From positions 1 to 64,000 of the forward strand of contig NZ_CAMYIC010000036.1 in the NCBI RefSeq assembly GCF_947258355.1: a stretch of DNA of 64,000 nucleotides, read 5' to 3'. The notes below the pieces were generated by a model. That model was not told the DNA's origin, searched no databases, and saw only the letters and a program-made list of their open reading frames with translations. This document shows positions 1 to 64,000 of this stretch, one piece after another; positions within the stretch are counted from its first letter, which is position 1; each line of letters opens with the position of its first letter. Source of the DNA: an uncultured Allomuricauda sp. Its GTDB lineage: Bacteria; Bacteroidota; Bacteroidia; Flavobacteriales; Flavobacteriaceae. The translations under genes were made by a program, and so were the position numbers.

Positions 1-12
1 ACCTATCTTACC

Positions 13-120
13 CTTTAGGTAGGTTAGGTAACCTTTAGGTAAGATGGAAGTTATATATCCTACCTAAGGTTTTGCCCCATGACCATTGGCTTTATCCTGC
101 TTTAGGTAACTAGGTAGGTA
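13..120. repeat. Iteron-like cluster of CTTTAGGTA repeats 3' of the VapE gene
   Basis: Three perfect direct copies of CTTTAGGTA lie at 13-21, 33-41 and 100-108. Shorter relatives are TTAGGTA at 24-30, an inverted TACCTAAG at 61-68 and TAGGTAGGTA at 111-120. The first two copies start 20 bp apart, about two helical turns, and an AT-rich stretch (51-58) lies between the copies. The cluster begins at the window edge and ends exactly at the stop codon of the VapE-like helicase. In staphylococcal pathogenicity islands the replication origin, with short iterons, sits just 3' of the rep gene, so a replication origin is the likely role. That role is inferred; the repeats themselves are seen. Confidence 0.55.
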
Positions 121-1329
121 TTATTCTTCTTTCTTTGCAAATTCCATTTCCCATGGGCTTCCCCCAAAGAGCGGTCGGGACAAATAGCCGTACACCTGTC
201 GTTTGGGGTGCTTGACCTTTTGAAAACCAAACCCGGCCAATGCTCTCCCGATATTGATGTGGTTCAACCTAAGGTTGAGACACGCGATCTCTACCATGAT
301 ATCCGATGCCGTCCTGAAGTCTTTCATATCATTTGACTTTTCATAGTACTTGGCGATCACTTCCTGCTCCGAGGTCAATTTGGTATATTTCCTGTTCCTT
401 TCCTCGTTCTCCTGTATGTCCTCGATGGAAAGTTCGGAGTCAAAGGTGGGGTCCGAATAGGCCAAATGATATGCCTGTGACCAGACCATGTTGATATCGA
501 CCTCCTTTGAATATGAAAAATCTATTTTCCCCTTGAGCTCAAAACAGAGCCAACGGACCGATCCTGTCTCATCGTTCAAAAAGGACGACATATTGGTAGA
601 GCCTACGAATGAGCATATCCTGGATAGGGTCGTATTCTTTCTATCATATGGCAGGCGCTCATTTATAAAGGTCTTGGAAAAAAATGACTTTAGGGCATTC
701 ACATCCTTTTTGGACAGCACGGCCAGTTCATCCAGATTGTACAAAAAATTCCGGCACAACTGTATCCGTGCATCCTTGTCATTGCTGATATCCTCGGCCA
801 TATATTCAGTCAGCTCGGGTGGGCACAGGAATCGGCACCATGTGGACTTGCCCGAGTTTTGTCCCTGATGGGAGAGCACGAAAGCCTGCTTATTGAAATA
901 ATTGGGTTCCAGGGCGCATCTAATGGCACGGACCAGCCATTTTTTGAAATGATAGTTGAAGGCCTCTTTCTCGTAGGTCGGCACATAGGAAGCTAACTTT
1001 AGGATATGGTCCTCTCTGTCCCATTTCGGGAGGTTGTTGAAGTACTCCTGGATGGGATTATATTTGGGTATCCACTCCGATCGTATCAGAATTTCCAGTT
1101 TTCCGGTCGGGATATCCACCCCTGCTTTAGCGAGCTCTATGATAAGGGAGTTCAGGTTCAGATATTGCCACTCCCTGGAACCTTTAAATGCTATCTGGAA
1201 ATCATGGGAAATCTCATTGTACATGATTTCGTATTTGGCCCCCAGATATTCCATGGTATAGTCATATACCGTTTTCTTCTTTGAGTCCTTGACAAAGTAC
1301 AAATTGTTATCATCCTCAGCCAAAACCAT
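121..1329 (-). CDS. VapE-family P-loop helicase of an integrated element
   Basis: Virulence-associated protein E family (superfamily 3-like ATPase), typical of integrative elements and phage satellites, where it acts in replication of the element. Residues 156-163 read GQNSGKST (Walker A, K161), 195-201 FLYNLDE (Walker B, D200/E201) and 241-246 FVGSTN (sensor). The arginine region at 254-260 (ETGSVRW) corresponds to the TGNRRFW segment common in this family. I see no primase catalytic motif in the first 100 residues, so this is the helicase part; a separate primase may lie left of the window. The ATG shares one base with the stop of the HTH gene upstream (TAATG), implying translational coupling. 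Iteron-like repeats follow directly after the stop. Function in replication is inferred from family and layout. Confidence 0.8.
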   Translation of the reverse strand: MVLAEDDNNLYFVKDSKKKTVYDYTMEYLGAKYEIMYNEISHDFQIAFKGSREWQYLNLNSLIIELAKAGVDIPTGKLEILIRSEWIPKYNPIQEYFNNLPKWDREDHILKLASYVPTYEKEAFNYHFKKWLVRAIRCALEPNYFNKQAFVLSHQGQNSGKSTWCRFLCPPELTEYMAEDISNDKDARIQLCRNFLYNLDELAVLSKKDVNALKSFFSKTFINERLPYDRKNTTLSRICSFVGSTNMSSFLNDETGSVRWLCFELKGKIDFSYSKEVDINMVWSQAYHLAYSDPTFDSELSIEDIQENEERNRKYTKLTSEQEVIAKYYEKSNDMKDFRTASDIMVEIACLNLRLNHINIGRALAGFGFQKVKHPKRQVYGYLSRPLFGGSPWEMEFAKKEE

Positions 1330-1613
1330 TACCTGTTGTTTTTAAATGTGTGCTGCAGTGCCTTCCCGTTTATCTCTTCTTGTGACAACCTACTATTTTG
1401 AAGAAGCCAATCATTTAATTTCTTCCTTTCAAAGAATATCATTTTTCCATTGGGCTTGGAATGCGGGATATTTCCCGAAGATGTCAGTTTGTACAGATAG
1501 CTTCTTGAAATCCCGGTATAGTCACAGGTCTCATCAAAGGTGAGTACTTCTTTGTTGGCTATCATGAGCCGCTCTAAACGATCGAGTCGTTCAAGTATCA
1601 ATAAATTGTTCAT
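1329..1613 (-). CDS. Excisionase-like helix-turn-helix protein
   Basis: A 94-residue DNA-binding protein. Residues about 22-75 form an excisionase/MerR-type winged HTH: TFDETCDYTGISRSYLYKL supplies the two helices, followed by an IPHSKPNGKMIFF wing and a helix ending DWLLQNS. Such proteins in Bacteroidota mobile elements act as recombination directionality factors or as regulators of the replication genes. It is the first gene of a two-gene unit with the VapE helicase (one-base stop/start overlap). An 18-bp near-perfect palindrome 29 bp upstream of the start is a plausible operator. Excision versus transcription role cannot be decided from the sequence. Confidence 0.75.
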   Translation of the reverse strand: MNNLLILERLDRLERLMIANKEVLTFDETCDYTGISRSYLYKLTSSGNIPHSKPNGKMIFFERKKLNDWLLQNSRLSQEEINGKALQHTFKNNR

Positions 1614-1641
1614 TTGTTTTCTTTTTTTGGATTAAAAAATG

Positions 1642-1659
1642 AACAAAAGCACTTTTGTT
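1642..1659. promoter_or_regulatory. Palindromic operator candidate upstream of the HTH gene
   Basis: AACAAAAG, a 2-bp centre (CA), then CTTTTGTT: perfect 8-bp arms, 29 bp upstream of the minus-strand HTH start codon. The position suits autoregulation by the HTH protein. No binding data; inference from symmetry and place. Confidence 0.45.
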
Positions 1660-2073
1660 TTCTATTGTAGAATTCTTTGAATAAAGGTAGAAATATGGGA
1701 AGCTCGGATTTAGGCCATGCAGCATTAGTTATCCACAATAATTTGATATACAGATGTTTATATCATTTTAAGCTAAACTCTAATAATTTTAATTTGGCAA
1801 ATTCCATTCGGTTGGAATTGGAATCAATTGCAACCAATTTACTTTTTGAAAAATTGATTGGATTTGAGTTATGAACAATTGAAAAAGGGTTGAACCGGAA
1901 AAAATAAAAAGTGATTACCCCGAATGTACACTTCAAGGTTTAGATTGACCTAAACCCAAATTGAGTCAAGAATATGCCAGGAAAGTTATGTAAATCACCC
2001 TTAGTTAAGACACTTCGAAAGTTATCGGTTTCTTTCATAAAAACCGTCACTATAACGTCACTTTTAGAAACAC

Positions 2074-2106
2074 AAAACCCTGACAATCAATTGATTGTCA
2101 GGGTTT
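2074..2106 (-). terminator. Palindromic terminator downstream of tRNA-Leu
   Basis: A perfect 32-bp palindrome (2075-2106, centre AATT, no spacer) starts 6 bp past the 3' end of the tRNA. On the minus strand it is followed by a short T-rich run (TTTTGTGTTT). The stem is unusually long and exact for a tRNA terminator. It may also be a protein-binding or junction sequence of the integrated element. Confidence 0.6.
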
Positions 2107-2111
2107 AAAAG

Positions 2112-2193
2112 TACCTTGGGAGGGAATCGAACCCTCACTCCCGAAGGAACTGGATTTTGAATCCAGCGCGTCTACCAGTTCCGCCACCAAGGC
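2112..2193 (-). tRNA. tRNA-Leu (anticodon CAA)
   Basis: 82 nt on the minus strand. The acceptor stem GCCTTGG pairs with CCAAGGT (G1-U72 wobble), with discriminator A. The anticodon stem CTGGA/TCCAG encloses loop TTCAAAA, giving CAA. The long variable arm (TTCC/GGGA with a TTC loop) is typical of a class II leucine tRNA. The T arm GAGGG/CCCTC has loop TTCGATT. CCA is not encoded. The 3' end faces the mobile-element genes on the left, the usual geometry of tRNA-integrated elements. Confidence 0.96.
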
Positions 2194-2222
2194 ATTGGCA
2201 TCACATTTTTCAAATGCGAGTG

Positions 2223-2255
2223 CAAAGCTAAAAAATATTTTTTATTTATCACCAA
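2223..2255 (-). promoter_or_regulatory. Bacteroidota-type promoter of tRNA-Leu
   Basis: On the minus strand TAGCTTTG (2223-2230) matches the TAnnTTTG -7 consensus exactly. A TTG lies about 22 bp upstream (2253-2255). The element is 30 bp before the mature tRNA 5' end. Confidence 0.6.
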
Positions 2256-2274
2256 AAAATAGTTTCATTTATCC

Positions 2275-2304
2275 TTTAGCAACCCGAATTAATTCTTAAA
2301 TTTG
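2275..2304 (+). promoter_or_regulatory. Promoter of prs
   Basis: TAAATTTG at 2297-2304 is an exact TAnnTTTG -7 element, with a weak TTTAG at the -33 position (2275-2279). The leader to the prs ATG is about 45 nt, without a Shine-Dalgarno sequence. Confidence 0.6.
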
Positions 2305-2354
2305 CACCTCTTTGTAAAAAAGTACTTTAAAACGCTAGTTAACAAGAGATTGTA

Positions 2355-3296
2355 ATGGCCTATCAAGTTCCGGAACCTAAAATTTTTGCTTGTACCCAAA
2401 GTGTTGAGTTGGGTGAGAAGATTGCCGCTTCCTATGGTGCGGAATTGGGCAAAGTCCAATTCTCAAGATATAGTGATGGTGAGTTTCAGCCTTCATTCGA
2501 GGAATCTATTCGTGGAGCAAGGATCTTTATTATCGGTTCTACCAATCCCAGTTCGGAAAACTTGATGGAAATGTTGCTGATGTTGGATGCTGCAAAAAGA
2601 GCTTCTGCAAGGCACATTACCGCCGTTATGCCGTATTTTGGTTGGGCCAGACAAGATAGAAAGGATAAACCCCGCGTTCCAATCGCAGCTAAATTGGTTG
2701 CTAAAATGTTGGAAACCGCAGGTGCCACTCGAATAATTACCATGGACCTGCACGCAGACCAAATCCAAGGGTTCTTTGAAAAACCTGTAGATCACCTGTT
2801 TGCCTCCACATTGTTCCTACCCTATTTAAAAGGTTTGAACTTGGACAACTTATGTATTGCATCCCCAGATATGGGAGGCTCCAAAAGAGCATACGCCTAT
2901 TCCAAGGCATTGGAGTGCGATGTGGTAATTTGTTATAAACAAAGGGCTAAAGCCAATGTAATTTCCCACATGGAACTTATTGGCGACGTTAAAGGAAAAA
3001 ACGTGGTTTTGGCAGATGATATGGTGGATACCGCTGGAACCCTGACCAAAGCAGCAGATTTGATGATGGAAAGAGGTGCTGCCAGTGTACGTGCCGTAAC
3101 CACCCATGGCCTGCTATCGGGAGATGCCTATGACAAAGTAGAAAAATCCAGACTTACGGAATTGATCGTTACAGATTCCATTCCGGTAGACCGCAATAAG
3201 AGCAAAATAAAGATATTGTCCTGTGCCGACTTGTTTGCAGATGTGATGCACCGAGTACACCACAACACATCAATATCCTCAAAATTTTTAATGTAA
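2355..3296 (+). CDS. prs: Ribose-phosphate pyrophosphokinase
   Basis: Makes PRPP from ribose 5-phosphate and ATP for purine, pyrimidine, histidine, tryptophan and NAD synthesis in the cytosol. At 313 residues it has the normal class I length. The metal/ATP-site motif MDLHADQIQGFF lies near residue 130, and the PRPP-binding loop (LADDMVDTAGTL) near residues 218-230. The N-terminal KIFACTQSVELGEKIA and the FQPSFEESIRG segment are family typical. rplY follows 19 bp downstream on the same strand and is probably cotranscribed, an order common in Flavobacteriaceae (family knowledge). Confidence 0.97.
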   Translation: MAYQVPEPKIFACTQSVELGEKIAASYGAELGKVQFSRYSDGEFQPSFEESIRGARIFIIGSTNPSSENLMEMLLMLDAAKRASARHITAVMPYFGWARQDRKDKPRVPIAAKLVAKMLETAGATRIITMDLHADQIQGFFEKPVDHLFASTLFLPYLKGLNLDNLCIASPDMGGSKRAYAYSKALECDVVICYKQRAKANVISHMELIGDVKGKNVVLADDMVDTAGTLTKAADLMMERGAASVRAVTTHGLLSGDAYDKVEKSRLTELIVTDSIPVDRNKSKIKILSCADLFADVMHRVHHNTSISSKFLM

Positions 3297-3315
3297 ATCA
3301 ATTTAATAAATAACA

Positions 3316-3966
3316 ATGAAGTCAATTACAATCAAAGGATCCCAAAGAGAAAGCGTGGGCAAGGTTTCTACCAAAGCCTTACGTAATGCTGGAAAGGTCC
3401 CTTGCGTGCTTTACGGAGGGGATAAACCAGTGCATTTTTCAGCTGATGAAATCGCATTCAAAGACTTGGTGTACACCCCAAATGCGCACACCGTAGTAAT
3501 TGAATTGGAAGACGAAAAGTTTGCCGCCGTACTGCAGGATATTCAATTCCACCCTGTTACGGACAACATTCTTCACATAGATTTCTATCAATTGTTCGAA
3601 GACAAGCCAATCACCATGAGAATTCCTGTACGTTTGGAAGGAAACTCTCCAGGTGTTAAAAATGGTGGTCGCTTGCTGTTTAGAAAGAGAAAGCTTTCCA
3701 TTCGTGCATTGCCCGATTTGCTTCCGGATTTTATCACTATCGATATTTCCAAGTTGAGAATCGGTCAGACCATTGCTGTTGAAACCGTTCTAAACGACGA
3801 TTACACATTCTTGCACCCGGATAGCACCGCTATCGTTCAGGTTAAAGCTTCTAGAACTTCTGTAGACGATGAGTTAGAAGATGAAGAAGATGAAGAAGGT
3901 GTAGAAGGTGCAGAAGGCGAAGCTACCGAAGGTGGTGAAGCTCCAGCGGCAGAAGCTGCGGAATAG
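3316..3966 (+). CDS. rplY: 50S ribosomal protein L25/general stress protein Ctc
   Basis: Binds 5S rRNA in the large ribosomal subunit. 216 residues place it in the long TL5/CTC branch: an N-terminal L25 beta-barrel (residues 1-90, beginning [16 protein letters not shown]), a C-terminal TL5 domain (about 95-180), and a highly acidic Glu/Ala-rich tail (about 185-216) that is common in Bacteroidota copies. It sits between prs and pth, a widespread arrangement that groups translation-related functions. An intrinsic terminator 22 bp after the stop ends the prs-rplY transcript. Confidence 0.96.
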
Positions 3967-3987
3967 CACTTTTTATAATATAACAAG

Positions 3988-4025
3988 AGCATCCCTTTTT
4001 ACTTAGGTATTTTGGGATGCTTTTG
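3988..4025 (+). terminator. Intrinsic terminator after rplY
   Basis: AGCATCCC (3988-3995) pairs perfectly with GGGATGCT (4014-4021) and is followed by a T run (4021-4024). It separates rplY from pth. Confidence 0.8.
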
Positions 4026-4052
4026 TATTTTTAGACCAATCAAATACAGCCG

Positions 4053-4682
4053 ATGCTCCATTTTATCAAACAGCTTTTTGGCTCATCAAAACAACTACTG
4101 CAAGAAACCGACCCCATGAAAAAGTTTTTAATTGTTGGTCTTGGCAATATTGGTGCCGAATACGAGGATACCCGTCACAATATCGGATTTAAGATTCTTG
4201 ATTTTTTGTCGGAACAAGAAGATTTTACATTTGAAAGCGCCAAGCTGGGAGATGTTGCCGCATTTAAACACAAAGGAAAAAGTGTGGTTTGCCTAAAACC
4301 ATCCACATATATGAACCTGAGTGGCAAAGCGGTAAAATACTGGATGGACAAAGAGAACATAAACTTGGAAAACATATTGGTCGTAACAGACGACATCAAT
4401 CTTCCTTTTGGCTCCTTAAGATTGAAAGGCAAAGGTAGCGATGGAGGGCATAATGGTTTAAAGGATATCCAAAATGTTTTGCAGACAACAAAATATAATC
4501 GATTTAGGTTTGGTGTAGGTTCCGATTTCAGTAAGGGCAAACAAGTAGATTATGTGCTGGGCAAATGGGATGAAGACCAACTTGCGGCAATGCCCGAGAG
4601 GCTAAAAATATCAACCGACCTTATACGCTCGTTCATATTTGCAGGTGTAAAAAACACTATGAACCAGTTCAACGGAAAATAA
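4053..4682 (+). CDS. pth: Peptidyl-tRNA hydrolase
   Basis: Cleaves peptidyl-tRNA released from stalled ribosomes, recycling the tRNA. The core begins at residue 22 with MKKFLIVGLGNIGAEYEDTR, carries the catalytic His in DTRHNIGF, the tRNA-binding Asn in PSTYMNLSG, and GKGSDGGHNGLK further on. The 21-residue N-terminal extension (MLHFIKQLFGSSKQ...) is characteristic of flavobacterial Pth, so ATG 4053 was kept; ATG 4116 is the alternative start. The stop lies one base from the stop of the convergent lipoprotein gene, with no room for a terminator. Confidence 0.95.
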   Translation: MLHFIKQLFGSSKQLLQETDPMKKFLIVGLGNIGAEYEDTRHNIGFKILDFLSEQEDFTFESAKLGDVAAFKHKGKSVVCLKPSTYMNLSGKAVKYWMDKENINLENILVVTDDINLPFGSLRLKGKGSDGGHNGLKDIQNVLQTTKYNRFRFGVGSDFSKGKQVDYVLGKWDEDQLAAMPERLKISTDLIRSFIFAGVKNTMNQFNGK

Positions 4683-4683
4683 T

Positions 4684-5370
4684 TTATAGCACTTTAAAGT
4701 CAAACACACCTGAATCCGAGGTGTTTCCTTCTAAATCGGTTGTAACCACTTTCCAATAGTAAATGGTTCCAGATGATACACTCACAGATAACTCCATAGT
4801 GGATGAATTTGTGGTTCCCACAGTCGTGGTCGGTGGGTTGGTTTCTGAGAAAAATACCTCAAAGGAATCGATATCGTTGTCAACATCCGCGCCCGACCAT
4901 TCCAAAAGTACTTCGTTTGCAATATCCATTTGTATGGTGGAACCTGATACGGGCTTAACCAGTTGTGCAGGAAAAGGTGCGTAGGTGGTTTCTGAACCTG
5001 CATTGTAAAACAACCATGTTTCACTTGAGGCCACTTGATCTGAATCGGAGTTTCGAGAGGTTACAGTCCATGCATACGGTGTTCCCTTCGTTATTGTAAG
5101 ACTCGCTGAAGTCGAGGTTGTGGATACATTTTGAGGAACATTGGAATCTAGATTGACAACACTTAAGGTATATGTGTCCGTGTTCTCGGAAGGCATCCAA
5201 CGAAAAGTGACCTGCGTAGAAAACTGGTTAACATCGGTTCCAGTGGTACACTCAGAGTTTTCTTCAGGAAAAACCAATAAAGCTCCTTGAGGTGCAGGAG
5301 GAGGACCATCATCTCCACCACAAGAAACCAATAAAGCCAATATGGATAGCCTAATTATATTGCGAATCAT
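4684..5370 (-). CDS. Lipoprotein with fibronectin III-like repeats, partner of the metalloprotease
   Basis: 228 residues with a lipoprotein signal peptide (LALLVSC, Cys17) followed by GGDDG, a lipoprotein export-type acidic spacer seen in surface lipoproteins of Bacteroidota. The rest is beta-rich: two related modules (about 30-125 and 135-228), each ending in a YTLSVVN or YYWKVVTTD type strand, resemble fibronectin type III domains. Its ATG overlaps the stop of the protease gene by 4 bp (ATGA), so the two are cotranscribed and translationally coupled. A role in anchoring or assisting the protease is inferred. Family assignment is low resolution. Confidence 0.75.
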   Translation of the reverse strand: MIRNIIRLSILALLVSCGGDDGPPPAPQGALLVFPEENSECTTGTDVNQFSTQVTFRWMPSENTDTYTLSVVNLDSNVPQNVSTTSTSASLTITKGTPYAWTVTSRNSDSDQVASSETWLFYNAGSETTYAPFPAQLVKPVSGSTIQMDIANEVLLEWSGADVDNDIDSFEVFFSETNPPTTTVGTTNSSTMELSVSVSSGTIYYWKVVTTDLEGNTSDSGVFDFKVL

Positions 5371-8300
5371 CGTTTTATAAATTTAAACGTTTCTTTTGCC
5401 CCAGCTTTTTCAATCCTCAGATAATAAATTCCTTTCTGTAAATGGGACAAATCCAACTCTAGATCATCTCCCTGAACGGTTTCATTGTAGGTGTAGACCA
5501 ATCTTCCGTTTGCCGTAAAAATCTGTATGACAACATTGCCTTCATAACCTCCCAAATACACCTCTGTGGTAGTATCTACAGGATTTGGCGACAATATGGG
5601 CCTAGAGGAATAAAATAAGGTTTTCTCTATTACACCTTGACAAGGCAAATTTGAATAAACCCTCAATGTGTTGATTCCCTCCAACAGTTCTAGCTGAAGC
5701 TTAGATGCTTCTGTTTGGGTCACCAACCCGTTCAGTTCCACATTGTAAAATGAGGCCCCATTTAATTCCACATTCAAAATGCCGGCATCAATCAATGCGG
5801 CCATATCAAGAACGTCTGGTTGGGTAATTACGGCATTGAAGCACACCTCTTCATAGGTTATCATTCCATTGGTTCCGGTTATACAAAGAGAATATTCGCC
5901 AGCTGTTAGGTTGTTAAAGATCTGCGAGTCGGTAAAATCAAAAGAATCCGAACCATTGGGTCCATTTAGCACAGCAGTGTAGGTTATAGAGGTATCAAAA
6001 GGTGTTACGGTTATAGAACCGTTATTACTGCTGCGGCAGGTCTCACTCTCAATTTCAACTTCAAAATTATCAGAAGCAAATCTGTAAACAGCGCATCCGT
6101 TGGTATTTACCTCAACACCTTTTGGGGTTCCCAAGCAAATATCATCACCATCGTCAAAAACACCATCTTCATCCTCATCGGGCCGATAATTTCCCTCTAT
6201 ACATATGTCCAAGGAAAAACCTATCAATGTTCCTCCATCACCTGATGCTGTATCTTGTATTTCCAACTTCCATTCCCCCAATATGGATTCCCCCTTCAAT
6301 GATGCCAGCGATCCCAAAGGGGTAACTGATCCCGAAATAGCCGGACTACCTGTACATTCGATAGGACTTCCATCATCATCAAAAACCGCGTTAATATTAT
6401 TTAAGTCCCCACACGTATTGGAAATCAGGGTAACTTCTGTTCCTTCGGGCGAGGTAAGCGTTATGATCAGATCCTCCAAATATGTATGATTCAACTCCAG
6501 ATTGACATTTACATCGGAGATGGGCAGATCCTCCAAGAAAAGAATCGAAGTAGTAATGGTCGGTGTACCTGAAGAGGAGATGTTTATTGGCAAATTGTTC
6601 GGCTCCCGATTCTTGCAATCCACCTGTGTGGTAATAAAACTAAAGGGAGTTCCAAAGGTCCCTGTTCCACAACCATTACTTGGCCGGACCCTCCAAAAAT
6701 ATTCAGTTTCCGCTATTAAACTTGTAGTTCGGTAACTGGTAAAGGGCACTGTAGCAGATTCCACTACATTGGTGAAACCGACATCCGTGGCCACTTCCAC
6801 GTCATAAAGGGAATATAAGGGGTTTTCTTCCCAACTAAGTTCTGCATCCAAAGAAATCGCGGCATCCCCATTAGTAGGGGACAATAATACCACATCTGAA
6901 AAGTTCCCATCTTGTACAGATACTGATAGAATCACGGTTTTGGATACCGAAGCAGCTGTAGAAGTAACCGGTATTGTATAAACCCCGGGGGCAATAGCAT
7001 TGGTATTGCTCAGAGTTAAATCTACCGCTGTATCATTGGTATTAGTATTTGTTGGCGAAAAAATGGCCGATAACCCTACGGGCACATCGGCAGAAAAGGT
7101 AGAGTTCTCATTAAATCCGGCGTAGGTTTCATACACAAAGGGGATCACCAAATCGTCCGGTTGGCAAACCTCATAATTCAATGTTTCAAAATTCAGAACC
7201 ACTTGTGACTCCTCAATAGTAAAGTCGGCACTGTTAACGGCATAAAATATATTATCGCTCGCCTTTACCATTATCCGAGCCATGGTTGTAGCGTCCCCAG
7301 GTAAAAGTATCTCTTCGGACCCGTCATTTAAAGTGTTCTCCGACAAGGTAATGGGAAAGCTTTGTCCTCCATCCAACGAAAGAAAAACATCAACGGTTTG
7401 AGCATTTACCGGAGCAACATCCGTATTGGCCACGTCCCAAGTTATTTCCTGTATAGAGCCTGCCTGATATACTTCACCTGTGGCTTGGGAGGTAACAACA
7501 AACGGACCTGCCGCTTTTACTACCATCACATCCAACAAATCTGAAACAACTTGCCCACCACCTGCCGCATTGTCCCTTACAGTGAAAGCAAAGCTGAAAT
7601 TCCTCTCTATATCCGAAAGAGTTTCCCAAGCATCCCCAATTGCAGGTTGCTCCTGTATTAAGTTACCTTGTATAACTTCTGAAAGTTTTGGAAAATATCT
7701 TGAAGGTTCTGTGGTTGGTGGAAGTGACCTGAAATTTGCTCCACTGGGATTTGAGGGCCCAAAGGAAGCAGCAGTCACCACACCGTCGTCTATTTGTTCC
7801 CAAGTATAGGTAAGGACATCCGATACATCGGGGTCAATCGCAGCACCTTCCAAAACAAAAGCGGTACCTTTTGGAATGGTAAAATCATCTACTGGAGAAA
7901 GTACTGGAGGTGAATTTACCAATGCCGTAGTCTGGGCACAGGATGTTGTTTGCAAGTAAGTTGATATTTGAAGAATACTGTTGTAATGAAAATAATCGTC
8001 ACCATTGGCGGCTACGTTATTTTCACCTACAATACCGGCATAGCCCATAATTGTGGATCCACTTGCCGGCTCTGCCTGTACGCCTGTACCTTCGGACTCG
8101 AACGACCAAGTATGGTTGGCACCAAATTGGTGTCCAAGTTCATGCGCGACATAATCGATGTCAAAAATATCGCCCTGCGGGTTAAAGGCCGCGGAGAAGG
8201 CACTTCCTTTTCTATTATCAACACAAACCGCGCCGATAAAACCGGCATTACCATTATCCTCCCCTTCTCCAACTTTGTGAAAAAGATGGCCCACATCGTA

Positions 8301-9161
8301 ATTCTCCTCACCAATAATGGATGTAATGGTCGACTGGACTTCGGCATTTAAACTATCGTCGTAAGGGTCCGTTTCCGAATCCGTAAATACAATTAGATCA
8401 TTATTGGCTATCACCTCCAAAGTGACGCCAAGGTCTGTTTCAAAAACCTCGTTCACCCGGGTTATGGTAGCATTTATTCCTGCCAGGGCATCCTCAACGG
8501 TGCCACCCAGTTCCTCTGTGTACTCCCCCGATACAGACACGGCGATTCTATATTTTCGCAATAATTGGTCATCCACCAACGGAACAATGGTTTTTCCTGT
8601 TGTATTCAACGTTTTATCAACCCCTCCGAACAAATCCTTACTTGTTTTACAAATAAAATCCTGATCTCTCCATATTCTGGATTCCGCATCGTACAAAACA
8701 TAAGTATCCGACTTGTCGGAAACGGGCTCCATAAAAGAAGTCTTATTGTTCTTCAGATCAACCATCATAGCTTGCAGGCCTTTGTGAGAGCTACTAAGCT
8801 TTACTTTGTAATTTCCGTCGGAGCTTATTCCCGTGTAAGACTTTATATTCGGATATTTCTTGGCCAGATCTGGGTGCAGCACAGAAGTTTCCTTCAACGA
8901 AAAGGGAACAACATTACCTTCGCCATTGGGCAGATATATAGTCTGCCAATTTCCTTTTACGGTCGAAAAGGATTTCATTTCCTTGGAAAAAATTTCCTTG
9001 TCCAGGGACAACACTTTCTTGGCAACCGAAATATCGCTTAAGGAAGTACTGTGTAGGTTAGTTTGTTTGGGTATGCTTTTCCAATATCCCTGCTGTCCAT
9101 AAATACAAAAGCAGCTAAAAAATATGGTTATTGAAAAAACAAGATGTAATTTAGCTTTCAT
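5367..9161 (-). CDS. Secreted reprolysin-like zinc metalloprotease with P domain and T9SS tail
   Basis: A 1264-residue exported protease. Signal peptide at 1-22 (ends CIYGQQ). A propeptide-like region precedes the catalytic domain. The zinc site HELGHQFGANH is at 340-350 (H340, E341, H344, H350) with a Met-turn STIMGY about 25 residues later, as in M12B reprolysins. Then follow Ig/FN3-like modules (about 410-840), a proprotein-convertase P domain (about 855-985, ending GGTLIGFSLDIC), a short Asp-rich segment like a thrombospondin type 3 repeat (DEDEDGVFDDGDD), and a C-terminal type A sorting domain (last 75 residues, LSPNPV ... KGIYYLRI ... FKFIKR). It therefore crosses the outer membrane by type IX secretion. 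Likely roles are nutrient protein digestion or surface processing (inference). The lipoprotein gene downstream overlaps by 4 bp. Confidence 0.9.
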   Translation of the reverse strand: MKAKLHLVFSITIFFSCFCIYGQQGYWKSIPKQTNLHSTSLSDISVAKKVLSLDKEIFSKEMKSFSTVKGNWQTIYLPNGEGNVVPFSLKETSVLHPDLAKKYPNIKSYTGISSDGNYKVKLSSSHKGLQAMMVDLKNNKTSFMEPVSDKSDTYVLYDAESRIWRDQDFICKTSKDLFGGVDKTLNTTGKTIVPLVDDQLLRKYRIAVSVSGEYTEELGGTVEDALAGINATITRVNEVFETDLGVTLEVIANNDLIVFTDSETDPYDDSLNAEVQSTITSIIGEENYDVGHLFHKVGEGEDNGNAGFIGAVCVDNRKGSAFSAAFNPQGDIFDIDYVAHELGHQFGANHTWSFESEGTGVQAEPASGSTIMGYAGIVGENNVAANGDDYFHYNSILQISTYLQTTSCAQTTALVNSPPVLSPVDDFTIPKGTAFVLEGAAIDPDVSDVLTYTWEQIDDGVVTAASFGPSNPSGANFRSLPPTTEPSRYFPKLSEVIQGNLIQEQPAIGDAWETLSDIERNFSFAFTVRDNAAGGGQVVSDLLDVMVVKAAGPFVVTSQATGEVYQAGSIQEITWDVANTDVAPVNAQTVDVFLSLDGGQSFPITLSENTLNDGSEEILLPGDATTMARIMVKASDNIFYAVNSADFTIEESQVVLNFETLNYEVCQPDDLVIPFVYETYAGFNENSTFSADVPVGLSAIFSPTNTNTNDTAVDLTLSNTNAIAPGVYTIPVTSTAASVSKTVILSVSVQDGNFSDVVLLSPTNGDAAISLDAELSWEENPLYSLYDVEVATDVGFTNVVESATVPFTSYRTTSLIAETEYFWRVRPSNGCGTGTFGTPFSFITTQVDCKNREPNNLPINISSSGTPTITTSILFLEDLPISDVNVNLELNHTYLEDLIITLTSPEGTEVTLISNTCGDLNNINAVFDDDGSPIECTGSPAISGSVTPLGSLASLKGESILGEWKLEIQDTASGDGGTLIGFSLDICIEGNYRPDEDEDGVFDDGDDICLGTPKGVEVNTNGCAVYRFASDNFEVEIESETCRSSNNGSITVTPFDTSITYTAVLNGPNGSDSFDFTDSQIFNNLTAGEYSLCITGTNGMITYEEVCFNAVITQPDVLDMAALIDAGILNVELNGASFYNVELNGLVTQTEASKLQLELLEGINTLRVYSNLPCQGVIEKTLFYSSRPILSPNPVDTTTEVYLGGYEGNVVIQIFTANGRLVYTYNETVQGDDLELDLSHLQKGIYYLRIEKAGAKETFKFIKR

Positions 9162-9185
9162 ACACGGTTAGGCATAGTATAATTT

Positions 9186-9193
9186 CAAATGTA
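9186..9193 (-). promoter_or_regulatory. -7 element of the protease-lipoprotein operon
   Basis: Minus-strand TACATTTG matches TAnnTTTG exactly, 24 bp before the protease ATG. It lies in the 56-bp gap shared with the divergent ribF gene. Confidence 0.55.
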
Positions 9194-9217
9194 AGCCTTT
9201 TTTTATTTCTAGATCAG

Positions 9218-10147
9218 TTGGAAACAATCCACAACATTTCTCATTTTAAAGATATTGCACACAAAACAGTGGTAACCATTGGCACTTTTGATGGTGTACA
9301 TCTTGGACATCGAAAGATACTCGATCGCCTCACAAATAGTGCCAAAAATACTGGATTAAAGTCTACGGTGCTCACTTTTTTCCCACACCCACGCATGGTT
9401 TTGCAAAAAGATGTGGATATAAAATTGCTGAACACGCTGGAAGAAAAAAAGCAAATATTGGAGACCTTGGGATTGGATTATTTGATCATTCACCCCTTTA
9501 CCAAACAATTTTCAAGACTTTCCGCTATAGATTTTGTACGCGACATTCTGGTGAACAACATCAAGGCAAAAAGAATTATTATCGGATACGACCACAGATT
9601 TGGACGCAACCGCAATGCCAATATCCAAGACCTTATTTCATTTGGAAATACTTTTGATTTTGAAGTAGAGGAAATACCGGCACAAGAAATCGATGATGTT
9701 TCCGTGAGTTCCACAAAAATCAGAAAGGCACTTTTGGATGGAGATGTAGAAACTGCCAACAACTACTTGAGTTATGCATATATGCTGACCGGAACAGTTA
9801 AAAAAGGAAAAGGCCTGGGCAGGGACTTTGGTTTCCCAACAGCTAATCTTCATATTGAGGAAGCATACAAACTTATCCCCAAGAATGGTGCTTATGTTGT
9901 CAAAAGCAATATTGATGGAGAGGAGTACTTCGGTATGATGAACATCGGGTTCAACCCCACCGTGGACGGGTCCCAAAAAAGCATTGAGGTCAATTTCTTC
10001 GATTTTGAAGGCAACCTCTACGATAAAAAAATTCAGGTGGAGCTCTTGCACCGAATTAGAGATGAGCATAAGTTCAATTCAGTAGAAGAACTTAAGGAAC
10101 AATTGAAAAAAGACAAAAGCCGTTCTTTGGACCTAATCTCCAAATAA
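9218..10147 (+). CDS. ribF: Bifunctional riboflavin kinase/FAD synthetase
   Basis: Phosphorylates riboflavin to FMN and adenylates FMN to FAD. The N-terminal nucleotidyltransferase has GTFDGVHLGH at 22-31 and SSTKIRKAL near 168-176. The C-terminal flavokinase has GKGLGRDFGFPTANL and FGMMNIGFNPTVDG. 309 residues is the usual length. The start is TTG at 9218: no in-frame ATG precedes it and the conserved N-terminus starts there. The HTTM gene begins on the very next base after the stop, so they are cotranscribed. Confidence 0.96.
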   Translation: METIHNISHFKDIAHKTVVTIGTFDGVHLGHRKILDRLTNSAKNTGLKSTVLTFFPHPRMVLQKDVDIKLLNTLEEKKQILETLGLDYLIIHPFTKQFSRLSAIDFVRDILVNNIKAKRIIIGYDHRFGRNRNANIQDLISFGNTFDFEVEEIPAQEIDDVSVSSTKIRKALLDGDVETANNYLSYAYMLTGTVKKGKGLGRDFGFPTANLHIEEAYKLIPKNGAYVVKSNIDGEEYFGMMNIGFNPTVDGSQKSIEVNFFDFEGNLYDKKIQVELLHRIRDEHKFNSVEELKEQLKKDKSRSLDLISK

Positions 10148-11464
10148 ATGCTCGACCAGTTTCTTTTTAAGAAGATTGACAACGCACAACTTATAGTTTT
10201 CAGAGTATTTTATGGACTCTTGGTGAGTGCCGAATGTTATGGTGCTATTGCAACGGGATGGGTCCGTAGAACCCTGGTAGAACCCCAATTCACTTTTTCC
10301 TTTATTTGGTTTGAATGGTTACAACCCTTATCAGGAAATGGGATGTACATTTACTTTGCCATAATGGGCACCTTGGGCCTTTTAATCGCATTCGGATATA
10401 AATATCGGTTTAGCGCATTGGCCTTTGCAATTCTTTGGTCGGGCGTGTATTTAATGCAGAAAACATCTTACAACAACCATTATTATTTGTTGATGCTCCT
10501 AGCCTACATCATGGCATTTTTACCAGCAAACCGAGATGCATCCTTGGATGTAAGATGGAATCCAAAGTTAAAATCGCAAACCATGTACAACTGGGTTCGA
10601 TGGACCATTATACTCCAGCTTTTCATGGTCTACACTTACGCATCGGTGGCCAAATTGTATGCAGATTGGTTGGATTTTAGCATGATCGAGGTATTGATGA
10701 GCTCCAAAAAGGACTACTATTTGATCGGAGACTTCCTTCAACAAAAATGGGTACACAAAATAGTGGCGGTTTTTGGCATTTGTTTTGATTTGTTGGTTGT
10801 TCCCGCCTTACTATGGAAACCGACCCGAAAGGTCGCCTTTGTGCTGTCGATTTTCTTTCACTTGTTCAACAGTATTGTATTTCAGATAGGTATATTCCCT
10901 TATCTATCTTTGGCGTTTACCGTATTCTTTTTTGAACCACAGACGATCCGAAACATTTTTTTGAGAACCAAAAAGATCATTCCGGAAACCAAGCTTATCA
11001 TCCCGAAAACCAAGAATATGGTTTTAACGATTTTAGGTATCTATTTCATATTCCAACTGGCTTTACCGCTACGCCATCATTTCTTCCAAGATGATGTACT
11101 TTGGACCGAAGAAGGCCATCGTTTGAGTTGGCGCATGATGCTGCGCAGCCGTGGTGGAATTATCTCATTTAAAGTCGCAAATAAAGAAACCAAGGATACG
11201 CTCAACATCAATTTGAACGATTACCTCACAAAAAAACAACAGCAGAGAGTAGCGTGCTATCCCGACTTCATTTGGCAGTTTGCCCAACATCTGAAGAAGG
11301 AGTACGCCCAAAAAGGAGAAGAAATTGAAGTATATGTAAAAAGCAAGGTAAAGATAAACCAAGAGCCCCACCGCCAATTTATAGATCCAAAAGTTGATTT
11401 GGCCAGTGTTACATGGAAACATTTTGCCCACAACGATTGGATTCTGCCCTCTCCCAAGGAATAA
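10148..11464 (+). CDS. HTTM-domain integral membrane protein
   Basis: 438 residues with multiple hydrophobic segments in the first 340 residues (for example around 75-120 and 195-265) and a soluble C-terminal part. The pattern matches the HTTM (horizontally transferred transmembrane) domain related to vitamin K-dependent gamma-carboxylase, including YNNHYYLLMLLAY and FHLFNSIVFQIGIFPYL. Bacterial members are mostly of unknown function; carboxylase activity should not be assumed. The ATG directly follows the ribF stop with no intergenic base. C-terminal segments such as SWRMMLRSRGG are conserved in this branch. The promoter of serS begins right after its stop. Confidence 0.85.
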   Translation: MLDQFLFKKIDNAQLIVFRVFYGLLVSAECYGAIATGWVRRTLVEPQFTFSFIWFEWLQPLSGNGMYIYFAIMGTLGLLIAFGYKYRFSALAFAILWSGVYLMQKTSYNNHYYLLMLLAYIMAFLPANRDASLDVRWNPKLKSQTMYNWVRWTIILQLFMVYTYASVAKLYADWLDFSMIEVLMSSKKDYYLIGDFLQQKWVHKIVAVFGICFDLLVVPALLWKPTRKVAFVLSIFFHLFNSIVFQIGIFPYLSLAFTVFFFEPQTIRNIFLRTKKIIPETKLIIPKTKNMVLTILGIYFIFQLALPLRHHFFQDDVLWTEEGHRLSWRMMLRSRGGIISFKVANKETKDTLNINLNDYLTKKQQQRVACYPDFIWQFAQHLKKEYAQKGEEIEVYVKSKVKINQEPHRQFIDPKVDLASVTWKHFAHNDWILPSPKE

Positions 11465-11466
11465 AG

Positions 11467-11497
11467 TTGGGCACTTCTTCAGATTAAATTAAATTTG
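11467..11497 (+). promoter_or_regulatory. Promoter of serS
   Basis: TTG (11467-11469), a 20-bp spacer, then TAAATTTG (11490-11497): a full match to the Bacteroidota -33/-7 architecture, 18 bp before the serS ATG. It overlaps the last bases after the HTTM stop. Confidence 0.75.
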
Positions 11498-11514
11498 CGG
11501 CTCAAAACAAGGCC

Positions 11515-12786
11515 ATGCTTCAAATACAGAACATCAGGGAAAACAAGGAAAGTATCATCACTGCTTTAAAAAAGCGCAATATAGATGCTGCACCTATGAT
11601 ATCAAAGGTTTTGGAACTCGACGAAAAAAGACGTTCCATACAAACCGAAATGGACGCCACCCTGGCCGAATCCAACAAACTTTCCAAGGAAATTGGAATG
11701 CTTTTTAAAACAGGAAAGGCACAGGAAGCCAATGTTCTCAAAGAAAAGACCGCTGGCCTCAAAGAAGCATCAAAAAAATTAGGGGAAGATCTAAACACTA
11801 CTGCCGACGAGCTTCAGCAAGAATTGTATTTAATACCCAACGTTCCCCATAAATCAGTTCCCGCTGGTAATTCCGAGGAAGACAACGAAGAGATTTTTAA
11901 GGAAGGTGATATCCCTACATTATCGGAAGGTGCGCTTCCGCACTGGGAATTGGCCAAAAAATACGACATCATCGATTTTGAACTCGGTGTTAAGATTACA
12001 GGAGCAGGTTTTCCAGTGTACAAAGGAAAAGGTGCCCGTTTGCAACGTGCCCTGATAGCCTACTTCTTGGACAAAAACGCCGAAGCAGGCTATACCGAAA
12101 TGCAAGTACCACTGATGGTCAATGAAGATTCTGGTTATGGAACAGGTCAGTTGCCCGATAAGGAAGGGCAAATGTACCATGTGCAGGCCGATGACCTGTA
12201 CCTTATTCCAACAGCCGAGGTTCCCGTGACCAACTTGCATCGAGGCGATATTTTGTCAGAAAGTGATTTTCCCATCAAATACACTGGCTATACGCCTTGC
12301 TTCCGTCGTGAAGCAGGAAGCTACGGGGCTCACGTTCGCGGACTGAACCGTTTGCACCAATTCGACAAGGTTGAAATCGTACGAATGGAACACCCGAACA
12401 ATTCCTATGAAGCTTTGGATGAAATGGTGGAGCACGTTAAAAATATACTTCGCGAACTCAAATTGCCTTACCGTATTTTGCGTCTTTGTGGGGGAGACCT
12501 AGGTTTTACTTCTGCCCTGACCTTTGACTTTGAAGTATTCTCTACCGCACAGGATCGTTGGTTGGAAATAAGTTCCGTATCCAATTTTGAGACCTTTCAG
12601 GCCAATCGTCTAAAGCTTCGTTACAAGGACGAAAATGGAAAAAGTCAATTGGCCCACACTTTAAATGGAAGTTCTTTGGCATTGCCAAGGGTACTGGCCG
12701 GAATCTTGGAAAACTATCAAACCGAAGCCGGGATAAAAATACCCGAAGTCTTGGTTCCGTATTGTGGTTTTGACATCATCGATTAA
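11515..12786 (+). CDS. serS: Serine-tRNA ligase
   Basis: Class II synthetase that charges tRNA-Ser and tRNA-Sec. 423 residues: an N-terminal coiled-coil arm (about 27-105, rich in Lys/Glu heptads) that grips the long variable arm of tRNA-Ser, then the catalytic core. Motif 2 lies in CFRREAGSYGAHVRGLNRLHQ and motif 3 in the ALPRVLAGILENYQ segment, preceded by HTLNGSSL. It has its own promoter and likely leads the downstream group (TPR protein, DUF4286, rsmA, mgtE), an order common in Flavobacteriaceae. Confidence 0.97.
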   Translation: MLQIQNIRENKESIITALKKRNIDAAPMISKVLELDEKRRSIQTEMDATLAESNKLSKEIGMLFKTGKAQEANVLKEKTAGLKEASKKLGEDLNTTADELQQELYLIPNVPHKSVPAGNSEEDNEEIFKEGDIPTLSEGALPHWELAKKYDIIDFELGVKITGAGFPVYKGKGARLQRALIAYFLDKNAEAGYTEMQVPLMVNEDSGYGTGQLPDKEGQMYHVQADDLYLIPTAEVPVTNLHRGDILSESDFPIKYTGYTPCFRREAGSYGAHVRGLNRLHQFDKVEIVRMEHPNNSYEALDEMVEHVKNILRELKLPYRILRLCGGDLGFTSALTFDFEVFSTAQDRWLEISSVSNFETFQANRLKLRYKDENGKSQLAHTLNGSSLALPRVLAGILENYQTEAGIKIPEVLVPYCGFDIID

Positions 12787-12840
12787 GGTTTTCCACCATT
12801 AATTTGGATTCGCTTAACAGAATCCCCCACATTTCTGCGT

Positions 12841-12848
12841 TATATTTG
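12841..12848 (+). promoter_or_regulatory. -7 element of the TPR gene
   Basis: TATATTTG is an exact TAnnTTTG match 15 bp before the TTG start at 12864. No clear -33 TTG was found. Confidence 0.5.
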
Positions 12849-12863
12849 AAATAAAACAAGCTA

Positions 12864-14648
12864 TTGCGACGTCTTTTATTTCTCATAGTGATGCTATCAG
12901 CATGTATTGGAATGGCCCAGGAGGATTTCTTGGCCAAACAATACTTTAAGGATGGTGATTATGAGAAAGCCGTGGTTTTTTACGAAAAATTGGTGGAGAC
13001 CAACCCAAGGCGTACCGATTATGCCGAGGGATTGGTGGCCTGCTACCAGCAATTGGAACGTTACGATGATGCTGAGGCATTTTTACTTCAAAAAATAGAG
13101 GATAGCTACGCCTTTCCCACTTTTTACATTGAACTGGGATACAATTTCACCTTAAAAAATGAAGCGGAAAAAGCCAACACCTATTACGATAAGGCCATCA
13201 ACAAAATAGAGGACAATCCGAATTATGGATACAGCGTTGGGTACCGGTTCCAAAAATATGCCTTGCTCGATTTTGCCATTCAGGCCTACACCCGAGCAAT
13301 GGAATTAAAGCCCGACCTCAACTATGATTTTCAATTGGCCCGCATTTATGGCGAACAAGGCGATGTCGCAAAAATGTACCAATCCTACCTCAACCTTATT
13401 TGGGAAGGACGCACCTCACGCTCCAATGTACTGCGCAACATCGATGATTTTATTTCTGAGGATCCATCCAACGAAAACAATATATTGTTGCGAAAAGTGT
13501 TGCTTCAAAATGCACAAAAAGCCCCAGATGTACTTTGGAACGAGCTCTTGAGCTGGCTTTTTGTACAGCAAAAGCAGTACAACAGCGCCTTTGGTCAGGA
13601 AAAGGCCATCTACAAACGTAGCGAAGGGCAGTCGGTTGATCGATTGGAAAATTTGGGAAGCATAGCTTTGGAGGACAAAGACTGGGAAACAGCAACCGAG
13701 ATTTACAAGTACATCGTAAAAAATACGGAGAATCCCCGAATCAGGTTAAATGCAGAACTCAATCTAATCGATATTACGCTGGAAAATCCAACCGAAAAAG
13801 TATTGGAGGGTGTAGAAAAAAAGTTTGAGGACCTGGTAGCGGAATATGGCAACCAGAGCATCACCTTGCAGTTACAGATTGCCTACGCAAACTTCCTTAC
13901 CTTCAAAAAAGAAGAGCCTGAACCTGCCATTGCCATGCTCAAGGAAAGTCTGGAACTCCCCATGGGACGAATGACGATGGCCTACGTAAAATTAGCCCTG
14001 GGAGATATTCTTGTATTCGATCAAAGGTTCAACGAAGCCCTGATTCTTTTTACACAAGTACAAAAGAGCGTCAAAAATGATGTGCTTGGTCAAGATGCTA
14101 GGTTCAAAGTGGCGCAGACCAGTTTTTACAAAGGTGATTTTGATTGGGCGCTTACCCAATTAAAAGTGCTTCGAAGTTCCACATCGCAACTTATTGCCAA
14201 TGATGCCATGCAGTTGAGCTTGCTTATCTCGGACAACTCCTTGGAAGACTCTACCCAGACCGCCTTGAAAAAATATGCCAGGGCAGACTTACTGGCCTAT
14301 CAAAATAAAAACACAGAAGCCATTGAGGTGTTTGAAGATATTTTACAAAATCATAAAGGGGAAAAAATCGAGGACGAAGCTTTACTGAAACAGGCCGAAC
14401 TTTTATTGGAACGGAAAAACTATGAAAGTGCCGAGTTCAACTATCAAAAAATAGTGGAATTCTATGCCGATGGAATTTTGGCCGACGACGCCCATTTTGC
14501 GCTAGGAGAACTCTACGAAAACATCCTGAACGAACCCGAAAAGGCAAAGAGTCATTACGAAAAGATCATCTATAATTATCAGGACAGTTATTATTTTCCC
14601 CAAGCCCGAAAGAATTTCAGGAGGCTACGAGGGGACGTGATTAACTAA
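12864..14648 (+). CDS. Exported tetratricopeptide-repeat protein
   Basis: 594 residues. A signal peptide (residues 1-18, LLFLIVMLSACIGMAQ) targets it to the envelope. The mature protein is almost entirely helical TPR repeats, clearest at the start (YFKDGDYEKAVVFYEKLVETNP), around 145-170 (AMELKPDLNYDFQLARIYGEQGD) and in the last 120 residues (KNTEAIEVFEDILQNH, NYESAEFNYQKIVEFY), the latter resembling YbgF/BamD-type repeats. TTG start: no ATG fits upstream, and the signal peptide begins right there. Probably a protein-interaction scaffold in the periplasm or outer membrane; the partner is unknown. Confidence 0.85.
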   Translation: MRRLLFLIVMLSACIGMAQEDFLAKQYFKDGDYEKAVVFYEKLVETNPRRTDYAEGLVACYQQLERYDDAEAFLLQKIEDSYAFPTFYIELGYNFTLKNEAEKANTYYDKAINKIEDNPNYGYSVGYRFQKYALLDFAIQAYTRAMELKPDLNYDFQLARIYGEQGDVAKMYQSYLNLIWEGRTSRSNVLRNIDDFISEDPSNENNILLRKVLLQNAQKAPDVLWNELLSWLFVQQKQYNSAFGQEKAIYKRSEGQSVDRLENLGSIALEDKDWETATEIYKYIVKNTENPRIRLNAELNLIDITLENPTEKVLEGVEKKFEDLVAEYGNQSITLQLQIAYANFLTFKKEEPEPAIAMLKESLELPMGRMTMAYVKLALGDILVFDQRFNEALILFTQVQKSVKNDVLGQDARFKVAQTSFYKGDFDWALTQLKVLRSSTSQLIANDAMQLSLLISDNSLEDSTQTALKKYARADLLAYQNKNTEAIEVFEDILQNHKGEKIEDEALLKQAELLLERKNYESAEFNYQKIVEFYADGILADDAHFALGELYENILNEPEKAKSHYEKIIYNYQDSYYFPQARKNFRRLRGDVIN

Positions 14649-14657
14649 TTCTTTCCT

Positions 14658-14677
14658 ATTCCCGTGAAAACGGGAAT
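14658..14677 (+). repeat. GAAA-capped hairpin between the TPR gene and DUF4286
   Basis: ATTCCCGT (14658-14665), loop GAAA, ACGGGAAT (14670-14677): perfect 8-bp stem. No T run follows on either strand, so it is not a canonical terminator. The sequence looks like a short repetitive extragenic palindrome; an mRNA-stability or partial-termination role is possible. Confidence 0.5.
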
Positions 14678-14739
14678 CCCCAAAAAAGAGTTCCCAAAAA
14701 TTGCAGTAATTTCACCCCGCAAATAAACAAAAGAAGCAA

Positions 14740-15057
14740 ATGCTCATTTACAACGTTACCATCAATATAGATGAAAGTGTCCACGACCAATGGTTGGACT
14801 GGATGAAGGACAAACACCTGCCAGATATGCTGGCCACGGGAAAATTTTCCCATGCCAAAATGGTAAAGGTGCTGGTGGAAGAAGACATGGGAGGCATCAC
14901 CTATTCCGTACAATATACCACTCAGGACAGGAGCACTTTGGAAGCCTATTATAAAGAGGATGCAGACCGTTTGCGCGGCGATGCACAAAAAATGTTTCCT
15001 AATAAATTCGTAGCCTTTCGAACAGAACTGGAAGTCATCAGTCAACAAATACCTTAA
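14740..15057 (+). CDS. DUF4286 family protein
   Basis: 105 residues with a ferredoxin-like alpha/beta pattern: strand YNVTINIDESV, helix VHDQWLDWMKDKHLPDML, strand ITYSVQYTT. The family occurs mainly in Bacteroidota next to rsmA, as here. No catalytic residues stand out and the function is unknown. It is 3 bp upstream of the gamma-glutamylcyclotransferase-like gene and in the same direction, so it belongs to a DUF4286-GGCT-rsmA-mgtE unit. Confidence 0.85.
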   Translation: MLIYNVTINIDESVHDQWLDWMKDKHLPDMLATGKFSHAKMVKVLVEEDMGGITYSVQYTTQDRSTLEAYYKEDADRLRGDAQKMFPNKFVAFRTELEVISQQIP

Positions 15058-15060
15058 CCT

Positions 15061-15369
15061 TTGGAGTATCTATTTTCCTACGGAACACTTCAGGACCTAC
15101 AGGTTCAGCAGTATATTTTTGGGCGCTTGCTCAAGGGGAAAACCGATATCGTATCAGGATTTAAAAAACTGGACAATATCGTCTATGGTCGCTATCCTTT
15201 AGTGGTCAATACCAATAATCCCAAAGACAAGGTTATGGGAATGGCCTATGAAGTAACCGAGGTAGACCTAAAAAAAGCGGACATTTATGAAACCAGCGCA
15301 TATAAACGTGAGCTTTTTCATTTGGAATCCGGGGGCAAGGCATGGATCTATATCGAAAATTCCAAGTAA
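15061..15369 (+). CDS. Gamma-glutamylcyclotransferase (AIG2-like) family protein
   Basis: 102 residues with the family's N-terminal signature LFSYGTLQDLQVQ (YGSL-type loop that binds the gamma-glutamyl moiety) and the conserved acidic helix DLKKADIYETSAYKRELF. The candidate general base Glu lies in the DIYET region. Start TTG at 15061, directly at the family's conserved beginning. Members cyclise gamma-glutamyl amines or peptides; the substrate here is unknown. 3 bp after DUF4286 and 18 bp before rsmA. Confidence 0.82.
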   Translation: MEYLFSYGTLQDLQVQQYIFGRLLKGKTDIVSGFKKLDNIVYGRYPLVVNTNNPKDKVMGMAYEVTEVDLKKADIYETSAYKRELFHLESGGKAWIYIENSK

Positions 15370-15387
15370 CTTGCAAAAAAACCATCC

Positions 15388-16260
15388 GTGTCCAAAAAGA
15401 AACGAAAGAAGTACTCCAACAATACCCGGAACAATCAAAAACATACGCAAGATGATGGTGCGGTAAAGGCAAAAAAGCATTTAGGACAGCATTTCCTAAA
15501 AGATGAGTCCGTAGCCCAAAAAATTGCGCAGACGCTATCGTTGGACGGTTACAAAAATGTGTTGGAAATAGGTCCCGGGATGGGGGTGCTCACCAAATAT
15601 TTATTGCAACGGGATTTAGATCTGGTGGCCATGGACCTGGACGAAGAATCCATTGTGTACCTCAACCACAGTTTTCCTTTGGAACACGCCGCGATCCTAA
15701 AACAAAATAACCGGCTGAATGTAATAGAGGCGGATTTTCTCAAATTCGACCTTACCGAACTCTACGGCGAAGAACAATTCGCCATTACGGGCAACTTTCC
15801 TTACAATATTTCCAGCCAGATTGTTTTTAAAATGTTGGACATGAGACAACAGGTCCCTGAATTTTCGGGAATGTTTCAAAAAGAGGTGGCCAAACGTATA
15901 TGCGAAGGACCGGGCAGTAAAACCTATGGGATACTTTCCGTATTGGTCCAGGCGTATTATAAAGCGGAGTACTTATTCACTGTTCCACCTGGGGTTTTTG
16001 ACCCACCACCAAAGGTGGATTCGGGCGTTTTGCGATTGACGCGCAAAAAAGAACTGAACCTACCATGCGATGAACGTTTGTTCTTTAAAGTTGTGAAAAC
16101 GGCCTTTAACCAAAGACGAAAAACCATTCGCAACAGTCTTAAAACCTTTAACCTTTCCGATAATCTAAAAGAAGATGCTATCTTTGACCAACGCCCAGAA
16201 CAGCTAAGTGTAGCTGACTTTATAACGTTGACACAGAAGATAGCCAATGACCCCGTTTAA
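15388..16260 (+). CDS. rsmA: 16S rRNA dimethyltransferase RsmA (KsgA)
   Basis: Dimethylates the two adjacent adenosines of the 3'-terminal hairpin of 16S rRNA in late 30S assembly. 290 residues: a basic N-terminal extension (1-28, KKKRKKY...), then [12 protein letters not shown], the SAM motif [14 protein letters not shown] (about 60-73), the acidic VAMDLDEE, and the catalytic [10 protein letters not shown]. The C-terminal [16 protein letters not shown] and [10 protein letters not shown] are family typical. GTG start at 15388. Its last 14 bp overlap mgtE, so translation of the two is coupled. Confidence 0.97.
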
Positions 16261-17599
16261 ACTCACAGACGAACTTTTAGAAGAAATCAGGCAACTGATT
16301 GAGGATAAAAAGAACGCCGCGCTTCAAACCATGATGAAGGAGTTCCACTATGCAGATATAGCGGAGATTGCGGACGAACTTGAGGTTGAGGAAGCCACCT
16401 ATTTGATTAAACTTCTGGACAGCGAAAAAACTTCGGACATCCTTGCCGAAATGCACGAAGATATCCGAGAAGCGGTACTTAAAAACCTTACCGCCAAAGA
16501 AATCGCAGGCGAGCTTTCGGAACTGGACACGGATGATGCTGCAGATATCATCAACGAACTTCCAAAGGAACTTGTTCAGGAAGTTATCTCCGAAATTGAA
16601 GATCGTGATCACGCCAAGGATATTGTGGACCTTTTGCGTTATGAAGAGGATTCCGCTGGTGGTCTCATGGCCAAAGAGTTGGTAAAGGTCAACGAAAATT
16701 GGACCGTGACCACTTGTGTAAAAGAAATGCGGGCCCAGGCAGAGAATGTGACAAGGGTTCACTCCATTTATGTTGTGGATGATGAGGGGAGGCTAAAAGG
16801 TAGATTGTCACTGAAAGACTTGCTTACCGCCTCGACCAAAACACACATTAAGGATGTTTATATAGCTAAGGTAGATGCAGTAAACGTAAATGAAAAAGGT
16901 GAAGAGGTCGCCAAAATCATGTCCAAATACGATTTGGAAGCCATTCCAGTAGTAGACGAAATCGGAAGACTGGTGGGACGTATCACCATTGATGATATTG
17001 TGGATGTAATCCGTGAGGAAGCAGACAAGGATTATCAAATGGCGGCCGGTATTTCCCAAGATGTTGAGGTCAGCGATAGTATTTGGATCCTTACACGTGC
17101 GAGACTACCTTGGTTGATTCTCGGTCTTTTAGGTGGACTAGGTGCTGCGGCCATCATGGGAACTTTTGAGGACATGATATCCAAACACGCTGTGTTGTTC
17201 TTTTTTACTCCACTGATTGCAGCGATGGCAGGTAATGTAGGGGTACAGTCGAGTGCCATTGTGGTGCAAGGTCTTGCCAACGACGACTTAAAAGGTAGCG
17301 TGAGGAACCATTTGTTAAAAGAAATGCTTTTGGCACTCTTAAATGGATTTATACTCGCAATTCTGCTTTTAATCTTTACTTGGATCTGGAAAGATGCCTT
17401 TTCTACCGCCTTGGCCATTTCCCTATCCCTGGTGGTCGTAATTGTAGTGGCTGGATTGATAGGAACTTTTATTCCCCTGTTTCTGCACAAAAGAAATATT
17501 GACCCAGCGATTGCTACAGGACCATTCATCACTACGAGCAACGACATTTTTGGAATCCTGATTTATTTTTGGATCGCAAAATTGATTTTGGGAATTTAA
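16247..17599 (+). CDS. mgtE: Magnesium transporter MgtE
   Basis: Inner-membrane Mg2+ channel gated by cytosolic Mg2+. 450 residues in the normal order: an N-terminal superhelical domain (about 25-125), a CBS pair (about 130-250; [15 protein letters not shown] and [15 protein letters not shown]), and a five-helix membrane domain (about 275-450) with the signature [20 protein letters not shown]. It overlaps rsmA by 14 bp at its start. This rsmA-mgtE order is widespread in Bacteroidota. No Mg riboswitch was seen; there is no leader to hold one. Confidence 0.96.
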
Positions 17600-17608
17600 A
17601 CCCTGTCC

Positions 17609-17974
17609 ATGAAACCTATCAATCTAAAAGAAAAACATGCCGAATTCACCAAGCAATGGCACCCGCACCAAATTGCCGTTGTTGATGATATGCAAGTGCT
17701 TTTGGCAAAACTACAAGGAGAATTTGTTTGGCATACCCACGAAAATGAGGACGAATTGTTCCAAGTGATCAAAGGGACGTTATACATGCAGTTTCGGGAT
17801 AGAACCGAAGTGGTGAACGAGGGCGAGATTATTGTGGTACCCAAAGGTGTGGAACATAATCCCATAACCAAAAATGGCGAGGAGGTCCATGTACTGCTTT
17901 TTGAAAAAATAAACACAGCGCATACTGGTAATGTGATTCACGAAAAAACGCAGACTGACTACCCAAAAATCTAG
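17609..17974 (+). CDS. Small cupin-domain protein
   Basis: 121 residues forming one cupin barrel. The metal-binding His/Glu pattern is visible in VWHTHENEDELFQVIKGTLYM (motif 1: H-x-H-x4-E) and GVEHNPIT (motif 2 His). Substrate unknown; such single-domain cupins are often annotated mannose-6-phosphate isomerase-like. 9 bp after mgtE and probably transcribed with it. Confidence 0.8.
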   Translation: MKPINLKEKHAEFTKQWHPHQIAVVDDMQVLLAKLQGEFVWHTHENEDELFQVIKGTLYMQFRDRTEVVNEGEIIVVPKGVEHNPITKNGEEVHVLLFEKINTAHTGNVIHEKTQTDYPKI

Positions 17975-17980
17975 GAGTCG

Positions 17981-17988
17981 TATATTTG
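17981..17988 (+). promoter_or_regulatory. -7 element immediately before the 2-hydroxyacid dehydrogenase start
   Basis: TATATTTG is an exact TAnnTTTG match ending only 5 bp before ATG 17994. With normal spacing, transcription would start within a few bases of the ATG, giving a nearly leaderless mRNA. Confidence 0.55.
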
Positions 17989-17993
17989 CCACC

Positions 17994-18926
17994 ATGAAAG
18001 TTCTCTACCTCGACACCAATCATCCATTGCTCATGGAACAATTTGCAGAGCTCGGGTTCGAAAATCACGAAGACTATACCTCATCCAAAGAACAAGTAGA
18101 GAAAAAGATTCATTTGTTCGATGGAATCATTATTCGAAGCAGGTTTACGATAGACCAGCAATTCCTCGACAAGGCCACCAATCTAAAATTTATTGGAAGG
18201 GTCGGAGCTGGTTTGGAGAATATCGATGTGGACCATGCCAAGTACAAGGAAATATTTTTGGCATCTGCCCCAGAGGGCAATCGCAATGCGGTGGGCGAAC
18301 ATACCTTGGGCATGTTGCTTTCCCTTATGAACCAAATGTGCAAGGCCAACCGCCAAGTAAAGAAAGGAAAGTGGAAGCGCGAGAACAATCGGGGCGTAGA
18401 ACTGGATGGAAAAACTGTGGGCATTATTGGCTATGGAAACATGGGCAAGGCCTTTGCCAAAAAATTACAGGGGTTCGATGTAGAGGTCATCTGTTACGAT
18501 ATTGTCGGTGGCGTTGGTGACGAGAATGCACGTCAGGTTGGCATTATGGAATTTCAACAAAGATCGGATGTGGTGAGCTTGCACGTTCCACAGACCGAAG
18601 AAACCGTTGGGATGGTCAATACCGAATTTATTGAAAGTTTCCACAAACCTTTTTGGTTGCTGAACACCGCACGCGGAAAATGTGTGGTCACGAAAGATTT
18701 GGTGGAAGGGTTAAAATCGGGCAAAGTGCTGGGTGCTGGATTGGATGTACTCGAATATGAGAAAAAGTCTTTTGAAAACATGTTTGCCCAAAAACCAAAA
18801 GCGTTCAAATACCTGCGCAAGGCAAATAATGTATTGCTTACGCCTCATGTAGCTGGTTGGACCGTGGAAAGCAAGGAAAAATTGGCTCAAACCATTGTGG
18901 ACAAAGTAAAGGAAAGATTTTCTTAA
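17994..18926 (+). CDS. D-2-hydroxyacid dehydrogenase (SerA-like), NAD-dependent
   Basis: 310 residues in two domains: substrate-binding N- and C-terminal parts around a Rossmann domain with VGIIGYGNMGKAFAKKL (about 140-156). Catalytic residues appear as the Arg in LNTARGKCVV, the Glu in LGAGLDVLEYE, and the His in LLTPHVAGWT. It belongs to the phosphoglycerate dehydrogenase-related family but lacks the ACT domain of long SerA forms. Phosphoglycerate is a possible substrate, not proven. Its own near-leaderless promoter lies between it and the cupin gene. Confidence 0.88.
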   Translation: MKVLYLDTNHPLLMEQFAELGFENHEDYTSSKEQVEKKIHLFDGIIIRSRFTIDQQFLDKATNLKFIGRVGAGLENIDVDHAKYKEIFLASAPEGNRNAVGEHTLGMLLSLMNQMCKANRQVKKGKWKRENNRGVELDGKTVGIIGYGNMGKAFAKKLQGFDVEVICYDIVGGVGDENARQVGIMEFQQRSDVVSLHVPQTEETVGMVNTEFIESFHKPFWLLNTARGKCVVTKDLVEGLKSGKVLGAGLDVLEYEKKSFENMFAQKPKAFKYLRKANNVLLTPHVAGWTVESKEKLAQTIVDKVKERFS

Positions 18927-18985
18927 CTTTAAGTACCAATTCTATCCTGCTTTTGGCTCTGGCATTGGATAAAACCTAACCAGAT

Positions 18986-19444
18986 ATGACCATAGATGCC
19001 AAAACACCGGACGAGTACATCGAAAAACTTCCTGAAGAAAGGAAAGAAGCTGTTTCCAAGCTCCGTGAAACCATAAAGGGTAATTTACCTAATGGTTTTA
19101 AAGAGTGTATCAATTACAAAATGATCGGGTTTGTGGTGCCCCACTCGCTGTACCCGGATGGTTATCATTGTGACCCTAAACTTCCACTACCCTTTATAAA
19201 CATTGCCTCACAGAAAAATTTTGTTGCGCTTTATCATTCGGGAATCTATGCCAACAAAGAACTTCATGACTGGTTTGTTTCCGAATATCCGAAACATGTA
19301 AAAACTAAACTGGATATGGGCAAAAGTTGTATCCGCTTCAAGAACATCAACACAATACCTTATGAATTGATTGCGGAGCTATGTCAAAAAATGACACCTC
19401 AGGAGTGGATTGGACTGTATGAAAAAAACACTAAAAAATCATGA
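18986..19444 (+). CDS. DUF1801 domain protein
   Basis: 152 residues with the DUF1801 (YdhG/YjbR-like) fold: an N-terminal helix (DEYIEKLPEERKEAVSKLRETI), then PNGFKECINYKMIGFVVP, and the C-terminal SCIRFKNINTIPYELIAELC. Members are uncharacterised cytosolic proteins. It overlaps the VOC gene downstream by 4 bp (ATGA), so the two form a coupled pair. Confidence 0.85.
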   Translation: MTIDAKTPDEYIEKLPEERKEAVSKLRETIKGNLPNGFKECINYKMIGFVVPHSLYPDGYHCDPKLPLPFINIASQKNFVALYHSGIYANKELHDWFVSEYPKHVKTKLDMGKSCIRFKNINTIPYELIAELCQKMTPQEWIGLYEKNTKKS

Positions 19445-19827
19445 AAAATAGAGTAACGGGATTAGGAGGGTTTTTCTTTAAAAGCAAAGACCCGAACAGT
19501 ATTAAGGAATGGTATAAAAATCATTTGGGATTGAACACAGACCAGTATGGATGCACATTTTGGTGGAAGGACAAGGATGGCAACGATTGTTCCACACAAT
19601 GGAGCCCCATGGATGAAAAAACTGAATACTTTAAACCAAGTGAAAAGCAGTTTATGATGAACTTTAGAGTTGAAAACTTGGTGGAATTGCTGGAGGTATT
19701 AAAAAAAGAAGGGGTTACGGTGGTAGGTGAAATGGAAGAGTATGAATATGGGAAATTTGGTTGGATTCTAGACCCTGAAGGCAACAAATTGGAACTTTGG
19801 GAGCCTGTTGATAAAGCCTTTCTTTAA
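19441..19827 (+). CDS. VOC (glyoxalase/bleomycin resistance) superfamily protein
   Basis: 128 residues with the two beta-alpha-beta-beta-beta modules of the vicinal oxygen chelate fold: GGFFFKSKDPNSIKEWYKNHLGL starts the first and a FRVENLVELLEVLKKEGV helix starts the second, ending ILDPEGNKLELWEP with the typical C-terminal Glu metal ligand. Enzymatic role unknown. Coupled to DUF1801 by a 4-bp overlap. Confidence 0.85.
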   Translation: MKNRVTGLGGFFFKSKDPNSIKEWYKNHLGLNTDQYGCTFWWKDKDGNDCSTQWSPMDEKTEYFKPSEKQFMMNFRVENLVELLEVLKKEGVTVVGEMEEYEYGKFGWILDPEGNKLELWEPVDKAFL

Positions 19828-19879
19828 ATAATGAATTATTTGCTACATTTAACAGACATTAACCAACACATTTAAAACC

Positions 19880-20269
19880 ATGTCAGAAGAAGAGAAAAAA
19901 GACTTTGGCGATAAAGCTGAAGAAGCAGCCAAAGAATTTAAAGAGGATGTAAACAAAGCCTTTGATCCAGCAAACCCGGAAAGTGGAAAAACCGTGGCCA
20001 TTGTTGCCCATTTGACCCTTATTGGATGGGTAATTGCTCTTATTATGAATAGCAGCAACAAAACAGAGCTTGGGTCTTTTTACATTAGGCAAACCTTGGG
20101 GATTGGATTGCTCGGATTAGTTTTGGGACTTATCCCTGTCATTAACTTTATTGCATGGATTTTCCCTCTTATTCTATGGATTGTTAGCTTGGTAGGAGCC
20201 ATTAATGGGAATAAAAAACCTGTTTTCTTGGTAGGTGAGTACTTCCAGAGTTGGTTTAAGGGCCTCTAA
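19880..20269 (+). CDS. DUF4870-like small membrane protein
   Basis: 129 residues. An acidic, lysine-rich soluble N-terminus (1-40, with the repeat KEF/KEDVNKAF) precedes three hydrophobic segments (about 42-60, 75-90, 92-115), the layout of the DUF4870/Tic20-like group. ALIMNSSNKTELGSFYIRQ between the first two helices is family typical. Function unknown. A strong terminator follows 12 bp after the stop. Confidence 0.7.
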   Translation: MSEEEKKDFGDKAEEAAKEFKEDVNKAFDPANPESGKTVAIVAHLTLIGWVIALIMNSSNKTELGSFYIRQTLGIGLLGLVLGLIPVINFIAWIFPLILWIVSLVGAINGNKKPVFLVGEYFQSWFKGL

Positions 20270-20281
20270 AATTTAATTAAA

Positions 20282-20309
20282 AGTCAGATACAAGTATCTG
20301 GCTTTTTTT
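20282..20309 (+). terminator. Intrinsic terminator
   Basis: AGTCAGATAC (20282-20291) pairs with GTATCTGGCT (20294-20303), one G-T pair, followed by seven T. It ends the plus-strand run that starts at serS. Confidence 0.85.
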
Positions 20310-20353
20310 GTTGTTTATTCTATCGTAATATTACAATTAATAATAACTTGGAC

Positions 20354-20845
20354 ATGATTGTCAGAAATATGAAACCCTCGGATTGGGAAGAAGTCTCCAA
20401 AATATATATGGAAGGAATAGCAACCGGCTTTGCCACCTTTGAGACCCAAGCGCCCACCTTCGAAAATTGGGACAAAGCCCATACCAACGAATGTCGTTTA
20501 ATCGCTGAAACGGATGGCGAAATTATGGGGTGGGCAGCACTTTCCCCCGTATCCAGCCGTTGTGTGTATGGTGGTGTTGGTGAGGTAAGCGTTTATATTT
20601 CCGATAAAAGTCGGGGCAAGGGTGTTGGTAAACTACTAATGGAGCATTTAATCCACGAAAGCGAAAAAGCTGGGTTTTGGACCATACAATCAGGTATTTT
20701 TCCAGAGAACAAAGCGAGTATTAAACTACATGAAAAAATGGGCTTCCGATATATCGGCAAACGGGAGCGTGTTGGGAAAATACATGGGGTCTGGAAAGAC
20801 AATCTATTGTTTGAAAAAAGAAGCGACAAAGTCGGTGTGGACTAA
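20354..20845 (+). CDS. GNAT N-acetyltransferase, phosphinothricin acetyltransferase-like
   Basis: 163 residues from ATG 20354 (an in-frame TTG at 20348 would add two). The N-terminus IVRNMKPSDWEEVSKIYMEGI and the acetyl-CoA loop RGKGVGKLLMEHLI (about 90-103) are typical of the Pat/YwnH group that acetylates amino-acid-like amines. SGIFPENKASIKLHEKMGFRYIG forms the C-terminal half. True substrate unknown; methionine sulfoximine/sulfone-type detoxification is known for relatives. The stop overlaps the stop of the convergent acyltransferase gene by 4 bp (CTAA). Confidence 0.87.
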   Translation: MIVRNMKPSDWEEVSKIYMEGIATGFATFETQAPTFENWDKAHTNECRLIAETDGEIMGWAALSPVSSRCVYGGVGEVSVYISDKSRGKGVGKLLMEHLIHESEKAGFWTIQSGIFPENKASIKLHEKMGFRYIGKRERVGKIHGVWKDNLLFEKRSDKVGVD

Positions 20846-22662
20846 TCGTTCCCTATATTCCCGTTGCCTTCGGCCACTTTACGCTCCAATTCGGCCTGAA
20901 ACTCTTCCATTACCGGCTTAACGGTACTTTCTGGCAAATCCGCTATACGGATATACATTAACCCATCCACAGAATTATTGAAAAGCGGGTCCACGTTAAA
21001 AGCCACTACCTTGGCATTCTGTTTTATATATTTCTTGATCAATACCGGTAATCGCAAACTTCCAGGCTCCACTTCGCTTATAAGTTTATCAAACTTGTTC
21101 AAATCTGCTTGGGTCTCATCGAATACAAACTCTTTGTCCGCATCCTTAAGCTGTACCTTGAATTCTTTTTTCGGTCGAATATATTGGGCCACATAGGGAT
21201 CCCAATAGTTGGACTTCATAAACTCGATCATCAAGGATTTTGAAAAATTTGAGAACTGGTTACTTATGCTTACCCCTCCAATTAAATATTTATGTTCTGG
21301 ATGCCTTAAAGTAGTGTGCACGATTCCTTTCCAAAGTAAAAATAAGGGCATGGGTTTTTGCTGATATTCCTTAACGATATAGGCCCTGCCCATTTCAATG
21401 GATTTCTCCATCATACCGTAAAGTTCCGGTTCAAATCGGAATAGGTCCTGAAGATAAAATCCATCAATACCGTAATTTTTGAATATTTCCGACCCCAGTC
21501 CCATACGATAGGCCCCAACAATGGCCTTGGATTCATCGTCCCACAAGAACAAGTGGTGATAATAGGAATCGAACTTGTCCAAGTCAATGGCATTATTGGT
21601 CCCCTCTCCTACTTCCCTAAAGGTAACCTCTCGCTGGCGACCGATTTCGTTCAAACAAAAAGGCATGTCCTTAGCCTGGGCCAAAAAAACCTCATAATTT
21701 TTGCTCTGCAGCATTCGACAATCTTTCTCCCTTAGCTGTTCAATCTCTCCCTCCAAAACCTTTGCACTTATCGCCGTAGCAATTTTCTTGGGCGGTTTTG
21801 GAATTTTAAGTGACGTCGGCACTTTGTCAATAAACCGTTCCTTTTCAAAAGCATTGGCCAACAGATAGGTTTTTTTACGCAGCAATTCCGCAAAACCTTC
21901 CAATGTTTCTTCTTCAATCTGGGTATTTACGGATATCGGCTGACCTATCCTCACTTTAATGGGGCGTCTGCTCTGAGAGGTTAGTTCCGATGGCAGTTTG
22001 GCCGTTCGGAACACATCATCAATCTTGGATAATCGGTAGAACAATCTACTATTGCGTGCATGAAAATAAATGGGCACTACAGGCACCTCGGCCTTTCTTA
22101 TCAATTTTATGGCTGCTTCTTCCCAAGGGCGGTCCACGACCAACTTCCCATCACGATAGGTAGAAACTTCTCCTGCGGGGAAAATCCCAAGCGGGTGACC
22201 ATCCTTTAAATGCTTGAGCGCATTTTTGAACCCTGCAATACTGCTCTTGGCATCCTTGTGGTTTTCAAAAGGATTCACTGGCATTATATAAGGCTTTAAT
22301 GGTTCTATGCGATGTAATAAAAAGTTGGCGATTATTTTATAATCGGGTCTCTCGTTCAGCAATAATTTGAGCAACAACACCCCATCAATACCACCTAACG
22401 GATGGTTACTGATAGTGATATAAGGACCAGATTTGGGCAAACGTTTAATATCCTCTTCCGGAATTTCGAAGTCAATTTCGTAATGGTCTAGTATGGAATC
22501 AAGAAATTCGGGTCCTGAAAGGTCCTTGTTCTTATCGTAAAATCTGTTGATAGTGCTAATTCTAGTGGCCACCATTAAAAGCCATCCTACAAAAGTGCCC
22601 AAAAAGCCATATTTGTCCAGATGGATGACTTTCGCCACCTCTTTAGCAGAAACCAAACCCAT
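20842..22662 (-). CDS. Bifunctional OlsF-like acyltransferase (aminolipid synthesis)
   Basis: 606 residues with two acyltransferase parts. Residues about 60-260 are a PlsC-type O-acyltransferase: ISNHPLGGIDG at 84-94 (note H-x5-D rather than the usual H-x4-D), FPAGEVSTYR and VPVVPIYFHARNS. Residues about 310-500 resemble the OlsB-type N-acyltransferase (acetyltransferase 5 fold): GAYRMGLGSEIF, YLQDLFRFEPEL and IEMGRAYIVKEYQ. The same fusion is known as OlsF, which makes ornithine lipids in Serratia and Flavobacterium; related split enzymes make glycine lipids in Bacteroides. Membrane-lipid synthesis at the inner membrane is therefore likely; which amino acid is used cannot be told. Confidence 0.85.
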   Translation of the reverse strand: MGLVSAKEVAKVIHLDKYGFLGTFVGWLLMVATRISTINRFYDKNKDLSGPEFLDSILDHYEIDFEIPEEDIKRLPKSGPYITISNHPLGGIDGVLLLKLLLNERPDYKIIANFLLHRIEPLKPYIMPVNPFENHKDAKSSIAGFKNALKHLKDGHPLGIFPAGEVSTYRDGKLVVDRPWEEAAIKLIRKAEVPVVPIYFHARNSRLFYRLSKIDDVFRTAKLPSELTSQSRRPIKVRIGQPISVNTQIEEETLEGFAELLRKKTYLLANAFEKERFIDKVPTSLKIPKPPKKIATAISAKVLEGEIEQLREKDCRMLQSKNYEVFLAQAKDMPFCLNEIGRQREVTFREVGEGTNNAIDLDKFDSYYHHLFLWDDESKAIVGAYRMGLGSEIFKNYGIDGFYLQDLFRFEPELYGMMEKSIEMGRAYIVKEYQQKPMPLFLLWKGIVHTTLRHPEHKYLIGGVSISNQFSNFSKSLMIEFMKSNYWDPYVAQYIRPKKEFKVQLKDADKEFVFDETQADLNKFDKLISEVEPGSLRLPVLIKKYIKQNAKVVAFNVDPLFNNSVDGLMYIRIADLPESTVKPVMEEFQAELERKVAEGNGNIGND

Positions 22663-22741
22663 AGAAAATTGTATTTAGGTACGTGTAAAGATAGAAAATT
22701 AAGCCTATAGCACTCTTTACCTAAATATTATCCCTAATCGC

Positions 22742-23992
22742 TTATTTTACAACAAGTTGTACGGTTTCTTTCCCTCTTTGCTCTACCAACACGGACTTTC
22801 CATTTTGAAGTGACTTAACGGCAGAATCGTTGAAATGGCGAACTGTATAAAGGGATACATCCTCATGACATACCACTTTAAATTTTCTTTTAAGTTCATC
22901 CAATAAGGGTGGAAGTCCTCGGAATTTATTGTCCAAACAAACAGAAAAACTAATGGCTGAGTTCTGGATAAGGTCAACTTTTAGTCTATGGTCATGGAAC
23001 AACTTGAAGATTTCGCTGATATTGTCTTCAACAATAAAAGAAAAGTCAAGAGATGATAGTTTTAACAAGACTTGATTCTTCTTTACTATAAAGCAGGGCA
23101 CTTTCGGCTCTATACCGTTTCCTTTGCCTACAGTAGTACCTTCACCCTTTGGATCAACAAAGGATTTTACCTTTAAGGGAATTTCCTTTCGCTGCAAGGG
23201 CTGTAATGTTTTTGGATGAATCACGGATGCTCCATAAAAGGCAAGCTCAATAGCCTCACGGTACGAAATCTTGTCCAACAACTGGGCATTTTCAAAGTTT
23301 CTGGGGTCAGCATTCAATACCCCTGGCACATCTTTCCAAATGGTCACGGATTCCGCATTGAGACAATAGGCCAGAATTGCTGCAGAATAATCGGACCCTT
23401 CCCTCCCCAAAGTGGTGGTGAAGTTATTATCGTCGCTCCCCAAAAAACCTTGGGTAATATTTAATTTTGAAACATCTATCTTCGACACCACTTCCTCTTG
23501 GGTACGTTCCCATTGCACTTGGGCATCCCTGTAACTGTTGTCTGTTTTAATAAGTGTTCTAACATCCAACCAAGTATTGGACACACCGACCTCGTTCAAA
23601 TATGCACTGACAATGGTTGATGACAACAATTCTCCATAGGATACTACTTGATCATATACGAATGCATACTTCGGCGATTTGTTCCAAGCCAAGAATCCTT
23701 TTACTTCTTCAAAAAGACCTTTCACTTTGGCGTATACAGGATGGTTTGGATTTTGAAAAAGATCGGACAAAATCCCATTGTGGTAATCAATCACCTCCTG
23801 AATTGACGCATTGACCTCATCTTTGTCATTAAAGTAGGATTCCACCACCTTTTCCATAGCGTTGGTCATCTTTCCCATGGCAGAGATTACCACCAAGGTA
23901 TCTTTATACCCCACCTCCTGTAAAACCTTGACTACATTTTTGACTGCATCTGCATCCTTAACCGATGCCCCTCCAAACTTAAATACCCTCAT
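22742..23992 (-). CDS. lysC: Aspartate kinase (monofunctional)
   Basis: Phosphorylates aspartate at the head of the lysine/threonine/methionine/diaminopimelate pathway. 416 residues: the KFGGAS nucleotide motif at 5-10, TTLGREGSDYSAAILAYCL (about 195-213) and VTIWKDVPGVLNADPR in the kinase domain, and ACT-like sequences in the C-terminal 120 residues (VLLKLSSLDFSFIVEDNISEIF) suggesting amino acid feedback control. A GNAT gene lies 29 bp upstream on the same strand, so they are probably one transcript. The symbol follows common usage; isoenzyme type is not determined. Confidence 0.92.
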   Translation of the reverse strand: MRVFKFGGASVKDADAVKNVVKVLQEVGYKDTLVVISAMGKMTNAMEKVVESYFNDKDEVNASIQEVIDYHNGILSDLFQNPNHPVYAKVKGLFEEVKGFLAWNKSPKYAFVYDQVVSYGELLSSTIVSAYLNEVGVSNTWLDVRTLIKTDNSYRDAQVQWERTQEEVVSKIDVSKLNITQGFLGSDDNNFTTTLGREGSDYSAAILAYCLNAESVTIWKDVPGVLNADPRNFENAQLLDKISYREAIELAFYGASVIHPKTLQPLQRKEIPLKVKSFVDPKGEGTTVGKGNGIEPKVPCFIVKKNQVLLKLSSLDFSFIVEDNISEIFKLFHDHRLKVDLIQNSAISFSVCLDNKFRGLPPLLDELKRKFKVVCHEDVSLYTVRHFNDSAVKSLQNGKSVLVEQRGKETVQLVVK

Positions 23993-24021
23993 GTATTTAT
24001 ATATTCTATTATTTTAAAAGC

Positions 24022-24504
24022 CTAGTTAAGGCTCTCGATATAATTTTTGATTCCTTTTTCATCTAACTGAACCACATCCCAATCCCTGAGGACATTGGCA
24101 CCTTTCTTTTCATAAAACTCAATGGCCGGTTCGTTCCAATCCAAAACTTCCCAACAGATTCGTTTTACCCCCAAACTATCCCCGTACTTTACCACCTCAT
24201 CGAGCAAAGCTGTACCGAGACCGCTACCTCGCATCTTTTCGGACACGATCAGATCCTCCAAATGAATGGCAGGACCTTTCCAGGTGGAATACCTGGGATA
24301 CACCAAAGCAATGCCCGCTATTCCATCTTGGGTATCGGCAACAAAACAATGGAACATCTTTTGTTCGCCAAAACCATGGGTCACCAAATCATCTTCGGAG
24401 ATTTCCACTGCATCAGGTTCCTTTTCAAAATTGGCAAGCTCTTGAATCAAGCTTAATACTTGTTCCATATCCTCTGGTTTGGCTTCTCTGATTGTATACT
24501 CCAT
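24022..24504 (-). CDS. GNAT N-acetyltransferase (diamine acetyltransferase-like)
   Basis: 160 residues. The N-terminus YTIREAKPEDMEQVLSLIQELANFEK and FVADTQDGIAGIALVYPRYSTWKGPAIHLEDLIV match the spermidine/spermine or thialysine acetyltransferase group. The acetyl-CoA loop is RGSGLGTALLDEVV, and WNEPAIEFYEKKGA forms the C-terminal part. It acetylates a small amine or a protein; substrate unknown. 29 bp upstream of aspartate kinase, same strand. Confidence 0.87.
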   Translation of the reverse strand: MEYTIREAKPEDMEQVLSLIQELANFEKEPDAVEISEDDLVTHGFGEQKMFHCFVADTQDGIAGIALVYPRYSTWKGPAIHLEDLIVSEKMRGSGLGTALLDEVVKYGDSLGVKRICWEVLDWNEPAIEFYEKKGANVLRDWDVVQLDEKGIKNYIESLN

Positions 24505-24523
24505 AATTGTTACAAATAAAACT

Positions 24524-24531
24524 CAAAGTTA
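24524..24531 (-). promoter_or_regulatory. -7 element of the GNAT-aspartate kinase unit
   Basis: Minus-strand TAACTTTG, an exact TAnnTTTG match, 19 bp before the GNAT start codon at 24504. The -33 part is weak. Confidence 0.5.
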
Positions 24532-24616
24532 TAAAATTACATAATTAAAGTTCTTCGAAAACGTTATAGTTTCACAAAATGCCCGATATTTGTCCTCAAA
24601 TAAAACAGCCTTACCT

Positions 24617-25624
24617 ATGTTTGACAAACAGCGACTCACAATGGGTGAGTTCATTATCGCCAATCAAAAATCTTTTCAATATACTTCCGGGGAACTTTCA
24701 AGACTACTGAACGGTATTCGTTTGGCCGCTAAAGTAGTGAATCATGAAGTGAACAAAGCAGGTCTTGTAGATATTATTGGTGCTGCAGGTGACACCAATG
24801 TCCAAGGGGAAGATCAACAAAAACTGGATGTATTGGCCAATGAAAAATTCATTGAAACATTGAAAAACCGTGAAATTGTTTGTGGAATAGCTTCAGAAGA
24901 GGAAGATGATTTTATCAGTATCAACAGTTTTGACAAACAGCATCAAAACAAATACGTGGTTCTGATAGATCCTTTGGATGGCTCATCCAACATTGATGTG
25001 AACGTGTCCGTGGGCACCATTTTTTCCATCTACAGAAGAGTAACACCTGTGGGAACCCCAGTAACCTTGGAAGATTTTCTTCAACCGGGCAAAAACCAGA
25101 TTGCCGCTGGGTACATTATTTATGGCACCTCCACGATGTATGTGTACACAACGGGACATGGTGTAAACGGTTTCACTTTAAACCCGGCCCTTGGAACATT
25201 TTATCTATCCCACCCCAACATGCAATTTCCTGAATCAGGTCAAATTTACTCTGTAAACGAAGGAAACTATATCCATTTTCCGCAAGGGGTAAAGGATTAC
25301 ATCAAATATTGTCAAAAGGAAGAGGGTGACAGACCGTATACTTCAAGGTATATCGGGTCGCTAGTTTCCGACTTTCACCGGAATATGATCAAGGGAGGTA
25401 TTTACATGTACCCGAAAAGTAGCAAGGCACAAAATGGTAAACTACGTTTATTATATGAGTGCAACCCCATGGCATTTCTTGCCGAACAGGCCAACGGAAA
25501 GGCCAGTGATGGCTACCAGCGCATCATGGATATACAGCCTACAGAACTGCACGAACGCGTACCCTTTTTCTGCGGAAGTAAAAAAATGGTTGAAAAAGCG
25601 GAAGAATTTATGGCCAATGCCTAA
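24617..25624 (+). CDS. fbp: Fructose-1,6-bisphosphatase class I
   Basis: Gluconeogenic dephosphorylation of fructose 1,6-bisphosphate in the cytosol. 335 residues from ATG 24617. Metal-site motifs are ASEEEDD (about 89-95) and DPLDGSSN at 118-125; the substrate region includes [12 protein letters not shown] and [22 protein letters not shown] longer frame starts at TTG 24590, but a near-consensus -7 element (GATATTTG, 24585-24592) overlaps that codon, so ATG 24617 is preferred. The stop shares bases with the stop of the convergent TerB gene. Confidence 0.95.
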
Positions 25625-26052
25625 TTACACTCACGCTTAATCAATACATGGTAATCTTCGAAGGCAATCTGTCCAGAGAAAATAGCGATGGACTTATCGA
25701 TGATATCCGAAGCTTTTTTGGGCGCAAAACCTAAACCAATAGCATATTTTTCAACGATTTTGCGTTCATCATCATCGATATAATGATCGGAAAAAATAAT
25801 CTGAAAGAATTCGAATAGCCTTTTAAATCTTTTCTCCCCACTGTGTGGAGTCTCGATGGGATATTTGTTCTCTTTTTTCATCACCTCCTTGAATTCATCC
25901 TCGCTGATATTGAGTTTGAAGGCAAATTTTTCCAAAACGGCCATCTCCTTCGAATTGATTTCTCCATCAACGGCGGCCAAACTTGCCAAAGTGGCAAAAT
26001 GAGCTAAATTCTTCTTGTGGTCTCCGTGCTCGTATAGATCTAAAATCGGCAT
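25621..26052 (-). CDS. TerB-like protein
   Basis: 143 residues, all helical, matching the TerB/DjlA N-terminal fold: [34 protein letters not shown] holds the acidic DGEINSKE loop of the first helical pair, and [23 protein letters not shown] repeats it. Tellurite-resistance TerB relatives bind metal through these acidic loops; a resistance role is not implied here since no other ter genes are nearby. Convergent with fbp and overlapping its stop by 4 bp. Confidence 0.82.
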
Positions 26053-26070
26053 ATCTCAAATTTTGTGGCA

Positions 26071-26078
26071 CAAATATA
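26071..26078 (-). promoter_or_regulatory. -7 element of the TerB gene
   Basis: Minus-strand TATATTTG, an exact TAnnTTTG match 18 bp before the TerB start. No clear -33 TTG was seen. Confidence 0.45.
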
Positions 26079-26142
26079 AATCTTTAAAACAGATTTAAAT
26101 ATGAAAAACGTCACCAAAAGAAATTTGTAATTTACCACTGCT

Positions 26143-27171
26143 ATGAAAACACCTTTACTCGAATTTACCTCGAAAGGAATTTATTGTAAAAAAGCGGATG
26201 TTTATTTGGATCCTTGGAAACCAGTGGACAGGGCCATCATTACTCATGGACATGCCGACCACAGTAGATGGGGGCACAAGAAATACATCACCCAACATAA
26301 GAACGTTCCAATAGTGAAGCACCGGTTGGGAGATATCTCCATTTCAGGGAAAGATTGGGGCGAAACGTTCACGGTTAACAATGTGAAGTTTAGTTTTCAC
26401 CCTGCCGGGCACATTGTTGGTTCTTCGCAAATACGGGTGGAACACAAAGGCAAAGTTTGGGTGTTCACGGGTGATTATAAAATTGAAGATGATAGGCTTA
26501 CTACTCCTTTTGAGCTCGTAAAATGTAATACATTCATTACCGAATGTACCTTTGGACTGCCCGCTTTTAGATGGCGTCCACAGCAAGAGGTATTCCATGA
26601 TATAAACCAATGGTGGTCGCAAAACCAATCGGAAGGAAAAACCTCCGTGCTTTTTGGTTACTCCCTTGGCAAGGCCCAACGTTTAATCAAACATCTAGAC
26701 ACTTCTATTGGGAAAATATATACCCATGGCGCAGTGGAAAACATGAACGAAGTACTTCGACCGATAGCCTATCTACCACCAACACATTTAATAACAAAAG
26801 AGACCAAAAAAGAAGAACTTTTGGGCAACATTGTTATTGCACCTCCAAGTACCCATGGAAGTACATGGATCAAAAAAATGGTTCCTTATGTTACCGCTTC
26901 CGCAAGTGGTTGGATGGCCTTTAGAGGTGCCCGAAGGCGAAGAGCGATTGACAAGGGTTTTATACTTAGCGACCACTGCGATTGGAAAGGACTTTTGGAA
27001 ACCGTAAAGGCCACGGAGGCAGAAAAAGTGATCTGCACCCATGGCTACACCGATATTTTCTCCAAATACCTACGGGAACTAGGCTACGATGCCCGAACAG
27101 AAGCTACACAATATGAAGGTGAACTATCCGAAATCAATGCTAACGACCAGGAAAAATCGGAAGTGAAATGA
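26143..27171 (+). CDS. Ligase-associated DNA damage response exonuclease (MBL fold)
   Basis: 342 residues of the metallo-beta-lactamase/beta-CASP superfamily. ITHGHADHSRWG carries the H-x-H-x-D-H metal motif (near residue 35), PAGHIVGSSQIRVEH the next His, and VFTGDYKIEDD the Asp bridge; ILSDHCDW and ICTHGYTDIF provide late His ligands. It is the EXO member of a four-gene bacterial repair cluster (exonuclease, ATP-dependent ligase, Lhr-type helicase, metallophosphoesterase). It overlaps the ligase by 4 bp (ATGA). The cluster is thought to act on DNA damage; the exact pathway is unresolved. Confidence 0.92.
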   Translation: MKTPLLEFTSKGIYCKKADVYLDPWKPVDRAIITHGHADHSRWGHKKYITQHKNVPIVKHRLGDISISGKDWGETFTVNNVKFSFHPAGHIVGSSQIRVEHKGKVWVFTGDYKIEDDRLTTPFELVKCNTFITECTFGLPAFRWRPQQEVFHDINQWWSQNQSEGKTSVLFGYSLGKAQRLIKHLDTSIGKIYTHGAVENMNEVLRPIAYLPPTHLITKETKKEELLGNIVIAPPSTHGSTWIKKMVPYVTASASGWMAFRGARRRRAIDKGFILSDHCDWKGLLETVKATEAEKVICTHGYTDIFSKYLRELGYDARTEATQYEGELSEINANDQEKSEVK

Positions 27172-28805
27172 AACAGTTTGCCCAACTCATAAAAACTTTG
27201 GACGGTACCAATAAAACCAATGTGAAGGTGCAAGCACTATCCCAATATTTTAATGAAGCAAGCAATCAGGATAAAGTTTGGACCATAGCCATTCTCTCCC
27301 ACAGAAGACCACCACGACCAGTAAACACAAGGTTACTGCGTACCTGGGCCGCTGAACTATCCAAGATTCCGACGTGGCTGTTCGAAGAAAGCTATCATAT
27401 TGTGGGTGATTTGGCCGAGACCATAGCCTTGGTGGTTCCCTCAACAGAAAAAGGCACTGAAAAGTCATTGACAACATTCTTGCAAGAGATGCTAGCTTTG
27501 AAACAAAAAGCAGAGGCAGAAAAAAAGGAGTACCTTTTTCAACATTGGTCCGTACTGGATTATTACGAGCGTTTTGTCTTCAATAAATTGATTACGGGAA
27601 GCTTTAGGATTGGGGTAAGTCAAAAACTAATGACCCGTGCACTCTCCAAAGCCACAGGTATAGAAGAAGATATTCTCGCTTATAAATTAATGGGCAATTG
27701 GGATCCAAACCGTATCAGCTTTCATGACCTTGTATTAGAGGAAAAAGAAAGCGATTATTTATCCAAACCTTACCCTTTTTTCTTGGCCTACGCGGTTGAA
27801 GATGATGTTTCTGATCTTGGGGATGTTTCGGAATGGTCCGCTGAACACAAATGGGACGGAATTCGGTCGCAGGTTATCCTAAGAACTAACGAGATTTTTG
27901 TGTGGAGCCGCGGAGAAGAACTTGTAACCGATAAGTACCCAGAATTTGAAGCATTTGTAGGAGCCATTCCCAACGGGACCGTTCTGGACGGTGAATTACT
28001 ACCCTATCCCAATGGTGAAATCGGTACTTTTAAAGATTTACAGACCCGAATAGGTCGAAAGAATATTTCAAAATCGCTTTTGGAAAAAATCCCTGTAAAA
28101 TTGAAAGTCTATGATATTTTAGAGTGGAAAGGACAGGACATCAGAAACAAGACCTATCTGGAGCGGAGACATATTCTAGAAGATTTTTACTCTAACACTA
28201 TAAAATCAAACAAAGAAACCATACCCTTGCTTTTATCTAATCGGTTGCAATTCAATTCTTGGGACGACGTTGCCCATGAAAGAGATTTGTCCAGAGAAAA
28301 ACATAGTGAGGGTTTGATGCTCAAACGAAACGACTCCACCTACCAAGTGGGACGAAAAAAAGGGGATTGGTGGAAATGGAAGGTAGATCCCTTAACGATC
28401 GATGCCGTACTCACCTACGCAATGCGCGGTCACGGTCGACGGAGCAATCTCTTCACTGACTATACATTTGCGTTATGGGATATTAATGATGAAGGAGAGA
28501 AAGAGCTTGTCACTTTTGCCAAGGCATATTCCGGGTTGACCGACAAAGAGTTCAGACAAGTGGATGCCTGGATCAAGAAAAATACTCTAGAACGTTTTGG
28601 TCCGGTACGAAGCGTTACCCCAGAACATGTTTTTGAAATTGCTTTTGAAGGTATCGCCCCTTCCAAGCGTCATAAAAGTGGAGTGGCAACCCGATTTCCA
28701 AGAATTTTACGCTGGAGAAAGGACAAGAAAATTGATGAGGCCAATTCTTTGGATGATTTAAAAGCTCTAATTCCTAGCAAAGCGAAGGAATCTCTTAACA
28801 AATAA
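27168..28805 (+). CDS. ATP-dependent DNA ligase of the ligase-associated repair cluster
   Basis: 545 residues. The N-terminal DNA-binding domain spans about 1-195. The adenylation domain has motif I HKWDGIR with K228 as the AMP-accepting lysine, the GTVLDGELL segment (motif III region), SEGLMLKRND (motif IV) and WWKWKVDPLTIDAVL (motif V). An OB domain (about 410-545) completes the nick-sealing enzyme. This architecture is distinct from the NAD-dependent replicative LigA. 4-bp overlap with the exonuclease gene indicates one transcript. A 102-bp gap and a GIY-YIG gene separate it from the helicase. Confidence 0.93.
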   Translation: MKQFAQLIKTLDGTNKTNVKVQALSQYFNEASNQDKVWTIAILSHRRPPRPVNTRLLRTWAAELSKIPTWLFEESYHIVGDLAETIALVVPSTEKGTEKSLTTFLQEMLALKQKAEAEKKEYLFQHWSVLDYYERFVFNKLITGSFRIGVSQKLMTRALSKATGIEEDILAYKLMGNWDPNRISFHDLVLEEKESDYLSKPYPFFLAYAVEDDVSDLGDVSEWSAEHKWDGIRSQVILRTNEIFVWSRGEELVTDKYPEFEAFVGAIPNGTVLDGELLPYPNGEIGTFKDLQTRIGRKNISKSLLEKIPVKLKVYDILEWKGQDIRNKTYLERRHILEDFYSNTIKSNKETIPLLLSNRLQFNSWDDVAHERDLSREKHSEGLMLKRNDSTYQVGRKKGDWWKWKVDPLTIDAVLTYAMRGHGRRSNLFTDYTFALWDINDEGEKELVTFAKAYSGLTDKEFRQVDAWIKKNTLERFGPVRSVTPEHVFEIAFEGIAPSKRHKSGVATRFPRILRWRKDKKIDEANSLDDLKALIPSKAKESLNK

Positions 28806-28907
28806 ACCCGAAAAATTGAATTTGCAGCATAACCCCTAGAATTAAAAGATAAACAGATTATTTCATCAGTTCCAACTTGAAAATAATGTGTAAATGAGTT
28901 ATCAAAA

Positions 28908-29192
28908 ATGAAAGGGTATTGCTACATCTTAACAAATAAAAACAAAACCGTACTCTACATTGGTGCAACCAATGATTTACAACGGCGGGTAGAAGAACAT
29001 AAAAATGGTAAATATTCAAATTCGTTCTCAAAAAGATACAATTGTTTCCTTTTGGTATACTTTGAAGAATTTGATACCATTAAAGATGCTTTTGAAAGGG
29101 AAAAGCAATTAAAAGCAGGAAATAGAAAAAGAAAGGAAGGTTTAATAAACTCGGTTAATCCAGAATGGAAGGATTTATCTTTGAAGTGGTAA
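28908..29192 (+). CDS. GIY-YIG endonuclease-fold protein inside the ligase cluster
   Basis: 94 residues, a complete stand-alone GIY-YIG domain of the UPF0213/YhbQ-like type: GYCYILTNKNKTVLYIGATNDLQRRVEEH holds the Y...YIG pair, the Arg of the catalytic helix and the His. A Glu in FEREKQLKAGNRKRK is the metal ligand position, and NPEWKDLS ends the family signature. It interrupts the usual ligase-helicase neighbourhood: 102 bp after the ligase and 39 bp before the helicase, same strand. Such small genes are often multicopy and mobile in Bacteroidota; a role in the repair pathway is possible but unproven. Confidence 0.88.
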   Translation: MKGYCYILTNKNKTVLYIGATNDLQRRVEEHKNGKYSNSFSKRYNCFLLVYFEEFDTIKDAFEREKQLKAGNRKRKEGLINSVNPEWKDLSLKW

Positions 29193-29231
29193 ACCGTCCA
29201 AATTGACAGATTCCTTCGCGATGCTCGGAAT

Positions 29232-31694
29232 ATGAACAGAAAAGAAACCTTAGCAATTGCAGAAAACTGGTTCCAAGAACAAAATTGGCAACCATTCCCT
29301 TTTCAAAAAGAGAGTTGGAAAGCTTTTTTGGAGGGCAAACACGGCCTTTTGAATGCCCCGACGGGAAGTGGCAAAACCTATGCGCTTTGGTTTCCAATCG
29401 TGCTCAATTACATCAGAAACCATCCAGATTACAAGACCAAACACAAAAAAGGGTTGAAAGCCATCTGGATTACCCCATTGCGAGCGCTTTCACAAGAAAT
29501 AAAACAATCAGCGGAGCGCATTACCCAAGATTTGGGTACACAAATGACCGTTGGTATCCGTACGGGAGATACTTCTGCAAAAGAACGGGCAAAAATGCGC
29601 ACCAATATGCCCGATCTATTGATTACCACCCCGGAAAGTTTGCAGTTATTGCTGTCCTCCAAAGGGTACGCCAAAACTTTTAAGGATTGCTCCGCCATCG
29701 TTGTGGATGAGTGGCACGAACTTTTGGGCACTAAACGTGGCATTCAGATGGAATTGGGTCTGTCCCGATTAAAAACCGTCTGTAAGGATATGCGTATTTG
29801 GGGCATATCGGCCACTATTGGAAATTTGGAACAGGCCCGCGAAGTCTTGTTGGGACCTACATCCGCAGAATTGGGGAATTCGGTATTGATAAAAGCCAAC
29901 CTGAACAAAAAAATCACAGTCAAAAGTATTATTCCAAAGGAAATGGAAACCTTTCCTTGGCGCGGCCATTTGGGATTGCATCTTTTGGATCAGGTAGTGC
30001 CCATCATCAACAATAGTAAAACCACTTTGCTCTTTACCAACACCCGAAGCCAATGTGAAATCTGGTTTCAAAAAATATTGGAAAAATATCCAGAATTCGC
30101 CGGGGAAATGGCGATGCACCATGGTAGCATCAACAAGGAAACCCGATTATGGGTAGAACAGGCCATTCGCAACGAAAGCCTTAAAGCAGTGGTCTGTACA
30201 TCGAGTTTGGACCTTGGAGTTGATTTTGCTCCCGTGGAAACGGTGGTCCAAATCGGAGGACCCAAAGGTGTTGCCCGCTTTTTACAACGTGCAGGTCGGA
30301 GTGGTCACCGCCCAGGCAAAGAAAGCGTTATCTATTTTCTGCCCACTCATGCCATAGAGCTGGTCGAAGCTTCGGCCATGCAAAAAGCGGTACTGAACAG
30401 CGCTGTGGAAGACCGTATCCCCTATCTGAACAGTTTCGATGTCCTTATTCAATATTTAACCACCCTGGCGGTTTCGGATGGGTTTTATCCTGATGAAATC
30501 TATCCAGAAATCAAACAAACCTTTTGCTATCAGGCCATTTCAGATGAGCAATGGCAATGGCTGCTCAATTTTTTGGTAATGGGAAGCCAAAGTCTGAAAA
30601 GCTATGATGAATACAAAAAAGTAGAAATCGAGGAAGATGGTAAATTCAAAGTGAACAGCAGGGCCGTGGCTATGCGGCACCGTTTCCAAATCGGAACCAT
30701 TGTCGGTGACGCCACGATTTCCGTCCGCTATCAAAAAGGGGGTTACATCGGCAGTATCGAAGAATATTTTATCTCCAAATTGAGTCCGGGCGATGTATTC
30801 ACTTTTGCTGGACGAAATTTGGAATTCATCAGAATCAAAGGGATGGCGGCTCATGTTCGCAATTCCAAAAAAAGGACGAACAAAGTCCCTAGTTGGATGG
30901 GGGGACGATTGAGCTTTTCCGCAAAAATGTCCGAATTGTTGCGACAGGAGCTTTACACTGCTGAGTTGGTATTTTCAAAACAGTCAGAAGAAATCCAAGC
31001 TCTGCAACCCATGTTCATCAAACAAAGGGAAGAAAGTATTGTTCCCCAGCCCCATCAATTTTTGATTGAAACCTTCAAGACCCGTGATGGCTACCACCAT
31101 ATGTTCTACCCCTTTGAAGGAAGGGCAATCCACGAGGGTATGAGCAGTCTATTGGCCTATCGTATCAGTTTGTTGGCACCCATAACGTGCTCCCTTGCCT
31201 TCAACGATTATGGTTTTGAATTGCTCTCGGACAGGGAAATCAACATTCAGGAGATTTTGGACAACAATCTTTTTACTCCAGAATATATGTTGACCGACCT
31301 TCAAAAAAGCTTGAATTCCAACGAAATGGCGCGTCGAAAGTTCCGAGACATTGCCGTTATCAGCGGTATGGTGTTCACTGGCTATCCAGAAAAAGGAATC
31401 AAAATGAAACACCTGCAAAGCAGTTCGGAATTGCTGTTCGATGTTTTCCGTGATTTTGAGGATGACAACCTGCTCTACCAGCAAGCCTATACCGAAACCT
31501 TTGAGCACCAATTGGAAGAAGGTCGTTTGCGCTTAGCCCTGGAAAGAATCGCGCAGCAAGATATAGTTTGGAAGCAATGTTCACAGCCCACACCCTTATC
31601 CTTTCCTATTATTACAGACAGATTGCGGGAAAAATTGTCCAACGAAAAATTGGCGGACCGTATTAAAAGAATGATGGCTAAATTGACCAAATAA
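29232..31694 (+). CDS. Ligase-associated DEXH-box helicase (Lhr-type)
   Basis: 820 residues, a superfamily 2 3'-to-5' helicase of the Lhr-core type. Motif I is APTGSGKT with K48, motif II is DEWH (the more usual form is DEVH), SATIG is motif III, and QRAGRSGHRPG is motif VI. The C-terminal winged-helix and Lhr-specific domain (about 400-800) follow. Third member of the four-gene repair cluster with exonuclease, ligase and PdeM. ATG 29232 is 39 bp after the GIY-YIG stop. Two repeat-filled gaps follow it. Confidence 0.92.
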   Translation: MNRKETLAIAENWFQEQNWQPFPFQKESWKAFLEGKHGLLNAPTGSGKTYALWFPIVLNYIRNHPDYKTKHKKGLKAIWITPLRALSQEIKQSAERITQDLGTQMTVGIRTGDTSAKERAKMRTNMPDLLITTPESLQLLLSSKGYAKTFKDCSAIVVDEWHELLGTKRGIQMELGLSRLKTVCKDMRIWGISATIGNLEQAREVLLGPTSAELGNSVLIKANLNKKITVKSIIPKEMETFPWRGHLGLHLLDQVVPIINNSKTTLLFTNTRSQCEIWFQKILEKYPEFAGEMAMHHGSINKETRLWVEQAIRNESLKAVVCTSSLDLGVDFAPVETVVQIGGPKGVARFLQRAGRSGHRPGKESVIYFLPTHAIELVEASAMQKAVLNSAVEDRIPYLNSFDVLIQYLTTLAVSDGFYPDEIYPEIKQTFCYQAISDEQWQWLLNFLVMGSQSLKSYDEYKKVEIEEDGKFKVNSRAVAMRHRFQIGTIVGDATISVRYQKGGYIGSIEEYFISKLSPGDVFTFAGRNLEFIRIKGMAAHVRNSKKRTNKVPSWMGGRLSFSAKMSELLRQELYTAELVFSKQSEEIQALQPMFIKQREESIVPQPHQFLIETFKTRDGYHHMFYPFEGRAIHEGMSSLLAYRISLLAPITCSLAFNDYGFELLSDREINIQEILDNNLFTPEYMLTDLQKSLNSNEMARRKFRDIAVISGMVFTGYPEKGIKMKHLQSSSELLFDVFRDFEDDNLLYQQAYTETFEHQLEEGRLRLALERIAQQDIVWKQCSQPTPLSFPIITDRLREKLSNEKLADRIKRMMAKLTK

Positions 31695-31705
31695 CCCAAT
31701 ACTTG

Positions 31706-31880
31706 TTATTCCGTGTGGATACTGAGCGTAGTCGAAGTATGGCTCGTATCTAATCTGTTTGAGATGCTGAAATAAGTTTAGCATGACGTAAGAAGGTCAT
31801 TTCGATATGAGGAGGGTAACGACGATTGAGAAATCTAGTTTCAGATTTCTCACACTTACTTCGCTCGGTTCGAAATGACA
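31706..31880. repeat. Dispersed palindromic repeat, copy 1 (helicase-pdeM gap)
   Basis: The intergenic gap is filled by nested inverted repeats. ATTCCGTG at 31708-31715 and the core GAGCGTAGTCGA at 31724-31735 are shared with other copies. GTCATTTCGA (31796-31805) pairs with TCGAAATGAC (31870-31879), and TGAGAAATCT (31827-31836) with AGATTTCTCA (31843-31852). No gene; the pdeM promoter follows immediately. Confidence 0.8.
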
Positions 31881-31887
31881 TTTGGAC

Positions 31888-31895
31888 TAAATTTG
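31888..31895 (+). promoter_or_regulatory. -7 element of pdeM
   Basis: TAAATTTG, an exact TAnnTTTG match 15 bp before ATG 31911. It lies inside the longest open frame, which would start at 31875, and therefore decides for the shorter start. Confidence 0.6.
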
Positions 31896-31910
31896 CAGCA
31901 CCCATTACGA

Positions 31911-32543
31911 ATGATCCAAAAAATTAAAATACTAAATCAAGAATTTCAACTCCATCCTTTGGGCGGGCTATTTTGGGAGGGAAAATCACTCTTGCTGATC
32001 AGTGACGTGCATTTGGGGAAGGTGTCCCACTTTAGAAAGTTTGGTGCAGCAGTTCCCAGAAAAGCCATTCACAAAAACTTTCTACTTCTGGATAAAATAG
32101 TGTCCGATTTCGACCCCTTCCAAATCTGTTTTTTGGGCGACCTTTTCCATTCATCCATAAACAAGGAATGGGAATTGTTCGAAAACTGGGTCGCAAAAAC
32201 TCCTGCTGAAATTTTATTGGTAGCAGGCAACCACGACATTATTGCTCCGGAAAAGTTCGAAAAACTGAAAGTTTCCATATTTCCAGAATTAATCATCGAC
32301 TCTTTCTTATTGACCCATCATCCTGAGGAACGCAAAGGCTGCTTTACATTTTGTGGGCATGTTCACCCGTCCATCAAACTCAAAGGTTTTGGCAAGGAAC
32401 GTATAAAACTGCCCTGCTTTTTCAAATCTAAAAGTCAGATGATTCTCCCAGCTTTTGGCCAATTCACAGGAACTCATTCCCTCGACCCCAAGGATTCGGA
32501 CGAGGTTTATGCCATTGTGGAGGACAGTGTTATTAAAGTTTAG
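31911..32543 (+). CDS. pdeM: Ligase-associated DNA endonuclease PdeM (metallophosphoesterase)
   Basis: 210 residues from ATG 31911. Calcineurin-like phosphoesterase with all motifs in order: LISDVHLGKVSHF (D-x-H), FLGDLFHS (GD), VAGNHD (GNHD), LLTHHPE (His) and FCGHVHPSI (GHxH), which bind two metals. The Pseudomonas putida homologue (MPE) is a Mn-dependent single-strand DNA endonuclease encoded in the same type of cluster. The longer frame from 31875 was rejected because a perfect -7 element lies within it. Fourth member of the cluster, separated from the helicase by a palindromic repeat. Confidence 0.9.
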   Translation: MIQKIKILNQEFQLHPLGGLFWEGKSLLLISDVHLGKVSHFRKFGAAVPRKAIHKNFLLLDKIVSDFDPFQICFLGDLFHSSINKEWELFENWVAKTPAEILLVAGNHDIIAPEKFEKLKVSIFPELIIDSFLLTHHPEERKGCFTFCGHVHPSIKLKGFGKERIKLPCFFKSKSQMILPAFGQFTGTHSLDPKDSDEVYAIVEDSVIKV

Positions 32544-32580
32544 ATTCTTCACTTTGCTCAGAATGACATAAGTAAAGACT

Positions 32581-32690
32581 GTCATTCCGTGCGGATGCTG
32601 AGCGTTGGTCATTGAGCGAAGTCGAAATGAGCCGAAGCATAACACGGAATCGCATGAGTGAGACGCTGAAACAAGTTCAGCGTGACGATA
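32581..32690. repeat. Dispersed palindromic repeat, copy 2 (pdeM-mfd gap)
   Basis: ATTCCGTG (32584-32591) is answered by inverted CACGGAAT (32643-32650). The core GAGCGAAGTCGA lies at 32614-32625. ACGCTGAA (32663-32670) pairs with TTCAGCGT (32676-32683) across 5 bp. Shares its modules with copies 1 and 3. No gene; the mfd promoter follows. Confidence 0.8.
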
Positions 32691-32731
32691 AGAAACCCAA
32701 AAAAACATTTTCAGTAAAAGTTTCCGCGGTT

Positions 32732-32739
32732 TATCTTTG
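32732..32739 (+). promoter_or_regulatory. -7 element of mfd
   Basis: TATCTTTG, exact TAnnTTTG match 17 bp before the TTG start of mfd. Confidence 0.6.
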
Positions 32740-32756
32740 CCGCAAAGTTTTTTGGA

Positions 32757-35700
32757 TTGACCAAAACCCCGATTTCCCAACTTTTTGAACAGTCTCCCCA
32801 AATAGGGAAACTGAGGGATACCATTGCCCAAACTCAAGACAGCCCTTCCGGTTCATCAGAAAAAATAAATATCAAAGGGCTTGTAGGCTCCTCGCTTTCC
32901 TTTGTAATTGCTGAAACTTTCAAATCTACCGATGCTCCATTCTTACTGATATTAAATGACAAGGAGGAAGCAGCCTATCATTTGAACGATTTGGAAGAAC
33001 TCCTGGGTGAAAAGGATGTACTTTTTTATCCTGGTAGCTACCGAAGGCCTTATCAAATTGAAGAAACGGACAACGCGAATGTTTTGCTTCGCGCCGAAGT
33101 ACTCAACCGAATAAACTCCAGAAAAAAACCGGCCATCATTGTCACCTATCCCGATGCCCTTTTTGAAAAAGTGGTCACTCGGAAGGAACTGGACAAGAAT
33201 ACCCAAAAGATAAAGTTGGGCGATGAGATTTCGTTGGATTTTTTGAACGAGGTCCTTTTTGAGTATCAGTTCAAACGGGTGGATTTTGTGACCGAACCAG
33301 GGGAGTTTTCGGTGCGAGGGGGTATTGTGGATGTCTTCTCATTCTCGCATGATGAACCCTACCGTATCGAGTTTTTCGGGGATGAAGTGGACAGTATCCG
33401 AACTTTTGATGTGGAGACACAGCTTTCCACGGACAAAGTGAAGAAAATCACCATCATTCCAAACGTAGAAAACAAGTTCACCGAAGAAATACGGGAAAGT
33501 TTCTTAAAATATATTTCGGGCAACACTGTGGTCTTTGCCAAGAATCCCGCTTTAATCTATGATCGCATCGATTCCTTTTTTGAAAAAGCAGAGGAAAGCT
33601 TTGCCAAGTTGAGTGAAGAAATCAAACACGCGAAGCCCAAAGAACTGTTTTTGGATTCAGCTTTGTTAAAAGAGCAGTTGCAGGATTACGTATTCGTTGA
33701 AATTGGAAACTCTTCTGTCACTTCGAGCGGAGTCGAGAAGCAGACAGAAGCATCTCCCTCGACTACGCTCGGGATGACAGCTTCCACAGTCCAGTTCAAC
33801 ACCAAACCCCAACCCTCTTTCAACAAAAAGTTTGACCTACTCATTGAAAACCTCAATGATAATCGGGATGCGGGTTACAGCAATTATATTTTCTGTTCCA
33901 CGGAACAACAGGCCAAGCGTTTTCACGATATTTTTGATGAAGTTGACCAAACGGTCCATTATCAGACTATCATTTTTCCATTGTACCAAGGTTTTGTGGA
34001 CCCGGATTTGAAAATCGCTTGCTATACCGACCATCAAATCTTTGAGCGCTACCACAAGTTCCATTTAAAGAATGGCTATGCCAAAAAACAGGCCATCACC
34101 TTAAAGGAACTCAACAAACTAGAGATTGGGGATTACGTGACCCATATTGACCACGGTATCGGAAAGTTCGGCGGGTTGCAAAAAATTGATGTGGAGGGTA
34201 AAAAACAGGAAGCCATCAAACTGATTTATGGCGACCGGGACATTTTGTATGTCAGCATCCATTCGCTGCACAAAATATCCAAATACAACGGTAAGGACGG
34301 GGCCCCTCCAAAAATCTTCAAACTAGGTTCCGCTGCTTGGAAAAAACTGAAGCAAAAGACCAAGGCCAGGGTCAAAAAAATCGCCTTCGACCTTATTAAA
34401 GTCTACGCCAAACGTCGATTGGAAAAAGGATTCCAATATGCGCCTGATAGTTATCTACAGAACGAATTGGAAGCTTCTTTCCTTTACGAGGACACCCCGG
34501 ACCAAGAAAAGAGTACCCAAGATGTAAAAAAGGACATGGAAAGCGAGAGACCCATGGACAGACTTGTCTGTGGTGACGTAGGGTTTGGGAAAACTGAAGT
34601 TGCCATACGTGCAGCATTCAAGGCGGTGGACAACGGCAAGCAGGTTGCTGTTTTGGTCCCGACTACCATTTTGGCCTTCCAGCATAGCAGAACGTTCAGG
34701 GAACGTTTAAAGGAGATGCCCGTAACGGTGGATTACCTCAACCGATTCCGCACCGCAAAGGAAAAAAAGGATGTTTTGGAGCGCTTGGCCGCTGGCAAAA
34801 TCGACATCATCATAGGGACGCATCAACTAGTGAACAAAAACGTTCAGTTCAAGGATTTGGGCTTATTGATAGTGGACGAGGAACAAAAATTCGGGGTTTC
34901 TGTGAAGGAAAAACTGCGTTCCATCAAAGAAAATGTGGACGTACTCACCTTAACGGCGACACCGATTCCAAGGACACTTCAATTTAGTTTGATGGCCGCG
35001 CGTGACCTATCCGTCATCAATACCCCGCCACCGAACAGGTACCCTATCGAAAGTCAGGTGATCCGGTTGAACGAGGAAATTATCCGAGATGCCATTTCTT
35101 ACGAAATCCAGAGGGGCGGACAGGTCTTCTTTATCCATAACAGAATTGAAAACATCAAAGAGGTAGCAGGAATGCTCCAACGCTTGGTTCCCGATGCAAA
35201 AATTGGCATCGGTCATGGCCAAATGGAAGGAAAAAAACTGGAGTCCTTGATGCTATCCTTCATGAACGGTGAGTTTGATGTATTGGTTTCAACCACTATC
35301 ATTGAAAGTGGGTTGGATGTCACCAATGCCAATACCATTTTTATTCACAACGCCAACAACTTTGGATTGAGCGACCTTCATCAAATGCGGGGACGTGTGG
35401 GTCGAAGCAATAAAAAGGCTTTCTGTTACTTTATTACCCCACCCTACGAAGTGATGACACCCGAAGCGCGTAAACGAATCGAGGCTTTGGAACAATTCAC
35501 AGACTTGGGAAGTGGCTTTAACATCGCCATGAAGGATTTGGAAATCCGTGGTGCGGGTGACCTATTGGGAGGTGAACAAAGTGGTTTCATCAATGAAATT
35601 GGATTCGAGACCTATCAAAAAATATTGTCCGAAGCGATTGATGAACTTAAGGAAAATGAGTTCAAGGAATTGTATGAGGAAGTTGAGGGCAATAAGGAGA

Positions 35701-36194
35701 AAGTGTATGTCAAAGAGATGCAGCTCGACACGGATTTTGAACTGCTCTTCCCTGATGACTACATCAACAATATCACCGAGCGCTTAAACCTGTACACCCA
35801 ATTGAACGATGTGGAGGATGAGGAAGGCCTTCAAAAGTTTGAAGCACAACTGGTAGACCGTTTTGGGGAGTTACCAGAACCAGCAGTTGACTTGATGAAC
35901 TCGGTTCGTATTAAATGGATTGCCACCCATATTGGTCTGGAAAAAGTTATCATGAAAAAAGGCAAATTCATCGGTTACTTTATTGCTGACCAACAATCCA
36001 GTTTTTACCAAAGTGCCGTATTTACCCAAATATTGCAATATGCGCAAACACATCCGCAATTGGTAAAACTCAAGGAAAAGCAGACCCGAAATGGACTCCG
36101 GTTGTTGTTGGTGTTTGATAAGATCACCAGCGTGGACAAGGCGTTGAAAGCACTTCTGCCTTTCACACCTCAAAAAGAGGATATTTCTGTTTAA
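32757..36194 (+). CDS. mfd: Transcription-repair coupling factor Mfd with an in-frame repeat insertion
   Basis: Removes RNA polymerase stalled at DNA lesions and recruits UvrA. 1145 residues: a UvrB-like N-terminus (about 1-300), RNA polymerase-interacting CarD-like domain (starting about residue 450, LEIGDYVTHIDHGIGKFGG), SF2 translocase with CGDVGFGKTEVA (K612), DEEQ at 707-710, TLTATPIPRTL, QMRGRVGRS, and the TRCF C-terminal domain (about 980-1090). Start TTG at 32757. Residues about 319-343 are encoded by a palindromic repeat of the family found in the flanking gaps (see the repeat at 33715-33780). They fall in a linker before the sequence KKFDLLIENLND, so the enzyme is probably functional. 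Reading frame is intact. Confidence 0.95.
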   Translation: MTKTPISQLFEQSPQIGKLRDTIAQTQDSPSGSSEKINIKGLVGSSLSFVIAETFKSTDAPFLLILNDKEEAAYHLNDLEELLGEKDVLFYPGSYRRPYQIEETDNANVLLRAEVLNRINSRKKPAIIVTYPDALFEKVVTRKELDKNTQKIKLGDEISLDFLNEVLFEYQFKRVDFVTEPGEFSVRGGIVDVFSFSHDEPYRIEFFGDEVDSIRTFDVETQLSTDKVKKITIIPNVENKFTEEIRESFLKYISGNTVVFAKNPALIYDRIDSFFEKAEESFAKLSEEIKHAKPKELFLDSALLKEQLQDYVFVEIGNSSVTSSGVEKQTEASPSTTLGMTASTVQFNTKPQPSFNKKFDLLIENLNDNRDAGYSNYIFCSTEQQAKRFHDIFDEVDQTVHYQTIIFPLYQGFVDPDLKIACYTDHQIFERYHKFHLKNGYAKKQAITLKELNKLEIGDYVTHIDHGIGKFGGLQKIDVEGKKQEAIKLIYGDRDILYVSIHSLHKISKYNGKDGAPPKIFKLGSAAWKKLKQKTKARVKKIAFDLIKVYAKRRLEKGFQYAPDSYLQNELEASFLYEDTPDQEKSTQDVKKDMESERPMDRLVCGDVGFGKTEVAIRAAFKAVDNGKQVAVLVPTTILAFQHSRTFRERLKEMPVTVDYLNRFRTAKEKKDVLERLAAGKIDIIIGTHQLVNKNVQFKDLGLLIVDEEQKFGVSVKEKLRSIKENVDVLTLTATPIPRTLQFSLMAARDLSVINTPPPNRYPIESQVIRLNEEIIRDAISYEIQRGGQVFFIHNRIENIKEVAGMLQRLVPDAKIGIGHGQMEGKKLESLMLSFMNGEFDVLVSTTIIESGLDVTNANTIFIHNANNFGLSDLHQMRGRVGRSNKKAFCYFITPPYEVMTPEARKRIEALEQFTDLGSGFNIAMKDLEIRGAGDLLGGEQSGFINEIGFETYQKILSEAIDELKENEFKELYEEVEGNKEKVYVKEMQLDTDFELLFPDDYINNITERLNLYTQLNDVEDEEGLQKFEAQLVDRFGELPEPAVDLMNSVRIKWIATHIGLEKVIMKKGKFIGYFIADQQSSFYQSAVFTQILQYAQTHPQLVKLKEKQTRNGLRLLLVFDKITSVDKALKALLPFTPQKEDISV
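33715..33780 (+). repeat. Palindromic repeat copy 3, inserted in frame within mfd
   Basis: A 23-bp left arm (33715-33737) and right arm (33758-33780) are imperfect inverted repeats with a 20-bp centre. The left arm contains GAGCGGAGTCGA (33725-33736). The right arm contains TCGACTACGCTC (33759-33770), the exact reverse complement of the 12-bp core of copy 1 in the helicase-pdeM gap. The element supplies about 22 codons (TSSGVEKQTEASPSTTLGMT) without a stop. Confidence 0.88.
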
Positions 36195-37348
36195 AAAGCC
36201 TCGTACACTTGCTTTACAAACTCCCCAATTTTTGAAGGTTCCAACCAACGGGTTACAATGACCAATCCACTTTTTTGGTCCACCACAATAAAGTTGCCCC
36301 CAAAACCAGCAGCATAAAAAACATGTTCGGGAACACCATCCCAGTGACGACCACCTTGCTGGTTGAGCCACCACATGTAGCCGTAATTCACGTTAGGTAT
36401 TGAAGGAGTAGTTGCTTTCTTGATCCAATCTTCACTGATAATCTGCTCATCTTCCCATTTTCCGTTGTTCAAGAACAAGGTTCCAAAACGGGCCATATCC
36501 TCTGTGGAAATAAAAAGTCCTGCACCTGAGTGACCACCACCTGTAACAGATTTCATTTTAATACCATCGACAACCGTCCATGCATTATCGTAACCAAACC
36601 AACGCCAAGAAGTGGTGGCGCCTATTTTGTCCATCACTTCTTCTTTGAGGACCATAGGTACCGGTTTTCTCCACACATGGGTAAGCGAATAAGCAAGTAC
36701 GTTAACACGAACGTCGTTGTATTCCATTACGGTACCAGGCTCATTCAGTTTACGGAACTTCCAATCGTCCAGGCCACCTTCACTTGGTGGACGGTCGGCC
36801 CAATCCTTTCCACTCCAAAGTTCACCTGACCAATCGGAGTTCTGTTGCAACAAGTGCTCCCATGTTATCTTGGAATTATGTTCACCATCAAAAGTACCGT
36901 CCCAAATATAATCGACTACTTTGTCCTTAGTATCATTGATTAAACCTTGGTCTTCGGCCAATCCAGCAACGGTCGATAAAAAACTCTTGGTAACGCTAAA
37001 GGTCATGTCCACACGTTTGGTGTCGCCCCAAGAGGCCAAAACATATCCGTTCTTCATAACCATACCGGCAGGACCTCCACGCTTTTTTGTCGGACCCAAA
37101 ACATCATGAAAAGGCTCTTTTTCAAAACCTTTTAAAATGGCAATCCGTAAATCCCTTGACCCGGAATATTCGTTGGCATTCGCAAAATCCACAGCCTTGT
37201 CCAACTCCGCTTGATCAAACTTAAATTGACCCTTTTCGGCTGTTTTCCAAGTATCGTAGCGTTCTGGAAAATTGATTTCTTGTGCGTTGGTGTCCAGTGT
37301 TGTCGTGAATGCAACAAGAAGAGCTGCTGCAACTAGCATGTTTTTCAT
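36191..37348 (-). CDS. Exported serine hydrolase, class C beta-lactamase family
   Basis: 385 residues with a signal peptide (1-22, ends NAQ). The catalytic S-x-x-K is SVTKS with S118 and K121. The second motif position holds YNDVRVNVLAYSL (Tyr-Asn in place of Y-x-N), and HSGAGLFISTEDMARFG follows as in esterase/6-aminohexanoate hydrolase-like members. It acts in the periplasm on esters or amides; antibiotic hydrolysis is not implied. Its stop region overlaps the convergent mfd stop by 4 bp. Confidence 0.88.
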   Translation of the reverse strand: MKNMLVAAALLVAFTTTLDTNAQEINFPERYDTWKTAEKGQFKFDQAELDKAVDFANANEYSGSRDLRIAILKGFEKEPFHDVLGPTKKRGGPAGMVMKNGYVLASWGDTKRVDMTFSVTKSFLSTVAGLAEDQGLINDTKDKVVDYIWDGTFDGEHNSKITWEHLLQQNSDWSGELWSGKDWADRPPSEGGLDDWKFRKLNEPGTVMEYNDVRVNVLAYSLTHVWRKPVPMVLKEEVMDKIGATTSWRWFGYDNAWTVVDGIKMKSVTGGGHSGAGLFISTEDMARFGTLFLNNGKWEDEQIISEDWIKKATTPSIPNVNYGYMWWLNQQGGRHWDGVPEHVFYAAGFGGNFIVVDQKSGLVIVTRWLEPSKIGEFVKQVYEAF

Positions 37349-37446
37349 TTGTCGGAGGTTTGGTTAAGAAAGGTAGTGATTGTTGCGGAATTTATCGTCA
37401 ACAATTACACTTAGGATAATTTTTGTAAACACTTATTTTGGATGAG

Positions 37447-37467
37447 ATTCCGTGTCGAGCACGGAAT
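37447..37467. repeat. Small hairpin related to the dispersed repeats (copy 4)
   Basis: ATTCCGTG (37447-37454), loop TCGAG, CACGGAAT (37460-37467), then GACAG. The arms are identical to those of copy 2. It lies between the serine hydrolase and the 667-residue membrane protein gene, in a 130-bp gap that holds no gene. Confidence 0.75.
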
Positions 37468-37478
37468 GACAGTATTGA

Positions 37479-39482
37479 TTAAAACCGTTTTTTATGGACT
37501 TGGTTACCTTCTTTGTCGTAATATCGCCAAGTGCCTACCTGCTCATCCTCACGAAAACGACCGCGGATCTTGCGGGTACCATCGGGATAAAATTCCTCAT
37601 AACGGCCATGCTTTAGTCCATCTCTCAAATCAACTTCAAAACGGATATTCCCATTGGCATATTTTTTACCGAAGGATTTGGCATTTAAGTCTGTTGGATA
37701 AATAGGGCTTAAATTGAAAACCGCATCGGTGATTTTGTTTGATGCTTTATTTTGAGTTTTCGGATTCGCTGTGTTGTTGCTTTCTGAAAGACTGGCCGCT
37801 TTTTTAACTTCTTCCACATCCTGATAGTTGAGCACTAATCGACTTTCGAACAAATCGTCTTCAGGTGTCAATTGCAATCCCACATGAGGAAAACAAATGA
37901 TAAAATCCTTATTCTTGCGCATTTTTTGTTTGGTAGGTGCATCGGCCAAGGCATACATATTGTCAAACAGTAAAGGCACATTGCTGTATACGAATACGGT
38001 GGATTCCCTATCAAATTTTTCATCAAAATTTTTGAACTCCTTCGAAGTTGCAAGAATATCGCCCTCCGATACTTTATCAATTATACCCTTAAGGGTATTG
38101 GGGCTATCGCTAAAAATCACAAAGTCATCAATCTGGGTAAAATAGGGTTTGTCAAACTCTTCGAACCGACCTCCTAGGAGCATTTTAAAGAATCCTTTGA
38201 TGGAGAGGAAATTGATTTCGTATCCCTTATAATCGACCGCTTTGAACTTTACGGGCGTTTTTTTTCGAATCTGCTCCACAACAAAATCCAGATTGGTCTT
38301 GGCATCCTCAGTATCGTTCGCTTTTAACACCAAAGCCAGATCATTTTTGCCTTGATTAATGTGTGATTTAATCTGTAGTACCGCAATTTCGTCCCCAATC
38401 CAACTCACAAAGTTCTCCTTTACATCTATCTTGAGGAATTTTTCCACCTTCGCAATCCCTTCTTGATAGCTTTCGAACTGCTCGGGATCGTTCTGCTGCA
38501 CCATCTCGAAATTCTCATAAAACTCGGCGAAACTATCGAACCCATAACTGATATAAAGCGCGGTACTATTTGGAGCTATTTGAGGAATGGACCGCTCTGC
38601 TTTACCAGATTTTTGAAGCGCTTCCAAATAATATTCATTCACAGCACTGATATTGGTATATCCATTTGCTGTAAGGGTACTGTTCTCATCCAAATCAAAA
38701 TAAAAACCTGAGAACAAAAAGTTTTCACTGACACGTGTTACCCAATCGGAAGGCCTGTCCGAATACATTTTAATGTAATCATCAAAATAATGGTATTGGG
38801 TATACAATCGGAACAAATCCTCATGCCCTACTTTTTGGTTGATTTCCAAAAAATTAAGGTTGCGACCCAAAACGGGTTCCTTGTATTGGTCTATGGAAGC
38901 TTCCACTAAAGTGTGGGTATACGAGGCCACCAATTGATTTTTGATGAAGGACAAATACATCGTTTCCTTACTTTCCCGATCATGCACCTCCAAAATCTCA
39001 TGGTCGTGATAGGTTCTTTTGCTCAAAACATAGCCATCATCCAATAGAGTGTTCAAATAGGTTTTAAGCAATTGTAGTTTAGCAATCCGCTTTAAATCCA
39101 ATACATAAAAAATCCCATAGTCCTTTGGGGAGATCATATGGATGGAAATAAAAAGGGAACGGTCGTCAAAAAACTCGAACAGTTTATGATTGTCGTTAAA
39201 AACCGTATCCACCCTTTGAATGTTCTCGGTGAGTTCCGAAAAATAAGCGTTCTTTTTAAGGTGGTGCCAAGCTTCACTTTCGCTGACTTTTTTCCAACCT
39301 TCCACTGGTTGTTCCGATTCAATGATGAAAACTGCATCTTTCGGAATTAAATAAATAGACTGTAAGTTGGTCTTGGGAGAGAGAATAAAAATATAGGCCA
39401 AATAGCACAAATACAGTACAAATAGGGCCAAAAAACCGTAAAGAATCCTTTTCTTGGTCATTTTTCCAAAAAGTGTCTTCAT
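37479..39482 (-). CDS. Membrane-anchored DUF3352-like protein with C-terminal MORN-like repeats
   Basis: 667 residues. One N-terminal membrane helix (about 13-33) anchors a large non-cytoplasmic region. Residues 40-560 resemble DUF3352-type proteins (IPKDAVFIIESEQPVEGW start, repeated strand-helix units). The last 65 residues contain a two-unit MORN/YwqK-like repeat: GLKHGRYEEFYPDGTRKIRG and DEQVGTWRYYDKEGNQ. Function unknown. Combining these two parts in one chain is uncommon in my knowledge. The ACT-like gene and yraN lie upstream on the same strand. Confidence 0.7.
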   Translation of the reverse strand: MKTLFGKMTKKRILYGFLALFVLYLCYLAYIFILSPKTNLQSIYLIPKDAVFIIESEQPVEGWKKVSESEAWHHLKKNAYFSELTENIQRVDTVFNDNHKLFEFFDDRSLFISIHMISPKDYGIFYVLDLKRIAKLQLLKTYLNTLLDDGYVLSKRTYHDHEILEVHDRESKETMYLSFIKNQLVASYTHTLVEASIDQYKEPVLGRNLNFLEINQKVGHEDLFRLYTQYHYFDDYIKMYSDRPSDWVTRVSENFLFSGFYFDLDENSTLTANGYTNISAVNEYYLEALQKSGKAERSIPQIAPNSTALYISYGFDSFAEFYENFEMVQQNDPEQFESYQEGIAKVEKFLKIDVKENFVSWIGDEIAVLQIKSHINQGKNDLALVLKANDTEDAKTNLDFVVEQIRKKTPVKFKAVDYKGYEINFLSIKGFFKMLLGGRFEEFDKPYFTQIDDFVIFSDSPNTLKGIIDKVSEGDILATSKEFKNFDEKFDRESTVFVYSNVPLLFDNMYALADAPTKQKMRKNKDFIICFPHVGLQLTPEDDLFESRLVLNYQDVEEVKKAASLSESNNTANPKTQNKASNKITDAVFNLSPIYPTDLNAKSFGKKYANGNIRFEVDLRDGLKHGRYEEFYPDGTRKIRGRFREDEQVGTWRYYDKEGNQVHKKRF

Positions 39483-39535
39483 CTAGAACGAAGAAGATTT
39501 CGTTTTAGTTTAGACTACCAAAAGGGAAACTTATT

Positions 39536-40195
39536 TTAAAGTGATTTTAGATCTTTTATTGTTTTGAACGCGACGTCCACCTGCTCATCGTTCACCAAAA
39601 TGGTGAACTCGTTGGTGGTGGAAATTACTTCGTATAGTACAATGCCTTCCCAAGCCAAACGCTGAAAAATGAAGTAATAAATTCCAGGCACGGAAACGTT
39701 CTCCGCAGGCAACTTTACCGTGATGGAGGAAAGCCCTTCGGCTTTTTGGGTACAGCGTTCCATTTTAAAATACTTCTCTACAACCCCGTCCATTACATTG
39801 CTAATCACAATGTTGATTTCGTTAACACCGCGAGAGGAAGTATAAAACACATCTTGGTTGGCGTTCACCTCTTCCAACAACCTAGCCTGCTGTTGCAAAA
39901 TGGTATCAGAAGCCAAAAAGGTATAATCCGTTAAGTTGGAACGTACGGTAATCTCACCAATATTCTTTAATACCTTAACTATTTTGTGGGTGGCCCTAAA
40001 CTCGAGATCATCCGAAAGACGCTTAAGGGCCATAACAATGGCACCATCCTTTACGTCCTTACCAAGTTCTTCGGCGATTTCTGGTTTAATCTGTCTGGAC
40101 AAAGAGGTTAAGTTGATAATTCCCTGTGCCAATGCAGTTTGTAAAAACGGCTTTTTCTTGATGTAATGCTCAACTACCGCAGATATTGTTTTCAT
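39536..40195 (-). CDS. ACT-like regulatory protein, aspartate kinase-like annotation without kinase domain
   Basis: 219 residues from ATG 40195. The protein is conserved in Flavobacteriaceae and often labelled aspartate kinase, but it has no KFGG or GREGSD motif, so that label is wrong. The first 90 residues are helical (KPFLQTALAQGIINLTSLSRQI) and look like a DNA- or protein-binding HTH. The last 80 contain SSITVKLPAENVSVPGIYYFIF and EVISTTNEFTILV, the strand pattern and loop of an ACT domain. Probably an amino-acid-responsive regulator (inference). The longer frame to 40240 was rejected since a perfect -7 element lies inside it. Confidence 0.72.
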   Translation of the reverse strand: MKTISAVVEHYIKKKPFLQTALAQGIINLTSLSRQIKPEIAEELGKDVKDGAIVMALKRLSDDLEFRATHKIVKVLKNIGEITVRSNLTDYTFLASDTILQQQARLLEEVNANQDVFYTSSRGVNEINIVISNVMDGVVEKYFKMERCTQKAEGLSSITVKLPAENVSVPGIYYFIFQRLAWEGIVLYEVISTTNEFTILVNDEQVDVAFKTIKDLKSL

Positions 40196-40211
40196 TTCTT
40201 GGTTGGTTTTG

Positions 40212-40219
40212 AGCAAAAA
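40212..40219 (-). promoter_or_regulatory. -7 element of the ACT-like gene
   Basis: Minus-strand TATTTTTG, exact TAnnTTTG match, 17 bp before ATG 40195. A TTTG lies 20 bp further upstream (40240-40243), matching the -33 spacing. Confidence 0.6.
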
Positions 40220-40248
40220 TAACATATTGTTACAAAACAAACAAATGG

Positions 40249-40608
40249 TTAAAAATGGTAGAATGCATTTTCAAAGTGCTCAATCTCATAATTTTTGCCG
40301 TTTTTGACAACGGTGATCACATCAAATCTTACCTCCAAATCCGATTCGGATTCTTCTATATAATGATTCGCCGCCATGGTCAAAAGCTTGATTTTTTTGG
40401 CCGAGATCACATCAGAAATATCTTCTAAAAAGCCTTTGTTTCTTGACTTTACCTCCACAATAACCAAGATGTCTTCTTTCTCCGCGATGATATCCACTTC
40501 TGCATTGAGATAGCGATAGTTACGCTCTTTGACCTTATAACCTGAAGCCCTTAAAAAGTCTACTGCCTTTTGCTCTCCAAGATTCCCAAATGTGTTGTGA
40601 TGCGCCAT
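40249..40608 (-). CDS. YraN family (UPF0102) nuclease-fold protein
   Basis: 119 residues, the normal length. GEQKAVDFLRASGYKVKERNYRYLNAEVDIIAEKEDILVIVEVKSR carries the E...D...E-x-K arrangement of a PD-(D/E)XK endonuclease fold. A DNA or recombination-linked role is assumed for the family but not established. 54 bp upstream of the ACT-like gene, same strand. Confidence 0.9.
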   Translation of the reverse strand: MAHHNTFGNLGEQKAVDFLRASGYKVKERNYRYLNAEVDIIAEKEDILVIVEVKSRNKGFLEDISDVISAKKIKLLTMAANHYIEESESDLEVRFDVITVVKNGKNYEIEHFENAFYHF

Positions 40609-40778
40609 ATAATTTGTAAAAATGTAAAAAAATTGTGCATTTCATCGAAAAATTTGGTCGTTCACGGACTTTAGAGCGTTAAGATTGTAATTTGTTGGCT
40701 CAATTGAACCACACCCAACATTAGCATAAACATATAGTTGCCCCAAAACTATGTACCTAATTAACGCCAGACATTGCT

Positions 40779-42290
40779 ATGGAGTACTTTATCAATTGTA
40801 ATTCCTCAACCTTGGCGCCGTACACCACTCCTTTGGATGAGTTGCGTGCGGCCCACTTATACCGAAGGCTTGGTTTTAGCGCCTCTGTACAAACCATTAA
40901 TGCTGCTATTGGACAAACAGCGGACAACCTTGTAGACAACTTGGTCAATCAAGCGCTTACGGCTCCTGTCATACCTGCACCAGAATGGGCCGATTGGAAC
41001 AATGCCAATTATCCCGCCGACGACGATATGGCGCGTGCTTTGAGACGGGCACAAATAGAAGACTTTACAACTGCTTACGGAAATGCTATTGTGGACAATG
41101 AATTATTGGACAGAATGAGCTTTTTTTGGAGCAATCACTTTGTTACCCAACTAGAAACATACAATTGCCCTGGATTTCTATACTATTATATCAATTGCTT
41201 GCAAAGGAATGCCTTGGGCAACTTTAAGACCTTCACCAGTGAAATTGGTCTCACCAGTGCTATGCTCTATTATTTGGATGGCGTAAGAAACCGTGGGGAC
41301 AATCCCAACGAGAACTATGCCCGTGAGCTTTATGAGCTTTTCACTTTGGGAGAGGGAAATAATTACACAGAAGAAGATATTATTGAAACCTCCAAAGCAA
41401 TATCGGGTTATACCGAGCGTGGAGAAGAAGGCTGTACTGCGGTAACTTTTGATCCAACAGAGTTCAATACCGACAACAAAACCATATTTGGTCAAACCGG
41501 GAACTGGGACTACAACGATGTTATCGATATTCTTTTTAATGAAAGAGCGGATGAAATCGGATGGTTTATCTGCAAAAAACTATACGAGTTTTTTGTACAC
41601 CCGGACTCGACAAACGAGGAGGGAGGAATTGCCCCACAAATTATTGACGGCATGGCCCAGACCTTCATTAGCAGTGGATTTGAAATTGCCCCAGTACTTA
41701 GACAATTATTTAAAAGTCAACACTTTTTTGATGAAACCGCCATAGGTGTTATTATTAAAAGTCCAGCAGACCTCTACTTCAACTTTTTAAAAGAATCCGG
41801 TTTCTCTTATGATGATGGTACCATTTTAAATATGATTGACGCTTGCTCCTTGATAGGACAGCGATTTTTTCAACCACCCGAAGTGGAAGGTTGGCAAAGA
41901 GACCGAACTTGGATCAACACCAATTTTATTATTGGACGATGGCTCACCATGGAAGTCTTTATTGACCGTTTTTTCCAAAACGATTCAGAACAGTTCAGAA
42001 CTTTGGCCATGGATGCTGTTGGACCAGCCAACAGTAACACCAGTAATCCAGAAATAGTGGTTAGGGCATTGGTGGATAAATTTACACCTAAGGGCCTTTT
42101 GACGGATGCCGATTTTGAAAAGGCCATGGATGCCTTCAAAATCGATGATGTACCCGAGGAATATTACTCCCCAGATTATATTCCAGGTGGTAACAGTTGG
42201 TGGGTTCTTTCATCAAGTATGGAAGTTCCAACACAAGTCTACGTTTTATTACGTCATATTTCAAGAGAACCCGAATTTCAACTAAAATAA
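40779..42290 (+). CDS. DUF1800 domain protein
   Basis: 503 residues. The DUF1800 signature is clear: HLYRRLGFSASVQTINAAIG near the start, MSFFWSNHFVT, NENYARELYELFTLG (around 190-204) and GWQRDRTWIN late. It has no signal peptide, unlike its partner downstream. DUF1800 and DUF1501 genes are a common pair in Bacteroidota, Planctomycetota and others; both functions are unknown. DUF1501 starts 10 bp downstream. Confidence 0.9.
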   Translation: MEYFINCNSSTLAPYTTPLDELRAAHLYRRLGFSASVQTINAAIGQTADNLVDNLVNQALTAPVIPAPEWADWNNANYPADDDMARALRRAQIEDFTTAYGNAIVDNELLDRMSFFWSNHFVTQLETYNCPGFLYYYINCLQRNALGNFKTFTSEIGLTSAMLYYLDGVRNRGDNPNENYARELYELFTLGEGNNYTEEDIIETSKAISGYTERGEEGCTAVTFDPTEFNTDNKTIFGQTGNWDYNDVIDILFNERADEIGWFICKKLYEFFVHPDSTNEEGGIAPQIIDGMAQTFISSGFEIAPVLRQLFKSQHFFDETAIGVIIKSPADLYFNFLKESGFSYDDGTILNMIDACSLIGQRFFQPPEVEGWQRDRTWINTNFIIGRWLTMEVFIDRFFQNDSEQFRTLAMDAVGPANSNTSNPEIVVRALVDKFTPKGLLTDADFEKAMDAFKIDDVPEEYYSPDYIPGGNSWWVLSSSMEVPTQVYVLLRHISREPEFQLK

Positions 42291-42300
42291 CCCCTACACC

Positions 42301-44019
42301 ATGTGCGATACACATCATAACCACGATACATCACCCCACAAAGGCCTTGAACACGAAGGCCACGATTTGGAACATAAAAAATGGAGCAGACGTTCCTTTA
42401 TACAGGCCTTAGGTATAGCCGGTTCCGGCTCCATGTTCTTGGGAAGCCATATGATCTCAGCCTCTGCCCCATCCCCGCTAACAGCAGCGGTAGCAGCGGC
42501 AGAAACCGATAATATCTTAATCCTTATACGATTATCCGGAGGAAACGACGGGCTCAGTACCGTTATCCCGATACAACAATATGATACTTATGCGAATGCA
42601 AGACCCAACATCTATATTCCAGAAAGTAAGGTCCTAAAACTTACCGACGATTTTGGTGTGCCAACTTATATGAGCGCGCTGGAACCGCTTTGGGGCGATG
42701 GCCAGTTTAAGGCCGTTCACGGAGTTGGGTACGAAAACCAAAGTCTTTCCCATTTTACGGGATCCGATATTTTTGCCAATACCGATTTGACCACAACCGG
42801 TTTCTCTGGAGAAAATACAGGTTGGATGGGCCGTCATTTTGAAGAACTCTATCCCGATTATCTTATCAACCCACCAGCTGCTCCAGCAGCCATTCAAATA
42901 GGGAACTTGGCGAACTTGGTCTTCCAAGGAGAAGAAACCAACTATGCCTTTGTTACCAACAATGTGGACCAATTGGAGCAAATTGCCGAGACCGGTACTT
43001 TTTACGATATTGAAAATGCACCGTTTGATGATTGTATGTACGGTGACCAACTTAGGTTTCTTCGCGGAGTGGCCAATACCACTTACGAATATGCTGGAAT
43101 TATTCATGATGCCTACATGGCGGGGCAGAACCAAGTAGAGTACCAAGACAATGGCTTCGCCAGACAATTGGCACTTTTAGCACGTTTGATCAAAGGAAAC
43201 TTGGGCACCAAGGTGTATATGATTTCCTTGGGAGGATTTGACACCCATGGGAATCAACCTATTGTACACGAACGTTTGATGTCAAATCTATCCGTAGCCA
43301 TCAATAATTTTTATGAAGACCTTGCATTTACAGAACAAGACGATAATGTATTGAGCATGACTTTCTCAGAATTTGGACGTAGAATCTATGAAAATGGTTC
43401 TAACGGTACCGATCATGGTAAAGCAGCCCCAACCCTATTTTTCGGGTCTGGATTGAGTGGTAGTGCATTTGTTGGAGACCACCCATCTTTAGATGAACCG
43501 AACAACCGTGGTAATTTGGAGTACACCATGGACTTTAGAAACCTATATGGAACCGTGTTGGCCGAATGGCTTTGTGTTCCTAGGGAATCTGTGGAACAGC
43601 ATTTATTGGGGCATCCCTATCAGGCCATTGATCTTGGTTTTAACTGTAGTGGTGAAACCTTCGATGATATCGCCATGGACAACGACCCACCGATATTGCC
43701 GGAAACACCACCTAGCCCAGACCCCATGGATCCCAATATCGATATTTTAGATACCATAGAACATGCAGCCGTTTACCCGGCAACATCACCAAGAGACCCA
43801 TTTATTCATTTGGAAATGCCGGTTTCGGCCCATGTGGATATTGAGCTCTTCAATATTTTGGGACAACGTGTGGGCACTTTGTTCAACGAAATGATGTTGG
43901 AAGGCGCAGTAGACATTAATATTCGCGAACGTATGCGCGATAGTTTATCCACAGGAAAATATATCTATAGAATCTCTGTGGGAGATAAAAAAATGAGCAA
44001 ATCTGTTATGATTGCTTAA
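42301..44019 (+). CDS. DUF1501 domain protein with Tat signal and C-terminal sorting-type tail
   Basis: 572 residues. A His-rich N-terminus (residues 1-27) precedes a twin-arginine signal, WSRRSFIQALGIAGSG (R30, R31), so it is exported folded. The DUF1501 alkaline phosphatase-like domain (about 60-450) includes LIRLSGGNDGLST, HFTGSDIFAN, GGFDTHGNQ and SEFGRR, which resemble sulfatase/phosphatase metal motifs. The last 80 residues (HVDIELFNILGQRVG ... LSTGKYIYRISVGDKKM) look like a type A T9SS sorting domain. Surface location after Tat and T9SS export would be unusual and is inferred. Probably acts with the DUF1800 protein encoded just upstream. Confidence 0.88.
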   Translation: MCDTHHNHDTSPHKGLEHEGHDLEHKKWSRRSFIQALGIAGSGSMFLGSHMISASAPSPLTAAVAAAETDNILILIRLSGGNDGLSTVIPIQQYDTYANARPNIYIPESKVLKLTDDFGVPTYMSALEPLWGDGQFKAVHGVGYENQSLSHFTGSDIFANTDLTTTGFSGENTGWMGRHFEELYPDYLINPPAAPAAIQIGNLANLVFQGEETNYAFVTNNVDQLEQIAETGTFYDIENAPFDDCMYGDQLRFLRGVANTTYEYAGIIHDAYMAGQNQVEYQDNGFARQLALLARLIKGNLGTKVYMISLGGFDTHGNQPIVHERLMSNLSVAINNFYEDLAFTEQDDNVLSMTFSEFGRRIYENGSNGTDHGKAAPTLFFGSGLSGSAFVGDHPSLDEPNNRGNLEYTMDFRNLYGTVLAEWLCVPRESVEQHLLGHPYQAIDLGFNCSGETFDDIAMDNDPPILPETPPSPDPMDPNIDILDTIEHAAVYPATSPRDPFIHLEMPVSAHVDIELFNILGQRVGTLFNEMMLEGAVDINIRERMRDSLSTGKYIYRISVGDKKMSKSVMIA

Positions 44020-44053
44020 AGAAGCGGGACAATTTGTCATCCATTTTCAGGAA

Positions 44054-44113
44054 GCCTTCGGTAGTGCACCCCTCACCCCAAATAGGGTAGCACTTTCGGA
44101 GGTTTTCTTTTTT
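44054..44113 (+). terminator. Terminator after DUF1501
   Basis: Arms 44055-44071 (CCTTCGGTAGTGCACCC) and 44085-44102 (GGGTAGCACTTTCGGAGG) pair with two wobbles, one mismatch and one bulge, followed by a T-rich run to 44113. It separates DUF1501 from metG. Confidence 0.7.
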
Positions 44114-44135
44114 ATGTCTATCCCATTAAAATCAG

Positions 44136-44143
44136 TATTTTTG
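44136..44143 (+). promoter_or_regulatory. -7 element of metG
   Basis: TATTTTTG, exact TAnnTTTG match 19 bp before the metG ATG. Confidence 0.55.
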
Positions 44144-44162
44144 GGCCTAATTTGAATTATAC

Positions 44163-46241
44163 ATGGCTCAAGATACATCCTCTAGATATACCATTACAGC
44201 AGCACTGCCCTACACCAACGGCCCCATTCATATTGGACACTTGGCAGGGGTATATGTTCCTGCTGACATCTACTCCCGTTATTTACGATTAAAAGGAAAC
44301 GATGTGGCCTTTGTCTGCGGTAGCGATGAACATGGTGTGGCTATTTCCATGAAGGCCAAAAAAGAAGGGGTCACTCCGAAAGAAATTATAGACAAGTACC
44401 ACAATATCATCAAAAAATCGTTTGCTGATTTCGGTATATCTTTTGACAATTATTCCAGGACTTCGGCACAAGTCCATCACGAAACCGCTTCGGATTTTTT
44501 TAAAAAAATGTACGAACAAGGTGACTTTATCGAAGAGGAAACCGAACAATTGTATGATGATGAGGCAAAACAGTTTTTGGCAGACCGTTTCGTTGTTGGG
44601 ACCTGTCCTCGCTGCGGACACGAAGAAGCCTATGGCGATCAATGTGAAAATTGCGGGTCATCGCTCAATGCCACAGACCTAATCAATCCAAAATCTACCA
44701 TTACAGGCACAGTTCCTTCTTTGAAAAAGACCAAACATTGGTTTTTGCCTCTGGACCGCTACGAAGGTTTTTTGAAAAAGTGGATTCTCGAAGAGCACAA
44801 AGCCGATTGGAAACCCAATGTGTACGGACAATGTAAATCGTGGATAGATGAAGGGCTAAAACCGCGCGCCGTTACCCGTGACTTGGACTGGGGTATCCCC
44901 GTGCCTGTTGAGGGTGGCGAAGGAAAAGTGCTGTACGTATGGTTCGATGCGCCTATCGGCTACATTTCCTCAACCAAGGAATGGGCAGAACGTGAGGGCA
45001 AGGACTGGGAACCGTATTGGAAGGACAAGGATACGAAACTGGTACACTTTATTGGCAAGGACAATATTGTCTTCCACTGTATCATTTTCCCAAGCATGTT
45101 GGAGGCCAACGGGGATTTCATCTTACCCGACAATGTACCTGCCAATGAGTTTTTGAACCTCGAAGGCAACAAATTATCCACCTCCAAAAATTGGGCGGTT
45201 TGGTTGCACGAATATTTGGAAGAATTCCCGGACATGCAGGATGTACTCCGATATACCTTAACGGCCAATGCTCCAGAGACCAAGGACAACGATTTTACGT
45301 GGAAGGATTTCCAATCGAGAAACAACAATGAGCTAGTGGCCATTTTCGGGAACTTTGTGAACCGTGTGGCTGTGTTGACACATAAATACTACGGAGGGGA
45401 AGTACCGACACCTTCCGAACTTACAGCCGTTGATAAGGAAGCACTGGAAGCTTTAAAAGAATTTCCAGGCACCCTTTCCAAATCCTTGGAACGGTACCGC
45501 TTCCGCGAAGCAAGTCAACAACTGATGAACTTGGCGCGTTTGGGGAACAAATATTTGGCGGACCAAGAGCCCTGGAAATTGATAAAAACGGATGAGGAGC
45601 GTGTAAAGACCATTATGTATGTGGCGCTTCAGATTGCAACGGGATTAGCGATTTTGAGCGAACCATTTTTACCATTCACTTCTTCAAAACTTAAAAACAT
45701 ACTCAAAGTAATTTCGAACGAAAGTGAGAAATCTTTAAGTTGGGAAAGTGTTTCTTCTGAAGACGCCTTGCTTCCGGCAGGACACAAAATCAACAAAAGT
45801 GAATTGCTCTTCAGAAAAATTGAGGACAAAGAGATTCAACAACAACTGGACAAATTGGAAGCCACCAAAAAAGCAAATGCCCAAATGGACAAAGAAGTAG
45901 CACCACAAAAAGACACCATTACCTTTGATGATTTCTCCAAATTGGATATGCGTGTCGGGACCATCATCGAAGCTGAAAAAATGCCCAAGGCCAACAAACT
46001 TTTGGTTTTGAAGGTGGATACCGGGCTGGATACCCGAACCATTGTATCGGGCATTGCCAACAGCTTTAAACCAGAAGACATCGTGGGCAAAAAAGTAACC
46101 GTTGTTGCCAACTTGGCCCCAAGAAAACTACGTGGCGTGGAAAGTCAGGGTATGATTTTGATGACCGAAGACAAGGATGGCAAACTCGTTTTTGTAAATC
46201 CCGATGAAGAAAATGTCAATAATGGTGAAAGCATAAATTAA
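44163..46241 (+). CDS. metG: Methionine-tRNA ligase
   Basis: Charges tRNA-Met for initiation and elongation. 692 residues: [14 protein letters not shown] with HIGH at 23-26, a zinc knuckle CPRCG...CENCG (about 148-165), the KMSKS loop as KLSTSKNW (about 336), an anticodon domain, and a C-terminal tRNA-binding OB domain (about 590-692, [18 protein letters not shown]). Length and order match the Bacteroidota long form. It has its own promoter; the secreted unknown gene follows 13 bp downstream. Confidence 0.97.
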
Positions 46242-46254
46242 TTCAACCCATTCC

Positions 46255-47697
46255 ATGAAAAAAATTCTCGTTTTACTTTGCCTATCAATATTTCAGTTTG
46301 TTCAATCTCAAGAAAGGTTTCTAGAAATCACGAACGATTTAAAAGATGGCAATAGGAATGTACATACCGCTTTCTCCGTAGTAGACGAAGAAACAGGGAA
46401 TTTTGCCATTTTCTTGGATGATGACAATCAGATGTACGGTTTCTTATTCACACCTTCATTACAGCTTATTAGAAGGTTTGCAACGGAAGGTCTTCCAAAA
46501 AAGTACAACCAAATCATAGGGTATTCCATCCTTGATCAAAAGATTCGTTTGTTCCTAAAGGATAAAAAAGATAAAACTTTTGGAAGTGTCCTGTTTGATT
46601 TTCAGCGAGGAAGTATCCATGAAACACTCTATGATTTTAAACTCAAACAAGAATTTTTCGTGGAAGGTTATTCTAATGGATCAAAATTCCATCTGATTAC
46701 AATGCCCAAGAACAGTAGCCTGTTCCATGATTATATATTTGAGGAAGGAAAGGAATATGTTCAGCGAACCATAGACCTATCAAACGAAACCTTCACTGAT
46801 GATATAGGGGCTACAGAAAGCCTAAATACCATAATGTCCACAGGAGGGAATATACACTCTGTTGGAAGTCAGTATAGGTTCCAAGTTGACAAAATTGATC
46901 CTGAATCCCCAAATTCCATAGAGAGTACCAGCAAAGTTGTTAAAATGTACCCCGGTAAATCCGGATTTAAATTAACCGTGGATACTCAGAGGCACGCCTA
47001 CTTGATCGATGTGAACACACAAGATTTGGATTATTCATTATCCACCATAGAAAAACCTTATTTGTCCACTCCTTCGGCAAACTCAAATTCTTTTGTCCTC
47101 AACAACAAGATTTATTTGATTTCATCCACAATCGATGAAATGGTGTTTTCAGTAAAATCATTGGATACCCGTGAAGAACTGAAAAACATACATATCTCCA
47201 AAGATGACGACATCACCTTTAAAAACACTCCCATAATTCAGGAAGGTGGCACCTACAAAAATTATAGGGAAATGGAAAAAACGAGCAAATTTCTAAGAAG
47301 ACTGGCCAATGAGGATATTGGTGTCGTTGCCTCCATGTATAACAACCACTATATTATTACCATGGGCTCTAAAAAAGAGATAAGTAGAGGTGGTGCTCCC
47401 ATGATGATGCCCGGATTTGGATTTGCCTCTGCTGGTCCATTTATGGTGACCTTCAACCCCACATTTTTTGCCTACGGAAACTATACATCGACAAAGGCTA
47501 CAAGAATTGAGTGTTTGTTCGATGAGAATTTCAATCACAAGGAAGGAAATATTCCTCAGAATATTTTCGATAAAATCAAGGATGCTGCCGAAAAGTTTCC
47601 AAAGAAAAATGCTGAAACGGTTTTTAGGCTAAACAATGATTATATCTGGGGGTTTTATAATAAAAAATTGGACAAGTATATCATGTATAAGTTTTGA
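46255..47697 (+). CDS. Exported protein of unknown function
   Basis: 480 residues, not recognised. A clear signal peptide (MKKILVLLCLSIFQFVQSQ, cleaved after residue 17-19) directs it out of the cytosol. The body is beta-rich with many short strands and no cysteines or catalytic motifs that I can identify; a Gly/Met-rich stretch GGAPMMMPGFGFASAGPF sits near residue 385. It may be a beta-propeller-like protein (weak inference from strand pattern). 13 bp after metG, so cotranscription is likely, though any functional link is unclear. Confidence 0.75.
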   Translation: MKKILVLLCLSIFQFVQSQERFLEITNDLKDGNRNVHTAFSVVDEETGNFAIFLDDDNQMYGFLFTPSLQLIRRFATEGLPKKYNQIIGYSILDQKIRLFLKDKKDKTFGSVLFDFQRGSIHETLYDFKLKQEFFVEGYSNGSKFHLITMPKNSSLFHDYIFEEGKEYVQRTIDLSNETFTDDIGATESLNTIMSTGGNIHSVGSQYRFQVDKIDPESPNSIESTSKVVKMYPGKSGFKLTVDTQRHAYLIDVNTQDLDYSLSTIEKPYLSTPSANSNSFVLNNKIYLISSTIDEMVFSVKSLDTREELKNIHISKDDDITFKNTPIIQEGGTYKNYREMEKTSKFLRRLANEDIGVVASMYNNHYIITMGSKKEISRGGAPMMMPGFGFASAGPFMVTFNPTFFAYGNYTSTKATRIECLFDENFNHKEGNIPQNIFDKIKDAAEKFPKKNAETVFRLNNDYIWGFYNKKLDKYIMYKF

Positions 47698-47765
47698 TGT
47701 ACTTTAAAATAACCGCTCCCCCCTAACTTGCTTACTCCAAAACCTACTTAAAATTTAAGAAAACT

Positions 47766-49898
47766 ATGCAACTTGTTCCCTATATCGTTCGCCACACCAA
47801 TCTTTCAGAGAAAAGTGTGGAAAACACCGTAGCTCTTTTAAATCAAGATTGCACCGTTCCCTTTATTTCCCGATACCGAAAGGAGCTAACAGGTAATCTG
47901 GACGAGGTCCAGATTGGTGCCATAGTAGAGTTCAAAAGCCAGTTCGAGACATTGGAAAAGCGAAAAATGGCCATCATTAAAGCGGTTAAGGAACAGGATG
48001 CGCTTACTCCGGAGCTGGAAGCCAAATTTTTGAACTGTTCCAACCTAACCAATTTGGAGGATCTTTACCTTCCATTTAAAAAAAGTAAAAAGACCAAGGC
48101 AGAGACCGCGCGTAAAAATGGATTGGAGCCTTTGGCCAAGATTATTATGGCGCAACGCAGCGATGAAATTGAATACATTGCCTCCCAATACCTCAACAAG
48201 GATGTTATTAACGAAGATGATGCCCTCGAAGGAGCCCGACATATTATTTCTGAATGGGTCAATGAGCGAACCGATATCCGTAAACAATTGCGGGGTCAGT
48301 TGGAACGATATGCCTTGATCACCACCAAGGTCGTCAAAACCAAAAAAGAAGACGAAAAGGCCCAAAAATTTCGCGACTATTTTGATTGGAGCGAACCTTT
48401 GAACAGATGTCCATCACATCGTTTTTTGGCCATTATGCGTGCGGAAAAAGAAGGTTTTATACGGGTAAAGGTTGAAATTGATGATGACCGTGCGCTCCAA
48501 AATATGGAACGCCGCCTGATAAAATCCAATAATGCCTGTGCCGAGCAAATAGAACTGGTCATTACAGATGCCTACAAAAGACTCCTGTTCCCATCATTAT
48601 CCAAGGAAGTCCTAAATATTGCCAAGGTAAAAGCAGATGCCGCTGCCATTCAGGTTTTTTCGAAAAATTTAAAGCAATTATTGCTCGGCGCACCTTTAGG
48701 GGAAAAACGAATTTTGGCCATTGACCCTGGTTTTAGAACTGGCTGTAAAGTAGTCTGCTTGGACGAGCAGGGAGATCTTAAACATAACGAAACCATATAT
48801 CCCCATCCACCACAGCGGGATAGTTCTGGTGCCATCAAAAAGATTAGTTCTTTGGTGGATGCATACAAAATTGAGGCCATAGCCATAGGCAACGGAACGG
48901 CGTCGCGGGAAACAGAGCAATTGGTAAAGCGTGTCCCATTTAAAAAGGACATCGATGTTTTTGTAGTGAGCGAAGCAGGGGCCTCCATTTACTCAGCTTC
49001 CAAAATTGCACGGGAGGAATTTCCTAATTACGATGTAACGGTAAGGGGGGCAGTTTCCATTGGCCGTCGTTTGGCCGACCCTTTGGCAGAATTGGTGAAA
49101 ATTGATGCGAAGTCTATCGGGGTTGGGCAATACCAGCACGATGTGGATCAAACCCAATTAAAAACCTCTTTGGATACCGTTGTTGAAAGTTGCGTGAACT
49201 CCGTCGGGGTTAATGTCAATACGGCGAGCGTCCCTCTTTTAAGCTATGTTTCGGGCATTGGACCTAAACTCGCAGAAAACATTGTTGCCCACCGAAACGA
49301 AAATGGTGCGTTCAAAAACAGGGAAGAAATCAAAAAAGTAGCTCGTTTAGGCGGAAAGGCCTTTGAGCAAAGTGCAGGTTTTTTACGCATCAAAAATGGT
49401 GACAATCCTTTGGATGATTCGGCCGTGCACCCAGAAAGTTATGGTTTGGTGTCAAAAATGGCGAAAGATCAAGGCATTTCACTCAATGAAATTGTTGGAA
49501 ACAAGTCTGCTTTGGAAGATATCAACCTAAAAACCTATTGTACTGATACCATAGGAATGCCTACCCTGGAGGATATTGTAAAGGAATTGGAAAAACCTGG
49601 GTTGGACCTTCGTGAAAAGGCCAAGGTGTTTACCTTTAATCAGAACATCAAGGAAATTACCGATTTGCGTCAAGGTCAATTGTTACCTGGTATTGTCAAC
49701 AACATTACCAATTTTGGTTGTTTTGTGGACATTGGGATCAAGGAGAGTGGATTGATACATATTTCCAATCTATCGGATACTTTTGTAAAAGATGTCAACG
49801 AACACGTGAGCCTTCATCAACAGGTGGTGGTAAAAGTATTGGATGTGGACGTGCCTCGAAAACGGATACAGTTGGCATTACATAAACAAGGTGCATAA
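47766..49898 (+). CDS. tex: Tex family RNA-binding transcriptional accessory protein
   Basis: 710 residues in the Tex order: N-terminal helical domain (about 1-190, CTVPFISRYRKELTGNLDE), a YqgF/RNase H-like domain (LAIDPGFRTGCKVVCLDEQG, about 318-337), HhH motifs (LLSYVSGIGPKLAENIVAHR, about 495), and an S1 domain (about 640-710, LPGIVNNITNFGCFVDIGI). Binds RNA and is linked to transcription and polymerase-associated processes. The HDAC-like gene starts on the base after its stop, so they are cotranscribed. Confidence 0.95.
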   Translation: MQLVPYIVRHTNLSEKSVENTVALLNQDCTVPFISRYRKELTGNLDEVQIGAIVEFKSQFETLEKRKMAIIKAVKEQDALTPELEAKFLNCSNLTNLEDLYLPFKKSKKTKAETARKNGLEPLAKIIMAQRSDEIEYIASQYLNKDVINEDDALEGARHIISEWVNERTDIRKQLRGQLERYALITTKVVKTKKEDEKAQKFRDYFDWSEPLNRCPSHRFLAIMRAEKEGFIRVKVEIDDDRALQNMERRLIKSNNACAEQIELVITDAYKRLLFPSLSKEVLNIAKVKADAAAIQVFSKNLKQLLLGAPLGEKRILAIDPGFRTGCKVVCLDEQGDLKHNETIYPHPPQRDSSGAIKKISSLVDAYKIEAIAIGNGTASRETEQLVKRVPFKKDIDVFVVSEAGASIYSASKIAREEFPNYDVTVRGAVSIGRRLADPLAELVKIDAKSIGVGQYQHDVDQTQLKTSLDTVVESCVNSVGVNVNTASVPLLSYVSGIGPKLAENIVAHRNENGAFKNREEIKKVARLGGKAFEQSAGFLRIKNGDNPLDDSAVHPESYGLVSKMAKDQGISLNEIVGNKSALEDINLKTYCTDTIGMPTLEDIVKELEKPGLDLREKAKVFTFNQNIKEITDLRQGQLLPGIVNNITNFGCFVDIGIKESGLIHISNLSDTFVKDVNEHVSLHQQVVVKVLDVDVPRKRIQLALHKQGA

Positions 49899-50801
49899 AT
49901 GCTCAAAATAGCCTATCACCCCATTTACAAACATCCATTGCCCGAAGGGCATAGGTTCCCGATGATCAAATACGAGTTGTTGCCACAGCAGTTATTATAT
50001 GAGGGTACTTGCACCGAGGATAACTTTTTTGAACCCTCATTACCTGAAGACCACCATATTTTGGCTGCACACGATGAGACCTATTATAAAAATTTGATCA
50101 ATTTGGGATTATCCAAAAGAGAAGCTCGAAAGATCGGCTTTCCCCTGAGTGATGAACTTGTTCAACGAGAAAGAATCATAGCCGACGGTACTATTAAAGG
50201 TTGCCATTTTGCTCTTGAAAATGGCATTGCCATGAACATTGCCGGAGGAACGCACCATGCCTACTCGGATAGAGGTGAGGCCTTTTGCATGCTCAACGAC
50301 CAAGCCATTGGAGCTCGGTATCTTTTGAACAACAAATTTGCCGAAAGGATTTTGATCGTGGATTTGGATGTACACCAAGGTAATGGCACCGCCGAAATTT
50401 TTAAAACAGACCATTCTGTTTTTACGTTCTCCATGCACGGGAAGGGTAATTATCCTTTTAAAAAAGAGACTTCGGACTTGGATATTCCTTTGGAAAAAGG
50501 CGCTACGGATGAAGAATACCTGTCCATCCTAAAAACGAAGTTGCCAGAATTATTGGAGAAAGTTGAACCCGACTTTATTTTTTACCTCTGCGGGGTGGAC
50601 ATATTGGAAACCGATAAATTGGGCACCTTGTCCATGACATTGGATGGATGCAAGGAACGGGACCGTTTTGTACTTGAAGCTTGTAATGATGCCAAGATTC
50701 CCGTTCAATGCAGTATGGGAGGAGGCTATTCGCCTGAAATCAAAACCATAGTGGAAGCGCATGCCAATACTTTTCGCTTGGCACAAGATATTTATGAATA
50801 A
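49899..50801 (+). CDS. Histone deacetylase family protein
   Basis: 300 residues with the zinc deacetylase motifs: GGTHHAYSDRGEAFCMLND (catalytic His pair), DLDVHQGNGTAEIF (D-x-H zinc ligands) and GVDILETDKLG (the Asp ligand). Bacterial members deacetylate acetylpolyamines, acetoin or proteins; the substrate is unknown. ATG directly abuts the tex stop with no intergenic base, indicating coupling. The PAP2 gene downstream has its own promoter, which lies partly within the intergenic gap. Confidence 0.9.
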   Translation: MLKIAYHPIYKHPLPEGHRFPMIKYELLPQQLLYEGTCTEDNFFEPSLPEDHHILAAHDETYYKNLINLGLSKREARKIGFPLSDELVQRERIIADGTIKGCHFALENGIAMNIAGGTHHAYSDRGEAFCMLNDQAIGARYLLNNKFAERILIVDLDVHQGNGTAEIFKTDHSVFTFSMHGKGNYPFKKETSDLDIPLEKGATDEEYLSILKTKLPELLEKVEPDFIFYLCGVDILETDKLGTLSMTLDGCKERDRFVLEACNDAKIPVQCSMGGGYSPEIKTIVEAHANTFRLAQDIYE

Positions 50802-50811
50802 TTTTGCCGAC

Positions 50812-50819
50812 TACTTTTG
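50812..50819 (+). promoter_or_regulatory. -7 element of the PAP2 gene
   Basis: TACTTTTG, exact TAnnTTTG match 12 bp before ATG 50832. It overlaps the TTG at 50817 that would otherwise extend the frame. Confidence 0.55.
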
Positions 50820-50831
50820 TTTTACAATCTC

Positions 50832-51674
50832 ATGAAAAGTTTTAGATACCTGATTTTTATTTTATTGACCACAGCAGTGACTGGTCAAGAATTACAGCAA
50901 AAAAAAGACAAAAACCTTTGGAACAACTTTACCTACGATGTTGGTAACGTTTTTGGAGGTGTAGGCCATGCCTATTCCCGTCCGTTCCATTGGAAAGGCA
51001 ACGATTGGGCCAATTTTGGCTATCTAACGGGTGGTACCTTGCTTCTTTTTACAGTGGATAATGAACTGAACGATTGGAAAAATGGTTTTGAACAGGATGT
51101 TCCAGACCTTATTATGGACTACGGAAACAAATACGGTGCTCCGGAAAACAACTACATGCTCACCGGAGGGGTGTATTTGGCCGGACTTTTTACAAAGAAC
51201 GAAAAGCTTAGGCGTACCGGTGTCCTTTTGATTTCTTCTGCAACGGCTGGCGGATTTTTACAGCAGGTAAGCAAGCGAATTATTGGTAGGGCCCGGCCGA
51301 AAAGCGGGGCAGGTTCCGCAACCTTTGATCCATTGCACTTAGATCGTGTGTACAATTACGACTCATTCCCATCAGGCCATGCCATGTTAGCTTTTAGTAA
51401 TGCCTATGCAATTGCCAAACAGTTTAAAAGTCCATGGATCAAGGGAGGTCTGTACACTGTAGGTATGATTCCTGGTCTTGTTCGTGTATTGGATGATTTT
51501 CATTGGGTGTCCGATGTAGCTTTCAGTACGGTTCTCAGCATCTTTATTGTAGAATCCATCGACAAATACCTCGATTCCAAGTACGATGAAAAATATAATG
51601 ACCAAAAGCCAAAAAATGTAAGTTGGAATCTTTCTTTTGGCCCAAACACTCTCGGGGTATCCCTTCATTTTTAG
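50832..51674 (+). CDS. PAP2 superfamily phosphatase, exported
   Basis: 280 residues from ATG 50832 (a TTG 15 bp upstream lies within the promoter). Signal peptide 1-18 (LIFILLTTAVTG). The three phosphatase motifs are KRIIGRARP, SFPSGHAML and RVLDDFHWVSDV, as in type 2 phosphatidic acid phosphatases. Acts on lipid phosphates or isoprenyl pyrophosphates at the outer face of a membrane; substrate unknown. Few hydrophobic helices compared with UppP-type enzymes. Confidence 0.88.
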   Translation: MKSFRYLIFILLTTAVTGQELQQKKDKNLWNNFTYDVGNVFGGVGHAYSRPFHWKGNDWANFGYLTGGTLLLFTVDNELNDWKNGFEQDVPDLIMDYGNKYGAPENNYMLTGGVYLAGLFTKNEKLRRTGVLLISSATAGGFLQQVSKRIIGRARPKSGAGSATFDPLHLDRVYNYDSFPSGHAMLAFSNAYAIAKQFKSPWIKGGLYTVGMIPGLVRVLDDFHWVSDVAFSTVLSIFIVESIDKYLDSKYDEKYNDQKPKNVSWNLSFGPNTLGVSLHF

Positions 51675-51727
51675 AGGAATTCAAATCAGAACTATGTTAA
51701 ATTTTATTTAGATTTATTTAAAATAGT

Positions 51728-51735
51728 TATTTTTG
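51728..51735 (+). promoter_or_regulatory. -7 element of the small Cys/Lys-rich gene
   Basis: TATTTTTG, exact TAnnTTTG match 21 bp before ATG 51757. Confidence 0.6.
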
Positions 51736-51756
51736 TATCCTATTTCGATTCTATCC

Positions 51757-51918
51757 ATGGGAAAGAAAAAGGACAAAAAGAAACTCAAAAAAGAAAAGCT
51801 CAGGGAACTACCACCAACTGGAAAGGTAAAATCCAAATGCTGCAAAAAGTACAAGAAAAGCGAGAGCAAACGTTGCAAAAAATGTCCTTGCTTTGATCTG
51901 CTAAAGAAGGTTGCATAA
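51757..51918 (+). CDS. 53-residue Lys- and Cys-rich protein
   Basis: Small, highly basic protein starting MGKKKDKKKLKKEKL, with a Cys-rich C-terminal half: SKCCKKYKKSESKRCKKCPCFDLLKK, shown here as KCC, RCKKCPC. Four or five cysteines in C-C...C-x2-C-x-C order could bind zinc or an iron-sulfur cluster, and the lysine tract suits nucleic-acid binding. It resembles small unnamed proteins that recur in Flavobacteriaceae. Own promoter, no partner in the same operon. ATG 51757 was preferred over TTG 51733, which falls in the promoter. Confidence 0.7.
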   Translation: MGKKKDKKKLKKEKLRELPPTGKVKSKCCKKYKKSESKRCKKCPCFDLLKKVA

Positions 51919-52005
51919 ATCTACTTCAACCACTTTCCGATTTACACATCCAAACCGACCAATGGTTGCTTTATTTGTGCTATTTTTAGGACAAACTAAA
52001 AAACC

Positions 52006-53559
52006 ATGATCAAAAAAACCTCTCTTTTATTTGCCTTGCTCCTCTTATTCGGCATTTCGATATTTGCACAGGACAAGGATGCTGTAATAGAAGCAATTAT
52101 TCAAGAAGCTAACGAAAACTCTCAATTGGAAAACCTGGGACATCAATTAATGGATGGCATTGGACCTAGATTGGTAGGTACTCCACAAATGAAAATCGCC
52201 CATGATTGGGCCGTTGCCAAATATCAAAGTTGGGGAATTCCAGCTCGCAACGAACAATGGGGCGAATGGAAAGGTTGGGAACGCGGAATTAGCCATATCG
52301 ATATGGTACATCCAAGAGTACAGAGCCTAAGAGGAACCCAATTGGCATGGAGCCCAAGTACTCCCAAAAAAGGAGTTACCGCTGAATTGGTGGTTTTACC
52401 AACAGTATCCGACTCTTTGGAATTTGCCAATTGGCTGCCCAATGTAAAAGGTAAACTCGTAATGATTTCCATGCCGCAGCCCACAGGAAGGCCCGATTAC
52501 AACTGGGAAGAATTTGCTACAGAAAAGTCGTTTGAAAAAATGAAAAGAGAGCGGGATGAGCAAAATGAAGCATGGAGAGAGAACATGCGAAACACTGGAC
52601 TCGACCGAAGAACCTTGCCCGTTGCCTTGGAAAAAGCTGGTGCCGTAGGTATTGTTGCCTCCTACTGGTCCAGAGGTTTTGGGGTAAACAAGATATTTGG
52701 TGCATACACCAAAAAAATCCCGACTGTTGATTTGGAGCTTGAAGATTATGGTATGTTATATCGGTTGGTGGAATCAGGGCAAAAACCAGAGCTACATATT
52801 GTTGCAGAATCCAAAGAATTGGGTAAGATGCCCACATTCAATACTATAGCAGAGATCAAAGGTTCAGAAAAACCCGATGAGTATGTAATTCTATCAGCCC
52901 ATTTTGATTCTTGGGACGGTGGAACGGGTGCCACGGATAACGGCACGGGAACTTTAGTTATGATGGAAGCCATGCGCATTCTGAAAAAAGCCTATCCTAA
53001 CCCAAAACGAACTATTCTAGTTGGACATTGGGGCAGTGAGGAACAGGGACTTAATGGGTCTAGAGCATTTGTCGAAGACAACCCTGAAATTGTCGAAGGC
53101 GTACAGGCCCTATTTAATCAAGACAATGGTACGGGTAGAGTGGTTCGAATTTCTGGAGGTGGATTTTTGAATTCCTACGATTATTTGGGCAAGTGGCTGC
53201 ACGAAGTACCTAGGGAAATCACAGATGAAATAGAAACAACCTTTCCTGGAACTCCTGCTCGCGGTGGGTCGGATTATGCCTCTTTTCAAGCTGCTGGAGC
53301 GCCCGCTTTTAGTTTGAGTTCTCTGAGCTGGTCCTATTGGAACTATACATGGCATACCAATAGGGACACTTACGATAAGATTATTTTTGATGATGTTCGA
53401 AACAACGCAATTCTAACCGCAATTCTCGCCTACATGGCAAGTGAGCATCCAGAAAAGACTTCTCGTGAAAAAGCTGTGTTACCTATAAGCAATAGAACGG
53501 GAGAACAATTGGAGTGGCCTACACCACGTTCCCCCGAACGTGATGGTGGTCAAAATTAA
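52006..53559 (+). CDS. M28 family aminopeptidase, exported
   Basis: 517 residues with a signal peptide (1-22, ends ISIFAQ). The N-terminal 280 residues include a PA-type insert (VVLPTVSDSLEFANWLPNVKGKLVMI). The catalytic domain binds two zinc ions via AHFDSWDGGTGATDNGTG (H-x-D and the bridging Asp), GSEEQGLNGSRAF (catalytic Glu-Glu) and a late His in YTWHTNRDTYD. Di-zinc aminopeptidase acting in periplasm or outside; specificity unknown. A bidirectional terminator follows. Confidence 0.92.
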   Translation: MIKKTSLLFALLLLFGISIFAQDKDAVIEAIIQEANENSQLENLGHQLMDGIGPRLVGTPQMKIAHDWAVAKYQSWGIPARNEQWGEWKGWERGISHIDMVHPRVQSLRGTQLAWSPSTPKKGVTAELVVLPTVSDSLEFANWLPNVKGKLVMISMPQPTGRPDYNWEEFATEKSFEKMKRERDEQNEAWRENMRNTGLDRRTLPVALEKAGAVGIVASYWSRGFGVNKIFGAYTKKIPTVDLELEDYGMLYRLVESGQKPELHIVAESKELGKMPTFNTIAEIKGSEKPDEYVILSAHFDSWDGGTGATDNGTGTLVMMEAMRILKKAYPNPKRTILVGHWGSEEQGLNGSRAFVEDNPEIVEGVQALFNQDNGTGRVVRISGGGFLNSYDYLGKWLHEVPREITDEIETTFPGTPARGGSDYASFQAAGAPAFSLSSLSWSYWNYTWHTNRDTYDKIIFDDVRNNAILTAILAYMASEHPEKTSREKAVLPISNRTGEQLEWPTPRSPERDGGQN

Positions 53560-53580
53560 ATTAGAGCTAAACCAGAATAA

Positions 53581-53610
53581 AAAAAGCCGCCCAAATTGGG
53601 CGGCTTTTTA
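53581..53610. terminator. Bidirectional intrinsic terminator
   Basis: GCCGCCC (53586-53592) pairs with GGGCGGC (53598-53604), flanked by A5 upstream and T5 downstream, so it works for the M28 gene (plus) and the unknown gene at 53633 (minus). Confidence 0.88.
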
Positions 53611-53632
53611 ATTAACTAACTAAAATGCACAT

Positions 53633-54037
53633 TCAAAATATTCTTGGAGATGCCACTTGAACACTGGCTCCAATTGCTTCTCTAGAAAAATTTTCACTTT
53701 CTTTATAAGTAAAATATTTACTTGCCTGTTCGTAATAATAATCGCTATGTCTACAATCGTTTCCGCAAGTTTCGGCATATTCTGAATATGCCTTTCTCTT
53801 GGCAGTCATATAGATATTGTAAGCAATATTATCTTTGGTTTTTAAATCCTTTTCGTAACGATTTTGATCTTGCCAAAAATCTTTTTCATCCTCTAAACTG
53901 GAAAACGTAGTGGATTGTTCCTGATGAGCATCTTTCCAAGCCTGTTTTTCATAAAAGGGAACTTCTCCTTTTTGACCCCAAGCCATGGCCGCCAACCCCA
54001 AAGTTAACCATACGGTGATGTGAACTTTTAATCTCAT
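53633..54037 (-). CDS. Small exported protein of unknown function
   Basis: 134 residues, not recognised. Signal peptide MRLKVHITVWLTLGLAAMAWG, then a Lys/Glu- and Tyr-rich, helix-prone body with two cysteines (CGNDCRH) close together. Upstream of it lies the ssb terminator, so it forms its own transcript. No function can be offered. Confidence 0.6.
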   Translation of the reverse strand: MRLKVHITVWLTLGLAAMAWGQKGEVPFYEKQAWKDAHQEQSTTFSSLEDEKDFWQDQNRYEKDLKTKDNIAYNIYMTAKRKAYSEYAETCGNDCRHSDYYYEQASKYFTYKESENFSREAIGASVQVASPRIF

Positions 54038-54131
54038 TTGTTTGAGTTTTACTGAATACCTTGTTCATTTACTAAAGTTCTGGCGTTTGGCTATGTAACA
54101 ACTTAAAAAGGATTACCCTAACTCAAAAACC

Positions 54132-54154
54132 AAAAAAGGGGCAGTTTACCCCTT
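54132..54154 (-). terminator. Terminator of ssb
   Basis: AAGGGG (54136-54141) pairs with CCCCTT (54149-54154). On the minus strand the stem is followed by six T (54137-54132). It lies 25 bp after the ssb stop. Confidence 0.75.
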
Positions 54155-54179
54155 ATTGGTCGTTATGATACCTATTTGC

Positions 54180-54512
54180 TTACTTGCCGAGCATCAGCAA
54201 TTCATTACATTTGATTTCAGTGATATATCGTTTCTCACCCTCGTTGTTCTCATAGGAACGGTTCATAAGTTTACCTTCAATCATCACCTCTTTGCCCTTG
54301 GACAAAAAATCTTCCGAAATTTCGGCCAGCTTTCCCCAGGCCACAATATTGTGCCATTGCGTATCCGTTACCTTTTCGCCTTTTGCATTTTTATAAGATT
54401 CGTTTGTGGCGATAGAAAACTTGGCCAATTTGGTTCCGTTCTCCATAATAATGATTTCTGGATCATTGCCTAGGTTACCGATCAACTGAACTTTGTTTTT
54501 AAGTGAATTCAT
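54180..54512 (-). CDS. ssb: Short single-stranded DNA-binding protein (SSB family)
   Basis: 110 residues of OB fold: KVQLIGNLGNDPEI, KLAKFSIATNESYKNAKGEK, TQWHNIVAWGKLAEISEDFLSKGKEVMIEGKLMNRSY. It ends soon after the fold at NELLMLGK and lacks the acidic C-terminal tip (DDDIPF type) that recruits repair partners in the replicative SSB, so it is probably a second, specialised SSB. Own -7 element at 54568-54575 and own terminator. Not linked to the mobile element at the left edge. Confidence 0.9.
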   Translation of the reverse strand: MNSLKNKVQLIGNLGNDPEIIIMENGTKLAKFSIATNESYKNAKGEKVTDTQWHNIVAWGKLAEISEDFLSKGKEVMIEGKLMNRSYENNEGEKRYITEIKCNELLMLGK

Positions 54513-54567
54513 AATAGTAAGATTTAAGTTTAAAATTTAGTGACCGAACTCTTATAGTCCGACAGGG

Positions 54568-54575
54568 CAAACTTA
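54568..54575 (-). promoter_or_regulatory. -7 element of ssb
   Basis: Minus-strand TAAGTTTG, exact TAnnTTTG match, 55 bp before the ssb ATG. Confidence 0.5.
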
Positions 54576-54684
54576 GAATTACGCAAAAACGATATTCGGT
54601 TTGTAATCACTTGTTTTCGTTTGTAAATGTATGTACTCAATTACAACCACGTAAAAGTGACTTATAAGGTAATCCTGTGTCCAA

Positions 54685-54936
54685 TTGAACAACCAAAAAA
54701 CCCTCGACCTAATGCTCATCAGAACTATAAACAAGTATCAAGTCATTAAAAGATTCAGTTTCTGTAAAAAAATGTACGATATAGCCGAAACCATATATAT
54801 TCAGGAACAAGATCTGACACATGGAGACCCTCAAAAAGTATTTGGTCAAGAGAAGGAATATTTGACCGATATCTCTTCCGAAGTATACGATTCTCTTTGC
54901 AAGGGGTTCATTATTAGAGCCGATAGCCCTAAATAG
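54685..54936 (+). CDS. Small hypothetical protein
   Basis: 83 residues if the TTG at 54685 is used, 74 from ATG 54712. MLIRTINKYQVIKRFSFCKKMYDIAETIYIQEQDLTHGDPQ is shown here only in part: CKKMYDIAETIY and EYLTDISSEVYDSLCKG are helical, with no motif recognised. It has no signal peptide. It stands alone between ssb and dps, and its codon use looks ordinary. Existence is moderately supported, function unknown. Confidence 0.5.
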   Translation: MNNQKTLDLMLIRTINKYQVIKRFSFCKKMYDIAETIYIQEQDLTHGDPQKVFGQEKEYLTDISSEVYDSLCKGFIIRADSPK

Positions 54937-55015
54937 ACCAAAACAAATCCCAATAAGCGTTAAATTAAGTTAAACACTTGATTTTCTGATACGTATCCTT
55001 TTGTTTATAACTGTA

Positions 55016-55045
55016 CTATGACACTAGTTTCTACTGATGTCATAG
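55016..55045. promoter_or_regulatory. Inverted repeat upstream of dps
   Basis: CTATGACA (55016-55023) and TGTCATAG (55038-55045) are perfect 8-bp inverted arms 14 bp apart, in the 248-bp gap before dps. Seven consecutive G follow at 55051-55057. An operator for a stress regulator is plausible; no regulator is known for it here. The rest of the gap holds no gene that I can see. Confidence 0.4.
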
Positions 55046-55184
55046 CTCTTGGGGGGGTATAAATCCACTTATTTACCTCCTTTAGGTACCCAAAAACCTA
55101 TTGCATCAAGAATTACATCGTTACAATCAATCCTCACGGGTAATGACTTGTACATTTACAGTAAACAAATCAAAAATCTATTAT

Positions 55185-55679
55185 ATGGAAGCTATTAAAG
55201 CAAAAAATAAAACATTTAAAAAATTAGGATTCACTTACTTGGAAACCGCTGAAATCGTAGTAAGCTTAAATACACTCTTGGCCAATTACCAAGTATTCTA
55301 CAATAAATTGAGAAACTTTCATTGGAACATTGAAGGACCAGATTTTTTTGAACTCCATGAAGAGTTTGAAATCGAATACAACAGGGTCAAAGAAAATATT
55401 GATGTTGTAGCGGAGCGTATCCGAGTGTTTGGGGTGAAAAGTAATTTCACTATGAAAAAAACATTGGAACTTTCCAATATCGAGGAAAAGGATAAACACC
55501 TATCCGCTTTAGAAATGGTAAGGGAAGTACTGCACGATTACGAAATCCTGCACGACAGCATGTTGGATGCCGTAAATGCATCTCTCGAAACCGGAGACGT
55601 TGTCACAGAAAATATGCTGACAGAATTTATGACCGAATTGGAGAAAAGACACTGGATGTTCACTTCTTTCTTAAAGTAA
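55185..55679 (+). CDS. dps: Dps/ferritin-like DNA-protection protein
   Basis: 164 residues from ATG 55185. The ferroxidase site at subunit interfaces is visible as FHWNIEGPDFFELHEEFEIEYN (His, Asp and Glu ligands), with VVAERIRVFG after it. Dodecamers store iron and protect DNA from oxidants. The longer frame to TTG 55101 was rejected: its extra 28 residues are not family-like. A 248-bp non-coding upstream region with an inverted repeat suggests stress control. Confidence 0.93.
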   Translation: MEAIKAKNKTFKKLGFTYLETAEIVVSLNTLLANYQVFYNKLRNFHWNIEGPDFFELHEEFEIEYNRVKENIDVVAERIRVFGVKSNFTMKKTLELSNIEEKDKHLSALEMVREVLHDYEILHDSMLDAVNASLETGDVVTENMLTEFMTELEKRHWMFTSFLK

Positions 55680-55732
55680 GAATTGGAAATTCCTTCCGAA
55701 AAATTGATTTATTAACCTTAAAAAATAAGACT

Positions 55733-56203
55733 ATGAAAAAGCTATTCACTATACTATCATTCGCAACCTTAACAGCCTTTGCCGGATATGGGCAAAATCA
55801 AAACTCAGGTGTCATGAAAGCCACCACGCAGCTCAACACCTTTACCGTATCCGAAAACGGCGTTGAAAAGGAGTACAGCGTAAAAGTAATGGAACGCAGA
55901 AAATATGGCATGGAGCTAAACAATAAGGATAGAGGAATGGTCAATCAGGATAGAAAACTTACCTCGCCTTTTGTAACCAAGTTGGTAGCCATTGACAGCG
56001 ATTCCGATGAAAACTATGATGACTACATGGTATTGAAATACAAAGGTTCCGAAAACAATGATTTTGAAGTTGTGCAGACGGACAAAGGATTTGATATCAA
56101 TGTAAATGATAAGTCAATGCACTATAATATTTTAGAAAACAATTATATCGTGAACAAGAAGAATAAAAACTTCTTTATCATCGAGGAATTTGAATCGAAA
56201 TAG
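55733..56203 (+). CDS. Small exported protein of unknown function
   Basis: 156 residues. Signal peptide MKKLFTILSFATLTAFAGYG, mature part beginning QNQNSG. Repeated short strands (FTVSENGVEKEYSVKVMERR, DYMVLKYKGSENNDFEVVQTDKGFDINV) suggest a small beta domain; no family recognised. 53 bp after dps on the same strand, so it may share the dps transcript, and a strong terminator ends the unit. Confidence 0.65.
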   Translation: MKKLFTILSFATLTAFAGYGQNQNSGVMKATTQLNTFTVSENGVEKEYSVKVMERRKYGMELNNKDRGMVNQDRKLTSPFVTKLVAIDSDSDENYDDYMVLKYKGSENNDFEVVQTDKGFDINVNDKSMHYNILENNYIVNKKNKNFFIIEEFESK

Positions 56204-56233
56204 TTGATATAATTTCGTTTTTTGATTGATGAG

Positions 56234-56260
56234 AAGCCAAGGATTTTCCTTGGCTTTTTC
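56234..56260 (+). terminator. Intrinsic terminator
   Basis: AAGCCAAGGA (56234-56243), loop TTT, TCCTTGGCTT (56247-56256), perfect 10-bp stem followed by T's. Ends the dps/exported protein unit. Confidence 0.9.
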
Positions 56261-56286
56261 TTTGTTTAAATCGAGGTATTAAAACT

Positions 56287-56294
56287 TATCTTTG
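56287..56294 (+). promoter_or_regulatory. -7 element of the RimJ/RimL-like GNAT gene
   Basis: TATCTTTG, exact TAnnTTTG match 17 bp before ATG 56312. Confidence 0.55.
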
Positions 56295-56311
56295 GACTTT
56301 AATTTCTGACT

Positions 56312-56914
56312 ATGGATTCTTGGTTACGCCCTGTACAATTGGAAGGCGACTTGGTAAAGCTCGTCCCCCTGCAAAAATCACAAAAAGTGGACTTGGCCTT
56401 TGCCGCTTCGGATGGCAATCTTTGGGAACTTTGGTACACCTCGGTCCCCTCACCAAAAACCATAGATTCCTATTTGGACATTGCCCTATCCCAGCAGGCA
56501 TCAGGAAATGCACTGCCTTTTGCCATCGTAGACAAAAAAACCAATACCATTGTGGGGAGTACGCGCTTTTTGAATGTGGATGTAAAAAACAAACGGGTGG
56601 AAATCGGGGCCACTTGGTACGCTAAAAAAGTACAGCGAACAGGGATAAACACGGAGTGCAAATACCTTTTGCTAAAATATGCTTTTGAAAACCTCAACTG
56701 CATAGCTGTAGAGTTCCGAACCCATTTTCACAACCACCCTTCCAGAAATGCGATACTCCGCTTGGGTGCCAAACAAGATGGTGTCTTAAGAAACCACCGT
56801 ATCGATGAATCCGGAAATCTTCGGGACACCGTTGTATTCTCCATTTTAAACAGTGAATGGAAGACCGTTAAAACCTCCCTAGAATATAAAATGAGCAAAA
56901 GTTATCTGAGCTAG
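56312..56914 (+). CDS. RimJ/RimL-type GNAT acetyltransferase
   Basis: 200 residues. Opens with RPVQLEGDLVKLVPLQ, has VGSTRFLNVDVKNKRVEIGATWYAKKVQRTGINTECKYLLLKYAFE (acetyl-CoA region QRTGINTE), and NHPSRNAILRLGAKQDGVLRNHRI, all typical of RimJ/RimL relatives that acetylate protein N-termini or amino compounds. The stop overlaps the glycerate kinase stop by 4 bp (CTAG). Confidence 0.88.
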   Translation: MDSWLRPVQLEGDLVKLVPLQKSQKVDLAFAASDGNLWELWYTSVPSPKTIDSYLDIALSQQASGNALPFAIVDKKTNTIVGSTRFLNVDVKNKRVEIGATWYAKKVQRTGINTECKYLLLKYAFENLNCIAVEFRTHFHNHPSRNAILRLGAKQDGVLRNHRIDESGNLRDTVVFSILNSEWKTVKTSLEYKMSKSYLS

Positions 56915-58047
56915 GTTTTGCCCAATTTTAGCAAATGGGCAAAATTGTAACTGGCCAGCTCAAGATTTTCAACAGTCTTTGCCTTGGCATCGTCTAAATT
57001 TCCTATTTGATTGAGAATGGAAACGGCATAATCCAATCCCATTTGTTGCATTTCTTCAATAGTGACATCAATGGATCCACAAAAGGCAGCAATGGGAACA
57101 TGATGCTTTTTCGCGGATTGCACTACCCCATTGATGGTTTTTCCTGAAAAGGTTTGGCCATCCAACTGTCCTTCCCCGGTAATCACCCAATCGGCACCTT
57201 CCAAAACTTTATCAAAATTGGCAATTTCCATCACCAAATCCACACCAGAGGCCAGTTCGGCATTCAAAAAAACCACTGCACCCCCGCCAAGGCCACCTGC
57301 AGCTCCGGCTCCTGCAATGTGTTGTACATCAACATCAAAAGTAGATTTTAGCACTGCTGCAAAACTTTCCAAACCTTTGTCCAAAAACGCTATTTCTTCT
57401 GTTGATGCTCCTTTTTGTGCCGCATAAATTTTGGCCGCACCATTTTCTCCATAAAAGGGATTGTTCACATCGCAAGCTACTTGGATTTTAGCATCATATA
57501 ACTTAGGGTTTACTTGGTCTCTTTGGATTTTCTTTACCTTGCCCAAGTTCTTCCCTATCGGTTCCAATTGGTTTCCATCAGCATCCAAAAAGGAATAACC
57601 CAAGGCCTTGGCCATACCAATGCCTCCATCGTTGGTGGCACTTCCCCCTATGCCCAGTACAATGTTCTTCGTGCCTTTTTCGAGTGCATCCAAAATCATT
57701 TCACCGGTTCCCAAAGTGGTAGTTTCCATGCAGTTCATCTCGGACTTTTCCAACAATTTATAGCCCGATGCTTCCGACATTTCTATAAAAGCTGTCCGTT
57801 TATCCTCAGAAACTAAATATTGTGTGGTGATTTCCCGAAATAGTGGGTCTTTCACCATCACTGAAACTTTTGACGCATTGAGATAATCCGCGACCACATC
57901 AATGGTACCATCACCGCCGTCCGCCAAAGGTCGATTGATAATTTCCGAATTTGGAAAAACTTTTTTGATGCCTAGGGCAACGGTTTCACAAAATTCGCGT
58001 CCTGTTAGCGAACCTTTATATTTATCGGGTGCCAAAATAAATTTCAT
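56911..58047 (-). CDS. Glycerate kinase, GarK/GlxK family
   Basis: 378 residues, normal length for the type 2 family (PF02595). APDKYKGSLTGREFCETV at the start and NIVLGIGGSATNDGGIGMAKALGY (about 130-153) are family signatures, and a late GEGQLDGQTFSGKT helps bind the nucleotide. Phosphorylates D-glycerate to 2-phosphoglycerate (or 3-phosphoglycerate), joining glyoxylate or sugar acid metabolism to glycolysis. No partner genes of that pathway are nearby. Convergent with the GNAT gene and sharing stop bases. Confidence 0.92.
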   Translation of the reverse strand: MKFILAPDKYKGSLTGREFCETVALGIKKVFPNSEIINRPLADGGDGTIDVVADYLNASKVSVMVKDPLFREITTQYLVSEDKRTAFIEMSEASGYKLLEKSEMNCMETTTLGTGEMILDALEKGTKNIVLGIGGSATNDGGIGMAKALGYSFLDADGNQLEPIGKNLGKVKKIQRDQVNPKLYDAKIQVACDVNNPFYGENGAAKIYAAQKGASTEEIAFLDKGLESFAAVLKSTFDVDVQHIAGAGAAGGLGGGAVVFLNAELASGVDLVMEIANFDKVLEGADWVITGEGQLDGQTFSGKTINGVVQSAKKHHVPIAAFCGSIDVTIEEMQQMGLDYAVSILNQIGNLDDAKAKTVENLELASYNFAHLLKLGKT

Positions 58048-58127
58048 CCCTACAATGTACTCAAGTTAATCGAGTTAACCCAGAGAATTCTATTGGTGTT
58101 GGAACAAAATACAATGCGGCACAGGTT

Positions 58128-58157
58128 TTGAACGTAAGCCGGAAGTATATACCTTTA
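58128..58157 (+). promoter_or_regulatory. Promoter of the SIMPL gene
   Basis: TTG (58128-58130), 19-bp spacer, TACCTTTA (58150-58157; one mismatch to TAnnTTTG), 13 bp before the ATG at 58171. Confidence 0.55.
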
Positions 58158-58170
58158 ATAAAATTACATC

Positions 58171-58869
58171 ATGAGAAAAGCAATCGTTTTTATAGTCACA
58201 GTTTTATTCAGCACGGTAATTTTCGCCCAATCCAAAAACTTTTTGGACACTCCTTACCTGGAAACACAGGCCAGGGTGGATACCATGGTCACCCCGGATA
58301 AAATTTATTTGAACATCATTATACAAGAAAAGGACACCAAAGGCCGCGTTTCCGTGGAAGAACAGGAAAACCAAATGGGTCAACGCTTAAGAGCTTTAGG
58401 TATTGATTTAGAAAAACAATTGGTAATAAAGGATGCCAGTAGCAATTTCAAAAAATACTTTCTACGCCAAAAAGAAGTACTCAAAAGTAAACAGTATTCA
58501 TTGTTGGTTTATTCCGGTAAGGAATTGGGAGATGTGATGTTGGCCCTTGAACAATTGGATATCGCCAACACCAGTATCGAAAAAACGGAATACTCTAAAA
58601 TGGACGAACTGGAACTGGAGCTTAAAACCAGGGCGGTAAAAAAAGCCATGCAAAAAGCCGAAGCACTTACGAAACCTCTAGGTCAAAAAGTAGGCATGGC
58701 CATCCATATTGCAGACAACTCCCAATACTATCCGAGGTATAACCAAGCTCCTATGATGGAAATGAAAGCCGTTTCAGCAGATATGGGTCAGGCACAACCA
58801 TTGGACATCGATTTTGAAAAAATAAGAGTGGAAACCGCCGTCAATGTAAAATTCGCTTTATCCAATTAA
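58171..58869 (+). CDS. SIMPL (DUF541) domain protein, exported
   Basis: 232 residues. Signal peptide 1-19 (VTVLFSTVIFAQ). The SIMPL fold is indicated by YLETQARVDTMVTPDKIYLNIIIQEKD, TRAVKKAMQKAEALTKPLGQKVGMAIHI and the ending RVETAVNVKFALSN. Periplasmic or surface role, biochemical function unknown; relatives include BP26 of Brucella. Transcribed with the DUF6265 gene 20 bp downstream. Confidence 0.88.
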   Translation: MRKAIVFIVTVLFSTVIFAQSKNFLDTPYLETQARVDTMVTPDKIYLNIIIQEKDTKGRVSVEEQENQMGQRLRALGIDLEKQLVIKDASSNFKKYFLRQKEVLKSKQYSLLVYSGKELGDVMLALEQLDIANTSIEKTEYSKMDELELELKTRAVKKAMQKAEALTKPLGQKVGMAIHIADNSQYYPRYNQAPMMEMKAVSADMGQAQPLDIDFEKIRVETAVNVKFALSN

Positions 58870-58889
58870 TAGACAAGCATTCATCAATC

Positions 58890-59381
58890 ATGAAATCCAT
58901 AGCACTTATTTTAATGTTCAGCACAGGACTTGTTTCCGCACAAGAAACCTTACAACTCACCGATGGACAATCATCCCCAAAAGCAAATTTGGAGGAGGTT
59001 TCCTGGATAGAAGGCCATTGGACAGGGGAGGCTTTTGGCGGCATTGCCGAGGAAATATGGAGCGCTCCTTTGGGCAATTCCATGATGTTCGTGTTTCGAC
59101 TGGTCAATGACGGGAAAGTATCCTTCTACGAATCTGGCCACATTCAGCAGCTAGATGATTCCTTAATACTCCAGCTCAAGCACTTCGATGGTAACATGAA
59201 AGGTTGGGAAGAAAAGAACCAGACCATCAATTTTAAACTGGTGAAACTAGAGCCTAACAAAGTGTATTTTGAAGGGCTCACCATGGAAAAGATAAGTGAA
59301 GACCAAATGAATGTTTGGGTCTTGATTGAAGAAGAAGGCCATACCGAGGAAATCCTTTTTGCCTACAAAAGGGCAAAATAA
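58890..59381 (+). CDS. DUF6265 family exported protein
   Basis: 163 residues with a signal peptide (1-17, LMFSTGLVSAQ). The domain begins VSWIEGHWTGEAFGGIAEEIWSAPLGNSM and continues MMFVFRLVNDGKVSFYES, the pattern of DUF6265 and related lipocalin-like beta proteins. Function unknown. 20 bp after the SIMPL gene. Confidence 0.8.
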   Translation: MKSIALILMFSTGLVSAQETLQLTDGQSSPKANLEEVSWIEGHWTGEAFGGIAEEIWSAPLGNSMMFVFRLVNDGKVSFYESGHIQQLDDSLILQLKHFDGNMKGWEEKNQTINFKLVKLEPNKVYFEGLTMEKISEDQMNVWVLIEEEGHTEEILFAYKRAK

Positions 59382-59444
59382 TTTAGTTTTATTGGAAGAG
59401 GTTGAATTAGTATCTTTAACAGACTAACTAATTCCAACACTCTC

Positions 59445-62400
59445 GTGAAACTAACACCTCTACTTTTATGTGCCATGTTATTGGCATTGCATCCTATGGA
59501 TGCCCAACGCAGAAGCAAAAAATCAGACCAACCCTCCATTGTGGTCAACGACTCGCTTTTTCCAGGATTGAAATGGCGTAATATCGGCCCATTTCGTGGC
59601 GGACGAAGCGTTACCTCAACTGGGGTTGTAGGACAGCCCCATACTTATTATATGGGATCTACCGGTGGTGGAATCTGGAAAACCACTGATGACGGCATTA
59701 CATGGAAAAACGTATCCGACGGATTCCTAAAAACAGGCACCGTAGGTGATATTGCCGTTTCCGAAACCAACCCGAACATCGTTATTGTAGGAATGGGAGA
59801 ACACGCTGCCCGTGGTGTAATGACCTCAATGGGCGATGGTGTTTACAAATCCACTGACGCAGGAAAAACCTGGAAACATATCGGACTGGATTATACCCGT
59901 CATATTTCCGATGTGATCATACACCCCACCAATCCCGACATTGTTTTTGTCGCCGCCCAAGGAGCTCAATATGGCCCATCGCAGGACCGAGGTATTTACC
60001 GTTCTACAGACGGTGGCGAAACATGGGAGAAAGTACTTTATGTCAACGATATTACAGGAGCTTCATCCCTAAGTATGGACATGAACAACCCTCTTATTTT
60101 GTATGCGGCCATGTGGCAGCACGAAAGAACGCCATGGACGATAACCTCGGGAGGCAGTTCTTCTGGATTTTATAAATCTACCGATGGAGGGTCTACTTGG
60201 GACAAAATGGAAAAAGGTTTGCCGAAAGAATTTGGAAAATCGGGTATCTCCGTTTCCAGGGCAAATTCCGATGTGGTATATGCCGTACTTGAGGCCGAAG
60301 GTGAAAAAGGTGGTGTCTACAAAAGTACTGACGCAGGAAAAACCTGGAAACAGACCAATAAAGACCGCATTAATATCGCAAGATCTTGGTACTACATGGA
60401 GATTTTTGCGGATACACAAGACGAGAACATCGTATATGTGCTGAACGCCCCAGTAACCAAATCCATTGATGGCGGCAAAACCTTTACTCCCGTTTCCACT
60501 CCTCATGGTGATAATCATGACCTGTGGATACATCCTGAGAATAACCAAATCATGGTCAATTCCAACGATGGCGGGGCCAATGTGTCCAACAATGGAGGGA
60601 TGAGCTGGAGTTCCCAACAATACCAACCTACTGCACAGTTTTATAGGGTAATCACGGATAATCTAGTGCCCTACAATGTATACGGAGGACAACAGGACAA
60701 TACCTCTGTAGCTATTGCCAGTCGCACCCGAGATGGCGGGATTGATTGGAAAGACTGGTATGCCGTTGCAGGTTGCGAGAGTGCGTATTTGGCCTTTGAC
60801 CCGGACAATCCGGAGTTTGTTTACGGCGGATGCTATCAAGGGATTATTGAAAAATGGGTAAAGGCTTCCCGTACAGGAAAACCAATCAAAGAATACCCTG
60901 AATTAGGTCTTGGAAACATTCCGAAAGACTTTAAGTTCCGTTACAATTGGAATGCTCCTATTATTAGTTCGCCACATGATAGAAACACCATTTACCATGC
61001 GGGCAATGTAGTGTTCCGAACCAAGGATGGCGGGTATAGCTGGGATGTGATAAGTCCTGACCTTACAAGAAACGAAATTGAAAAACAAGGCCCGGGAAGT
61101 GGTCCATATACCAACGAAGCTGCCGGTGGGGAAAACTATAACACCATCATGTACTTGGTGGAATCACCTCACCAGGAAGGTGTACTTTATGCAGGTTCCG
61201 ATGATGGATTGGTTCATATTACCAAAAATGGTGGTGAAACTTGGGAGAACATCACCCCTCCCAGCATCAAAGAAGGCATCATCAACAGTATTGAAGTATC
61301 CCCTCATGATCCGGCCACCGCTTATATCACCTTAATGCGATACAAGTTCATGGATTTGAACACGTACATTTTCAAAACAACGGATTATGGACAAACTTGG
61401 ACTAAAATCACCAACGGAATCGATGGGGAGCATACATTTGCGCGAGTTGTTCGTGAAGATAAAAAGCAAAAAGGATTATTGTATGCCGGTACCGAGACCG
61501 GACTTTATGTTTCTCTGGATGATGGTCAACACTGGGAACCCTTGCAATTGAATTTGCCAGTTGTGCCGATTAATGACCTCATTATTCAAGATAATGATTT
61601 GGTGGCCGCAACTGCAGGAAGGGCATTCTGGATTTTGGATGATCTAGGTGCCATTCAAAATAGTTTGACACCTCCCAATTCATTACAGATCGTTACACCA
61701 AAACCATCATACAGAATTTTTAACGGTAGTTCGGACCAGTATGTGCCTGGATTGGGACAAAACCCAAAATCTGGGGTAACCTTCGATTATTACTTGCCCA
61801 AAAAGTTGGATTCCACCGAACTGAAGCTTGAAGTACTTTCGGGCGGAAAAGTAATCAGAACCTATACCAACCAAGCTCCCAAAGACTTTAAGAGCTGGGC
61901 GGGCGGTCCATCTAAACCAAAGGCTTTGCCTGCTGCAAAAGGATACAACCGATTTACTTGGGATTTTTACCGCGAGCCTACCCCTGCCATCGACAATGTT
62001 TTTGGCTTTGATGGCTATGGTAGTTCAAGAGTGGCACCGGGCACCTTTACGCTTCGTTTAACTATGGAAAATGAAACAGTGGAAACCAATGCCGTAGTAT
62101 TGGCCGATCCATTGATTGATGCTACTGCTGCAGATTATGCAGAACAACAGTCCTACTTAACGCGAATTGACGAAACTTTAGTGAACATGCACAAAGCGGT
62201 AAACCAAATGCGTACGGCCAAAAGTCAACTCAAAAAATATGAGGAACTGCTGAAGGACAACGAAAGCGCCAAAGAATTGTTGGAGAAAGGCGATGCCCTT
62301 CTGGAGCGCATCAACACTTGGGAAGAAAACCTTATTCAGCCTAAACAAAAAACCTTCCAAGATGTAGTGAACTTCAGTAGCAAATTGAATGCCGATTTTA

Positions 62401-62594
62401 TGCATTTGAGAGGCTTTATCGATGTACCAGAACCAAAGGTAACCGAAGGCGCCAAAGAACTGTTTAGGGACAATATGGCCCAATGGAAAACTTTTGAAGA
62501 TGAGAAAAATGCCATCGTAGGAAGTGGCATGAAAGAGTACAACGATATGTTCAAAACATTGGACATTCCAGCCATTATTTTAACAGGAGAGTAA
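59445..62594 (+). CDS. Sortilin (VPS10)-like BNR-repeat protein, exported
   Basis: 1049 residues. GTG start; signal peptide (residues 1-20, [14 protein letters not shown]). At least nine Asp-box repeats of the S/T-x-D-x-G-x-x-W type mark two beta-propellers: [99 protein letters not shown]. The C-terminal 250 residues hold a beta-sandwich and a coiled coil (about 905-960). Sometimes labelled glycosyl hydrolase; no catalytic residues are evident, so sugar-cleaving activity is unproven. The pentapeptide gene overlaps it by one base. Confidence 0.88.
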
Positions 62595-63166
62595 TGGCTG
62601 CGACCTTTTGGACGGATCAGGAGTTCACAAAACAGGATTATACCGAGCAAAAATTGCCCAAGGGCGATTACGAAAATTGCCGTTTTGTGGACTGCCTGTT
62701 CTCCGAGGGATACCTGGACAACCAAAATTTTGTGGAATGCACTTTTGAGGGTTGCGACCTTACCAACACCAATATTGCCCATACCACCTTTAACGATGTA
62801 ACCTTTGAGGACTGCAAAATGGTAGGGGTCCAGTTTGAAACCTGCAACCACCTCTTGTTGACGCTTCATTTTAAGGGATGCAATCTATCGGTGGCATCTT
62901 TTCAGGGTTTAAACCTGCCGGGCACCGTATTTCAAGGTTGTAAATTTCATCAAACCGACTTTACGGAGAGCCAACTAAAACAATGTAAGTTCGCAAACTG
63001 CGATTTTGAAAATGCCATTTTTGAAGGCACTGATTTGGAAAAGACCGACTTTAGATCTTCCATAAATTTTAATATCGACCCTTCCCTGAATCACCTGAAG
63101 AAAACACGTTTCAGTAAAGATGGGTTGATGGGTTTATTAAAAAAGTATGATATTGTGGTGACCTAA
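62594..63166 (+). CDS. Pentapeptide-repeat protein
   Basis: 190 residues. Repeats of A(D/N)Lxx type run from about residue 25 to 150 with F/C in the third position: NCRFVDCLF, NFVECTFEGCDLTNTNIAHTTFNDVTFEDCKM, KQCKFANCDFENAIFEGTDLEKTDF, forming a right-handed quadrilateral beta-helix. Similar to the McbG/Qnr group in shape, but gyrase protection is not implied. ATG overlaps the preceding stop by 1 bp (TAATG). Confidence 0.88.
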   Translation: MAATFWTDQEFTKQDYTEQKLPKGDYENCRFVDCLFSEGYLDNQNFVECTFEGCDLTNTNIAHTTFNDVTFEDCKMVGVQFETCNHLLLTLHFKGCNLSVASFQGLNLPGTVFQGCKFHQTDFTESQLKQCKFANCDFENAIFEGTDLEKTDFRSSINFNIDPSLNHLKKTRFSKDGLMGLLKKYDIVVT

Positions 63167-63175
63167 TCTTATCTT

Positions 63176-63529
63176 ATGCCTGAAAGAAAATGCTTGGTAT
63201 GCGGTGAAAAACTTCTCGGCCGTATAGACCAAAAATATTGTTCCGACCATTGTAGGAATGCCTATAACAATCTACTCAACAGAGATAGCAAGAACTTGGT
63301 GCGCAATATCAACAATAAGCTTCGTAAAAATTACAGGATACTGGACAGCTTTCCCCTTAGGGACGGGAAAACAAAAACCACAAAAATGCGCTTGCTTGAC
63401 AAAGGTTTTGATTTTGAATACATCACCAACCTATATACCACTAAAAAAGGCAGTACCTATTATTTCGTGTACGATCTAGGATATTTACCGCTCGACAACG
63501 ATTATTTTATGATTGTAAAAAGGGAATAG
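63176..63529 (+). CDS. Small zinc-finger protein of unknown function
   Basis: 117 residues. The N-terminus reads KCLVCGEKLLGRIDQKYCSDHCRNAYNN, a C-x2-C...C-x3-C treble-clef-like zinc finger of the type seen in small Bacteroidota DNA- or RNA-related proteins. The rest includes FDFEYITNLYTTKKGSTYYFVYDLGYLPLDND, a conserved C-terminal part of unknown role. 9 bp after the pentapeptide gene. Confidence 0.75.
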   Translation: MPERKCLVCGEKLLGRIDQKYCSDHCRNAYNNLLNRDSKNLVRNINNKLRKNYRILDSFPLRDGKTKTTKMRLLDKGFDFEYITNLYTTKKGSTYYFVYDLGYLPLDNDYFMIVKRE

Positions 63530-63541
63530 AAAGTCACCTGA

Positions 63542-64000
63542 TTACTTCCAACTATGTGATGTTAACTTAAGTGCTGCAATCACGACATCCTTTCTACTGA
63601 TTTGCCCAACCAAAATATCGTTCTTCATAACAGGCAATCTTCGTCTGTTGTGACGATCAAAAACACCCGCCGCATCAAAAATGGACATATCGTGTGGAAT
63701 CGTCTCCACATTTTTGGTCATAAACCTTTCTACGCTTTTATCTAAAATAGGTTGATTAAAGTATCTGCTCTCAGAAATTTGTTTCATACAATCCGCCTCG
63801 GATACAATCCCTACCAAAAATCCATTGTTGTCCAGAACCGGGCCACCGGAAATATGATGCTTGGCAAAAGTCTCCATTACTTCCAAAATGGATTGGTCGG
63901 GAGAAAACGTAATCAATTTTTTGGTCATATAGTCCTCCACCAAAATAGGGGCGTTGTACTTCTTCTTGTTCTCCTCCTTGGATCGTACGCCTTGAAAACT
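63542..64000 (-). CDS. CBS-domain protein, 5' part cut by the window edge
   Basis: Partial: the frame runs open to the right window end and codes at least 152 residues, with no start needed inside. The TTG-like start at 63943 is internal; upstream residues SFQGVRSKEENKKKYNAPIL match the start of flavobacterial CBS proteins. Two CBS repeats follow: ITFSPDQSILEVMETFAKHHISGGPVLDNNGFLVG and IPHDMSIFDAAGVFDRHNRRRLPVMKNDILVG. Typically senses adenosyl nucleotides; target unknown. Confidence 0.88.
   Translation of the reverse strand, partial: SFQGVRSKEENKKKYNAPILVEDYMTKKLITFSPDQSILEVMETFAKHHISGGPVLDNNGFLVGIVSEADCMKQISESRYFNQPILDKSVERFMTKNVETIPHDMSIFDAAGVFDRHNRRRLPVMKNDILVGQISRKDVVIAALKLTSHSWK

Follow-up and report, generated by a model that had tools for sequence, protein, structure and literature searches.

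The window, which is the whole stretch of DNA analyzed here (64,000 nt), belongs to a 63-contig assembly that is 95.6% complete, and the best named matches are Allomuricauda/Flagellimonas (Muricauda) genomes. It contains an open frame matched by the TIGR00580 mfd profile at 983 bits against a cut-off of 800. The gene, two of its linkers and the palindromic repeats in and near it are as follows.

31716-31741, plus strand: helicase-pdeM gap, related palindrome (core GAGCGTAGTCGA)
32594-32640, plus strand: pdeM-mfd gap, nested repeat; by reading, an outer hairpin whose core encloses a type-C-like hairpin (about 32605-32629)
32662-32687, plus strand: pdeM-mfd gap, palindrome of type B with a minus-strand CGTC tag, two mismatches to the 17-bp pattern
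32757-36194, plus strand: mfd, transcription-repair coupling factor, 1145 aa, open frame with TTG start
32823-32870, plus strand: Mfd linker 2 (about residues 23-38), a repeat site in relatives
33708-33779, plus strand: Mfd linker 1 (residues 318-341), a recurrent in-frame palindrome site
33715-33737, plus strand: left member of the type-A hairpin pair, TGTCA-tagged, core at 33723-33736
33758-33780, minus strand: right hairpin of the type-A pair in the opposite orientation, core at 33759-33772

The two arms in linker 1, each of 23 nt, are 83% complementary and spaced by 20 nt. They form the imperfect inverted repeat that an earlier note on this DNA had described, with correct letters and coordinates, within an open mfd frame of 1145 codons. 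The palindrome spans about 22 codons in frame, and we infer from the open frame that the segment is translated as part of Mfd. The type-A stretch is predicted to fold at -34 kcal/mol compared with a shuffle mean of -23.1 (z -3.42), and 1 of 200 shuffles folds equally well. Residues 318-341 show a pLDDT below 50 between predicted strands in an AlphaFold model, which is weak as a whole (mean pLDDT 51.6) and usable solely as local evidence on the loop. The solved structure of E. coli Mfd aligns on both sides, and residues 271-407 of the query stay unaligned. No repeat core was found by the core scan in linker 2 of the source genome.

The 12-bp core occurs four times in the window at up to one mismatch (shuffle mean 0.06). 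Type E gives only two-mismatch matches there. Beyond the hairpin with the shared core, the helicase-pdeM gap also holds a longer inverted-repeat-like element at 31797-31880 (TCATTTCG...CGAAATGA). A minus-strand ORF of 176 aa (32307-32837) overlaps the pdeM-mfd gap; its peptides HAELVSAS and VILSKVKNL have a repeat-coded look, and the ORF is probably not a gene.

The earlier note had taken the core for a dispersed repeat, and this is borne out by 65 matches to TCGAGCGNAGTCGA at up to one mismatch in the 3.30 Mb of the source genome, with none for the reversed control. Reading of the list places 42 of the 65 cores in 21 plus-then-minus (head-to-head) pairs like the mfd pair. The consensus of these copies is TGTCA-xy-TCGAGCGCAGTCGA-GA-y'x'-T, with none outside it, and the tag letters T, G, T, and C are kept in 94, 94, 95, and 94% of the copies. 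The two variable stem pairs are Watson-Crick in 62/65 and 64/65 copies (shuffle means 22.4 and 18.2), using three and four pair types respectively; this covariation of the stems argues for hairpin elements rather than a protein motif. The type-A stem is bulged, its first pair being Watson-Crick in 40/65 copies and its second pair variable, and type B by reading has an 8-bp stem and a 5-nt loop. The core, read directly, is stop-free in all six frames.

The repeat is mostly intergenic, as the note had held, and nine of the 65 cores lie inside conserved protein genes: Mfd and MetH contain two each, while ArgS, TrpF, PrmC, a serine hydrolase and a DNA-glycosylase-like protein (in its C-terminal part) contain one each. 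Seven further cores fall in 5' extensions of long open frames, before the likely start, and were not counted as coding. The note had proposed a search of coding genes for the core; mfd proves to be one of several hosts in the source genome and not the only one. Both variable stem pairs are Watson-Crick in all nine listed coding copies, and the outermost stem pair is broken in four of them. Across the 60 genomes of the genus, the A core is found in 58, B in 45, C in 32 and F in 22, every control giving 0; types A, B, and C are dispersed in this sense, and type E was recognised inside loops only. A search with the Y1_Tnp profile returned no match in the source genome (95.6% complete) and a match in 10 of the 60 genus genomes.

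Mfd sequences were collected from 110 loci (some species twice) and 28 further stretches of genus genomes. The genus set comprises one genome per species, and 57 of the 60 were counted; G014 and G030 were set aside for lack of a usable mfd, and G018 for its frameshifts. A fixed scan found the repeat core in linker 1 of 46/57 species (3,996 bp) and elsewhere in mfd, linker 2 apart, in 4/57 species (186,357 bp), and 20 codon shuffles of mfd gave 1-10 core matches per whole set. The scan cut-offs were chosen after the sequences had been viewed, so the controls (rest of the gene, codon shuffles) carry more weight than the raw count. The "elsewhere" match of G015 is, by reading, the left hairpin of linker 1 lying outside the set boundary. 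The other three of the four species are G048, G034, and G051 (L146, L162, and L168), in which a repeat pair or remnant is present in a shared third Mfd loop, after HDIFDD.AST. Linker 2 contains the core in 13 of the 54 species in which it could be delimited (not G026, G024 or G051), with peptides such as VTSSAVEKS, PLDSARGD, and HPEPVEGG (L160, L129, L126, and others).

Between the flanks ...VEIG and FNTKPQP..., linker 1 holds a repeat of type A (VTSSGVEKQ...STALGMT), type B (ETLKQVQGD; palindrome CCTGAAACAAGTTCAGG), type C (TPLS...VTERSRSD) or type E (HAEPVEA...HFDELSVT), or remnants of these, and some species show no repeat at all. The frames are open through linker 1 in all 57 species. The segment is not conserved across the family, a conservation that would have spoken against the earlier note. 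Its expectation that close relatives lack the segment does not hold as worded: many of them carry a different repeat at the site, including G049, the closest in mfd, which has a different palindrome. Outside the genus, the core is present in the loop at 8/62 loci and in the rest of mfd at 2/62, and the B palindrome of Salinimicrobium catena (L100) is opposite in orientation to those of S. xinjiangense and S. sediminis. In the single-contig genome G018 (L160), mfd is frameshifted twice, perhaps by read errors, and the loop is still of type C.

An mfd tree was built without the linker, and six repeat classes were assigned by reading, decayed copies included, to 51 species, six untypable ones of the 57 being left out of the class statistics. 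The closest relative has the same class in 20 of the 51 typed species. Parsimony on the tree requires 25 class changes for these species, whereas 500 label shuffles average 30.6 and reach 25 at the lowest. The source genome (G000, type A) adjoins G049 (type B), their mfd being 93.5% alike and that of the next relative 87.4%. Sister pairs of unlike class include G001 (A)/G005 (B) and G008 (A)/G035 (C), both with support 100, and G011 (A)/G038 (C) with support 95. Over the remainder of mfd, species of one class resemble each other slightly more than label shuffles allow (3 of 2000 reach the value), and repeat class is to some degree not free of descent.

Sharing of details within classes bears on the same question. 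The tail GCAGACAGA is common to 8/12 type-A linkers and the spacer CAAAAT to 8/14 type-C linkers, which points to few origins and later exchange; the tail mirrors the leading TCTGTC and could be part of the element, but the other listed copies in the own genome are without it. The 96 bp left of the linker are identical in G000 and G013 though the two are 87.4% alike overall, and this tract plainly suggests an exchange between species. The sister of G000 is G049 in the mfd and prmC trees and G022 in those of argS and trpF, a conflict which indicates that genes move between these species. No general excess of flank identity was seen in same-class pairs, and a recombination scan of 1,425 divergent pairs found no excess of near-identical 99-bp tracts at the linker. 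Allelic exchange as the sole cause was rejected for want of a general signal in these two tests, the G000-G013 tract and the tree conflicts remaining.

Seven genes of the source genome contain inner copies; five were compared genus-wide and all five vary. The core was counted in the loops of TrpF (21/30), PrmC (22/30), MetH (10/26, four unread loci of 30 being left out), and ArgS (22/30), and in the flanking coding segments in 5/232. The MetH loop is short and repeat-free in 8 of the 20 loci read (ten left out), and a full pair is present in others. PrmC carries pairs of type C, one A repeat on its own, or a tandem repeat unrelated to these; the last (like KSEVRSQKSEV) was noticed at loci L249, L254-L257, L259, L260, and L262, in species lacking the palindrome. 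TrpF shows A, B pairs, another kind or no repeat. The ArgS loop is constant in length to within one codon and has type A in either orientation. The idea that the ArgS copy is an insertion in the source genome was discarded, the loop of relatives being equal or nearly equal in length and differing in orientation.

The B pair of trpF forms a 64-bp palindromic cassette that starts with CGTCA and mostly ends with TGACG. It stands in one orientation in G041, G029, G044, G047, and G027, and in the other in G011, G059, G035, G015, and G039. All 25 cross-orientation pairs fit better when one is inverted (72-89% alike, versus 62-72% directly), and same-orientation pairs are 77-98% alike directly. These ten come from 30 loci, the remainder being eight type A, G028 and G004, and decayed, mixed, other-kind or repeat-free loops; in the B pairs of G028 and G004 both orientations fit about equally, or one only slightly better. 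Four orientation changes are needed among these ten on the trpF tree and likewise on the mfd tree, the sisters G027 and G039 (support 100) being opposite. The stems of the trpF hairpins covary.

Opposite orientations recur in other hosts. In prmC, the second hairpin of G002 is by reading the reverse complement of that of G000 with one change, within flanks of 92.9% (left) and 90.9% (right) likeness across 99 nt, and the second hairpin of G017 is likewise inverted; in the left flank G049 resembles G013 more than it does G002 or G000. ArgS needs six orientation changes for 30 species, and the sisters G008 and G035 are opposite on the gene's own flank tree. Nesting is seen with the 21-bp palindrome F, whose flanks were taken from 30 loci of 61 matches. 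Of the 29 copies read, 18 sit exactly between GAGCG and NAGTCGA, the apex of A/C hairpins, three nearly so and eight elsewhere. G017 shows this insertion point within mfd and, in decayed form, within prmC; G018 has it in prmC and G045 in metH.

We propose, with a probability of about 0.72, that head-to-head hairpin repeats, REP-like and tagged with TGTC/CGTC, landed in a disordered loop of Mfd, were read as protein and were later exchanged. The repeats would disperse through the genome by a putative route, and selection would retain coding copies only in flexible loops and with an uninterrupted frame. A resident palindrome may then destabilise its site, and the repeat there may be swapped for another kind (at least once via a short interspecies transfer), reversed, or nested at its apex, the frame being kept throughout. 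Hairpin-driven rearrangement at sites where selection tolerates extra residues is the putative mechanism that we favor. The repeat peptide is most likely a tolerated, presumably neutral passenger in the disordered loop. The opposite orientations probably arose by inversion in place, and they could also reflect replacement by another copy or an old transfer between species. A bolder extension, which we regard as unlikely, is that loops of housekeeping enzymes are active exchange sites where a working machinery flips, swaps, and nests cassettes in frame, re-tagging core proteins in living populations; such machinery may be invertase-like, a hairpin-targeting transposase, or replication-based.

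It is possible, at somewhat under even odds, that each kind entered the loop once or a few times long ago and that the present scatter reflects homologous transfer of gene pieces, new insertion and inversion being rare. The shared type-A tail and type-C spacer fit such a history, as do the identical tract of G000 and G013, set against the 93.5% overall likeness of G000 and G049, and the conflicting gene trees. However, a history of this kind is opposed by same-class pairs that lack excess flank identity, by the absence of a near-identical tract excess at the linker among the 1,425 divergent pairs, and by sisters that are opposite in trpF (G027/G039) and argS (G008/G035) on their own flank trees. 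A function of the repeat that selection maintains, whether as an mRNA hairpin or through a peptide tuning Mfd, would agree with the presence of the core in 46 of 57 genus members, the intact variable stem pairs of the nine coding copies and the covarying trpF stems. We consider it quite unlikely, as sequence, length, orientation, and kind all vary and some species are repeat-free; moreover, the stems match across all 65 copies, which are mostly intergenic, and stem matching is therefore a property of the element and not of the host gene.

Mobilisation as a classical REPIN, by a RAYT (Y1) transposase resident in the genome, would explain a palindromic, tagged element with 42 of 65 cores in head-to-head pairs, but this seems rather improbable in view of the lack of a Y1_Tnp match in the source genome and the contrast between 10 of 60 genus genomes with such a match and 58 of 60 with the A core. 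The chance of an assembly or annotation artefact is practically negligible: the source assembly has 63 contigs, mfd of G018 is frameshifted and one stop within the match was flagged in each of G025 and G023, yet the loop frames are open in 57 species, G025 (1135 codons) and G023 (1177 codons) among them.

Coding sites serve here as natural recorders, as their conserved flanks fix the position while the element changes kind or orientation, and sisters with a turned or swapped cassette, together with a repeatable nesting point, make the mechanisms directly testable. The variation also suggests that core enzymes including Mfd accept turnover of unrelated short loop peptides, and it gives a warning that repeats may encode some short "proteins" and variable linkers of Bacteroidota. 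The spread and persistence of REPs that have no known transposase still call for an explanation, and the accessible text of PMC3733652 offers none for CGTC REPs.

That paper (Di Nocera et al. 2013), in the portion available, describes CGTC and GTAG REPs; several species have intragenic copies, and genes for replication and repair contain many of these. It includes CGTC REPs in Bacteroidetes (G. forsetii is named), finds no transposase association for CGTC REPs, classes RPE-4 and RPE-6 as CGTC REPs, and shows that the recB genes of two Xanthomonas species carry unlike REPs at nearly one position. The available text of PMC12306157 states that REPs rarely overlap protein-coding regions. The repeats studied here are present in many dispersed short palindromic copies, mainly extragenic, as is general for REPs. 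They resemble the CGTC REPs, as far as the accessible text of PMC3733652 goes, in the TGTC/CGTC tag, the hairpin, the mostly head-to-head pairing and the intragenic copies. A dedicated transposase is lacking for the CGTC REPs of that text, and the source genome gave no Y1_Tnp match here. The CGTC REPs are described in that text with an 8-9 bp stem, a 4-5 nt loop, A-T at the first two stem positions and a CCA-like tail; in type A the stem is bulged and its second pair varies. The earlier note had looked to Rickettsia for precedent and held a Bacteroidota example in Mfd to be notable; the Mfd case is real, and in-frame REPs outside Rickettsia had already been published (PMC3733652, in the part available). 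Genus-wide turnover at one loop, opposite orientations in sisters, and apex nesting were not found in the accessible text of PMC3733652, whose main text has no occurrence of mfd. In-frame REPs are already known from the available text of that paper. The literature search, with little coverage of subscription journals, gave among the matches listed no report that coding REPs of Bacteroidota turn over or are inverted across a genus, or that they stand in opposite orientations in core genes; plastid microinversions were among the subjects listed. A text search for the repeat peptide words gave, among the matches listed, only a chance agreement with the shortest word.

Three other systems invite comparison. 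RPE insertions are stable; they share with the present repeats the in-frame position of palindromes in protein genes (here Mfd, MetH, TrpF, PrmC, and ArgS), and they belong to another phylum; the likeness noted here is one of coding position. REPIN/RAYT systems disperse paired palindromes as units, and the pairing is common to both, whereas no Y1 match was found in the source genome. Intragenic invertons hold a coding stretch between inverted repeats that is present in both orientations; here, in contrast, the two orientations are found between species, the repeats are dispersed palindromes, and the sites are loops of housekeeping enzymes.
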